NCBI RefSeq assembly: GCF_964275005.1
Contig: NC_092685.1
Location: forward strand, 15,660,579-15,724,578
DNA: 64,000 nucleotides
Direction: 5' to 3'
Origin: Diadema setosum
Taxonomy: Eukaryota; Echinodermata; Echinoidea; Diadematoida; Diadematidae
The first letter of the stretch is position 1; each line of letters begins with the position of its first letter. Below, in pieces: positions 1 to 64,000 of this stretch. Made by a program: the position numbers and the translations under genes. The notes beneath the pieces were generated by a model. It was given only the letters and a program-made list of their open reading frames with translations, was not told the origin of the DNA and made no database searches.

Positions 1-291
1 GGAGTAACTTGAATTTTTGCACACTTTTTGTTACAAGACATTGTTTTTTTTTTGTCATGTCCTTTTTTCGTAACATTACTAACCAGCCCTTTTAGTTGCC
101 ATACTGTAGCAATTCTAATATCTATTGGATTGCATTCATTCTTTTCCATATCATAAACCTGGGAAGGATGAACATGTTTTCAACATGATTTTGACTTGAA
201 ATGAATAAATGGTGATTTAGTAGTAAAAATAGATATCTAAATTTGTTTAAATGTAACGTTTCTAACCGCGGAATTGCCCAACTACATCTGG

Positions 292-534
292 TCATGCAAA
301 CTTACGAGACATCCAAAGAAGTCTGAAAGAGTGTCTCTCTCCTGTTGTACCCTGTTGTGCAATGGTAATATTATAGTCTGCACAGACTAAAGCCACCTGA
401 AACCTGACTGCAGGATCTTTCTCATCTTTGACCCAGCTAGCAAGACCCTTGTGATGAATCTTTACCGAGGATCTACCTGTAATGTTTTGTGGGATATACC
501 AAAATGAGCAGTCATTTGCTTTCTCACTTTTGGT
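292..534 (-). other. Unrecognised coding-like stretch, possibly an exon
   Basis: The minus strand is open for about 80 codons and ends in a stop at 292-294. It reads like protein, for example VKIHHKGLASWVKDEKDP followed by AVRFQVALVCADYNITIAQQ. A good splice donor (GTAAGT, reverse complement of 300-305) and a possible acceptor (AG just above 476) would define an exon at 306-476 of 171 nt. I do not recognise the family. It does not match the symplekin region expected next, so it may be an exon of an unrelated gene, a decayed mobile-element fragment or chance. No upstream partner exon was found. Confidence 0.25.
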
Positions 535-1693
535 TTAACTTGTAATACCAGCAACACCAACAATGGCCCTCAAATTCATCCAATCACTGCCATTACAGGG
601 ATCATTGGACCTCTGTGGGGCACCATGAAATTTAGACAGCTTCTTGAAAGTGATTGCACGAGGCAAAGCTAAACTTCATGCTTTCATCCTGTCTTCTGAC
701 CAATTCCTGATTGGGTTCATTTGACTTCCACAAAGCTGTGAAAGAAATAAACTCGTTCATTCTTACTTCCCTGCATGTGAATCTTGACTGTTTCGCTTGA
801 GATTGTGGATTCTGCGATTAATCATTTATGAGACCAGACTACAACAATGATATAGAATGGCAATCTAAACTTTCATTGGAAATTGTTAGTGACAGAAGAC
901 ACTTCAATACTCTTGAAATCACTGATGTACTCACCAGGCATACTCCGCAAAACTGACTACAAATTTTCTGACTTCAACAGACTGATCAAATTGGAACTGC
1001 AGTACTTCCTGTAAGAGTTACCATAAGGGGAAAAAGTACCATGCAGAAATCTGGTATGAACAAGTGATAACATCACAGGAAAACAAAGAAAAAGAAAACT
1101 TTCTTGATAAACATTGTCAATTCTCCTAGTTTCATGAGTCGGATAACAGTTGGGTTACTTTTTTAAAAATACATATCCCTTTTCAAAAGCCAGCCAATAT
1201 GATGTGAGCAATATACAATGTAGAAATAGTCTATGAAATAATGAGGAAACTCATCACTTGCTAAAGTTTCATCAATAGCAAACCAAATCAAACTCATTAA
1301 TGTCACTGGAATTTTGTACTGAAGAATTTAGTAATAAGTAGAGCCATGCAGACCAAACAAAAACAATACAAAAATGTTACTTGTCAAAGGATGTAACCTG
1401 ATTTTTTTTTTTTCAATGGGAAAATACAAGTAATATTTTGATTTTATTTGTGCCAAGTACAATGAAAATCCAATTTTGAACTTGATTAACATGATATAGA
1501 AATATCAAATGAAAAAATAGTATGCTCGATCAAAAGCCAAAGAAACCAAAAAAGTAAAAACAAAACAAAACAAAACCATGTTGTAATTCCACACTCTTAA
1601 GACAAAACAATTCTGACAAGATTCTTCAGTACAATAAACTTGGATAAACTGCAGATCTTGTACATCACTTAATGATAGCAGTATTACACTCAC
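535..1693. other. Non-coding, probable symplekin intron
   Basis: AT-rich sequence between the coding-like stretch and the symplekin exon, with short homopolymer runs and no convincing exon. If the symplekin gene continues to the left of the window on the minus strand, this is its intron. Confidence 0.4.
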
Positions 1694-1816
1694 ATCAAGA
1701 AAGTTATCCAGGAGAGACGGATCCCGGTTGACAATCAGTTCTTGAACATGTCTGAGATGAGTGATCTTCTGCGAATCCTTTGGGAGAGAGTGTGTGTTCT
1801 GCAGCAGGTCGACAAC
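1694..1816 (-). CDS. SYMPK: Symplekin, one early exon (partial gene)
   Basis: A 123-nt, phase-0 exon of 41 codons begins VVDLLQNTHSLPKDSQKITH and ends QELIVNRDPSLLDNFLD. This closely follows the start of the symplekin N-terminal HEAT domain in vertebrates (VVDLLN...[21 protein letters not shown]). The exon is bounded by an AG acceptor (1817-1818 complement) and a GTGAGTG donor (1687-1693 complement). Symplekin is the scaffold that holds the cleavage/polyadenylation and histone pre-mRNA processing factors together in the nucleus. The short first coding exon should lie at higher coordinates, between 1.8 and 8.2 kb, but I could not pick it out. Later exons lie left of the window. The call rests on one exon, but the motif run is distinctive. 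Confidence 0.85.
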
Positions 1817-2302
1817 CTTATCAGAAAAACAATAACAAAGTATAACAGTTAAAAGAACTTGTGCAATAGATGCTGCCGGCTTAATTACTCATGCACAGCT
1901 GTGACAATTTTCATGCCTTATGTAAGTTTAACCAACTGTCAACACATTAGAAGTTATTTCAAATTAATAAAGGGTATCCTCAACAAAACAGTGAATTATA
2001 CACACTGGAATGTATTAACTTACCTTTGTTCTGCAATCACATCGAGAAAAGTAGAAGCATGCATGATATTTTCCACACTGCTCACATTTACAATATGAGG
2101 GAGCAGAACTTTCTGTTGGTAACCAATTCTGATTATGACAAAAGCATCAAGGTATTTTCTACTGTATAAAACACATTTTTTCGTTTGTCATAGCATAAAA
2201 GAATTCCACGTTTCCTGCATACAAAGTCAACAGGCAAGTTCAACCCCAGTCTGTAATTTTTAGAATCAAGAATCACGAGAAGCACCCCCTCCCCCATCCT
2301 AT

Positions 2303-3330
2303 CCTTAAAGATAATATAAAGTTTTGGTATTACCTCAAAAGTTTCCCTGAATTTCCTTGTCTTAGTTTGTGTTTCAGGTTAAAGTACCTTTCATATAAAT
2401 AACACTGTGAGACTTACTCACCCCAAAGTGCTCTCATGTCTTAGTAATCATGCAATAATGGTTTCGTACCAGAGCGCGTACGGCGAGGTAGTACAAGTAT
2501 TGTGCGAATATCACTGCGACCAGCAGCGTGCAGCCCCATACGCATACTGTGTAGCTAACTGCGACCAGCAGCCCCATACGCATAGCTAAATGGGGCTTCG
2601 CATTGTAGCTCACAGGATCATGACAGATGTAGTATCGCGGGTAAATATCAACTTAAAATCCAAAAATTTCTTCAATTTAAAGACTTACCAGTTAAGTTGA
2701 AGTATTGAAAACAGGCTTTGGGCAACGTTTGGTTTTGCCAATAGTCCCTTTCTGTTCGAATTGATGACTGAATGTGACTCGGTCGAGAGGACCTTGGGAG
2801 AGCTACACTGAATTGACGGCCAGCGCATGCGCACACAAACATCTTATCCGTTCATGGATTTGAAATTTTGTTCGCATGTGATGTGTGCGTATGCGCTAGC
2901 CGTAGTAATCAGTGCATGTAGCTCTCCCAAGGTCCTCTCGACAGAGTCACATTCAGTCATCAATTCGAACAGAAAGGGACTATTGGCAGAACCAAACGTT
3001 GCCCAAAGCCTGTTTTCAAGACTTCAACTTAATTGGTAAGTCTTCAAATTGAAGAATTTTGTGGATTTTAAGTTGATGTTTGCCCGCGATACTAAATCTG
3101 TCATGATCCTGGATGCTACAATGCGAAGCCCCATTACGCTATGCGTAATGGGGCTGCTGGTCGCTATGCGTATGGGGCTGCTGGTCGCAGTAAATTGCAC
3201 GATTACTAAGAAATGAGAGCACTTTGGGGCGAGTAAGTCTCACAGTGTTAGTTATATGATAGATACTTTAACCTGAAACACGGAAATTCAGGGAAACTTT
3301 TGAGGTACCAAAACTTTTTATCTTTAAAAT
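2303..3330. repeat. 1-kb foldback palindrome (MITE-like)
   Basis: Two arms of roughly 490-540 bp are near reverse complements. The outer ends are TTAAAGATA (2305) and TATCTTTAA (to about 3327). Inner arm sequences include GAGAGGACCTTGGGAGAGCT (left) and AGCTCTCCCAAGGTCCTCTC (right). The spacer is only about 30 bp, near 2846-2877. Each arm carries repeats of a motif containing CAGCCCCATACGCATA and its complement. There are no transposase-sized ORFs, so this is a non-autonomous element. The short ORFs in it are by-products of the palindrome. Confidence 0.85.
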
Positions 3331-4794
3331 TTAGTGGCCTATTATTCATTTACACACTCTGTTTTGACAATAACCATGTTTCCAAATGCTCTAAATCTAC
3401 TTAGAATACCTTGACAGCACCTACAGCAAGGCCCAAACATCATTCTTTGTTTTGAAGTCAAACTTCATTTGTAAGGTGGTTGTTTTTTGAAATTTTTCCA
3501 TGTTCACTGACACTGCTGCTGCTGCATGCTGTGCTGTGTACCCCTATTTGACCAGGATACTAATCTAGTATTAACACGTAGTCGTTCATTATTGCGTCTT
3601 TCTGGTCTTGCCAAGTCTTACCCAAATTTGCTTATCTGTGGGTAAATCTACGACATGCCGTCATGTAAAGTTTACCATGTGACATTGCAGTGGTGCCAAT
3701 TCTATCGGCTTCTATTCATTGTAACGCAAAAACCAACATATGGGACTGTTATAAGCCCCTCCGTACTGTCACATTTCAAGATTTGAGGAAGAATGCTCAT
3801 GTTGAGATACCTGATCAGAAATACTTTGACCATCTCCTCCGTCATCGTCTAGGAAAAATTGTGAAGCAACAGACAGCCTACTGCTTCCAGCACTCATGGT
3901 CTTTCTGGAGCAGAATTTGCATTTACTGGCAAATAGGGGTTTCTAAGATGTAACCCTCAAAAAAGTACAGCAGCAGCTGCATGCAACATGGGTTGTGGTA
4001 TGGTACATGGTACGCGCGGGTAACAGATACACACTACACGCAAGCTACCTAAGCATGCACAGCGCACGCAGCGCACTGTATATGCCCGTGGGTTCTAGCA
4101 AGGTTACTCGTAGCGGTAGCCAAAGAGATTGTGTGGTATAGAACCTCTATCAAAGAGATTTTCCTCCTCCCGGGGAAAATCTCTTTGAATATTATTCTCT
4201 TTGCTCGTAGCACTGAGTGGTCGTGATTACTACACGTAGGCTCAAAGGATAGAGGGACTGACTGTGTCTGTTGTTTGGTCTTTCAGGTATTTGTGCGTTC
4301 AGTGCTGTTGGGTGGTGATGGACAGAGCTTGGAGTGATGGAGAGAGAAGAATTATAATCATTACAAAGTTGATTCTTTTGTGTCGTAATGGGATAATATC
4401 ATGGGTTTTATGACATGTCCTTCACTTAGTCGTCCGTTATTCTCTTCTTCCTTCACACGTTCTAGTTTCCTCCTCCTAGATAGCTCACTTCCCCGATCCT
4501 CCTCCTCCTCCTCCGCTTCCTCCTCTTTCTCCCAAAACTCCAATGTCGCTCCTCCATTTTTTTTTTTTTTTCAAATCGCTGGCCTAATTTTGTTCTAATT
4601 TTCTTTTAATTAGTAGCTACATAGTAGCAAGTTAAGATACTGTCCTCAAATTGGACATATAGTGATGACGGTATACAGTCCCGGGGACATAGCAGAGGAT
4701 GCGAGCAATAGGTCAAAGCTCAGAACAAAAGCAACGTACGTGTAACTGGGGAAAGCTCACATGGAATATGCAAGAACAATGAAAACAATGTTTG
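3331..4794. other. Intergenic or intronic, no gene recognised
   Basis: One 87-codon ORF (3690-3953, plus) starts MVPILSASIHCNAKTN, but I recognise no family and see no splice support. A hairpin at 4151-4187 pairs CAAAGAGATTTTC with GAAAATCTCTTTG. A (TCC)n-rich tract near 4498-4530 gives a Glu-rich ORF on the other strand that is simple-sequence artefact. Confidence 0.4.
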
Positions 4795-5290
4795 AGTTTG
4801 CTGAGTTTGAGTATTTTTATTTCACCATGGGCCACTCACTTCAGCCATTTTTTTTTTCTGTGAGTCCGTGTAATTTAAAGATCTTACAGTTACAAAATAC
4901 AACATTAAGGAAACGAAAGAAACAATAAGCAAACAAACACACAGACACAAGCAAAGTATATATACGAAATCATGCATATTACTAAAAAGGAAAAAAATAC
5001 GAATTAAGATGCTGAAAATAAGATTAATTGACATACAATGTTACAGTTCAATGCAAACAATACTATATATTTTATCTATCTAATTCTTAGATATAAAGAG
5101 AGATACACTTTGTTTTACACCGTCTGATAACTTATTCCATACTTTGGCTCCGCGATATGTTACACCATAGGCCTACGTTTCTTAAAATTCGTTCTCGGGT
5201 GAGGTACATCTAATTTCAATATTCCTTTTCTCAGTGTGTAATTGGACAAAGTATAAAGGGTTTTAATTTTTGCCCTCCTCCACTTCTGTT
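4795..5290 (-). mobile_element. Non-LTR retrotransposon (LINE) 3' end
   Basis: Minus-strand frames read RGAKVWNKLSDGVKQSVSL preceded by KTLYTLSNYTLRKG. This is the pattern typical of the extreme C-terminus of LINE ORF2 proteins (...RG..lWN.LP..ik...sl..F). About 230 bp of AT-rich 3' UTR follows, ending in repeats of CTCAAACTC at 4792-4812. Only the last ~500 bp is present, as expected for a 5'-truncated copy. The frame is broken at least once. Confidence 0.6.
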
Positions 5291-5640
5291 TGGGTTTTTT
5301 TTTTTTCAGAAAAAAAAAATTATACGGTGAGGCTTTTTCTTTGTTTTTCTGCTTGTCAGGCGATGTCAACAGAGGGTGACACGACATTTCCCCCTGCAAC
5401 GATTGTTCCGGTCTTATTCTCGAAGGATTTAGGGTTATGTTATATCTAGGGTTGTAATATTGGGTTTTAGGTTTAGTTTGATGTGAGGATTAGGATTAAA
5501 GGATTAGGGTTATATGGGCATATATTTGTGGGTAGAATTTTCTCTTTGGCTTAGCGTGCAGATATTTCATGGGACCAACTTTAGGTGTCGCAGGAGCAAA
5601 TATCTGGAACCCAGAGAAGCGTCACCCAAAAATGTAAAGA

Positions 5641-5710
5641 CATTTTGTTCTTTTTTCTTTTTTTTTTTCTTTTCTTCGTTTTTTTTTTTTTTTTTTTGGG
5701 GGGGGGGGGG
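5641..5710. repeat. Homopolymer junction T(n)G(n)
   Basis: A T-rich tract runs directly into about 13 G. It is one of several T(n)G(n)/C(n)A(n) junctions in the window (see findings). The 119-codon ORF across it is low complexity. Confidence 0.8.
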
Positions 5711-6179
5711 ACTTGTCAGCCAATTGACCCCGGATGAAGTTGCACCAGAAAATGTTCAGCCATTTTTTTTTTCTTTTTTACTAGCTTGTTTGCTTTTAAT
5801 TGGTGGGCAAGTGGCAGCAACGCCCCTCCCCAATCATCAAAAACGAATCGTAGTCACTGCATCGTTATCATAATTCATCACTATAGTAATCATTAAGGGC
5901 CTGTCATCATGGGGGGGGGGGGGGATGGTAACCCTTGACCCCTCAAAAAAGGACCTTCAAAATAAAGTAAAGCAAGACAGACAATGAATTTTATTAGCTT
6001 GTGAGATCATTAACCCGCTATGCAGTGGAATAAAGTTAGAAACATTAAATGGTCTCAGTATTGGAACAAATAAGTTTTCAACAGTCATTTTTTTTTTATT
6101 AAACACTATCATTGTCTTCAGTGTTTAGGGTCTGGCATCATCTCATCCGTTACCATCATTGTCACCCTCTTCTTCCTGT

Positions 6180-6680
6180 TCAAGTTCAAGTTCTTTTATT
6201 TAAAACTTTCATAAAACAACACATAATGAGGGCTTTACAAATAAACCAAAAAACAATACATTGGCACATTGTCAACCATACAACCCTCCCATTACAGGGT
6301 ATCCACAGAGAAAAAAGAAACAACAACAAAAACAAAAATGATGGAAAGAGAATTATAAAAGTGTAAGGGCTCAACAGGAAGGCAGATTGCCTTATGAGGT
6401 ATAAAGCTGGGCCCTGATGACGAATAATTCATTCAGAACACACAAACAAACAAACACCACCACATACACTCACACTTTATGAGCTAACACATTGCTTTGA
6501 ATACACGTGGCAGAGTTACTGCAAGTTGTGATTCTATAAAACTTAAATCTCTTCTTAAACTAATTTAATGAAGAGGTGAGTCTCATTTCATGAGGCATAT
6601 CATTCCATATCAAGGGACCTCTGTATAAAACATAATTCTTGAGCATAGAGGTTCGTACAGAAGGATGATGGTAATCAGAA
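6180..6680 (-). mobile_element. LINE 3' end with ACTTG-type tail
   Basis: The minus strand from about 6655 reads RTSMLKNYVLYRGPLIWNDM followed by PHEMRLTSSLN, a stop, then FKKRFKFY. This is a classic C-terminal end of LINE reverse transcriptase proteins (YRGPLIWNDMP...SL..FKK). About 330 bp of 3' UTR follows, ending in AACTTGAACTTG at 6180-6193, a short tandem tail as in CR1-like elements. It is a 5'-truncated, decayed copy. Confidence 0.65.
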
Positions 6681-8221
6681 GAATTTCTTGTAAAATGATT
6701 ATATGAATGGCTGATTTAAAGTAAAATATTCTTGCAAAGAAATAGGGAAATTTTGTACTAACTAAAAAACATATAGAAATAGCAATTTGGAAAAATCTGT
6801 AAATCATAAATATTCAAAACTTTTAAAGAGGAAAACATCGCACTATATCTTATGACACCATTTTCGCAAAAATCGGGCATATTGTTACGACGTTGCCCGA
6901 ACTTTTATACATGCTTGTCAGACCGAAAATGACTAAAAAACGTGATTTTGTGTACGAAGTTTATGCAAATGGAGTTTTCTCACCTTCTTCAAAAAGATAT
7001 GATTATTTTCATGTTCATCGGCTGAAATCAATTAATTCTAGCATTACTAGTATTATGCTTGAAATAGCTGTCATATTATTTTGAGGAAAAATGATAAAAC
7101 AAATTAGGTCGATAAACATAGAAATACATTAAAAAGTCATGAAATAATACAACATAAGAAACTAATTTTGATACCACTTTTTTTTTCAAGTATATTCTTA
7201 GGAATGCTACAAAGAATCACCAAAATTGGGATTCTACGAGCTTTATTTCCTGATTTAGAGCAAAATGTATGATTCTATGCATATATTGGCATAATCAATT
7301 AATATAATGAAAATTTCACCTTTTTTTCTTATCGAATAGTGTGGTAGATTACGCCCGGTAGGTAATGATTATATACAAATTTTCATGGCGATTGCGCGAT
7401 CGCGGGGAGGGGGGGGGGGTGGGGGTGGGGTTGATTCAACCCTTCCCTGGCCACAGAACAGCCAAAAAAGCTCGGCCTGGCTAGGGTTATAAAAGCATCT
7501 CACTTAATCTAAGATAAGTTATGCTAGATTAAGGCATATTTGTCCTGATACCAGTCAGAGAAAAAAAATCTATTACTTCTAACCATGTCCCTCGAAGCAG
7601 TCGAAATTTGTTACTTTGTAAAAAAGGCCCACCATACTGCCTATTGTTTATAGCAGTCATGTTTTTCAAGATGTAAGTCTATCTTCATTTATAAAGAGAC
7701 CATAGATAGATCTTTGTATCCCACTAAATCAGAATCTAGGATTCATTAAATGAGGTATAGGACCTACTAAAGAAAACTATTGACTGCAACTCTGACCAAT
7801 CAGAATCGAGGTTTCATCAAATAAGGCACAAAAGTGTATAAGGAAAACGTTTGACTGCATCTTTGACCAATCACATCTATGGATTCATAAAAATGAGATA
7901 GGCCTAAAAAAAAGTTTTATCTCTAGCTGTACTTGGCAAATTGGAAACGGTCGGACACCAGGAAGCAAGTACGTGTTAAGACTACCTTAACTTTTTCCTA
8001 CAAGCTACAATAATCCTCCCACCCCCCCCCCCCCCCAAAAAAAAAAGATAATAATTCAAATCCGGTAATTCTGCAGGGATCCGAACTGATGGCAAACTGG
8101 CCGCGAAGCAATCGGACTCTCTGGACGTGTTGTGGACGTGAATAGTAGTACGCCCTCTCGACGAATAAACATGTAATTTCCGCATATCACGTGGGATCAG
8201 TAAATTGTACAAGTATTTACC
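6681..8221. other. Intergenic region upstream of PPP5C
   Basis: AT-rich with no recognisable gene. It contains G-rich tracts at 7405-7432 and a C(n)A(n) junction at 8022-8046. A threefold loose repeat (around 7675, 7790 and 7850) of 'gac...aatca...ggattcat' suggests an old tandem duplication. The divergent promoters of PPP5C and perhaps SYMPK should lie here or just left, but I see no clear TATA box. The 130-200 bp before the PPP5C start are more CpG-rich. Confidence 0.35.
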
Positions 8222-18693
<10,472 letters not shown>

Positions 18694-21600
18694 TGAAGGC
18701 TATAGCCAGATGTTTAGGACTATGATAGCTGAACATTTGTGTCTGCATGTGTGTGGTTGTGTGTGAGATGGGTGTATGCATGTCTATGTGTGTGTGTGTG
18801 TGTGTGTGTGCCTGTGTGTGTGTATATATGTTTGTTGTATGCAAGTGTGACTGTGAATGTGCCTACTAGTGTATGTGATAATATTCTGTGTGCGTCTTTG
18901 TTTCCTAACTCAGTGTCTCAGCGGCCATGCTTTGCTCGGCTAGCTGTCCGCCCATCTGCACTGGGCCTAACATGGGGAAATGCTGACGACCCTCCTGCGA
19001 TATATTTAGATGAAAGTCTGCCAGTTGCAGCTTGTACATGATGTTTGTGGATGTTATGATCAGATGATAAGTTTTGTGTCGTTCATTGAGGGCCTTGAGC
19101 TGTTCAGACAGTGCTGTTGAAGTTGGGATGATTTTGCTGGCCACTATATTGATGTATTATATAGAGGGAGGGAAGCAAAGTGAAAATGTCCAGACAATGT
19201 GCGTGCAAAAAATAAGTTTGCCCCAAAGAGATCTCTATGAAGCATCATAGAGCTGGAAGTTGCTGTCTGCATAGGGTTGCTGATGGTCTGCCACAGAAAT
19301 CAACACGCTGGACCTTGGCATTTTGGGGTATATGGTTTTCATGTGGCAACATCAGATAGTTATACTCAAAATGCACATTTGCACACATGAACACACACAC
19401 AGAATGAATAGGTGTCCTCATCTAAAGTGTGACTGGAAAATATTGTAACAATTTGTCAGCAAAAAAAAATATGCAAATAATGGAATGAGCAATTCTTTTG
19501 TTTTTCCCCAAAACCGGAAGGCAGTTTGTGTCGAGTTAAGATATTCACCATTCTAAATGACTGAGGGCATTAACCAATAAAACTAATGTGAAAAGTTTAA
19601 ATGCTAAAGATGAAGTCTGCTACTTGAATACAACTACACCTTCTTTGTATGTTGTATCAGACTCCACTCACTTTACAAGACAGAGTTACACAACTATGCA
19701 TATAATTTATATCAAAGCAAAGCTTGGTTTTTTCTCTACATTGTTGCTCATTACTTGTCCAGTGTCACAAAAATCTTTGAAAGTTTTCCCAAAGCATGGC
19801 TATGTTGCTGTCTCATAATAATGTCTCACACAGGGGGTTTACACCATGGCACATAAAGAGTTAAAACTTCATCTCCAGAGAAGATCAGTCTCTCGAGATA
19901 TCAGAGTGAATGAATGATATAAATACTCACATAATGCCAAACTATTGGAATATCGTGAAGATGTCTAGGTTTGGATCAAAATAGAAAATGAAATAAGGGC
20001 AAATTTCAGAAATACTTCTGTGGCCCACTCAAAATTCTGTGTTCATCCTGTTTAAGCTAGGGTTGATGCAAGGAAAGAAACTGCCATTGAGAAAATGAAT
20101 TTTGTGTGTCTTTCTCCTCTCCGTAATATGTTGTGTCCACATCATGATGGATAAACAATGAAAAGCAAGCTGCAATAAAATGTTCTTTTGAAGATGATGA
20201 CTTCATCACCCGAGTCAATAGCTGTCTCTGAAAGGGGTGAAATTTTACATTGTGCTGAGATTTTTAGGACCTTCTATGCCTGTTTTGTAAAGATTAAAGG
20301 CAGCAGGATATTGCTTAAAAACTGAAGATGGGTCATTATTTAGCTAGAAATGGCCAGAGTACCAGAAATGATTAAAAACTGTTATGCCAGCAAACTGCCT
20401 TGGGCCACACAGTTGAAGATGCCACCACAAATAGCTCACTTTCTGCCATGGGTTTTGCTTTTTCTTCAGATTTAAATGAAGAGCAAGCTTTTAGCCTCTT
20501 CTTTAAGATAGGTCACTATCCTCTTGTCAATGTTCAGTGGATGTGCTCTTTTGGCTCTCGGGTCTGGTGAGTGGTTGCCTGTCCTGTACATAGCTCGAGA
20601 GGCTGATGTAAGTTATATATGCTCCCGACCAGTCATCACCTCTGCCATGCCATTTATAGATGGAACTCTATCATAGTGTTACATGGCTGCCTCACTGGGG
20701 TTAATCAACAAGGGAATATGGACTACATAAATCGGTATGTACTGTCTTAGAAGCTGGGGAAATTTGATTTGGATGAGGGACTGGTGCCAGCAACAGCAAA
20801 TAATAATTGAATGTGGATTTTTTATGCTGCATTGAATATATGTCACATGTGCCCTTTACCTGTAAGATTAGGAAGAAATTTTTAGAGCAAGGTTATACAG
20901 TAGCAGCTGTACAGTAGAAACCCTTCAGTATGGAATGTCCTTTTCTTTAAAACATAGAATGTTAAATTTGTAGGCTTATATTGTCAAGAGATATAATGTG
21001 CAGTGCTAATAGCAGTCCCAATTACACATTTTTGTATCATGTCATGTGAGAAAAGATACACCATTTTCAACAATGTGTGATTTATGCAGTAGATTTTGAA
21101 TTTCTACATGAGCAACATTACACATTTGAAGATTCCTTGCTGATTAAATTGAAGTCAAATTCAATGGCAAGCACTACTCATTATCTGTAAAATTCTCTGG
21201 CATGTCATAAATCCTGTTTAGTACAGACCCAACATCTTGTGTATCTTGTTTAATGCCCAAACATGTAAACGCAATGACAGTTTTGTAATATTGTGTTGTT
21301 CATGTGTCTGACCATTATAGAATGTAAATACAACAGCGAGTTGTTTGAAACAGATATACCAATATCAAGGGGAATCCCGCTATAATGAGGTAGCTGTGTC
21401 CGGCTGATTTACCTTGTTATATCCAGTCCCTCGTATCTATACACTTTGAACACACCCACAGATGTTCACTATATGAACTAGTTTTGTCATGATGCTTGTT
21501 GTCATGTTATAGATTTGACAAAAATCATGCCACAGACAGGACCTACCTTTTAGCTACTTTTTCACGCACTTGGCCAATCAGAGCTCAGGTAATACAGAGC

Positions 21601-22231
21601 ACACATGTAGGCAGGTGGCACTCGTCACTGGGGGTTATCACTTTGAATACACACATCAATAATGCCAACAAATATAGAGAGTGTGATATTGCCTGCTATT
21701 TTATTGGCACTATTGACTAAAAAAAATTCCTTGTTTAATCTGCACAAATTTTTCTTTGATTTTTTTTTCTGTTTTTTAGCCTAAAATTTATCTTGCATTA
21801 GAAGAAACTTCAATTGCTTTAGGTTAAAACATAAAGGTTAGTTGGGACCTGATGATTTACCTCATTATAAGCGGATTCTTAGAGTGCATCCAACCTGGTT
21901 ATAGCGGGACTCCTCTTTACACATTGAACATGTTAGCTGCATATTTGCCTACTTTGGTCAGAGGAAATAAATAGAAATCTTTTACAAAGTGTCTTTAGGA
22001 TGTCAGTATAGGAAACCGACTGTCAGAAGATATAAACAAACTTGGAAGTGGCTGGCAGTGAACTGACTTCATTGTATTACTTATCACGTGATGAGTAGAA
22101 TAGATTATATCCATTTCTTTTCTCAGGGTTCTTTTATAAGTTTAGAAGTTAGGATAAAGTGCTTGGAATGCGAAAGCAGGTGTGAGAATTATTAACCGTT
22201 AACCTATCTTCGTTGACCTACATATCTGTCA
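18694..22231. other. PPP5C 3' UTR (likely) and intergenic DNA
   Basis: Sequence after the PPP5C stop has no further gene. A (GT)n run lies at 18787-18810. Candidate polyadenylation signals include AATAAA at about 20176, so a ~1.5-kb 3' UTR is plausible but unproven. Fragments at 21360-21430 and 21850-21910 (CCGCTATAATGAGG; TTATAGCGGGACTCC) look like the two ends of an old GTTATAACG-type MITE. Confidence 0.4.
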
Positions 22232-22792
22232 TTAAAGGACAAGTCCACCTTTATAAACGTGGATTGAGTGAATGCAGCATTATTTGTCGAAAACATCAGT
22301 GAGAGTTTTAGGAAAATCGGTCAATCTGTTCAAAAGTTATTCATTTTTTAAGTTTCTGCTCAGTCATTGCTGGATGAGAAGACTACTACAGCTTGTGATG
22401 TCACATGTGTACGATATAAAGAAAACAAAGAAAATTAATCATATTTTCACTTTTCTCGCATAATAAAAGAACGCCTGACTTGCCTCTTTCTGAAGGCAGG
22501 GGAAATAATATTACCCTTAAAATATTTCAGTGACAAGTTGAGGAAATGTGCACTCGTTTCAAAAAGTAAAATTTTGTGCATTCTCTTACATTTTCCTGAT
22601 ATTGTTGTATGCATGTGACATCATACACTGTAGTGGCGGTCTTCTCATCCAGCAGTGACTGTGCAGATACTTTAAAAATTCATAACTTTTGAGCAGATTG
22701 TCCAATTTCCCCCAAACTTTCACTGATGTGTTCTACTATCATTGTTGCATTCACTCAATCCACATGTAAATGAAGGTGGACTTATCCTTTAA
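22232..22792. mobile_element. Foldback MITE, TTAAAGGA ends
   Basis: Ends TTAAAGGACAAGTCCACCTT and AAGGTGGACTTATCCTTTAA are reverse complements. Homology continues ~230 bp into both arms (AGCAATGACTGAGC-like and ATGTGACATCATAC-like blocks around 22360-22400 and 22615-22660). It is non-autonomous, with a probable TTAA or TA target. Confidence 0.85.
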
Positions 22793-25040
22793 GATTTTCA
22801 TGTCAGTGCTTTGTCTATCCTGTCACCATTTTGCCACTTTCAAATTGAACATATAGAAATAGATGTAAGGGAAAATATGCTTGTTTTATGAGCAAGTCGT
22901 TGCTGATTTACATGCACAATTATCTCCATGTCCAGCATATATTCCCCCCCCCCCAAAAAAAAAAAAAATGAATAAATGAAATAAAAAGATTGAAAAACAA
23001 AACAAAAACCCACCAAATATCCATGTACTGTAGTACATTGAAAATCTCTTTCCATGGATGGCCTGGTGGACAGAGAAAGCATTCTGTCCAAATTACTATG
23101 TTCCAGAGAAGTTTCCTTGCGTGAAAATCTATTTTTTATGCTTTTGTAAACCTTGTTCCATCCCTCCCCAACCATCTCACATCTAGTTTCCCCTTCGACC
23201 GAATGTCTTGACCCTCTCTTCACTCATTCCCCTTTCCAATCGTGCAGCACCTCTCTGATACATCCCTCTCATAATGGCACCGGATATGTGTTCATAAGTG
23301 TTACAACTTTCTGCAAATCATCCTTTGTTATGGTGACAAATTGATATGCAATGTTCTCCTCGTGTGCATCTGTCCAGACACAGAGTGATTATACAGTAGT
23401 TGCTGGCGATTTACTTCCAATTTTGAAGGGAATAATTGTGTATAAAATGAGAAGACATAAAAATGTTCATGGCAATGAAATCGTAAATTTGGTACTTGAT
23501 GGAAGCTTGGAGTGTATTCATTATTTTGTGACTGAAAAGATCAAGATCATCAAGTGTAAGTGTTGTATTTTTGAATGTTCCCTGAGAAGCGTTTCACATT
23601 GACGGAATGTAGATTGGCAACAAATGCAACAAAGGGATGGACAAATTAAGACCAATGTTAAAATTACAGTCTGTAAAATGTCCTGATGAGAATCGTGTGG
23701 CATTCATTGCACAAAGGTTTTACCCAAGGCTTTTAGATATATATGTATGTTGTATAAGTAAGAAATGTTTGCGTCATGAAATTTTCATGATTGGAGCTGA
23801 CAGCCGTTTTCGCAATATGAAATTTTCTCAAATTGCCACTGGCATTCAATGTGTATAATGAAGGCAAGAACTCGCATGCATTTTAATTTCACAAATCTTG
23901 GCTCTCATGAAATTCGTGAAATAAAAATGTAAGTGAACATTTCTGGTTTTACAGTATGTAACTGGGAGACCAGTAGTCTTGAAACAAGACTGTACAGTTT
24001 TTGTTTGTCCTGCATATTGTGACTGAACCTCTTATTTATGACTTTTAACTTTTCACATGCCCACTGTGAAACATTTATTTCATTTATTGCAGAGGTCCAA
24101 ACAATTTAAATTAACTTATCTCTCTCAGTGTGATGACAGGGTAGGGGTCAAATTGGAGAAGTCATTTGTCATATGAATGGAACTTAAGAAATACCTAACC
24201 TGAGTGCAATGAGCTTCTTTTGTAAATCATTTCAAGGGTGATGGTAGAATGCTTACGATGACTACATGTACATGCAGTGTATCATTGTACACCCAATGTA
24301 CCTGTTGCTACTGGGTAGCACTGTGATGATCGACAGAGGATTCACACGCTTTCATCGAGCAACACACAAGCCTGCATCTACATTGTACTTGTATATCTGC
24401 CCCAACCTATCCCTAACAGGAAAAATTCCATGAGCTTGTTATCTTTCATTTCCAAATGACTGGTACATGTAGTTTAATTAAACTGTGACGTACTGCCAAT
24501 TTCCGTAGCAACATGTACAGATGCGATTGGGTGAAGAATGTGTTGGCAGACAGCGAGGGGCCATGATCTGTAGAAAGATGCCTTTGGGGTTCCTAGATAT
24601 TATCAAGCTGATGATGGGTCAGGGAAGCAGATACTGTTTTCTTCATGTTCTGTGGTACAGTGGCCAATTAATTGTAGCAGCTCTTGCATAAGTTGGAATG
24701 GCCATGGATGCAATGATATGGTTGTACTGTTTGGAAAATAAATATTCTTCAAACACTCTTTATTTCAACATCTTCTGGGTACTTTGCAATACATTATTTC
24801 TTCAAGTCTTTGTTGTTATTTTGCACTTCATTGATATTTAAGCATGCATTAAAATGCAGTCGATCTTACATGACTTGGGGTTACAACCAGGATCTTGAAT
24901 TTGCTGTACATGTACATGTACTTATATGGTCAAATCACTTACCTGGATAAATATTCTCAGTTTTATTTTGGGATTTTCCCCAACCAGAAATTGGTTATTG
25001 AAAACTAGAATAACTTCTCATAACAGTAGATGTATCATGA
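22793..25040. other. Intergenic, no gene recognised
   Basis: It contains a C(n)A(n) junction at 22944-22968 and the MITE copy at 23768-23957. The remainder is AT-rich. The short ORFs here match nothing I know and have no splice partners. Confidence 0.4.
23768..23957. mobile_element. MITE, TACTGTAAAACCAGAAA family, copy 1
   Basis: The right end TTCTGGTTTTACAGTA and the internal phrase CACTGGCATTCAATG (23837) are shared with copies at 54531-54714 and 59425-59628. The left end is degraded. Confidence 0.65.
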
Positions 25041-25592
25041 TACAGTGCACTCCCGTTATACCGAAATGCTCAGGACCGGCAGTTTTCTTTCGTTATAACG
25101 AAATTTCGTTATAATCGAACATATACAATATATAACGAAAACAAGGAAGCCACGCATATGTATTCTGTTTGCTGAATACTCATCATACACTGGAAAGATA
25201 TGTGAAATGGGATGGGATTATTGTATTACAATATTAAACGCAAGTTCCCCTCAGAAACTGTGCGTGACACACGGAGCGAACACACAGTGATGTGAAGCGT
25301 TCGCCCATGCAGAAGCGTTCGCCCATGCAGAGACGCTATAAATACTTGTTCCGCTACGTATTTTCGAAAGCAATTCGCATTTCGTTATAATAGATCACAT
25401 TTCTTTTGTTTTTCTTTGTCAGTTGCGCTCGAAAAAGACTGCGTTATAATGAATATTTCGCTATAACCGTGTTCGTTATAAGCGAATTTTGTACCATAGA
25501 CTTTAATGGTGATAATTTTGGGACCAGAAGTTTTACTTCGTTATAACGAAATTTTGTTATAACCGTGTTCGTTCTAACGGGAGTGCACTGTA
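25041..25592. mobile_element. TA-flanked MITE, CAGTGCACTCCCGTTATA ends
   Basis: Left end TACAGTGCACTCCCGTTATA and right end TCTAACGGGAGTGCACTGTA are inverted. Subterminal ACGAAATTTCGTTATAA repeats follow, with a direct duplication GAAGCGTTCGCCCATGCAGA near 25297-25333. TA flanks are typical of the Tc1/mariner superfamily. There is no transposase ORF. Confidence 0.85.
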
Positions 25593-25827
25593 TTCCATGT
25601 GCAGTCAAAATTACCAACCAGGTTATACTGTGAGCCAAGACCAAGTCTTTTCCCTCTTCCAGGAAAGATGTCACCATGACCACAGAAATACATGCTTATC
25701 ACAGACATAGGAAGGACAGGAAGTATTATAAACAAGAAGTTGTTGCCATCATGCAAATTCAGGAAGAAGTCCTACATCTCTTTGCACAAGCAACAAAGCA
25801 AGATTTCTGCACAATTTTGATACATAG

Positions 25828-26777
25828 TACAGTGGAACCTTGTTATACAGAGGTCTGATATAACAGGATACATTGTACTGCAGGTCCCAACTCTTAACAG
25901 TTCATTGTTGTACAGGGTAATTCCGTGAAGTTGGGGCACAAAGTGTTACATTTAACCATAACTCAATACTAATTATGCTATACATATATTGTTTATAGGC
26001 TTTACATTTGTATTGAGACCATACATTTTCCTAGAAATTTTGTGCCATTCAGACTCAATTTTGATGAAGTTATTAAAACAATATGTAACGGTATCCTGTA
26101 GCATCATGACGTGTCCATGTAGCATCGTGATAGTTAAAATCTGGTCCTAAAAGACAAATTAATGCAATTAGCTTGACCAAAATTTGATATAATATGCATA
26201 ATTACTAGATTAGTCAGATAGCTAAATATCTTAACTCTCCTTTCCACAGTTTTACTTTTGTACAAGAAAATTACACAATGTGTCACTATGCTACGCGGTG
26301 TCCACCAAATGTAACAAAAAAGGACACGCATAGCATCGTGATACATTTTGTAATTTTCTTAAATTAAAACTGTGTACAGGAAATTTGAGATATTTAGCTA
26401 TCTCATTCACATCTTGTAAATGCATATTGCATCAAATTTTGGTCAAGCTAATTGCCATAATTTGTCTCTCAGGACCAAATTTTAAAACATCACGATGCTA
26501 CATGGACACGTCACGATGCTACAGGACACTGTTACATATTGTTTAATAACTTCATCAAAATTGAGTCTGAATGGCACAAAATTTCCAGGAAAATGTGTGG
26601 CCTCAATGCAAATGTAAAGCCTACAAACAATAAATGTATAGCATAATTAATATTGAGTTATGCTGAAATGTATATTTTAAATATCACGATGCTACATGGA
26701 CACTGCCCCAACTTCATGGAATTACCCTACAGCTGTACCCTGATTAAAGAGAAACCTGATACATGTATAACAAGGTA
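25828..26777. mobile_element. Older MITE split by a foldback element
   Basis: The outer parts TACAGTGGAACCTTGTTATA (25828) and ATGTATAACAAGGT (to 26777) are inverted. They flank the foldback at 25914-26729, so the latter inserted into a pre-existing MITE. Confidence 0.55.
25914..26729. repeat. 816-bp foldback element with repeated GCATCGTGAT motifs
   Basis: The ends are AGGGTAATTCCGTGAAGTTG and CAACTTCATGGAATTACCCT. The arms match for ~370 bp, broken by a short unmatched centre near 26290. The motif CACGATGCTACATGGACAC or its complement occurs at least five times (about 26105, 26120, 26489, 26508, 26683), so the arms carry their own internal repeats. No ORF. Confidence 0.85.
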
Positions 26778-27268
26778 GGCCCTAATTGTCATGGTTATCG
26801 GGTCTTCATTTAGTTGCCTCTGTACGGCTAGCTTTATGCCGACATTCAATACTATAATAGATGACTAGATAGTAGTCCTACAGACATACAGTGTTGTAAC
26901 TTTTTCACTGCCAATCTGATTCTGCTCAAACTTTACCTAATTTCAATTTGTTACTTTTACATTGTATTTCACAAACAAAATGAAGAATGCCCTTCTCCCA
27001 GGAGCATATCTAACTTTTAGCAACCAAAGAATACATGATGTTTGAGTACTTTTCTCTCACTCCTCGCTTAAATGTTTGCAGTACAAGCCAATATTCTGAA
27101 GTATTAATACAGTCATAAAACCAAAACGAAATCTAAAAAAAAAAAAAAACCTACAGCAGGTCTGCAAGGCATGAAGAGAGGGCTACAACCTTCTATGCTA
27201 CAGAATTTGAACTTATCAACATCTCCACAAGATAATGCATTTACACCTGCAGTGATCCAACACACCTG

Positions 27269-27427
27269 GGCCCCATTTCATAAAAGTTGATATGATCGCG
27301 ACTCTTGCTGGAATGGCAACTTCCCATAGCAACAGCCAATCAGGAATCTGGATTCTTGTCATTACCATGACAATTGCCATTCCAGTAAGAGTTGCTATCA
27401 TATCAAGTTTTTATGAAATGGGGGCCC
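27269..27427. mobile_element. 159-bp foldback MITE, GGGCCC ends
   Basis: GGGCCCCATTTCATAAAAG at the left is matched by CTTTTATGAAATGGGGGCCC-type sequence at the right. The centre contains GATATGATCGCGACTC and its complement. The element is almost entirely palindromic. Confidence 0.9.
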
Positions 27428-27808
27428 TGAAGTCTTGTACTGTTAAAAACACAACCACTCCGTAAGGGTGAAAAGATAGATTTAATATCCTTTTCTCGCT
27501 ATTGACTCATAAGCATCGATTGTTGGTGATGTAAGTTGTCTTGCTTTCACATGCAGAAATTCCCTCCAACTTCACACTGTGCCAACGATTTACATACAGT
27601 ATATAAATCTCTACCTCATTCTTTGCACACGTACGCAACACCTCAAAGTTCATGACATTGTAAGGTGTAACATTTGCAGTTTTTTAACACATCTGAAGTC
27701 CAGTGGAAGACAAGTCTTAATAGCATAATTCCCACAAGTGCTTCATGTGCCAGTGATGTCTCTGAGAAGACATGGTCAACAGACCAACACACAGACTTCT
27801 AGTATACA

Positions 27809-30166
27809 TCATCTAAGTCCTCCGCTCCTGGCATGATGGAGAGAATCCAGAATTTCTCCAAGAACTGCATCTCTGTTGTCTTTAGAAATCTGTTAAGTAA
27901 AAAAGCAGAATGGTGTTACTTTTTTTAAATGTATATTTTCATTTTTTTGTTAACAGCAATGGAGGCAAATGGGGGACAAATTTACAATATGTACCAAATA
28001 CATGTACATGTGCTACACTTCTACTGCTGTAAGGGCAACAAAATTTATTCAAAACATATCCCTCCATGTTATGGCATATATATAATGCAACTGTGTGTGT
28101 TTAGAATAGACATTGGTTTGATCATGACACAAAATGGATAACAAAATTGAAACAACAGAGAGCATCTGTTTGTATTTGTGTCAGAAGAAATTAGCAAAAA
28201 ATAAAGAAGATAATGAACAAGATAAAATCATAACAACAGTGAAGCTAGGCCTTATGGCTCTCCATCAAGATAGAGGTACTGTACATAGACTCACTGTAAC
28301 AACTTTTACATCAGGCCTGCCACGGATTTCCTCAACAAGGCCAAGGGGGCGCCCTTTGGGTATGGGTATAGTGCCCAGAACAGTCGAGGAGGGCTGGTCC
28401 AGAAGCTTCCGAACAGACTGAATGAAACCCTGGCTGAAGAGCTCCATTTTCCCCACCTCATCTATCACAAAGATGGGCTTCTCTGAAGAGTCTTTCTACA
28501 TGTAGCAGTGGATTAAATGAACAGACCAATGTTGTATTTGTAACCAAATAACAATGCCTTGCATATGGCTCACTTACAGAAAGTCTGATGACATTGTTCT
28601 TAATAAAAAAAAAAAAAAAGTCCTTGTATCAAATATTTACTAATTTACATATTTAGATTGATATCATAGTATGCTTATGAAACAGTGTTCATAGAACAAA
28701 CAGTACACAAAACTTGTTCCACAGAAAGGTAAAAGGTGCACAGCTCTAGTATCATGTGTGTGCACCACAGACATACCTCAGAAGTCAAAAGATACCTGGA
28801 GATTGCACTTTTCCTGAAGGCGTGTGCACCTTTTTCATATATTTACAAGAAACTTATTCTGCTTATTGGCCCAAACCACAATGATTGAATGTCTCATCCA
28901 AATGAGAGTTGCAAAAATCAGTATCTTACCTTCCTAGACACTACAGGTAACGCAAGCTGTTCAAATGATGGGAGATTAACGGTGTACTGACCGACCTTGG
29001 GCCCTTTGTGGTCACTGTGAGGCATAAGTTGAAACAAAAATGGATGACAAATTTATTCACTACATGCACAGGAATTTAACATGCATTGCACTGTGAATGA
29101 TGTCAATAATTCTGTTAATGTAAAGTCATCTATCCGAACACTCAGTGCTGTAGCAGCTCTCATTAACATTACTAACAATGCATCATTTGCAACTGACTAC
29201 GATGTATTTCATGAGGATAGCCGGCATCTGTAATCACTGGTCGTCAATTAAATAAAGTAGTCACAGCTTTCATAACAACTAGAATTCTTGCAACTTGTTG
29301 AATGTACTGTCAAGCTGCAGCCATGGCAACAGCAAATAGTGTATGGGTGCTATCTGAAGCAAGGGTAAAAAAAAAATGACTAACCCTACTTTGGCCAGTG
29401 TCCCCCTCTGCCCATCAAGTGTCACAACATCAAAGCCGATTCTCTTGCCTCCCACTCTGACCTCTTCAGTGTAAAATCCCTGGGTGGGAATAGACTTGGC
29501 ACCTAGCTCTGAGCATGCCTTCCTCACAAGGGTTGTTTTGCCAACGCCTGCAACAAATGTTAACAAAGGCACTCTGTCAGTCATTCACAGAGACAAAAAA
29601 AAAAAAATAAATAAATAAATAAATAAATAAACTACTGGTACCATAACGGTAACAAATAACAAAAACACATCAACCTGAGAACATGAACTTGAAAGAAAAT
29701 TATGGTTATCAGTGAACAGTCAAGTTTCCTTGTTGCCATAAGCCAATCAACAGCCCCCATCCCCCCCCCCCAAAAAAAAAAGAAACATATATTTAGACAG
29801 TTATCTTGTTTGTGTATTTTATTTTTTATTTGTTTTTGTTTTTTTATATTGAAACTTTGCACCTCTACCCTAGTTCATAGCCAGTGACGAGAAATATTTC
29901 CTTTAAGAGGAAACTTAGGAACAATTTTGACATACCAGCTTGTATCAGCATTAATGGGACAGTACAACTACAAGTTACAACAGTACAATCAATATCATAT
30001 CAATTTTATTTTTGTATATAAATACAATATGTGTACAATTATAAATCTGCCACAATTCATCTTTCCATCACATATATACAATGTACCGGTACATACAATT
30101 GTACTTCTACATCATACCTGGTGGGCCAGTCAAGAAAATATGTCTGATGTTTGTTGAGCTGGCCAT
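27809..30166 (-). CDS. NTPCR: Cancer-related nucleoside-triphosphatase, complete 5-exon gene
   Basis: Coding exons in transcription order: 30166-30118, 29547-29385, 29014-28930, 28480-28295, 27889-27809. The phases join cleanly and give 187 aa (human 190). The start MASSTNIRHIFLTGPPG leads into the P-loop GPPGVGKTT, split by intron 1 inside the Gly codon. YTEEVRVGGKRIGFDVVTLDG, VGQYTVNLPSFEQLALPV, the Walker B segment VIDEVGKMELFSQ and LGTIPIPKG follow, all diagnostic of the NTPCR/THEP1 family of small P-loop NTPases. It hydrolyses nucleoside triphosphates with low specificity, and its physiological role is unsettled. An in-frame stop six codons before the ATG supports this start. The exon 4 acceptor is read as AGAG|AAG, because the alternative 2 nt earlier breaks the frame. 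Confidence 0.96.
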
Positions 30167-30426
30167 CTGGATCACAATGGTTCAGACTACTCTGCAGACT
30201 GTTCTTGTCTATCCGGAGAACATCTAAACTTATAAGGTTTTTCTTTCTTTAACCCTGATGAGAAAGTTTTCAGAAAGAAAGGAGGTTGTACAACATCATG
30301 AAAGACTGAAGGTGGCTGCCCCACTTTGTGATTTTCCACATATGATAGAGTCTAATATTTAAGGGGCAGTATGGCTCAATCCGTGTTGTGTCACCACTCT
30401 TAAACATGAATGAGTCTTTAGCAATG

Positions 30427-30459
<33 letters not shown>

Positions 30460-30949
30460 AAATGGTGTCTCTCCATGGTGCAGGGCACCACATGGCCACA
30501 TCACACGTTTATGTTCTGACTCGACTCCTGACTCGAGTTGAGAGTATGTGCTTTGCTTGATAATTTTTGCATCTTATATTGTGTATCGCCATTCCATTTA
30601 TTGCCGTTTACTTCGTCAGTGCACGCAAGTGGTGACATTCGATGCATTCCCAGCTACACCACAGACTATCTACTGAACTGTGGCCCTGGACTTATGGAGC
30701 TTCCGGAGCTGGAGGCGAGTCGATACGTGGCTTGCTTACACATATTTACAGACATGGGACTATGAACACATTGTACGGGGAATAGATAAAGAAAACTTGA
30801 ATTACACATACACACAAACACAGGCTGTACTCTCGTAAAGTCCCTAGGTTTTAGTGTTAACCTTGCCAAAAACGTTTATGATTTTGTACAGTTAAGATCA
30901 CCTTTAACTTTAAAACATAGATCACTCATCATTCTTACCTAGCTTGACC

Positions 30950-31090
30950 AGACGCCATTCGATCACACACGAGCCAGCACCACAGAATGTACCTCGCAAA
31001 AAGCGTCCCGGCGCCCGGGCCGCCGGCCGCCAGGACGGTTCGATCGTCTCCCTGCCCTAGGCCCTGGCGGTTAAACTTTAGTGTTCCCGA
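30950..31090 (-). promoter_or_regulatory. GC/CpG-rich block, candidate NTPCR promoter
   Basis: A local CpG-rich stretch (GGCGCCCGGGCCGCCGGCC near 31010) in AT-rich surroundings, about 0.8 kb upstream of the NTPCR start codon. It is followed by a C-rich/T-rich tract at 31120-31155. Promoter role is inferred from composition only. Confidence 0.35.
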
Positions 31091-31159
31091 AGCTACGGGT
31101 CGAACATCTGATAATTTGCGTCCCCCTCCCCCCCCCCCCCCCTTTTTTTTTTTTTCTGA

Positions 31160-33834
31160 TGGACTATATTCCGAAATCGAGGTGCATCTCGGCTAAGAAA
31201 GAGGGAGCTATTAAAATCTACACATATGTCCGGAAACCAATTTAGAGCATCTATGTCAGATTTTGAAAAATACAAGTGCTGAAATAAGACGCATTCTGGA
31301 TTGGAAAATTCTGTGCCCTAGCTGTGTCATACATCCTAAATCAATTTCTCTCACAAGTGAACATTCATTATGAAATCTCTGTGAATTCCAGCTGTGTTCC
31401 GACTAGCTAGGTAGGAGGGGGTTTAAATCTTGCCATGTCAATTAAGTGACAACTACGAAAAGAGCACTATTGCCAAAGGTATATGAACTGGAGTGATATG
31501 GAGCGCTTTGAAATAAACTACAATACCGGTACTATCTTACGCCCTCTGCATACCCTGATGTCATACATCATAATAAATGCAGGATTGCTTTTATTGAAAA
31601 TAGGTGACGAATCTCTGAATTCGAGGTGTACACACTTATTTTTACTAGTTCTGCCACCATTAAAAAAGGGCGGTACATTACAATTGCTATGTGTAGTAGC
31701 TATAGCCTCTGAAAGGAAGCAAAATTGAACATTTTGGAATAAACTTATCAAAGTTTCATGGTTTCTAAATCGTTTAGAAAAGTTTGTGGCCTTCAAGTCA
31801 AATGGTCTGACCATGGGTGTTAATTTCTTGTCAGGATTTTTTTTTTTTTTTTTTTTTTTTTTGGGGGGGGGGGGAACTTGGAGGATACATACAGTGTATG
31901 TTGAGAATTGACAAGTGACCATAGTGGGAGGAGGAAGGATCTACCCTCCTCCCACAGTAACAGGTAGAGACTTTTTGAAAATGTAGGGCCTATACATAGC
32001 AAATTTGTGTTTCTAAGCATGGTAAATAGGCCCATACATGTTTGAAAGGTATATAATATTTATTTGGGATTCTAGTCTAAGGTTTCAAGCAGATACAGAT
32101 TCAGATTGTGTGCGAAACTGCATTATGAAGTGTTTGTTTCAGTAGCGATACAACATTTGTTAACAATTTGCCATGTACTATCATGTACTATTTATGGGGG
32201 GGGGGGGGGCAAAATGATACCCCCAATCTATGCCACTACTGGGTAACGGGATTTTTCATTATTATTATTATTTTTTTTTTTTTTATAAGAACCTTTTGTA
32301 TTAGGTCCTATATATCCAAGTGGTGAACTGGTCCTGGCTCTGACAGGAGTGATCCATTTCACGGACTGGAAAAAGGGGATATGAAAGATAAAGTAGTTTT
32401 CAGACTATACTATACTCATGTATCCAAACAAACAACGTACAATATCATGCAATGAGGAATGCACTGCAGTAATCAGCCATATGTCTGGCTTCAAATCATG
32501 GATTAAAGGTGATGAAAGGTGATTAAAAGTGTTTTTCTGAATAACATTCCTCCAACAAGATAAATGATGTCTGGAACAAAAATTGTTAGGAAGTGCAAAG
32601 GAGAAATCAAGTGACAACCATGTCTGTAGCAAAGCCATATCAGGTTTTATTCAAATATTATGAACAATGATGTTGGATAAATTCCAGTTTATCAAAATAC
32701 ACCTATCCAACAGGAATGAATATTACAGTAATGAAAAAGATCGACATTAGATTGCACCACAGTTGGCAACAGGGATGTTGAAAAACATCTTGAGATATAC
32801 TGTATCACCACTGAATATAGATACCGCCATTGTATTACTACAATACATAATACAGGTTCATTACAAACTTGTAATACAAATGCAAATGAAAGACACTAAT
32901 GCACTTTAATTTCAATCACAGGAATAAAGAACAGTGCACATACAGTAAGAACACTGTATTCCAGCGTAAGAAGGAAATTACACATACACAAGCTTTTTAA
33001 AGCGGGCACTGTTTTAGCAGATATTATTTTCACTGACTAAATCTTAAGCACATTTGAAGCCAGCAGCCATAGCATGCAAAATATTGTAGGCATTTGACAC
33101 AGACAATATACATATTGGCTTTAGATGACTTTTTCCCCAGACATGTTTTAACATCAGTCTATTCAATATAACAGCTAAACTTCTATACATTCATATATGC
33201 TTATAAATCAAAATAAAAAGTGTAAACAAGATTCGTGGAATAGTAAGAGAACACCTGCCTCTAAAAAGCACCTGTTATTAAAAGTCGCCAGAGTATTTAC
33301 TCACAAGAGTTGTTTGTCTATACATATACATGTTGAGAGTTACAACCATAGACACATGTACATGCATAGTACACACACGCACACACACACACACACACAA
33401 ATATTATCAATATTAAAAAAAAATGGTCATACATTTGATTTATTGTTTTTCTCCATTACATGAAACATAACATGAAAAGCACAACTCGCTCTCTGATTTA
33501 CAGGAACATTTGTGACTGTACATCACAAAACCAACAAAAAGTAGCAGCCCAAGATTTTATGTGAGGACTCAAAATAGGTGAAATGGGTGAACCTAGTCAA
33601 TTTCTAGTTTGGGTATTTTCTTAAAGACCAATCTTTTTTTTTTTTTTCTACATCTATCCAAGTTTCAGATCATAAAGACTAATGGGAAGTTGTGTTTTTT
33701 GCAGTTTCCCTAGAACACCTTTAATCTGTAGAAATGTGATAAGGTAAATGTATATTTCGGAAGGTCTACCTTTTACTCACTCTTCACTTTAAATTGCTTT
33801 GAAAGTTGGTATTGGTCATGACATACTTAATGTG
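31160..33834. other. Intergenic, no gene recognised
   Basis: Contains a T(n)G(n) junction at 31837-31874, a G-tract at 32196-32209 and an (AC)n run at 33370-33399. There are no exons with recognisable protein content. Confidence 0.45.
33370..33399. repeat. (AC)n microsatellite
   Basis: About 14 AC units with one interruption. Similar runs are at 18787-18810, 35370-35394 and 47523-47552. Confidence 0.9.
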
Positions 33835-34206
33835 TTAAAGGTCCAGTTTACCTTTGGGAGCAGTGATTTCAAAATGTTCAAGATATCACATTTGATGCAT
33901 ATGTGTAGGTCTGTTGTATCATAAAACATCCTACCATATGAAATATTTGCAATAAAACCTAAAATATAAGGAGATATCAGGGTTTTTCTCAATAAACCGT
34001 AACTGTATACAGTTTAGTCTGGAAACATTTTATTATAACTACTGTTCACATTTTGTGTATTTAACAACACTTAACATCAATTATATGGATTCAAATTTTG
34101 ACAGAGGTTGTTTCTATCTGTAACGGTACTCACATTTTGCAACTATTTTAAAGCACTAATGCTGGGTTTTTGTTTCATCTGCAAATGGTAAATTATGCCT
34201 TTTATA
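33835..34206. mobile_element. MITE, TTAAAGG ends
   Basis: Left end TTAAAGGTCCAGTTTACC and right end GGTAAATTATGCCTTTTA are imperfect inverted repeats. No ORF. Confidence 0.55.
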
Positions 34207-34730
34207 GAGTATGCAAAATTTTAATTTAATCTGATAATCCCGTCACTGTTGTTGCCCCAAAGTTTTACATCCTGTCTTTTGTTCCGTTCATCGCACGTAC
34301 GGAGCGCAGCTTGGTGAGATTAAGCATTTGAATAGACCCTAAACTTCAAAGCTTCTTTTCTCAGCAAACTCTTTTCCTGGATGTCTATATTCTTTTAGAC
34401 AGTTAGGTTAGGATAGTCCATTTGCATTGCATTTAAAATACATCATTTTAAAGCGTGGAATCTGTTCTTTCAGAATTTGTCTGTAGCCAAAAGACCATGT
34501 CAGGCGAGTCTTTGGTGATTGTGATGCAGAGTCACATTTTATTACCTGAACGTGAATTAAAGTGAGCAGTCAGTCAAACTGCTTGAAGACATGTTTCTTG
34601 AAGACAGAAGGGTTCACACTGGAAGAGTATATAAACCAAAACTATTGCTGAAATCCAAATCAAAATAATAAATCTCATAACAGTTATGCACTGTACCTTC
34701 ATTCCTTCAGAGATGATATATCATCTCATC
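34207..34730. other. Intergenic, nothing recognised
   Basis: Non-coding AT-rich sequence between two MITEs with no structure I could identify. Confidence 0.4.
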
Positions 34731-35264
34731 TAGACCCTGTTTACAGTGTGGGGCTGGGCCGAGCCGCGGCCGAGCCCAGCCTCAATTGCGGGGCCGAGCC
34801 CCGCAATTTTGTCCGTTTACACTGCCGAGCTCGGCCGCGCTTTTAATTCAAACCTTTCAATATTTTGTCGTAGTGGCGCTCTGCTTGTACACAAACGCAA
34901 TTTGGTATAGCCTGGTTTTCAGACCCTTTGCCAACTGGATTCCGTGGCGATGAAGTCGCCGTTCGGGCAAAGGCCTTTGCCGAAGGAAAAATCCTTTGCA
35001 GGACAAAACCACCTTAAACTATACTAGTTTTCGACGTTGAGGGGAGTTAATATCGTGAATAGCGAAATAGTGCGGGCAGAGGGTCTGGAAGCCAGACTAA
35101 AATTGGCCGCGCATTTGGCCCAGTATGCGTTTACACCAAGAAGAGGCCGGGCTCGGCCGTGGCCGAGCCACGGCCGAGACCACCTCCAGAGCGTGGCCAA
35201 ATGTGCGGCCAATTCTGGCCTCGCATTTGGCCTTTTGCGCGTTTACACTGTAAACGAGGTCCAA
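34731..35264. mobile_element. GC-rich MITE carrying an inserted second MITE
   Basis: Ends TAGACCCTGTTTACAGTG and CACTGTAAACGAGGTCCAA are inverted. The interior holds repeated CpG-rich palindromes (GGCCGAGCCGCGGCCGAGCC near 34770, GGCCGTGGCCGAGCCACGG near 35153). The element is split by a smaller one at 34908-35099. Confidence 0.7.
34908..35099. mobile_element. Small MITE nested in the GC-rich MITE
   Basis: TAGCCTGGTTTTCAGACCCT at the left is inverted as AGGGTCTGGAAGCCAGACTA at the right. TA occurs at both ends. Confidence 0.65.
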
Positions 35265-35502
35265 GTTAGAAATGTTCGCAAGAATGTATAGCAGCAAGTT
35301 GTGTCAAGTTATTACATAACTTCCATTGTAGATAGACTGTACACTTGATAAGAGCATGACAATGTATGAACACACACACACACACACACACACAAAACCC
35401 TCTGCCTGACAACCCTGACATTTCTATAATACAGAGGACACAGTTGGTTTTGAATAAGGGAGATAGTCAACTGATTATCAACACCAGCACAACAAAAATG
35501 CA

Positions 35503-36491
35503 TACAGTTAAACTCGCCTAAGTCGACGTCGCATATGTCGAATAATCGCGCAAGTCGAAGATTTTAAAAAGTCCCGATTTTTCCCCATTGACTTACGTGT
35601 ATTAATTCACTCACAAGTCAAATTTTTAAAGTCGAATACTCGCCTAAGTCGATGAAATTCCAAGAACACTTTCACGGAAAAACCATTGAATTCACTGTGC
35701 CTAAGTCGAATAAGGATTTTATTGTGTAATAAATCACTGTCAAAATCACGAGACGCCAGTTTTTGTTTACATACAGTATATACAACAACAACAAAAAAAA
35801 ATGTGTTAATAAACATTAACGTTTCATTAACGCAAGCGGTTTCACCTGAATCGTTATTAACACAAACTAACGATCGGGAAAATTAACGTTTGTAGTAACG
35901 ATGAGTAACGATCCCAAGCGCAAAGTAACGATGTTTCGTTGACATTAACGATAGGTAACGCAAGAACTCACACGAGATTTTGGTTTCCGTTACCCAGACC
36001 TGGTGAAAGGACGACGTAGCCCCTGCTGAGTGTAGCGATCTATGCCTTATATACTTAGCGGAGTCTTTTCGCGAATCGAATCACGATTTCGCGAATGGTT
36101 AATATGTGACCGGGGTCACCAAAAACGCACGCCGGGCCACCAAAAAAAAGAAAAGAAAAAAGCCGGATGTTTGCCCTCAGTTTTGGAAATGAACAGCGGT
36201 AACAATCGGCTCCATAAGATGCTAGAATAAATGTCAGATGTTTGCTCTTAATTTTGGAAGTGAATAACGGTAATATTCAATGTGGATATTAAAAGTGTCT
36301 TGCTGAAGGGCAAATATCGGGCACACCGCTCCAGCTCTCGGCTCCAGAGTAGACAACATACATACATTATACATGTACGCGTGGTGTAACTGTAAGTCGA
36401 TTTTTTTCGACTTACGCACAAGTCGACACTCGCCTAAGTCGATGTGTTTTGCTCAGTCCCGAGAAGATCGACTTATGCGAGTTTAACTGTA
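35503..36491. mobile_element. 989-bp TA-flanked MITE, CAGTTAAACTCGC ends
   Basis: TACAGTTAAACTCGCCTAAG faces CTTATGCGAGTTTAACTGTA. Subterminal 'cgcctaagtcga' motifs recur at both ends (35512, 35641, 36431). The middle contains multiple TAACG repeats (35815-35960) and a duplicated block (CGGATGTTTGCCCTCAGTTT at 36162; a relative at 36235). No transposase. The ends resemble the 8931-9366 element, suggesting the same superfamily. Confidence 0.85.
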
Positions 36492-36599
36492 CTGGGAAAG
36501 TAATGACAATGCCCTTCTCCCCTTACATCCAACATGACAATTCTCTGTAAATAAACCCTAAAAATTTGTTTTCCTCACATTTTTACAAGCAATTTCAAT

Positions 36600-36765
36600 T
36601 ATTTTGAAGTCCTTGGGGTTGGCAATTTTCTTTTGTTATATCAAAATTTTGTTACAGCCAAACAAATGAAGTATATAAAGACACACAATAATCTTGGGAC
36701 CTGAATTTTTACTTTGTTGTAGATTTCATTATAGCCATGTTCGTTATAACATGAGTGCACTATAT
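36600..36765. mobile_element. Degenerate MITE of the GTTATAACG family
   Basis: Phrases CCTTGGGGTTGGCAATTTTC, CTTGGGACCTGAATTTTTAC and CGTTATAACATGAGTGCACT match the 25041-25592 family. The left end is lost. Confidence 0.6.
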
Positions 36766-37802
36766 CATATCGTATTAAGGCCATCTCTATTCATACGCAC
36801 ACAGCATTTATGACTTTCATTCTGACCACAACAATACCTTGTATCAAATCCTGTATCAGAGTACAGTTGAACACATTTTTATTCCTTGACTAAAGTCCAA
36901 ACCCTAGGTAACCAAGTCCATGGGACTTTATAATTCATCACACATTGTATGAGGTCTACATCTCTTGCATTAAGTGCCAGTCTATACTGTATCAGCAACT
37001 CATACAAAAATATTGTAACTCTCCCTTGGATAAGAAATCATGTTTTTCATCAATGATCAAATGAATTTAACAACTATGGCCCGTCTCCCCGCACAGGACA
37101 TCATGACTGCAAGGTTATTGCAAAACAACAAATATATGAAGCATTTAACTTTTGATTTCATGTTGAACAAGAAATCCTGGTGAAGATTTGTATAATTCGA
37201 TGGGGTAATTTAGAGACTACTACATCATTATCTCGTGTAATTTGCATTTTGATTGCTCCTTCTATCACTGTTTCATGAAATCGTGTGATTTTAAATTTCC
37301 ATAGCTCTCGTACTCAGGTCTAATTTTCTGGCACTTGTCATTCTGCTGGTTTGATTTTATTCTATTTGTTAAACCAACTTCGATACCATGGGGCATTGCA
37401 TTTTAAGGTACATGTATTCAGTGAAAGGTATGTGCCATTCTACCCTAGTATCAGTGAGCACAAGATTTCACTCGCTGCAATCAAGAAAATGGCAAAAAGC
37501 TGCATCTCAAATAAGATACTTAAAATTCTGGCACTGGTTACAAATAAGCCATAAACCTAAAGCAATAAAAAAAAAATAAACAAGAAAGAGAATTCCAGTG
37601 AAGGACCCTTGCTGTTCCCTTTTAATACAGCTGCACAAAGTCAGTCAAGATGAACATTTTGCTGAGGGACTATGTATGCTGATCTATAAACTAGGAAATA
37701 TCAGAGCATTAATCATGTCATGGCTATGACAGTTAAGTATTCATTGTTTACCTTTTACTCAAAGTATTGTCTTTGTCAGATTATTCTCACAATTAATATC
37801 CC

Positions 37803-37834
<32 letters not shown>

Positions 37835-39251
37835 CTATTGAGTTGTTAAGTTGAGATTTTAAATTTCACAGCATCTACTGCACTGAAGAGTTGTTTTTGC
37901 AATGCCGGGCTTGACTTCATTCATATCAATCACACCTGAAACGTCCCCTTCAAAGCATTTGACACTACGGATATATTTAGAGTTTTACTTGGGTAAAACT
38001 TTTATGAGATTCAAATCATCACATCTCAAGAAGAATGACTATATTTCATAAAGCCTCTTAAATACAACTGTGACACCTCTCTATACATATATACCTTGCA
38101 AGAAAAAAAAGCCCAAAATATTGTGGCAAAACATATTTCAGTTTGAAAAAAAAAAACGGGTAGTTTGTACTGCATTTTTTTTTTTTTTTTTTTTTTTTTG
38201 GGGGGGGGGGGGGCAGGTTACATATGACAGGAAAGGTATTAAACAGCTTTACCACTGATTAAATACATGTACTACAAAAACAGTAATTTCTTAAATACCA
38301 AGCTGACCTATAGTACTGACAATGTTTTGAACATATTATTGAGTACAGATGCTGACTTCACAAATTCCATAAATAATTTTGAGATCACTACAAGAGGCCA
38401 CTATTTCAGACTGAAGTAGAGATTGGTGGTCATGCTTCTGTTCAAAATCACAGGAATTCATTCATACTTCTTTCATGAAAGTATCATTTCAAATCAAATT
38501 TTGATGCTTGATGATGCCCCTAAAAAAACACAGTGGCCATCGCACCCACGCTCTATAGCACAGATATCTTGAGCATCAGTACTGTACAAAAATGCGGTGG
38601 TGGCTTGATTTAATTAACAATGATGCACAATGAAATGCTTCTTCCTGTGAGTTGATATGAAGAAATATCATTCAAATCAATATTTCAAGACATTAATATT
38701 TCTTGCAAGCAAGATGTTTGCTGTAATCAGTAAAGGGTACTGAGAAATTTTGTCATCTGGCACATTGTAAGAAAAGAAAGATTCCTGAACGGCCTGATTG
38801 ACACTGATTCCAAGGACAAATAACATGTTACAGCTTGACTTACGTTGACTGCTGGAATTTAATATGGCCAGATTTACACAGAAATTGAACAGGACCACTG
38901 GGTTTGTGCAAGCCCTAACAGTTGATATCTCACCTGACAGTAACTTTTGGAGGACTGAAACTTTTAGCAAAAGTTTTATAGTCACACTCTCTTTGAATAT
39001 GCTATTTTTTTCTCAACTATGCTTTAAAAAGGCACAGATCAGTCTTACTTTCATGGCAATCCCAAAAGTATTAAGCAAATTAATTAGGACATAAAATCCT
39101 AATTCTATTCAGAAATTCTATCAAAACCCTGAAATTGAATTACACAACATACTGTTTTTAAAGAAATTCATCAACAAATGCATGAAATTCTGAGAACTTT
39201 ACAAGGCTACACCCAAGTGCAATATGTGCCTGATCGAAATATTCCAAACAT
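36766..39251. other. Intergenic, no gene recognised
   Basis: Contains a long A-run (37809-37833) and a T(n)G(n) junction at 38175-38213. ORFs here are short and unsupported. The stretch adjoining 39251 is probably B4GAT1 3' UTR. Confidence 0.4.
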
Positions 39252-42200
39252 TTAGAGACAGTGTCGCTTACTCTCTGGATACTTTGTCTCCAGCTCAGCA
39301 TGAAATTGGAGAAAGAGGTGTCGATTGTCTCTGTTCTCTGTATCTTTCTGCTGATGGAACTCTGTCTTCTCCTTGAAGCCCTTGTGAATGACAAATGCTC
39401 GATCCAAGACCGCAAAGTTGTACCCTGCCACATTTAGCTCACAGACCTGTAACAATAACAGAGAAATTTTACCTTACATGGATGGAGTCATTTCTTTAAT
39501 TTTGAAAAAAAAAAAAAAAAAAACACCACTTGATCAATTGTGACCTGCCACAACAAAAGGGTCCGAAAGTCGTTGAAGGCTAAGCTGAGGTAACTAGAAT
39601 TATCACTGAAGGTGATTAATACCCCCGCCCCTAGTGTTGCTTTGGTAGTATGTGATGTCATGAGGGCAATGACGTTAATACCAAGTTTGTGCACTTGTCG
39701 AATTGGAAACAGAATAATTTTAGTTTACTGTACAATTACAGAGTTGACACTGAGTTCCACAAGGTTTGGGTAAAAAGTGTGGTTACTATGGCAATGCATT
39801 GTCTGATACAAACACAAGGGACATTTTGCATAACTACACTTAAAGGGATAGTGCAGTATTGGTGGAGATGAGAATTGGGCTTCTAACTTTTTGCGAGATA
39901 CCAAGAAAACACTTAAGATACAGTACACAGCATACCATTTTAAGAGGAATTCAAAGTTTATTTGATGAAAATCGGGTTTGGAATGACTGATACTGTACAT
40001 CAAAACACAAAGTAAAACAAAGCGATCGTAATAAAGTGTGGGTCCCACACTTTATTAGATTCGCTCTTTTTTGGATATCTCAGCCATTTCAAAACCAATT
40101 TTCATCAAATAAACCTTGAATTCCTCATAAAATTACATGCTCTTTCATATTTCATAAGAGGTTTCTCATTATCTCACCAAAAAATGTTAGAAACCTGAAA
40201 TTAGGTCTCAACCAAAACTATACATGCCAAATTTGACCTTCATAGCTTGAATGGTTTATTTTGATACAAAAATGAGTGGTTACCATGGCAACACATTTTC
40301 CTTAAACTAACACATTGGTGTCTTGCAAAACTACACTTCTAGATCATGATATATTACTAAATTTGACTTTAATTGCCTGAATGATGGAAAAGTTATCCAA
40401 TCTGCAAGGTTTTGGTAAAATTGTGGTTACCATGGCAACGGTTTGTGTGACAAACACAAAAATTATGTGTTCCACATCTATACCTCAGGGCCATAATGCC
40501 TACCAAATTTGGTTTCAATTGCTTGAAAACTGTGGAAGAAGTTCACTCCACAGGATTTAAAAAAAAATGCAGTTACCATGGCAACGCATTGTCTGATACA
40601 AATAGAAAGGACATTTTGCAAAACTACACTTAAAGAGGATCATACTCACCAAATTTCACCTTCATAGATTAAATGGTTTAATTTGATACAAAAATTAGTG
40701 GTTACCATGGCAACACATATTTCTTATATTAACACATTGGTGTCTTGCATAACTACACCTCCAGATCATCATACATACTAAATTTGACCTTAATTACTTG
40801 AATGATGTTGAAGTTATTCAATCCACAAGGTTTTGGTAAAATTATGGTTACCATGGCAACGCTTTGTCCGACAAACACAAAAATTATGTGTTCCACATCT
40901 ATGCCTCAATGCCATAATGCCTACCAAATTTGATTTCAATTGCTTCAAAACTGTAGAAGTTGTTCACTCCACAAGATTTCGAAGAAAACATGCGGTTACC
41001 ATGGCAATGCTTTGTCAAGTACAAATACAAAGAGTGTCTTGCATAACTACACCTATAGATCATCATAGATACCAATTTTGAAATTGATTGCTTAAATACT
41101 ATGGAAGTTATTCAATCAACAAGGTTTTGGTAAAATTATGGTTACCATGGCAACGCATTGTCCGACAAACACAAAAAACATGTCTTGCACATCTATACCT
41201 CAATAGCATCATTTACCCTAAGTTTCATTTAAATTGCTTCAAAACTGTAGAAGGAGTTCACGACGCAAGATTTTGCAACAGACCGACCGACAACCCGACC
41301 GACCGCCCGACCAACATCATGGTGATTCCTATATACCCCCTTCACACTACGTGTGGCGGGGGTATAAAGTTTGAAGTCAGATCATCAAAATTAGTCAAAA
41401 CCATAATGTTTTGTCTTATCATCTGCCAAAATCTTGAAACTAAATGACCAAAGGAAAGGCAAGAAATCAGTATTTTTCTGGGCCATGATTTTCTGACTTT
41501 CAATGGAAGAGTAATGTGTGCGAAGATTTGGATTTAGCGCTGCAGATAGACTCCGCCCTTAGCAACGAGCGAGTGTTCTTATTGGTCAGTGCGTGGCATC
41601 CTGGTTACTGATTGTTTGAACGCAGACCGCTGGTGCTAAGCTTGAATGAACATCGCAGAGGTTGCTGAGAGCATATCTTCTATTGTCCGGAGGTGAAAAA
41701 TGTCTTACCTCCCCTTGATCATGATTGCGTCGGAAGGAAAACTTTGAAGGTAGTTTTCTCGAAAATGCTGATTTAATAGACCACTCAACATAATCTCATA
41801 AAATTGTTGATATCTCTGCAACCAAGTACTTTAATGTGTCATGTGAAATTAAAGCATAAGAGTAAGGGAATAATGTCATGCCATTTTTAGAAAATTGACC
41901 TCCCCTGACTTTCGGATCCTTTAGTTGAAGCGGGTCACAATTTCTCTTTACATCTCATAAACTGAAGTGACTTCTGAAAATGCTTCCTGTACCTACACTG
42001 GTAGTGGATGTTACAGAAGCACTTTATAACTTTCACATATACAGTAACAAAGCAATCTCAACAATAATCTATGATTAATGGAAGGGCTGCAGTCGTTAAT
42101 CTAATGTTTTGGGGAAAAGAAACTTTGATGGCAATTTGTGCAAAATGTAACACATACTTGTGATAATATACTTCCTGAGGAGAATCTTGGTAACAACTTT

Positions 42201-44238
42201 GAAGTAGAAAAGCAAATCTTTGTTTTTGCACTTTTATAGGATTGTCACTAACCACTACATACTGATGTACGGCGGAAGGGAAACTAACAGACTGTCTTTA
42301 CACAGGCTAGCCCCATCAATGCACAATGGCTAGGATTATCACCTGACTGATTCTGTTGTAGCCATACTGTCTGAAGCGTTCATCATAGAGAGGAACATCA
42401 CTCCGGCTGATGTAGAAAGGTTCCCATAGGGGTTTCCATTCCACTGTGTAAGCCACACCAAGCTGTCCAGTGAAGCTCTACGGGGTAAGGAATGGGGGAT
42501 ATAATACATTGAAATGTTGGCCATGTACAGCTGTTAATATTGTATATTGCCTGCAATAAAATCACTATCACCTGCTGTGGTTTCCATGCTCATTTCATTC
42601 TCTTTTCAGTAATTTTGAAATAACATTGTGCAAGAATTGACATGAAATCATCAGTAATATCACAAATACAGAGGTGAATTATTAAACCAGGGATGACTAC
42701 ATGGCATAATAAAATCAATTTAATTTTTCTAAAATATCAAAATGACTGATTATTCAAACTTATTCTTAAACAACTGAATCAAAATAAAACATCACACATC
42801 TTTCATATTTGAAAATGACGACTGCATACACATTACAGACAGGTAGAATTCATAAGTTATTGATGACTGATGTAAACATATTTGCCTAGATGGGTAATTG
42901 GGGGAACTTCTTTTTAGCTTCCAGCAGGCATGGGGGATCTTGGTTCTGAGAATAGTTGTATGTGATGCATCATCTTAAAATACACATATTTTTTCACTAA
43001 TTCAACTAAGTTGTTTGCATTTGCTGCAATATTCTATATTCAACTTTCTCCCCAAGGGTAGTTCACCTTAAGCAAATCAAATACTGGTATAATACTTTAT
43101 AGTTTATATGTAATGTATGCATAAAGATTTCTTGTTTTTAGAACAGCACTTCTTGCAAATGATCAAAATGTTTCATTCATCAAATTGGAACATGGGAATG
43201 ATAGATGGATTTGGACAGAAATGGTACAGTCTGAATTTACAAATTGTTACTCACTTGAAGACTTGTCCAACGCAAATAATCTGTATGGTTCTGACAGTAG
43301 GGACACTGCTTCACATAGAATTGTCTGACTGTGTCCTTTCCAAACTCCACCATCAGTTCTCTCTTGTTGCAAGGCAACCTGTGAACTGCTCTGACGTCAA
43401 CCTCAAATGCTGGCAGCACAAACACCATCTGCTGCACCATGTCCTGATCCAGCCAGAGTGAGGATGACCCCTGGACAAACTGAAGGAAGTTCTCTCGGAG
43501 ACCACAGCTTGGAAGCATGTCGACATCCAACACAAAGTGATAATCGGTGAGGGCATGCGTCCTGCCCACATTTCTTAGTAAGTTCGTTGGATACGAAACC
43601 CCGTTCTGTGCATAATTTCTCACATTCTCACTCGAAGACTTGATGCTGTCGATGAGTTTATCACATTGAACCATGGGTACTGAAATGGAGCGCTTATTTG
43701 TCTTTGCACCATATACTTCAGCTTCTTTTGAAAAGGAGCTCAGAGGGTGCACGAGGTGGAAAGTCACATTTCTACGAATTCCTAAATAGCACTCTTGGAG
43801 TGAAAAGATATAGCTGACTATTGAGGGTATGTCAGGAAGGCTGCCAAAAACAGCTACTGACACTGGGCCTTTCCATCTTTCAACTAATTCTGGCAGGTGA
43901 AGCATGTTATTCATAGAGCAGTGAGTAATTAATGTTACATCTCTCCTGTTCAGAGGCCTGACTTTACTATAAACTCTGGATAGGTCGTAGAAAATCTGAT
44001 ATGAGCCATAGGTGTTAAGTTTTGGTGCTGGCAAGTTGATGTATCTGTGCTTGGTCCTGTATTGATGACTGTGGCTGCTGTTTGCACTCTTCTTTGGAGC
44101 AAACTCTCTTGCCCCACTCTGAAGCCCATTTTGAGTTCTGTTGTCCAGCCATGAGATCATTGTGAGATGAATGAGTTGGAGGAAGACCAGTATTATCACC
44201 AGAGCACAGATGGTGTACTGCATCAGTGTGCAACGCAT
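39252..44238 (-). CDS. B4GAT1: Beta-1,4-glucuronyltransferase 1-like enzyme, complete 3-exon gene
   Basis: Exons in order: 44238-43255 (328 codons), 42477-42343 (45 codons), 39446-39252 (64 codons plus stop). All are phase 0, giving 437 aa (human 415). The N-terminus has a short cytosolic head and one membrane anchor (YTICALVIILVFLQLIHLTM), as in a type II Golgi protein. The lumenal domain has VTLITHCSMNNML, ERWKGPVSVAVFG, YPTNLLRNVGR, the catalytic LDVDMLPSCGL (DVD, the DXD metal site), EPFYISRSDVPLYDERFRQY and FVIHKGFKEKTEFH. This set is diagnostic of the B4GAT1/LARGE C-terminal GT49 fold. In vertebrates B4GAT1 adds the GlcA primer for matriglycan on alpha-dystroglycan. A paralogous GT49 enzyme cannot be excluded. 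A splice acceptor after 44293 (complement) implies an upstream non-coding exon. Intron 2 is ~2.9 kb and holds the X-box array element. Confidence 0.93.
39594..41370 (-). mobile_element. Hairpin-capped array element with X-box-bearing 146-bp units
   Basis: Read on the minus strand it starts near 41370 with a terminal hairpin (TATACCCCCGCCACA...GGGGGTATA). A GGTC/GGTCG tetranucleotide run follows (41279-41313), then eight tandem units. It ends with GGCGGGGGTA, a hairpin ATCAC-CTTCA-GTGAT (39602-39616 complement) and CTAG (39594-39597). GTTACCATGGCAAC occurs at 40279, 40426, 40572, 40701, 40847 and 41141. One-mismatch forms are at 40995 and (weaker) 39782. Spacing is mostly 146-148 bp. It has the same plan as the elements at 14.6, 60.7 and 62.3 kb, but a different sequence. 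No protein coding is evident. It lies sense-oriented in intron 2 of B4GAT1. Confidence 0.8.
39845..40206. mobile_element. Foldback MITE inserted in the X-box array
   Basis: ATAGTGCAGTATTGGTGGAG at the left is inverted as CTCAACCAAAACTAT at the right. The arms pair for ~170 bp around a perfect central palindrome, TAAAGTGTGGGTCCCACACTTTA (23 nt, 40033-40055), and the arms continue beyond it. Removing ~350 bp restores the 146-bp spacing of the array units, which supports the boundaries. Confidence 0.8.
41371..42342. other. B4GAT1 intron 2, remainder
   Basis: Non-coding, with a slightly more CpG-rich patch around 41550-41680 (GACTCCGCCCTTAGCAACG). It may be an old repeat, but I recognise no element. 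Confidence 0.4.
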
Positions 44239-44293
44239 GTTGACTGTAACTGTAGTACTTCAGAATCATCATTTTTCAGAGAAACGAGCCAAT
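44239..44293 (-). promoter_or_regulatory. B4GAT1 5' leader with overlapping upstream ATGs
   Basis: The leader after a pyrimidine-rich CTTTTTTCCAG acceptor contains a tandem ATGATG (starting at 44272 complement). It opens an 85-codon frame that overlaps the B4GAT1 start in another frame. If retained in the mRNA it would be a translation-dampening uORF. Confidence 0.4.
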
Positions 44294-44429
44294 CTGGAAA
44301 AAAGAAGAAGAAGAAAACAGCCAAACATTAACCAGAGAAGAATCACCTTCATCACAACAACCTCCCAAAAATATATCACATACCAATAATAATAACTGTA
44401 GTACCGGTAGTTTCCTTGTATTATTAATA

Positions 44430-44744
44430 AGGAGCTTTAGATTTTGACGCGCGGACGTTTGAGCCGACGCTTGCGCTGGACGTTCTCCTCTCCCTGCGTC
44501 GTGTGGAAAAGTAGCTTTAGATTACGCTGGGACGCAACGTATAAAAAACAAAATCGCGCCCCCATATGATCAGTGCATGAAGAAGCTCTCTATGTCGCAA
44601 ACTGTGCGGACGTGAAAATAGCCCAGTACGCGTAGTGAAAAACTCGAGCGACGCAAGCTAAAAATAGATTGACTTTACGCGCGCTACTGCGCAAGCTCAG
44701 AACATGTTTTTAAACGTCCGCGCGTCTAAAATCTAAAGCTCCCT
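44430..44744. mobile_element. MITE, AGGGAGCTTTAGATT family, copy 1
   Basis: GGAGCTTTAGATTTTGACGC faces CTAAAATCTAAAGCTCCCT. An internal block (GTAGCTTTAGATTACGCTGG) repeats the end motif. A second copy in opposite orientation lies at 56767-57090. TAAT-like flanks suggest the target. Confidence 0.85.
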
Positions 44745-44952
44745 AATAATGCAGTAAACTCCCCATATCACATTTAACAAAACTTGGCATCATATACATA
44801 CAAATGTTCCATGAATATGGTTTGAAATGCTAAAGGGACTTACAGCCTTCTTTAGCAGTACAATGTATGTAAAACTCTGAGGTTAGAACATTCTGTATTT
44901 TCAATACAAGGAATGTCATCAAGATCATAGCAAGTGTACATCATATGGGTTA

Positions 44953-45280
44953 ATAGAACTTTTCCGACTCGCTACGTTGTAGATATACGAGAGTGATTGC
45001 CATTCAAATTACACGCAAAAGATGAGGAGTGAAGCAATACGGACTCTTACAGACCTGATTTTAATCACGGATTTCAGTGGGTTTTTGACTTAAATTTAAA
45101 AAAAAAAAAATTGCACACCGATTATTGAATGAATATCATAGACTATGGGGATTCCTATTTTTTAGTTTTCTACAATTGATAAAGATATTCATGAAGGAAA
45201 CGTACACCCACTGCTGAAAATGACAGACGTGCAGCCGCTGTCGCAAAGCGATAGCGGCTGCGAGTAGTTATGTACTCTCT
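44953..45280 (+). repeat. Dispersed hairpin-ended repeat, copy 1
   Basis: It runs from ATACGAGAGTGATTGCCATT through GATGAGGAGTGAAGCA to a hairpin GCAGCCGCTGTCGC...GCGATAGCGGCTGC (45231-45261). A ~75-80% similar copy is inverted at 51255-51590. Confidence 0.75.
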
Positions 45281-45334
45281 TTTTATTCGACATGAATTCA
45301 GATACTGATGAGGTATTTACAATGAAGTATTTGT

Positions 45335-46226
45335 AGGGGCAAGCATGGTATTATCGGACACGCACATTTTTTGCGTACTAATGACATTCTGTACGCGCGA
45401 GACTTCGTAGAATAGCCTCACAGAACTTTGTGTGGACCGAAATCGCAAAAAACGCCACATAAAAATGTAAAAACACGAAAAAATTCACATTTTACCTCAA
45501 ATTTATAGTTGAGTGACCCGCACCTCGAGATAGCTAATATTTATGCATGTTTGAATCACATTTCGCGACTGAAATTCTATGAAATCCAACTCACATACAG
45601 GAAAAATGCTGAAGATTCCAATAGAACCAAAAGTTCACTGATTGATATCGGAAATTTGTAGCTATCGTCCTCAAATGCGAACGATGTGGAATAGTTGAGC
45701 GCTAAGGGGCCCTCAACTCATCACCCGCGTGTGCAGCTCCCATAGACAAAGCATGTAAACTAGAAGTAGAGTCTAACCAGTTGTCAATTTTTTCACAAGG
45801 TTTTATTCTGTGAACTGTTCGAAATGTTCAAGACAGACATTTTACCGTAAAATACGAAATTTTAGCCTCATTTGCCAATTTTTTCTTTGTCATCCGCTCA
45901 GTGATAATGTGTATGATGATTTGTGGGATAAATTGTGATTCTTGTGCAAGGATAAGGTGCGAAAGATGTCAATTATTTCGTTGCGAAAGTCGTGTCCGGT
46001 AATACAATGCGATTTTGCACCGCGCAAAAAGACAACTTTTGTAGAGGGTTATGTTTGAAGCATATTTTCTAAAAACTGGAGTGAACAATTGACATCAGTT
46101 GGCTGAATTCGTAATTTCCAGGAGTCTGTGAATAAGTGATATTATTTTTAGCCCAAATTTCATCCTCTGAGTACAGAATTCAAAGCCATGAAAGAAAGCA
46201 TCCGGTAATTGGATGTGCCACCCTAC
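45335..46226. mobile_element. Probable MITE with GTAGGG ends
   Basis: The left GTAGGGGCAAGCATGGTATT and right GGATGTGCCACCCTAC ends are imperfectly inverted. An internal inverted pair TATTATCGGACACG / CGTGTCCGGTAATA lies at 45350 and 45989. No ORF of note. Confidence 0.45.
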
Positions 46227-46396
46227 TAAAACATTTGATTCAGAGAACTGAATTTTTCATAACTTGTGTGATTTTTTCATATCTTACCCTGATTATTATA
46301 AAATGAATAACTGGATAACCCTAGTTATTTTGAGATGAATACCACCCCCCCCCCCCCCGGCCCCCTTGCTCTCAAAGCCATGCAACTAGACAGTCT

Positions 46397-46575
46397 AGGG
46401 CCCGCTGCAAGAAAGTTGCAATCAATTGCAAATAATTGCTAATTTTGAAACAACCATTCTGATTGGCTCATTGTCTGCCCTATTAAGAAGACATGCATGC
46501 AACAATGATTTTGATTGGCCAGTGACAATCAGTTGCAAGTTGCGTTTAAACGCAAAGTTTCTAGCAACGGGGCCC
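46397..46575. mobile_element. Foldback MITE, AGGGCCC ends
   Basis: AGGGCCCGCTGCAAGAAAGT faces ACTTTGCG...TAGCAACGGGGCCCT. The interior is largely palindromic (GATTGGCTCATTGTC and GATTGGCCAGTGACAATC). It is similar in style to 27269-27427. Confidence 0.8.
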
Positions 46576-46591
46576 TGATTATGTTAAACTA

Positions 46592-46788
46592 CTGTACGAG
46601 CTGAAATTTTTGCGTACAGATATTTTCGCGAATTGCTACTTGGAAGACATTTTCACATGCTGTTAATTTCGCGGTTGCGAGGGTCTAACTGAACTTAGTT
46701 ATTTGAGAGTGTTGTTATTTTCACGGTTCAAAGGCGATTCGCAAAATTCGCGAAAATAAAACCACCGCGAAAATTTCAGCTCGTACAG
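46592..46788. mobile_element. MITE, CTGTACGAGCTGAAATTT ends
   Basis: CTGTACGAGCTGAAATTTTT at the left is inverted as AAATTTCAGCTCGTACAG at the right. TTCGCG motifs recur inside. The element at 56256-56468 is a relative with different tips. Confidence 0.85.
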
Positions 46789-46892
46789 CAAAGGACGGAC
46801 GAGAGCTTTGGAAATTTCAATAGCAAATCATGCGAATCATGAGTGTTGATAACCTTGGGGTGCTGTTTAAACCAGTAGAACTGTCTAGTATT

Positions 46893-48522
46893 AAAGTAGT
46901 ATAGTAAGGGTACTAGGTCTCGCGCAGGGACCTAATGATCGCGCATAGCGTAACTGCGTATAGCAAGCGATATTACGCGTAGGATTAAGCGCAACATTTG
47001 CCGATACGCCCATGGAATAAATATACTTGACTTACCGCTCAACATGAGAAGGAAGCAGGTAAGAAATTTTGATTTCCAACAAATTTTCCACTAAATTTCC
47101 AATTTTTTACCTTGTACAAACCTACCTTCCCTTAAAATCTGTTCTAAGGATGTTGTAGCCTAGACGTGTCGTCTCGCTTGTCTCGTTCGTAGTCGATAGA
47201 ATTCCTAATTTGTTCGATCGATCGTTTACCACGTGACGTCATCATACACAAGAACAATGTATGCTGCCAGCTACGCTGAAATACTATTAATAAATGTTGT
47301 TTTAAGTCAAATTTTAACACAACGATTATAATATTTCAAAGGAATAAATATTTCAGCCTATCGAAGTTGAAGTGTGATTTCAATTTGAATTTGCTAGTGA
47401 TTTCTTGCGCTAACTTGTGATACATTTGTGACAGGGGAGGGCCATAATGATACTGAAGAAAACAAATTAGATGAGAGTGTGACAAATGGGTGACGAAAAT
47501 GAGAGGGTGACGAATGGGTAAGCACACACACAAACACACACACACACACACAAAAAAAAAATATATGGTCATATTTTACTTTTTTCCATTTTATATTACG
47601 TGTATATTATTGGTTAAAGTGATTAGAAATATTGTAAGAAAACTATAAAGGAAAATCATTAACGATTATGAAAATATCAATGATAAAAATAATGATAATA
47701 AGAATGATAAAATGATGATGGTGGTGGAAGTGATAATAATAATAATGAAAATGATGATGATGATTATGATGATCGATGATGGTGGTGGTGGTAATAGTAA
47801 TAATGATAATAACAATAATAACAATACTAATACTACTAGTATGGTTGAGGGGTCTAGATATCGCGCACGAAAATTTTAAATGCTCTTATAATAAACGTTA
47901 TTCCATAATCGTACCTGAATTTCTCAATGAATATCACGAAAATGCAGAAAAATCACCTCCCAGAATCTCCTGATGATACGATGACGGAGTAGTGCGCTGT
48001 CGCCGTTTGTATGTCGGACTTTTTTTTATGCGTTCACCTTCTCGGGGTGTGTAAAGATCGCGCAGCTGCCCTATGTAGTTCCATGCGTGAAAGTGTCTGC
48101 CCCTCTCTGCGGCTGTAGCGTGCTTCGGCTTTCGTAGAATATTATCAACGATCGATCGAACAAATTACGAATTCTATCGGCTACGATCATACGAACGAGA
48201 CAATCGAGACGACACGTCTAGGCTACAACATCCTTAAAAAAAGATTTTAAGCTAAGGTAGGTAAATTATAAGGTAAAAAATGGGAAATTTAGTGAAAAAT
48301 TTGCTCCAAAAAATTGGAAATTTGGTGCAAAATTTGTTTGAAATCAAAATTTCTTACCTGCTTTCTTCTCATGTTTAGCGGTTGTCAGGTATTTTTATTC
48401 CATGGGCGTATCGGCAAATTTTGCGCTTAGTCCTACGCGTAATATTGCTTGCTATACGCAGTTACGCTATGCGCGATCATTACGTCCCTGCGCGAGACCT
48501 AGTACCCTTACTATACTACTAC
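46893..48522. repeat. Long inverted repeat X, arms ~340-380 bp
   Basis: The left arm (46893-47235) contains GTACTAGGTCTCGCGCAGGG, GCATAGCGTAACTGCGTATA and ACGTGTCGTCTCGCTTGTCT. The right arm (48145-48522) has their reverse complements. The space between holds unique AT-rich DNA, an (AC)n and GATAAT-rich tracts, and the left arm of inverted repeat Y. No transposase is seen. Confidence 0.8.
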
Positions 48523-48955
48523 TACTAGAACTGTACTACTACTACTAATAATAATAATAACACATATAATAATAACAATAATATATACAAGTTAGGTAAA
48601 ACTGCTGTTGCTTAACAGGGACAAATTTAATATCAAGTGAAAAAATAGTCTACGAAAGCCGGAGCACGTTACAGCCGCAGAGGGGCAGACACTTTCACGC
48701 ATGAAACTACAGAGGGCAGCTGCGCGATCTTTACATACCCCGAGAAATTGAACGCATAAAAAAAAGTCCGACATACAAACGGCGACAGCGCACTACTCCG
48801 TCGTCGTATCATCAGGAGATTCTGGGAGGTGATTTTTCTGCATTTTCGTGATATTCATTCAGAAATTCAGGTACGATTATGGAATAACTTCTATTATAAG
48901 AGCATTTCAAATTTTCGTGCGCGATATCTAGACCCCTCAACCATACTTGTTGGGA
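47838..48955. repeat. Long inverted repeat Y, arms ~300 bp, interleaved with X
   Basis: The left arm (47838-48138) starts AGTATGGTTGAGGGGTCTAG and ends near GCTTCGGCTTTCGTAGA. The right arm (48648-48955) is its reverse complement, ending CTAGACCCCTCAACCATACT. The right arm of X sits in the loop. Confidence 0.8.
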
Positions 48956-50351
48956 TCACTGGTCTGGTGCATTTAGGGTGTTGACGGCCACTGTTTCCTT
49001 TTGTTTTGTTTTCTTGATGATCCGTGGTGGGCATGGGGGTGGGGCCTGGGCCAGCAGGGGCTGTGCTGCAGCAACCAGCCTTCCCCTGGTCCCTGGCCCC
49101 TGCCCCCCTCCATGGTACCCGGTTCCGCATTTCCATGGCCAGCCCGTCAATTCAATCTACTCAAAATCATTGGGTATTACAACTGCATGACCAACAGCAC
49201 GGTGCGGTGGAGGCTCGCGACTGCACCATCTGTTGATGGGATGGATGGGATCATGTGAAATATAAAGCACAAGCTACAACTCAACTGCAATGCAGGACAA
49301 CAGCACTATACTGAAGATGTGGGACTACAGACCAAGGCCAAGCACGGCACGGTCATGGCGGCGCAGCAGCAAGACTTCACATCCGACATGACATCAGTGA
49401 TTAGATTAGGCCTATCATGCCTATCCACGAGTTTGATGTGCATTGCCAAAACACTGCGACATTTAAGACATAAATCTAACTATTACATGTAAATATGTTT
49501 GCTATTATGTGACGTATTGCGATGATGCAAATACATTTCAGGTCACATTCGCACTCGTAGTCGTACACACACATTTCTGGTAAATCGAATTTCATTTTTA
49601 CTTTGCTCCATACCATGAGTTCAAGTGCTCAGACCGGGCAATGGCAATGTCAGTGCAGATGACTGCAGTGGTTATAAGAACGGGGGCTAGGTGGCTAGTC
49701 TATAACGAAACATGGTTTCATACCTGGAATTTTCAATGTCACGTCACATGGAGATTTAGCTGATGTGGGCCATCGGACTCATCTCACTTGAATTGAGTAC
49801 AACTGATAACTGTTCTTGTCATCCCAGGCCCCATCATCCCTCGTGTCTCTATATCGATCGTATCGCGGATCGTACCGCGGCCGTCCCCGTACTGTACGCG
49901 GAGGGGAAAAATCTCTTTAACACAGTCGGTTGCGACACAGTATGGATTCGGCTTTGCGTGTATGAAATACACATCTATGGACAGTTTAGTGCATATTGCC
50001 TTATCATGAAACGGCACAACTCGCAGGCGCATCGCGCTGCATGAGAGCGACCATCTGTTGTGTGGATAATGGAGCGCGCTAGCGTTATAGCGACTGCGAC
50101 GACGTACGACGCCGACGTACGGCCATTCATTTACATAGATACGACCGTCTGATGTACCAAGGAGTGTAGAAGCAGGGAGGTGGACTGCGTGCGCTCTATT
50201 CTCTTTGCATGCTATGCTACTGTAAATAAAACGTGTGCATTGTCATCGTCGATCTGCTAGCTAATATTGGCCTATGACTGCTTCTTCAGTTGCTGAAACA
50301 GTGAATGACGAAGCGTTTGTTGTGGTAAAAAATCCTCCGTAGGCCTAAATC
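48956..50351. other. Upstream region of the HEAT-repeat gene
   Basis: A GC-rich imperfect hairpin spans 49030-49112 (GGGGTGGGGCCTGGGCCAGC pairing with CTGGCCCCTGCCCCCC). No exon recognised. From about 49850 to 50200 CpG density rises (ACGACGTACGACGCCGACGT near 50100), compatible with a promoter or 5' UTR for the gene starting at 50352. No TATA box is obvious. Confidence 0.35.
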
Positions 50352-53300
50352 ATGGAGCTCAAGTGTGTCTTGGAGCTGCTTTTGAGCGCAAAGAAACTTG
50401 AACGAGATAAAGGTTTAGCAGCTCTCCAGCAGAAACTCGATCAACAGCAACCTAATTCGGAGCTGGCCGAAATTGAGGTGCCTCTCATGTCAGTGTTGCA
50501 TAACCAACAATCGACTTGGGAAGCTAAACATGGTGCTCTCATGGGAGCAAAAGTTTTGACGGGACTGGATCGAGCAAGTGATGATTTTCTTCAAGAAATC
50601 AAAGGCTGTTGTTTGCAGCTTTTGAATGACAAAGAGGCGCGGGTTCGACTTGCTGCTGGTAAATTCTAAACTTATTCATATTCATAAAATGATATTTTAA
50701 AAAAAATATTGACTCATTTAGGCTACTTGTTTGCTTGAAAAATGTTTTGAACGAAAGTTGAATTAATAAATTAAAATGCATGCCTTAAAGTAATGTATAG
50801 ACTTACTAGAGTCTTAATTAGAACCTTGGACTTGGTCTAGTGTCTGTAATGAGAGCTTGGCTCTATTCTTCTTTAATCTTCTTCTTTTGTAACTTAAAGT
50901 ATGTATGGTAGCCCTACTACATATCGACCACCCTTTTTGAAACCGACCGCGTATACATTTGCGCACAGAACGCTTAGTACGCACTTCACTGCGTGCAGAG
51001 CACATAAAAATGGATTGGCTTTGACCGTTGATGAGGATCAGCTGAGGATGGTGTGGGAAAACGCGAAAATTCACTGTTCATTAATGGTTTTAATCAAGGA
51101 CAAAATTTCGAATGAATATTTTCACCGAATCGTCAAATGTAATGTCTATGGAAGTTTCTAAAAAGCTTCGTACAACACGGTGTTCAATACAACTCGGTTT
51201 GCATGCATTGTCAATGCAAAAACAGCGGTCGATCTCAATAAGGAGCTTTACCGCGGGTAACTACACGCAGCCGCTGTCGCGAATCTCGACAGCGCTGCAC
51301 CTCTATTCCTTCGCGGACGTTGTTATCGTTCACTGTTTCCTTCATGAATATCTTTATTAATCGTGGAAAACTAAAATATAAGGAATTATCGTAATCTATG
51401 ACCATCATTCAATAACCGGTATGCGATTTTTTGTTTAATTACGTCTAAAACTTACCGAAATCTATGGCTGAAATCAGGTCTGTAAACGTCCTTACTGCTT
51501 CACTCCTCATCTGCGTGTTATATGAATGGCTTTCACTCTCGTATACTACAAAGTAGGTAGTCGGAGATAGTCGGATGACCCCGACTAAAAAAGGTCAAAT
51601 CATTGCCGGTGCAGCACGCGCAGATCTACTACAAGTTTTACGTAACACATGAAACGCACGGGCGCACGGGCGTAGGTAAAAAGCAACCACTTCTGAATGC
51701 GCATGCGTGGTAGTTTGTTGATTTTTTGAAGCTCTCGAAGGAAAAGATGCCACCGCACGATCTATACTCCGAAAAATTCAACAATAAGGTCTGGATACCA
51801 ACAAAACGCCGAATTCAACTCAACAATCAGGAAAATATGCTGTAGGTAAGTGTTGCAATTATGTATTCTTAAAATCATACAAAATAAAAGGTATTTTATG
51901 TGATTTTGCCGTCAATAGTGACGGTCGTTTACAACGTTGAAACACTAACACATGTCAGACCCTGTGCGCAGCGCAGTGTCTGGTCAGGCTATACCGCGGG
52001 CAGCTGAAACGAGGCCACGCGAGTTTGACGGCGATATTTTTGCACTGAAACTTCGAATCGAAAAGGGAACAACGGCATTTGATAGTGCTGGATTTTCTCA
52101 ATCATGTAGGTCAAGTTTTTTACGTGAATTTCAGTGTAAAATATTCTTATCAAGCAAATAAACATTAGGCGGTCGATGAGTAGTAGGTCCAACCATATAC
52201 ACAGCCCAGTCACTGAATAGATCTAAATCGCACAGCGCGGCGTCTGGTCAGGCTGCTTCTTTTGTTGACTTCCTCCACAGTCCTGGACTGGAGAACTGTG
52301 TTTGATTCGCAGAAAGGAATTATTAGTGATACACTTTATCGTCATGTACTAATGTGGTCAGGAGTCGAGCCAGAGACAACAGACAAGAACCGGCCAACAG
52401 AGTAAACAAAAGCAGAGAGCAGGAAAGATAAGGAAGACGTGGGTTTGATCATGCAGCAGGAATGAAGAGGTATACAACATCACATCATAGATGAACGAAT
52501 CACATGCATATCAGTTATCAGCATGGAAGTGAAGGGAGTTGATGTGGAGATACGCAGATTCTTCAAGGGAAATATTGGAGTCACTTGTTCCGACGAGTAT
52601 TAGGCTGGCAGTGAGTGTGACTTGCTTGTCTATAAGGGCGTCCGGGAGAGCAGTGCCTCTTTCTGGAAGGTGTGAGATTTTTGTCTTCTCCTTGGTATAG
52701 AGCATGCATTCCCCGAGGAGATGCATGATCGATGGTCTCATCTTTGTATTGACAGGGACATCTGGTTTTCGGTTGCTTCCCAACCAAGGCTAGTGAAAGG
52801 TGTTAGTAGGGTAGACACCACAGAGCAGCTGGCATTTAACTGGTATTGCCTTTTGGAGCGAAGTTGAGTCGGGCAGGGAGGAGGGTAGTTACCAGAGGGG
52901 GGTCCAAGGAATGAGGAGGTGAAGTGTGGACTTGGTGGCCATTGCCACTTTGAACTTGCCTTCTCTGTGGCCGAGGACTGCTGCAGTGGTGATCCTCTTC
53001 CATTGCTGAAAAGTAGCAGGCATATTCATGACATCCTCTAAGGGTGGAAAATTGTATTGGTGAAGAAGGCTCTTGAAGGCTTTGGCTGTTTTGGAGTCTT
53101 GGTAATACCGGTATATAAAATTTGTTATTCTACATCTTGTAGAGTCTAGTCAAGTGAACCGTACACTGTGTTGCAAGTAATTTTGTAGTTTTTTGTTTTG
53201 GGGTTGGGTGTGTTTGTGTCTGCAATTTTCTATCACTTTCATTCAGTTAAGTTCAATAGACAGAAGTTATTTTTATGCTGTCTTTATTTCACAATGATTG

Positions 53301-56300
53301 TTACGTTGTATTCACTATTCTATGAGAGCAAAAATGAGATGAAAGCTTATCTAGTTTTATGTCTATGATATTCTACAAGAAAACCAGAATTTTCTGGGCA
53401 GAATCTTTGGCACATTGTATTATCAATTGAGCAAGATGATTATTTTGTGTCTCTACTGTATGGCGGACTAGATTAGGCATGCATCAAGTGCTTGACATTT
53501 CTGTATTCGCATAAAAATTGCTACCTTTGGTGTTCGTTTCAACAGGGGAGCTTCTTGGAGCACTTTGCAGGCGGCAAGGGTGTGAGGTGTACCTGTTGTG
53601 TCGGGAAGACATTTTTAATGGAGTGAAACCAAACCTTGCACGAGCACCCCTGGGTGATACGATGCTAGATGAACAGACACGAGTTGACCATCTGGTTGAA
53701 AAGCTTGCCAGTGGGACCAGCCCAGTAAGTGCATGTATTCAATTCATTTCACAACACTTCAAAGAATACTTGTTTGTTTAAGTTAAAGAGATGTTTAAAG
53801 CATTATTTTCTTCTCCCTCTTTTTTTCTTCTTTAAATCTAGCCCCTGCTGAAATGAAATATTACAGTACTTATTCCCATATGTATTCAAATTATAAATGC
53901 TCAAATATATATCACAAAAAGATGATGTCAGTGGAATCCATGGCATTACATCTACTTTAAAGGTAGGGAATCCCATTTGCATGCCTTAAATGAAGAGTTG
54001 TATAAATACAGTGGTATGTTGAAGAGAGTATCTTTTAGAAACTCCCATAAAGTATTGAAAGTGGAAGGTAACATTTGGTACATTTTTATTGACCGTTAGA
54101 TTTTGAATTGAATTTTTTTCGGGGCTCACCGTAAATTCCAGTACATTACTAGGCTACCTTTGCAGACCCATGCACTGCATGTGTGTCCATCATGTATATT
54201 TTGTGAAGAATGTTCATCAAAACTTACAAACATTTCCATATACATTCTTGCCACACACTCTATATGCTATTACATCAGCTCTTATACTTTTAGATTTGAG
54301 TTTATATAGATATGTAATACAGAAGACTGCAACAAAAAGGCTTAAGTGTGGCTGACACACAGAACTACTGAGTAGTTGAGGTTTGTGCATTATTCAAATT
54401 GCAGATACTGTTGACTTCCAAATTTCTCAGCAGTGGCCTAAACAATTCCCCTGAGGTTCATATTTAATGTTTTGCTGCATTTTGGGAGGTCTGTAAAAGG
54501 TATCCCCTACCTTTAAAGCAAGAAATATTTGGAACATGAAATTTTTGTGAATTTGAGCCAATGTCCTTTTTCATGGGATGATATTTTCACAAATTGACAT
54601 TGGCATTCAATGCATAAAGTGTAGACAAGAACATCCATATTAATTTTGCAAATCTTGGCTCCTGTGAAATTTGCAAAATTAGAATGCATGTGAATATTTC
54701 TGGCTTTACATTATTTGAAAAATAATGTAAATTGTGGTTAAGGCAAGTATGCAAGATTTCTGAATGCAGGGTGTTGCCTTTCAGGACTATGAACTGCATA
54801 AATTATTGCATGTTGACCATGCCATTGTAGTTTTTCACTCTCAAGTTAGCTTTTTAATTATCCGTAAGTCTGTTTTATATGTGTGTGTCCTCTTTGATAT
54901 TTCAGCCAGGGAGCAGTGTTGCTGAACACATTTTCCATGACACTGCAGGATGGAACCACCTTGAAACATGGATGAGGTAAGGTAAAAAAATTTCATGAAG
55001 GTGCAGCTACATTTAAAATGACATTGTGAGGCTTCATACAATGGGAGTGATTGTACTGTTATGTTTGGATGTTACCCACCATCCCTAAACATAAGATCCC
55101 GAGCCACATTCGACTCTGTGCTGGTAAATCTATGAACTATAGATGTAAAATATGCTTTGCTTGGGTGATGATTTTGACAAATACATGTAAGAGAAAACAT
55201 TGAAGAGCCTACCCTGCCCAGAATGTGGATTTATTTTCCTTATAAATAAAACATTTTCAAACATCACCCTCAACCCTGAGACTATATGAAATCATTATTT
55301 GTGGAATGATCCAAGTAACCCCCCCCCCCCCCCCCCCCGGGTACCAGATTTCTTGACTTGTTAGTACCAAATGTTCACAATAGTATAGTGTTTATAAATG
55401 TGATGTATGATTCCAAGATAATATAATGTTACAAGTGCTGGTTCCTTTCAATATGCACATCAGTCACAGTCATTAGGTTAATGTAGGCTCGTACATTATT
55501 CTGCTTTCTGTTCTCGGGGCAAATGTTGTTATTGTAATAATTCATATTTCAAAGTGACAGCTGTGTATGCATAATGCTGTACCCAGGCACTTTATTTTCT
55601 GTTTACATCCAACATGTGCATGGGAATTAGAAAAAGGTAATCATTGTGTCAGTGCATTTCGGCATGTACAGATGTAGAGTCAATGCTTAAAACACCCATC
55701 TCACTCTCTTTCCATACACATTTCAGGGCTTGTTATAATACTAGGCATGCTTATGCTACTGGTAATCCAAACACACCCTTTCTTCATTGCTTCCTAAATA
55801 GATGTTTGCAGTCTGTGATCGAGGGCTGTGGTTCACAGTTCTTGCCATTCATTGACCAGGAACTGCTCGACCTCATCTTTCAAACACTGACCCACACCAA
55901 CCGCTTTGTTCGAGAGACTGGCTTCTATGTTTGCTCATCTCTTGTTAGCTGCAGTACATCTCTTGGTAAGAAACTGCTGAAAAATTGTAGGGCAGATAGC
56001 TTAAAGCTATCTGTGAAATTCTTGCTGATATGATTGTTTTTAGCTCACCTAAGCAGATTCTCAAAGTGAGCTATTACAATCGTTCACCATCTCTTGTTTC
56101 ACTTCATATGAATGCTTCTTCCCTGAAAGCGTACAGAAATATAAGGATTATTACTTGGGTACTGGAAATTTGGTTTCAAGGATAAAGATGCGTTACATTT
56201 GTTGTTACAATGTATATACATATATATTATATATTAATTACCCATCAGAAACATTTACTGTAAAAGTGGATATTTTCGCGCGACTAATTTTTCGCGCTAG

Positions 56301-59300
56301 GCTGGGTCGGAAGAGTTTCGCGTGTTTTTAATTCCGCGGAATCAAGACATCACGCACAGGAACGTATGGCAAGTAAAAATATTCGCGTGTTTTTATTTTC
56401 GCGCTAGTTTCTGGTTGCGCGAAATGCGCGAAAATTTCAACACCGCGAAAATTTCCACTTTTACAGTACTCGGGGTTCTGTTTCTGCAGGAATGGGTAAG
56501 AAACACACATATTCTTTTCATCATCAAATTGTGAGGATTCAAAAGCTACGTCTACCGCCTCTTCTTTACTCTCACCTACACACTACTACAAATGTAAGAT
56601 GCAACGGCCCAGGGGTTTAGCAACTGAAAACACACCTTTCACACTTACTATATATATATATATATAGCAGTGCTTACTATTGTTTAAAATGCAAGAGTCA
56701 TAATTGTGGAATTTGCAACTTCTTTTATTACTAGTACTTGCTCCTGAAGTAAGCTGATAGGCTAATAGGGAGCTTTAGATTTTTGCGATGGAGACGTTCA
56801 GAGGGAAAAAAACCTGGTCTGAGCATGCGCAGAATCGCGTATCAGACGTGATCTATTCATAGCTCGCACGCCTGAGTTTTCACTACATGTTCTGTGCCTT
56901 TTTTACATCTACTCAGTTCCCGACGTAGAGAGCTACTTCATGCACCGATCATAGATGGCGGCGCCATTTTATATTTTATACATTGCGTCTCAGCGTAATC
57001 TAAAGCTACTTTTCAGCACGATACAGGGAAGAAGAACGTCCAGCTCAAGCGTCGTCTCAAATGTCCGCGCAGCAAATCTAAAGCTCCCTAATGTTTGCCC
57101 AGTTCAGTGGCTGAATATAGTGATGTAAGTGTCGACATTTTAAAGATTTGTTAAGATAATGATCTATCAGGCTCAAGATGATTAATGTCAGATGTAGTCT
57201 CGCAGATTGTGTAAATTGTTTAAACCATGCTTTCAGAGAATAAGCAGGGCTGTATGTAATGATCACAGGGAAAATTTAAGTCTCATATGTCTTAATTTTT
57301 TCAGAGGATGGGGTAGAAAACATGGAGTTGAGTGATGGGCATGTCACGAACACCATCCTACAGCATGGGGATCAACTCGCTCATCACCTTGCTTTGGGTC
57401 TGGCTGACAACTGGAGCCAAGTAAGCACTTCATGCTTTCCTGTGCACTGTAAATAGCAGTAGGATGGATATTAATTAAATTTTGTGTGATTATGATCACC
57501 CTTTCTGATAGTGACCATGACTTTAATATGAAACAGATATGCATTATTTCTGTTGTTAGAAGGTGACAAAGTGTGAGTTTGAGTTTGTAATGATTATGTG
57601 TCCTCTCATTAATACAGTACACATATTTTCACTGATACACATTCTCATGTCAGTCTTGCCAAAGAAATTTTGTGGATTCCTGATAAGCTTGTGTTTCTGA
57701 CTTTAGAAAAAAAAACAGAAGAAGAATGCCAGTAATGAGCATATTCAAATTTAAGAACTGTCTGTATCATGAAATGTACTTAGCATCATCTGATAAATGT
57801 CAAAACTTAATATGACTGACTGATATCCACTTACTATCTGGCTACTATCAAAGATATTAAATGGTCTGTGGGAGTCATCAGTATTCAAATTGTTCATTTT
57901 GTTAATCAAACAGATTTAGTTCAAATTCTTTGTTAAAACAAACAAAAAATCTTTGAGGATTTCTAATTTGATTGTTTATTTTCATCTTTCTCACAACACC
58001 TCCTTGCCAGGTTCGTCTTGCAGCGTCTACTGCCACTAGACACTTTCTTTTGAACTTGCCAACTGAGTCGGCCAGGCAGAGGTTCTACCCCACACTCCTT
58101 CCCAGACTCTGTCTCAACAGGTACTTTTAATCAGTTATCCCTACAAAAGAGAAGTACCGTAACACAATGATTACTTTCTATGTTGATAATAGTGAGCAAC
58201 ATAAGCTGCCATTGGCAGGGGCCTGGTTGGTTCTTACCCCTCCTCAAACTTTTAATTTACCAGAGGTTTACATGACAACACATAATTTATCATTTGCAAA
58301 AGCCTTTTCAGATGATGGGAAACTTTTTTTTTTTCCTCCTCTGGCACCAATCACTATTTATGGCAGAAATGCCATTACTTGAGACACATCATCATTATTA
58401 TTTTTGTCTTTCTTTGATATGAACCCCCTATGAAAGGTTGATCTACAATTATTTGAGTGTCGGTTCGCTCACACTCTTAAGACGTAACAGATAAACTGTT
58501 TTGTGTGCTTGAGGAATAAGTAGAGCAGGAATATAGTAGTGTAATGACGTGTGATTTGACTAGTGGGGTAATGTAAGTGATTGTAAGTTGTGGCTGTAAT
58601 TTGTAGAGTGGCTACATACATGCAAAATGTGTAGAATTTTTAGAAACCAGCTTTCCAGGTTTGAAAGGAACCGGGAAATATACCTAAACTGTTTGATGGT
58701 CTGCTGAATAATCAGAATGAAAATGAGATAATGCCCATTATCGATTGCATGTACTGTCACTCACCAATTATCATCAGGTACTATGTCGCTGAAGGTGTCC
58801 GAATATACTCGCAAGAGACGTGGCGTCAGGTGACAGGGTCACGTGGGAAGGAGCTGGTGGAACAGCACATTGATCATGTGGTGAGTAGTCTGTCCACAGG
58901 TCTGATTGCACCATGTACACAAGAGCAGTGTGAGAAAAAAATGGTACCATTTCATTGTCTTTTTGTGAGATCTGTCATTTTTACCTCCGCCAAGGGAGAA
59001 GGTTATGTTTTCGTTACCGTAGGTTTGTTTGTTAGTTAGTTTGTCCGTGTGCAAAATAACTCAAAAAGTAGTGAACAGATTTGGATGTCCTCTGATCTTA
59101 ATTCTGCATTGTTTTATTTGATTAATGGTCATTGACACTTATTAGCAATGCTATGGAAGCTTTTTCATTTGATGATGGCTGCTTACACAGCAACAGGAGG
59201 AGAATGTAATAACATTCTTTTGACAGAAACATGTTGAGCTTACTATTGACAAGTATTCATGGATCGTGTACTTTGAGTGTAGATTTAGGTTGTCAATCGG

Positions 59301-62300
59301 TCACATTGTTTGTCTCCCACAGGTTGAGTTCTACATACAGCAGAGTGATGCAGATAACCATGCAGTGAGGGAAGCAGCATGTGCCTGCATAGCAGAGTTG
59401 GGGTCAAAGGTCAGATATGTAGATTACTGTAAAACATGAAATCTTCGCGACATGAAATTTATGCAAATTGGAGCCGAAGGCCTTCTGTGCAGTATGAAAT
59501 TTTGACACATTGCCACTAGCATTTAATGCATATAGTGTAGACAAGAACTTTTGAGGACAATTTAATTTTGTGAAACTTGGCTCTCATGAAAGTAAAATGC
59601 ATTTGAAAATTTCTAGTTTTCACAGTACTTGTAGTTACAGACAGACATTAAATTGTCATCATTATTGTTTGGAAGGGGAAGAGGGTATATACATGTTTGC
59701 ATTTGAGATCATTCACTGCACATGTAGTACTCTTGACAAATGTTATGGCACTTCAGAGTAAATGGATGTTCAAAAGAGGATCAGCTTGTGTACCATATAT
59801 TGCTCTCTCTCAGAAACAGCATCACTTTCTTTTTTAATACTTACTGTGTTTATTTATGATTTCAGTACACCACTCACTGAAAAAGTAACAAACCATTGCC
59901 CAGATATTTCATTTATTTTGTAACTGCATAGTAATTTTCTTCTTTGAGTACATGTTCAATCTGTTTTTTACCACACTGCTGCATTTACCGTGACTTGTGT
60001 ATTGCAAGCATTTTTCATCATCTTAGATTGACACCTGACTTGTGCATTGCAAACTTTCTTCGTGTTCCAGATTGACAAAGATGCCGTTCGTAGTCATGTG
60101 CAACGTTTACTGGAGGCACTCCTGGTGTGTTTCAAAGATGACAGCTGGCCAGTGAGAGATGCTGCCTGTGTTGCTTGTGGCAACTTTGTCAGGTGCTTCC
60201 CAGAAGAATCAAGGTCAGCACTCATTAAATGAAGCCTTTCTTCAGATTCCTTCCCCATCCCCATCTCCAAAATATCCAATTTCAAGTATTGGTCTTTCTT
60301 GATATTCCTCCCATTGCAAAGAATGTATGAACTCTAATTGATCTATAAGAATTATGCAGCACAATATCGAAATGCTGGACCAATTCGAGGATGATATGAC
60401 ATAACTTTTCACATATCAATTTCTTCCTGCCGTCTGAATTATGGATGGAAATACTTTGAAGTAGTGTTTTGAAACAGGTTTCTAAAGATCTTGCATTGAA
60501 AGCAGTGTCATGTTATGTAAACATGATTGATGATGCAGGCATTGCATAGGTTCACAAAGAGAGTATACTAGTACTCTGCTATTTTTGGATCTGTATAACA
60601 ATGAGTGGAATAAGTTTCAAAAGTATAACATGTGATCTGTGTCATTTTCTCAGAGAAAAAAGATAGCATGAACTGATCTCTGATAGTTGTTTTTATGCCT
60701 CCGCCAACGAAGTGGCCGGAGGCATTATGTTTTCGGGTCGTCCGTCCGTCCGTCCGTCCGTCCGTCCGTCCGTACGTACGTCCGTACATCCGTCCCGTTT
60801 TGTTTTTGTCGATATCTCAAGAACCGTGAGGTGGTTTTGCATCAAACTTGGTATGAGGGTATATCCTGGGGGGATAATACTTTGTTTGGATTTTAGGGTC
60901 ACGGGGTCAAAGGTCAAAGGTCACAGGTCAAGGTCAACTCCTCAAAATATCACTGCTTTCCTTATATTTATGCAATGCCCGAAGGATTTTTTTTTTAACT
61001 TGATGTATGCATGTATAACCCAATATATATTCTGTGGGAAGTTTCTTGCCAAAAGGTCAAAGGTCAAAAGGGCAAAGGTCAAGTGAAAGTGCTAAATTGC
61101 ACTTCTTCCTCCATATCTTAAAAGTAACTCAAGGTATTATCATGAAACTTACATATTTATTCATGTTCTACCTAACAGTGATTCTCTTTGGAACTGTGAG
61201 GTCAAAGGTCAAAGGCCAGGTTTAGATAATATTATTTTACCATTTGATACTGAAATTATACTTTTTCTCAATACCTTGAAAATTACTCAATGCATAAACT
61301 TATAAAAGGGTCAAAAGTCAAGTAAAAATCATCAGTTCCCCCAAATACCTGCACTCTGACGTTTTAATCATTCATCCAATTAAACCTAGTTCTAGGAGTG
61401 TGTACATTCAGCACATTTGTGGCAAACCTGTCATTTTAATATTTTGCCAATTGTGTGAAACTTTCATCACACATTGTCAAGACATTGTACTATAGACCTA
61501 TTAGGAGAACCATGCATTATGGCGGAGGCATACACCAGTCGCCATAGCGACATTTCTAGTTTGAATTATGCAACTGAGCTCAAAACTTATCTGTATCTTG
61601 TTTCTTTCTTGAAATAGTCTTACATGCATCCTCTTCAGAAACATTTACGTGCCATTATGCACCTTTAAGTTGAAATTTTGGTTTGAATGCCTGCAGTAGT
61701 GAAATAGAACAGATACCTTGATTTAAAAACATATGTAAGATATAGTGAAAGTGTTTGATCTATTTTGATGGGAGGTTTTCAGTGAGTTTAAGTATTGATT
61801 ATACCTTCACTTTGCTTCCTGTTTGTAAAGACAAAGTATGCCTGACCTGTACCCACTCTTCTTTGAGAACCTCCAAGACAACATTCCATCTGTCAGACAA
61901 GGCGCTGCTGCAGCCCTGGCTAATGTAGTCAGAGCTTATGGTAAGTGTGCATGATTAAAAAATGTATGAGGTAGACAATATAGAGATCACTTTTTGTTTT
62001 GTTTTTTGCTGTGAAAAATACCATTTGTTGCTTATCCTTTGCTGACTAAAAAACTTGGGAGAAGATGCGTTAATTTTATTAGTTTGGGTTATTTAGCAGT
62101 TCTAGAAAGAGTACATTCTTGATGTAATTGCAAACTATTTGTATGACTTTGCAGTTTTGTTGCATGTAATATAACAAAAGTGAGCAGAGATCATAGCATA
62201 ACAAAACAGGTGGTCTCATTTAGCCATTGCACAGAATAGTACCTGTGTGTATTTTTATGCCCCCACCACAAAGTGGTGCCGGAGGCATTATATTTTCGGG

Positions 62301-63626
62301 TTGTCTGTCCGTCCGTAATGAATTTTGTGGACAGCGTAACTAAAAAACCTTTTGAGGTATCCTAATGAAACTTGGCATGTATGTATTAGAGGGTGAAGTT
62401 GTGCCTATCAACTTTTGGGTGCACATGCTCAAGGTCAAAGGTCAAAAGGTCAAGGTCAAATAAATAAAATTTCACTATTTCTGCCATATCTATGCAATGC
62501 CGGAAGATATTTTCTTGAAACTTAGTGTATACATGTATTACCCAATTGAGATTCTGTGGTGAAAGTTTGGGGTAATGAGGTCAAAGGTCAAAAGGTCAAG
62601 TAAAAAATAGTAAAACTTCACTTTTTTCTGCGTACCTTGGAAATTGTGCAAGGTATCTTCATGGAACATAGTATATATACATGTACTGACTGGTAGTGAT
62701 TATCTAGACAATTTAGGGTTCCTGGGGTCAAAGGTCAGGGGTCAAAGGTCAAGGGCAACACTTCAAAATTTTACTATTTCCCTCATGTTTATGCAATGCC
62801 AGCAGGATTATTTTTTTTTATACTTGGTGTATGCATGTATAACCCAATAGAGATTCTCTGGAAACTTTTTTTTTTTTTTTTTTTTTTGCCTCAAAGGTCA
62901 AAAGGTCAAAGATCAAGTGAAAGTGCTGAACTTACTTTTTCCTCCATATCTCAGAAGTGGTTCAAGTTATCTTGAAACTTACTACATATTTATGCATGTT
63001 CTGCCTGACAGTGATTATCTTATGAATTTTAGGGTCACAGGCCAGATGAAAATGGTAACAATGTACTATTCAATACAGAAATTGCACTTTTTCTCCATAC
63101 CTTGAAAATTTCTCATTGCATAGATGTATGAATGGGTCAAAGTCAAGTTAAAGTCCTTAAATCCCCAAATACATGCTTTCCTATTCATCCAAGTAAACCT
63201 CGGTCAAGGAAGGTGAACATTCAACACATTTGTGACAAACTTGTCATTTTAATATTTTGCCAATATTGTGAAAATGTAATCACACATTGTCCACATATAA
63301 CATCTAGACCTATTAGGAGAATCATGCATTATGACGGAGGCATATTAGTCGCCATAGCGACATTTCTAGTCTATTGTGATTTGATACATGTATATTCAAT
63401 ATCTTTAATTCTTTTTCTATGTGTATGGTTTTGTTTGTGTGTCTGTCTTGTTGAAGGTGATGAAGCATCAGAATTCCTAATGACCAAGATTTCAGAAGGT
63501 ATCAAAGGATTGGAAAACCAACCGGCCAGCTCAGAGAGATACAGTGGTTTGGATAAGGGTCCAGCTACCTATGGTGTTGTCAAACAGCTCAGAGACAATG
63601 ACATGGAGCTTCATTCCAATCAGCAG
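50352..63626 (+). CDS. HEAT-repeat protein, 11 exons, C-terminus beyond window
   Basis: Exons: 50352-50658, 53546-53724, 54906-54976, 55802-55965, 57305-57420, 58011-58120, 58778-58880, 59323-59409, 60071-60213, 61831-61940, 63457-63626. Every junction is GT-AG and in phase, giving 520 codons so far. The start is MELKCVLELLLSAKKLERDK. The protein is helical throughout, with repeated HEAT/ARM signatures such as KHGALMGAKVL, DKEARVRLAAG, NRFVRETGFYVC, DNHAVREAACACIAELGSK, DDSWPVRDAACVACGNFVR and DNIPSVRQGAAAALANVVRA. Such solenoids act as protein-binding scaffolds. I see no enzyme motif, signal peptide or membrane segment. Exon 11 (from GDEASEFLMTKISEG) turns hydrophilic. I cannot assign it to a named family, so function is open. 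Introns hold several MITEs, a LINE fragment and two hairpin-capped elements. Confidence 0.9.
51255..51590 (-). repeat. Dispersed hairpin-ended repeat, copy 2 (inverted)
   Basis: The reverse complement matches 44953-45280: ATACGAGAGTGAAAGCCATT, GATGAGGAGTGAAGCAG, GATATTCATGAAGGAAAC and a terminal hairpin built from GCAGCCGCTGTCGCG. It lies in intron 1 of the HEAT gene. Confidence 0.75.
51591..52499. other. HEAT-gene intron 1, unassigned
   Basis: No gene. The phrase CAGTGTCTGGTCAGGCT (51975) recurs as GGCGTCTGGTCAGGCT (52239), a sign of a decayed duplicated element. Confidence 0.35.
52500..53110 (-). mobile_element. Decayed LINE ORF2 C-terminal fragment
   Basis: Minus-strand frames read TFQQWKRITTAAVLGHREGK, then VKCQLLCGVYPTN and, in mixed frames, RCPCQYKDETIDH with HLLGECMLYTKEK. 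This matches the late region of many LINE proteins (k..LLTGtY.l....C..C....ET.eH.L.eCp.y). Several stops and shifts separate the blocks. It is antisense in HEAT-gene intron 1. Confidence 0.5.
54531..54714. mobile_element. MITE, TACTGTAAAACCAGAAA family, copy 2
   Basis: Shares TTGACATTGGCATTCAATGC, TGTAGACAAGAAC, AAATCTTGGCTC and TTTCTGGCTTTACA with copies at 23768-23957 and 59425-59628. Confidence 0.65.
56040..56105 (+). mobile_element. 5' terminal hairpin of another capped repeat (fragment)
   Basis: TTTTAGCTCACCTAAGCAGA through AAAGTGAGCTATTACAATCG folds (TAGCTCAC...GTGAGCTA) like the 5' ends of the hairpin-capped elements. The rest is missing or unrecognisable. Confidence 0.45.
56256..56468. 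mobile_element. MITE, TACTGTAAAAGTGGA ends
   Basis: TACTGTAAAAGTGGATATTT is inverted as AAATTTCCACTTTTACAGTA, with several TTCGCG motifs inside. TA flanks. It lies in HEAT-gene intron 4. Confidence 0.9.
56767..57090. mobile_element. MITE, AGGGAGCTTTAGATT family, copy 2
   Basis: AGGGAGCTTTAGATTTTTGC faces GCAAATCTAAAGCTCCCT. Relative to copy 1 at 44430-44744 the internal asymmetric block (AATCTAAAGCTACTTTTC) is inverted. Confidence 0.85.
58980..59110 (+). mobile_element. Fragment of a CCTCCGCCAAGG-type capped repeat
   Basis: TTTTTACCTCCGCCAAGGGA, TTATGTTTTCG, a (GTTT)n/(GTTA)n run and CAAAATAACTCAAAAAGTAG follow the same order as the 5' part of element A (hairpin, tetranucleotide run, first unit). 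Only this part remains. Confidence 0.55.
59425..59628. mobile_element. MITE, TACTGTAAAAC family, copy 3
   Basis: TACTGTAAAACATGAAATC faces AAATTTCTAGTTTTCACAGTA. It shares internal phrases with the copies at 23768 and 54531 and begins 16 bp after a HEAT-gene exon (exon 8). Confidence 0.75.
60690..61559 (+). mobile_element. Hairpin-capped repeat element, copy B
   Basis: Near-identical to copy A (14559-15584) over most of its length. It has the same 5' hairpin, a cleaner (CCGT)n run (60740-60775), internal units and a 3' end with hairpin GTCGCCATAGCGAC (61538-61551) before CTAG (61556-61559). It lacks ~155 bp found in A, with both break points in GGTCA repeats. It lies in intron 9 of the HEAT gene. 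Confidence 0.85.
62252..63369 (+). mobile_element. Hairpin-capped repeat element, copy C (diverged)
   Basis: Same plan as A and B with more substitutions: 5' ATTTTTATGCCCCCACCACA, GTCCGTCCGT, units with GGTCAAAGGTCA clusters, and a 3' hairpin GTCGCCATAGCGAC (63348-63361) before CTAG (63366-63369). It fills most of HEAT-gene intron 10. Confidence 0.8.
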
Positions 63627-64000
63627 GTGACTTTGCTTTCTGCTGTGGTGTATTTGTCTGTTAAAGATATAATCTTGCTACTTAGTCTATTTTCAAGTAG
63701 GTAGACTACCTACAGGGTATGCAGTAATTCCAAGTCATGTTTCATAGATGGTGATTCTGTGCAAGAACCCTTCATTCTCTGCAAACTTCTGCCTGTGCAC
63801 TGAGAATAGTAGAAGACTGACATACAATGTATGTAAAATATTATATCTTGGTCTGATATTGATTCAAATGACTATGCTCCTTTCTTCATGATATCTTCTG
63901 AAAGTTTTTGCATCTCTTTGATGCATTGGGTTGAAAGTCATGCAAAATTTGTTTTGTTTTTGTTTTAGTTTTTAGGGAAGTTTTAGTGTAGTTTTTTGTG
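63627..64000. other. HEAT-gene intron 11, cut by window edge
   Basis: Follows the GTGACT donor of exon 11. Nothing recognisable before the end of the window. Confidence 0.6.

What the first reader, a model, noticed from the sequence alone, without database searches (positions are those of the whole stretch)
39594..41370. Transposable element that is an array of 146-bp units, each with an RFX-type X-box palindrome
GTTACCATGGCAAC occurs at 40279, 40426, 40572, 40701, 40847 and 41141, with a one-base variant at 40995 and a weaker one at 39782. Gaps are 147, 146, 129, 146, 148 and 146 bp. After removing a ~350-bp foldback insertion, the 39782-40279 gap also fits. The palindrome matches the known RFX site consensus (GTNRCC-N-RGYAAC), and the spacing is close to the DNA length in a nucleosome core. 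Such an element could seed phased, high-affinity RFX sites (cilia-gene regulators) wherever it lands, here inside B4GAT1. The motif could instead be kept by the element's own replication or transposition.
Basis: partly seen in the sequence, partly recalled or inferred. Interest (0 to 1): 0.72.

Follow-up and report, generated by a model that had tools for sequence, protein, structure and literature searches.

The report
Jumping gene carrying RFX-site arrays
A non-autonomous rolling-circle jumping gene in an animal genome carries rows of what look like binding sites for RFX, a regulator of cilia genes; the sites stayed fixed while the element evolved but decay freely once a copy has landed, which suggests that the transposon itself uses them.

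Summary
Window 39593-41368 (minus strand) is a HINE, a non-autonomous Helentron, in the last intron of a B4GAT1-like gene. It carries eight ~128-148-bp units, each with an RFX-type X-box.

In the host genome (912.7 Mb) GTTACCATGGCAAC occurs exactly 9,238 times, against 1 for the reversed pattern. Two sister forms add 2,076 and 692. Carriers include HINE arrays of ~146- and ~160-bp units and long-inverted-arm elements with no recognisable HINE end.

Key test: eight arrays were fetched through the element's end sequence, without using the box. After insertion the box decays like its surroundings (4.7% vs 5.2%, p=0.82). Between old unit types it differs at 0-1 of 14 positions while the rest differs by 19-46%. 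So the box was kept in the transposing lineage and is not protected by the host afterwards.

Best reading: the elements exploit host RFX, as Caenorhabditis Helitrons appear to exploit HSF-1. RFX binding is inferred, not shown. A role in array formation, or recognition by the element's own protein, remains possible. Nucleosome phasing is not supported.

Novelty: new variant of a known kind (transposon spreading transcription-factor sites).

The parts
39593..41368 (-). Whole HINE (non-autonomous Helentron); 5' end at 41368, 3' end at 39593/39594
   Evidence: Sequence and ends; genomic copies with the same ends
41355..41365 (-). 5' subterminal inverted repeat ATACCCCCGCC
   Evidence: Pairs with 39619-39629
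41332..41340 (-). IR complementary to the 5' subTIR (stem with 41355-41365)
   Evidence: Inverted repeat I3; fold -14.4 kcal/mol, 9 of 200 shuffles fold as well
41281..41312 (-). Imperfect GTCG/GTCGG microsatellite
   Evidence: Read from the sequence; not listed by Tandem Repeats Finder
39756..41275 (-). Array of eight units (three types), one of them split by an insert
41141..41154 (-). X-box, exact
40995..41008 (-). X-box, one mismatch
40847..40860 (-). X-box, exact
40701..40714 (-). X-box, exact
40572..40585 (-). X-box, exact (unit of 129 bp)
40426..40439 (-). X-box, exact
40279..40292 (-). X-box, exact
39782..39795 (-). X-box, two mismatches (unit next to the 3' end)
39851..40219 (.). Foldback insertion inside the last unit (limits approximate)
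   Evidence: Inverted arms 39888-39990/40080-40182; limits by alignment to the sister unit; a copy lies at L115
39619..39629 (-). 3' subterminal inverted repeat
39602..39616 (-). 3' palindrome ATCAC-CTTCA-GTGAT
   Evidence: the 5-bp stem is weak (23 of 200 shuffles fold as well), but it is the same in genomic copies
39593..39597 (-). Terminal CTAG(T)
39252..39450 (-). Last exon of the B4GAT1-like host gene (limits approximate)
   Evidence: Glyco_transf_49 profile positions 271-329
43237..44259 (-). Upstream reading frame of the same gene; a middle exon lies near 42300-42470
   Evidence: Glyco_transf_49 positions 1-224; middle exon located by motif

Best explanation
The feature is a non-autonomous Helentron (HINE) whose central satellite-like array repeats an RFX X-box in every unit. 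Shown: HINE anatomy; thousands of X-boxes genome-wide; the box unchanged between diverged unit types and between two HINE families; no extra protection of the box after insertion (small sample); the same box in long-inverted-arm elements. Inferred: the box is selected because it helps the element spread, and it does so by binding the host's RFX protein. The array would recruit RFX, opening chromatin or driving transcription in cells where transposition pays (RFX-active ciliated or germ-line cells), while each insertion scatters strong but soon decaying RFX sites around the genome.
For: HINE parts present and repeated in genomic copies. Box steps 3 over 14 columns vs 124 over 103 in the window array; the lowest window not overlapping the box has 8 steps. 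In arrays found without the box, unit types differ by 0-1 of 14 in the box and 19-46% elsewhere, while copies of one type differ by 20/423 in the box and 189/3627 elsewhere. Consensus units of F146 and F160 agree at 80 of 132 aligned positions outside the boxes and at 28 of 28 inside. 9,238 + 2,076 + 692 exact boxes of three RFX-consensus forms, reversed controls 1, 0 and 4. Fit to the RFX1 consensus. The box also sits in long-inverted-arm elements without a HINE end, with at most weak similarity to HINE units beyond the box. It is an imperfect palindrome (positions 4 and 11 do not pair) in the window's exact copies, which favours protein recognition over a hairpin. Precedent: Helitrons carry most HSF-1 sites of C. 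elegans (passages of PMC6927752).
Against: No binding, expression or chromatin data. The search for the RFX domain PF02257 did not complete. Changes at the two positions RFX tolerates (R4, Y11) are frequent in F3 (20 of 49) and L094 (19 of 35, most being that array's own consensus letter), but 0 of 26 in F146 and 0 of 2 in F160; cells are not independent events and boxes there were picked at up to 3 mismatches. Array edges fall at the box in 8 of 12 F146 loci, which a junction signal would also explain. The box-independent sample is 8 of 40 scored hits.
Confidence: 0.55

Rival explanations
1. The palindrome is a signal for the element's own machinery: a recognition site of the Helentron Rep/helicase or endonuclease, or a junction where tandem units are duplicated or exchanged. 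The fit to RFX is incidental.
For: The microsatellite stands where the next box would be in 8 of 12 F146 loci, and both edges of the window array lie within ~26 bp of a box place. DTC84 of Donax has a conserved palindrome near its repeat junction (passage of PMC5139131). Element-level constraint fits this equally well.
Against: The box is also in long-inverted-arm elements without a HINE end. It matches a known host factor's site over its whole length and is not a perfect palindrome in F146 and F160. PMC5139131 found no statistical link between conserved motifs and junctions in BIV160/Cg170.
Confidence: 0.25
2. The copies serve the host: X-box arrays were co-opted as RFX enhancers of nearby genes, and the host keeps them.
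For: Strong consensus sites in thousands of places; the window copy lies in a gene; Helitron-borne sites do drive genes in C. elegans. In box-picked loci the box looked better kept within a type (21/910 vs 719/8543).
Against: In arrays found without the box there is no such difference (20/423 vs 189/3627, ratio 0.91, p=0.82), so the earlier figure is best read as selection of the sample. F160 copies: 2/504 vs 52/5337, too few to tell. Single co-opted copies are not excluded.
Confidence: 0.08
3. Neutral relic: the box is only an old shared piece, kept alike by chance, recent homogenisation or the way copies were sampled.
For: Loci picked through exact boxes do overstate conservation. Only one genome and a few unit types were compared.
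Against: In the box-independent sample the unit types still share the box while differing by 19-46% elsewhere. In the window array 10 of 100,000 column shuffles reach the observed conservation. Homogenising 14 bp but not its flanks is hard to explain by conversion. Some carriers share little beyond the box.
Confidence: 0.07

Closest known systems
Cg_HINE elements of Crassostrea gigas (PMC7492417; outline, passages, section 7 and part 1 of section 10 seen)
   Same: subTIR, IR, GTCY-type microsatellite, central units mostly of 140-180 bp, 3' subTIR and palindrome, families sharing ends but not units
   Different: No RFX site is mentioned in what I saw (0 occurrences of 'transcription factor' in the main text); unit sequences are in figures that I could not see
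DTC84 (Donax trunculus) and Pearl elements (oysters), as described in PMC5139131 and PMC7492417 (passages and sections)
   Same: Short arrays of satellite-like units inside Helitron-class elements; DTC84 has a conserved palindrome near the repeat junction
HSE-bearing Helitrons of Caenorhabditis (PMC6927752, passages)
   Same: Helitrons carry many sites of one host factor; the authors speculate that the element first used it selfishly
   Different: HSF-1 sites instead of RFX sites, with binding shown; the HINE anatomy was not compared here
DINE-1-like elements with MSL sites in Drosophila miranda (mentioned in PMC4067079; the original paper PMC4086361 is not held)
   Same: HINE-type element supplying host protein-binding sites
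   Different: Sites for the dosage-compensation complex; taken up for host use

Membership tests
HINE (non-autonomous Helentron) | 5' subTIR close to the end, with complementary IR | tested here: met
   41355-41365 and 41332-41340, subTIR ~3 nt from the end; strict pattern found in 7 of 12 F146 loci
HINE (non-autonomous Helentron) | 3' subTIR followed by a palindrome near the 3' end | tested here: met
   39619-39629 and 39602-39616; strict 3' pattern in 6 of 12 F146 loci. The subTIR is ~26 nt from the end here, 38-60 in the mite HINEs
HINE (non-autonomous Helentron) | microsatellite and central tandem repeats | tested here: met
   GTCG-type stretch 41281-41312 and array 39756-41275
HINE (non-autonomous Helentron) | no coding capacity | tested here: met
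   Three of the longest stop-to-stop frames in the element (119, 108 and 89 aa) have no Pfam match over a cut-off
HINE (non-autonomous Helentron) | insertion between T and T without target-site duplication | tested here: inconclusive
   Ends read TTTATACC... and ...CTAGTT, but no empty site was available
HINE (non-autonomous Helentron) | autonomous Helentron partner in the genome | tested here: inconclusive
   Helitron_like_N: 49 matches, 21 in open frames over 3,000 aa; a 3' end 34/35 identical stands ~6.7 kb from one of them, but may belong to a neighbouring HINE
RFX X-box | match to GTNRCC-N0-3-RGYAAC | tested here: met
   Six of eight boxes match in full; consensus quoted in PMC3414849
RFX X-box | bound by RFX protein | not testable with these tools
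   Needs ChIP/CUT&RUN or a binding assay; the search for the RFX domain PF02257 did not complete

The most novel reading that the evidence does not exclude
Several transposon classes of one animal (HINEs with two unit lengths, the L094 foldback arrays, long-inverted-arm elements) have each taken up the RFX X-box and keep it by selection for transposition. RFX would then license transposition in this genome, and transposons would account for much of its roughly 12,000 consensus X-boxes of the three counted forms, which the host must tolerate, silence or use.
Probability: 0.3. Interest if true: 0.87.

Novelty: new variant of a known kind. Interest (0 to 1): 0.72.

Why it matters
Transposons that spread transcription-factor sites are known (HSF-1 sites in Caenorhabditis Helitrons, MSL sites in Drosophila). 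My searches showed no listing about RFX sites in Helentrons; they cover one open-licence library and most papers were seen as listings only. Here selection on the element and selection on the host can be told apart by sequence alone: the motif is fixed between old unit types and drifts after insertion. If RFX binding is confirmed, it links the cilia regulator to transposon activity, offers a reason why some satellite-like units carry a conserved palindrome, and gives thousands of insertions with which to ask how a cell copes with a flood of consensus decoy sites.

Tried and rejected
Nucleosome phasing: rejected as the reason for the spacing, because a sister family runs at about 159-164 bp and 126-129-bp gaps recur.

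Host-level conservation: it first seemed supported in loci picked through the box (21/910 vs 719/8543; 0.60 mismatches per box after dropping one exact box per locus). I rejected it for the bulk of copies after the box-independent sample gave no difference. A first whole-array alignment of those eight arrays gave box 67/425 vs rest 434/4182; I judged it out of register (arrays of different unit numbers) and replaced it by type-wise alignment.

AGGTCA-bearing HINEs as a parallel case: half-sites are not clearly better kept than the rest between copies (0.970 vs 0.936, 0.747 vs 0.724, 0.812 vs 0.722), and the best-kept windows between units are no better at the motif than elsewhere.

Viral and bacterial collections: paired boxes gave 0 places. 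The left-flank 16-mer gave 4 viral and 35 bacterial or archaeal loci; 1 of 39 had a possible partner repeat downstream and none had two boxes in the orientation scanned, so I read them as chance. The AGGTCA-HINE end gave none.

Not answered: single-mismatch count of the box and the RFX domain search.

Full report
OBSERVATION. One search gives 15 strand-wise matches at up to 2 mismatches in the window, against 0.57 on average and 3 at most in 100 shuffles. Spacings are as reported. The outermost unit is split by a ~369-bp foldback insert; without it the gap is ~127-129 bp, equal to the 129-bp unit at 40572. The seven full units come in three types (same-type pairs 81-88% alike except one at 74%, other pairs 51-68%), so the array is a higher-order repeat.

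WHAT IT IS. Read on the minus strand, the element has the parts of a HINE as described in PMC4067079 (passages) and PMC7492417 (outline, passages, section 7, part 1 of section 10): 5' subTIR with complementary IR, GTCG-type microsatellite, central units, 3' subTIR, 3' palindrome, CTAG(T). The hairpins alone are modest: 9 of 200 shuffles fold as well as the 5' end and 23 of 200 as well as the 3' end. A blind scan for hairpin + CTAGT + perfect 11-bp subTIR finds two places in the window, this element and one AGGTCA-bearing HINE, but 6 of 100 shuffles also give two or more. The genomic copies below are the stronger evidence. The element lies in the last intron of a B4GAT1-like gene, on the same strand.

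GENOME. The window is C1:15660579-15724578 of a 912,680,840-base genome, species unnamed. GTTACCATGGCAAC: 4,729 + 4,509 exact, reversed control 1 + 0. GTTGCCATGGCAAC: 2,076, control 0. GTTACCATGGTAAC: 692, control 4. The 100 places listed (first 8.7 Mb of C1) are covered by 29 loci; 20 of 29 hold a chain of four or more box-like sites (up to 3 mismatches) at 115-215-bp spacing, the other 9 fewer. Two unit lengths stand out, ~146 (with 126-129) and about 159-164.

FAMILIES. F146 is the window copy and 11 of the 29 loci; in 10 of these 11 the right flank matches the window's over 136-169 nt at 93-99% identity. F160 has 10 loci, left flank 80-86% like the window's and, in 8 of 10, a different 3' hairpin GTCGC-TGTA-GCGAC. 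Strict patterns find the 5' hairpin in 7 of 12 F146 and 10 of 11 F160-list loci, and the 3' end in 6 of 12 and 10 of 11 (the F160 list there included L073, later put in F3). F160 is young: nine four-unit copies differ pairwise by 1.8% on average (0.7-3.4%) outside the boxes. Consensus units of F146 and F160 agree at 80 of 132 aligned positions outside the boxes and at 28 of 28 inside. A third set, F3 (L073, L086, L089, L090, L093, L095, L096; up to 16 boxes), is related to F146 by profile. L094 carries boxes in both arms of a foldback; its units show no blastn match to F146 units at E 0.01, only weak profile matches to F3 (E 1.3e-6) that may come from the box. Another carrier is a long-inverted-arm element (8 of the 10 loci, and L084) with GTTACCATGGTAAC in both arms; most of these loci were chosen because two boxes were listed close together. 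No HINE 3' end was found in it with the pattern used, and its similarity to F146/F160 units is 18-22 nt at the box or one weak 55-nt match. Five of the 20 GTTGCCATGGCAAC loci share another single-box repeat; several other loci are single sites of unknown nature.

IS THE BOX SPECIAL? In the window array 13 of 14 box columns are invariant against 48 of 132 others, and 10 of 100,000 column shuffles have any 14-column window as conserved. Parsimony: 3 steps over 14 columns vs 124 over 103; the lowest windows all overlap the box and the lowest that does not has 8 steps. In box-picked loci the box window ranks second, first, first and first in the four sets, but those boxes were chosen at up to 3 mismatches. 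For a fair test I used the right flank, which has no box: 746 first-look candidates, 40 scored, all 98-100% identical over at least 162 of 170 nt. Eight arrays were fetched, the first eight of the list not already held, and box places were set by a profile of the unit interior without the box. 33 places: 13 exact, 13 with one, 3 with two and 4 with four or more mismatches, some of the last being edges or inserts. Against their own unit type, boxes differ at 20/423 positions and the rest at 189/3627 (ratio 0.91, p=0.82); one place fell in a small cluster and was left out. Between types, the box differs at 0 of 14 (1 of 14 where one type is involved) and the rest at 19-46%. So the box stayed fixed while unit types diverged inside the active lineage, and drifts in inserted copies.

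MECHANISM. This is the pattern that selection on the transposon itself leaves. RFX binding is favoured by (i) the full match to the RFX1 consensus; (ii) changes at the tolerated positions R4/Y11 being common in F3 (20 of 49) and L094 (19 of 35), though 0 of 26 in F146 and 0 of 2 in F160; (iii) presence in elements that are not recognisable HINEs; (iv) the Caenorhabditis precedent, where HSF-1 binds sites in Helitrons and the authors speculate on selfish use (passages of PMC6927752). For rival roles: the microsatellite stands where the next box would be in 8 of 12 F146 loci, and DTC84 of Donax has a conserved palindrome near its repeat junction (passage of PMC5139131). That RFX acts in ciliated and male germ cells is general knowledge, with titles and abstracts to that effect in the listing; the proposed setting is inference.

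AUTONOMOUS PARTNER. Helitron_like_N has 49 matches in the genome, 21 in open frames over 3,000 aa. About 6.7 kb downstream of the match at C1:167206 stands a 3' end identical to this element's at 34 of 35 positions, with a two-mismatch box and a copy of the same foldback insert upstream of it. Whether this end belongs to the autonomous element or to a neighbouring HINE is open, because the stretch between could not be fetched.

OTHER HINES IN THE WINDOW. Three copies at about 14557-15585, 60691-61560 and 62252-63370 have the same end plan and clusters of AGGTCA half-sites 67-170 bp apart (15, 12 and 16 exact GGTCA; 14.1 per kb vs 1.5 outside, both strands). These half-sites are not clearly better kept than their surroundings, which makes the X-box result more specific.

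LIMITS. One genome, species unnamed; no functional data; the box-independent sample is 8 of 40 scored hits and leans to close matches; host RFX was not searched successfully.

Noticed in passing
window ~14557-15585, ~60691-61560, ~62252-63370: Three related HINEs with clusters of AGGTCA half-sites (DR1-like, a nuclear-receptor type of site by recall) at roughly 100-170-bp spacing, with 3' ends like those of the F160 X-box HINEs.
   Followed up: partly
window 2305-3327, 22232-22792, 25947-26672: Large near-palindromic (foldback) stretches, 72-86% self-complementary.
   Followed up: no
L084, L099-L106; L103 and L104 with ~1.3-kb arms at 97% and 95%: Long-inverted-arm elements with X-boxes in both arms, two of them with nearly identical arms and so probably young.
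   Followed up: partly
G000, 49 places: Many Helitron_like_N domains in open frames of 3,276-3,517 aa (21 of 49), so autonomous Helentrons may still be active.
   Followed up: partly
F146 and F160 unit consensus: Besides the box, short blocks such as AAATTTGGTA and TGCAAGACAC are shared by the two diverged unit families.
   Followed up: no
L067, L073: Units of the 160-bp type combined with a 3' end of the ATCAC...GTGAT type: HINE modules seem to be exchanged between families.
   Followed up: no
window 15710-15892: A (ATT)61 microsatellite right beside an AGGTCA-bearing HINE.
   Followed up: no
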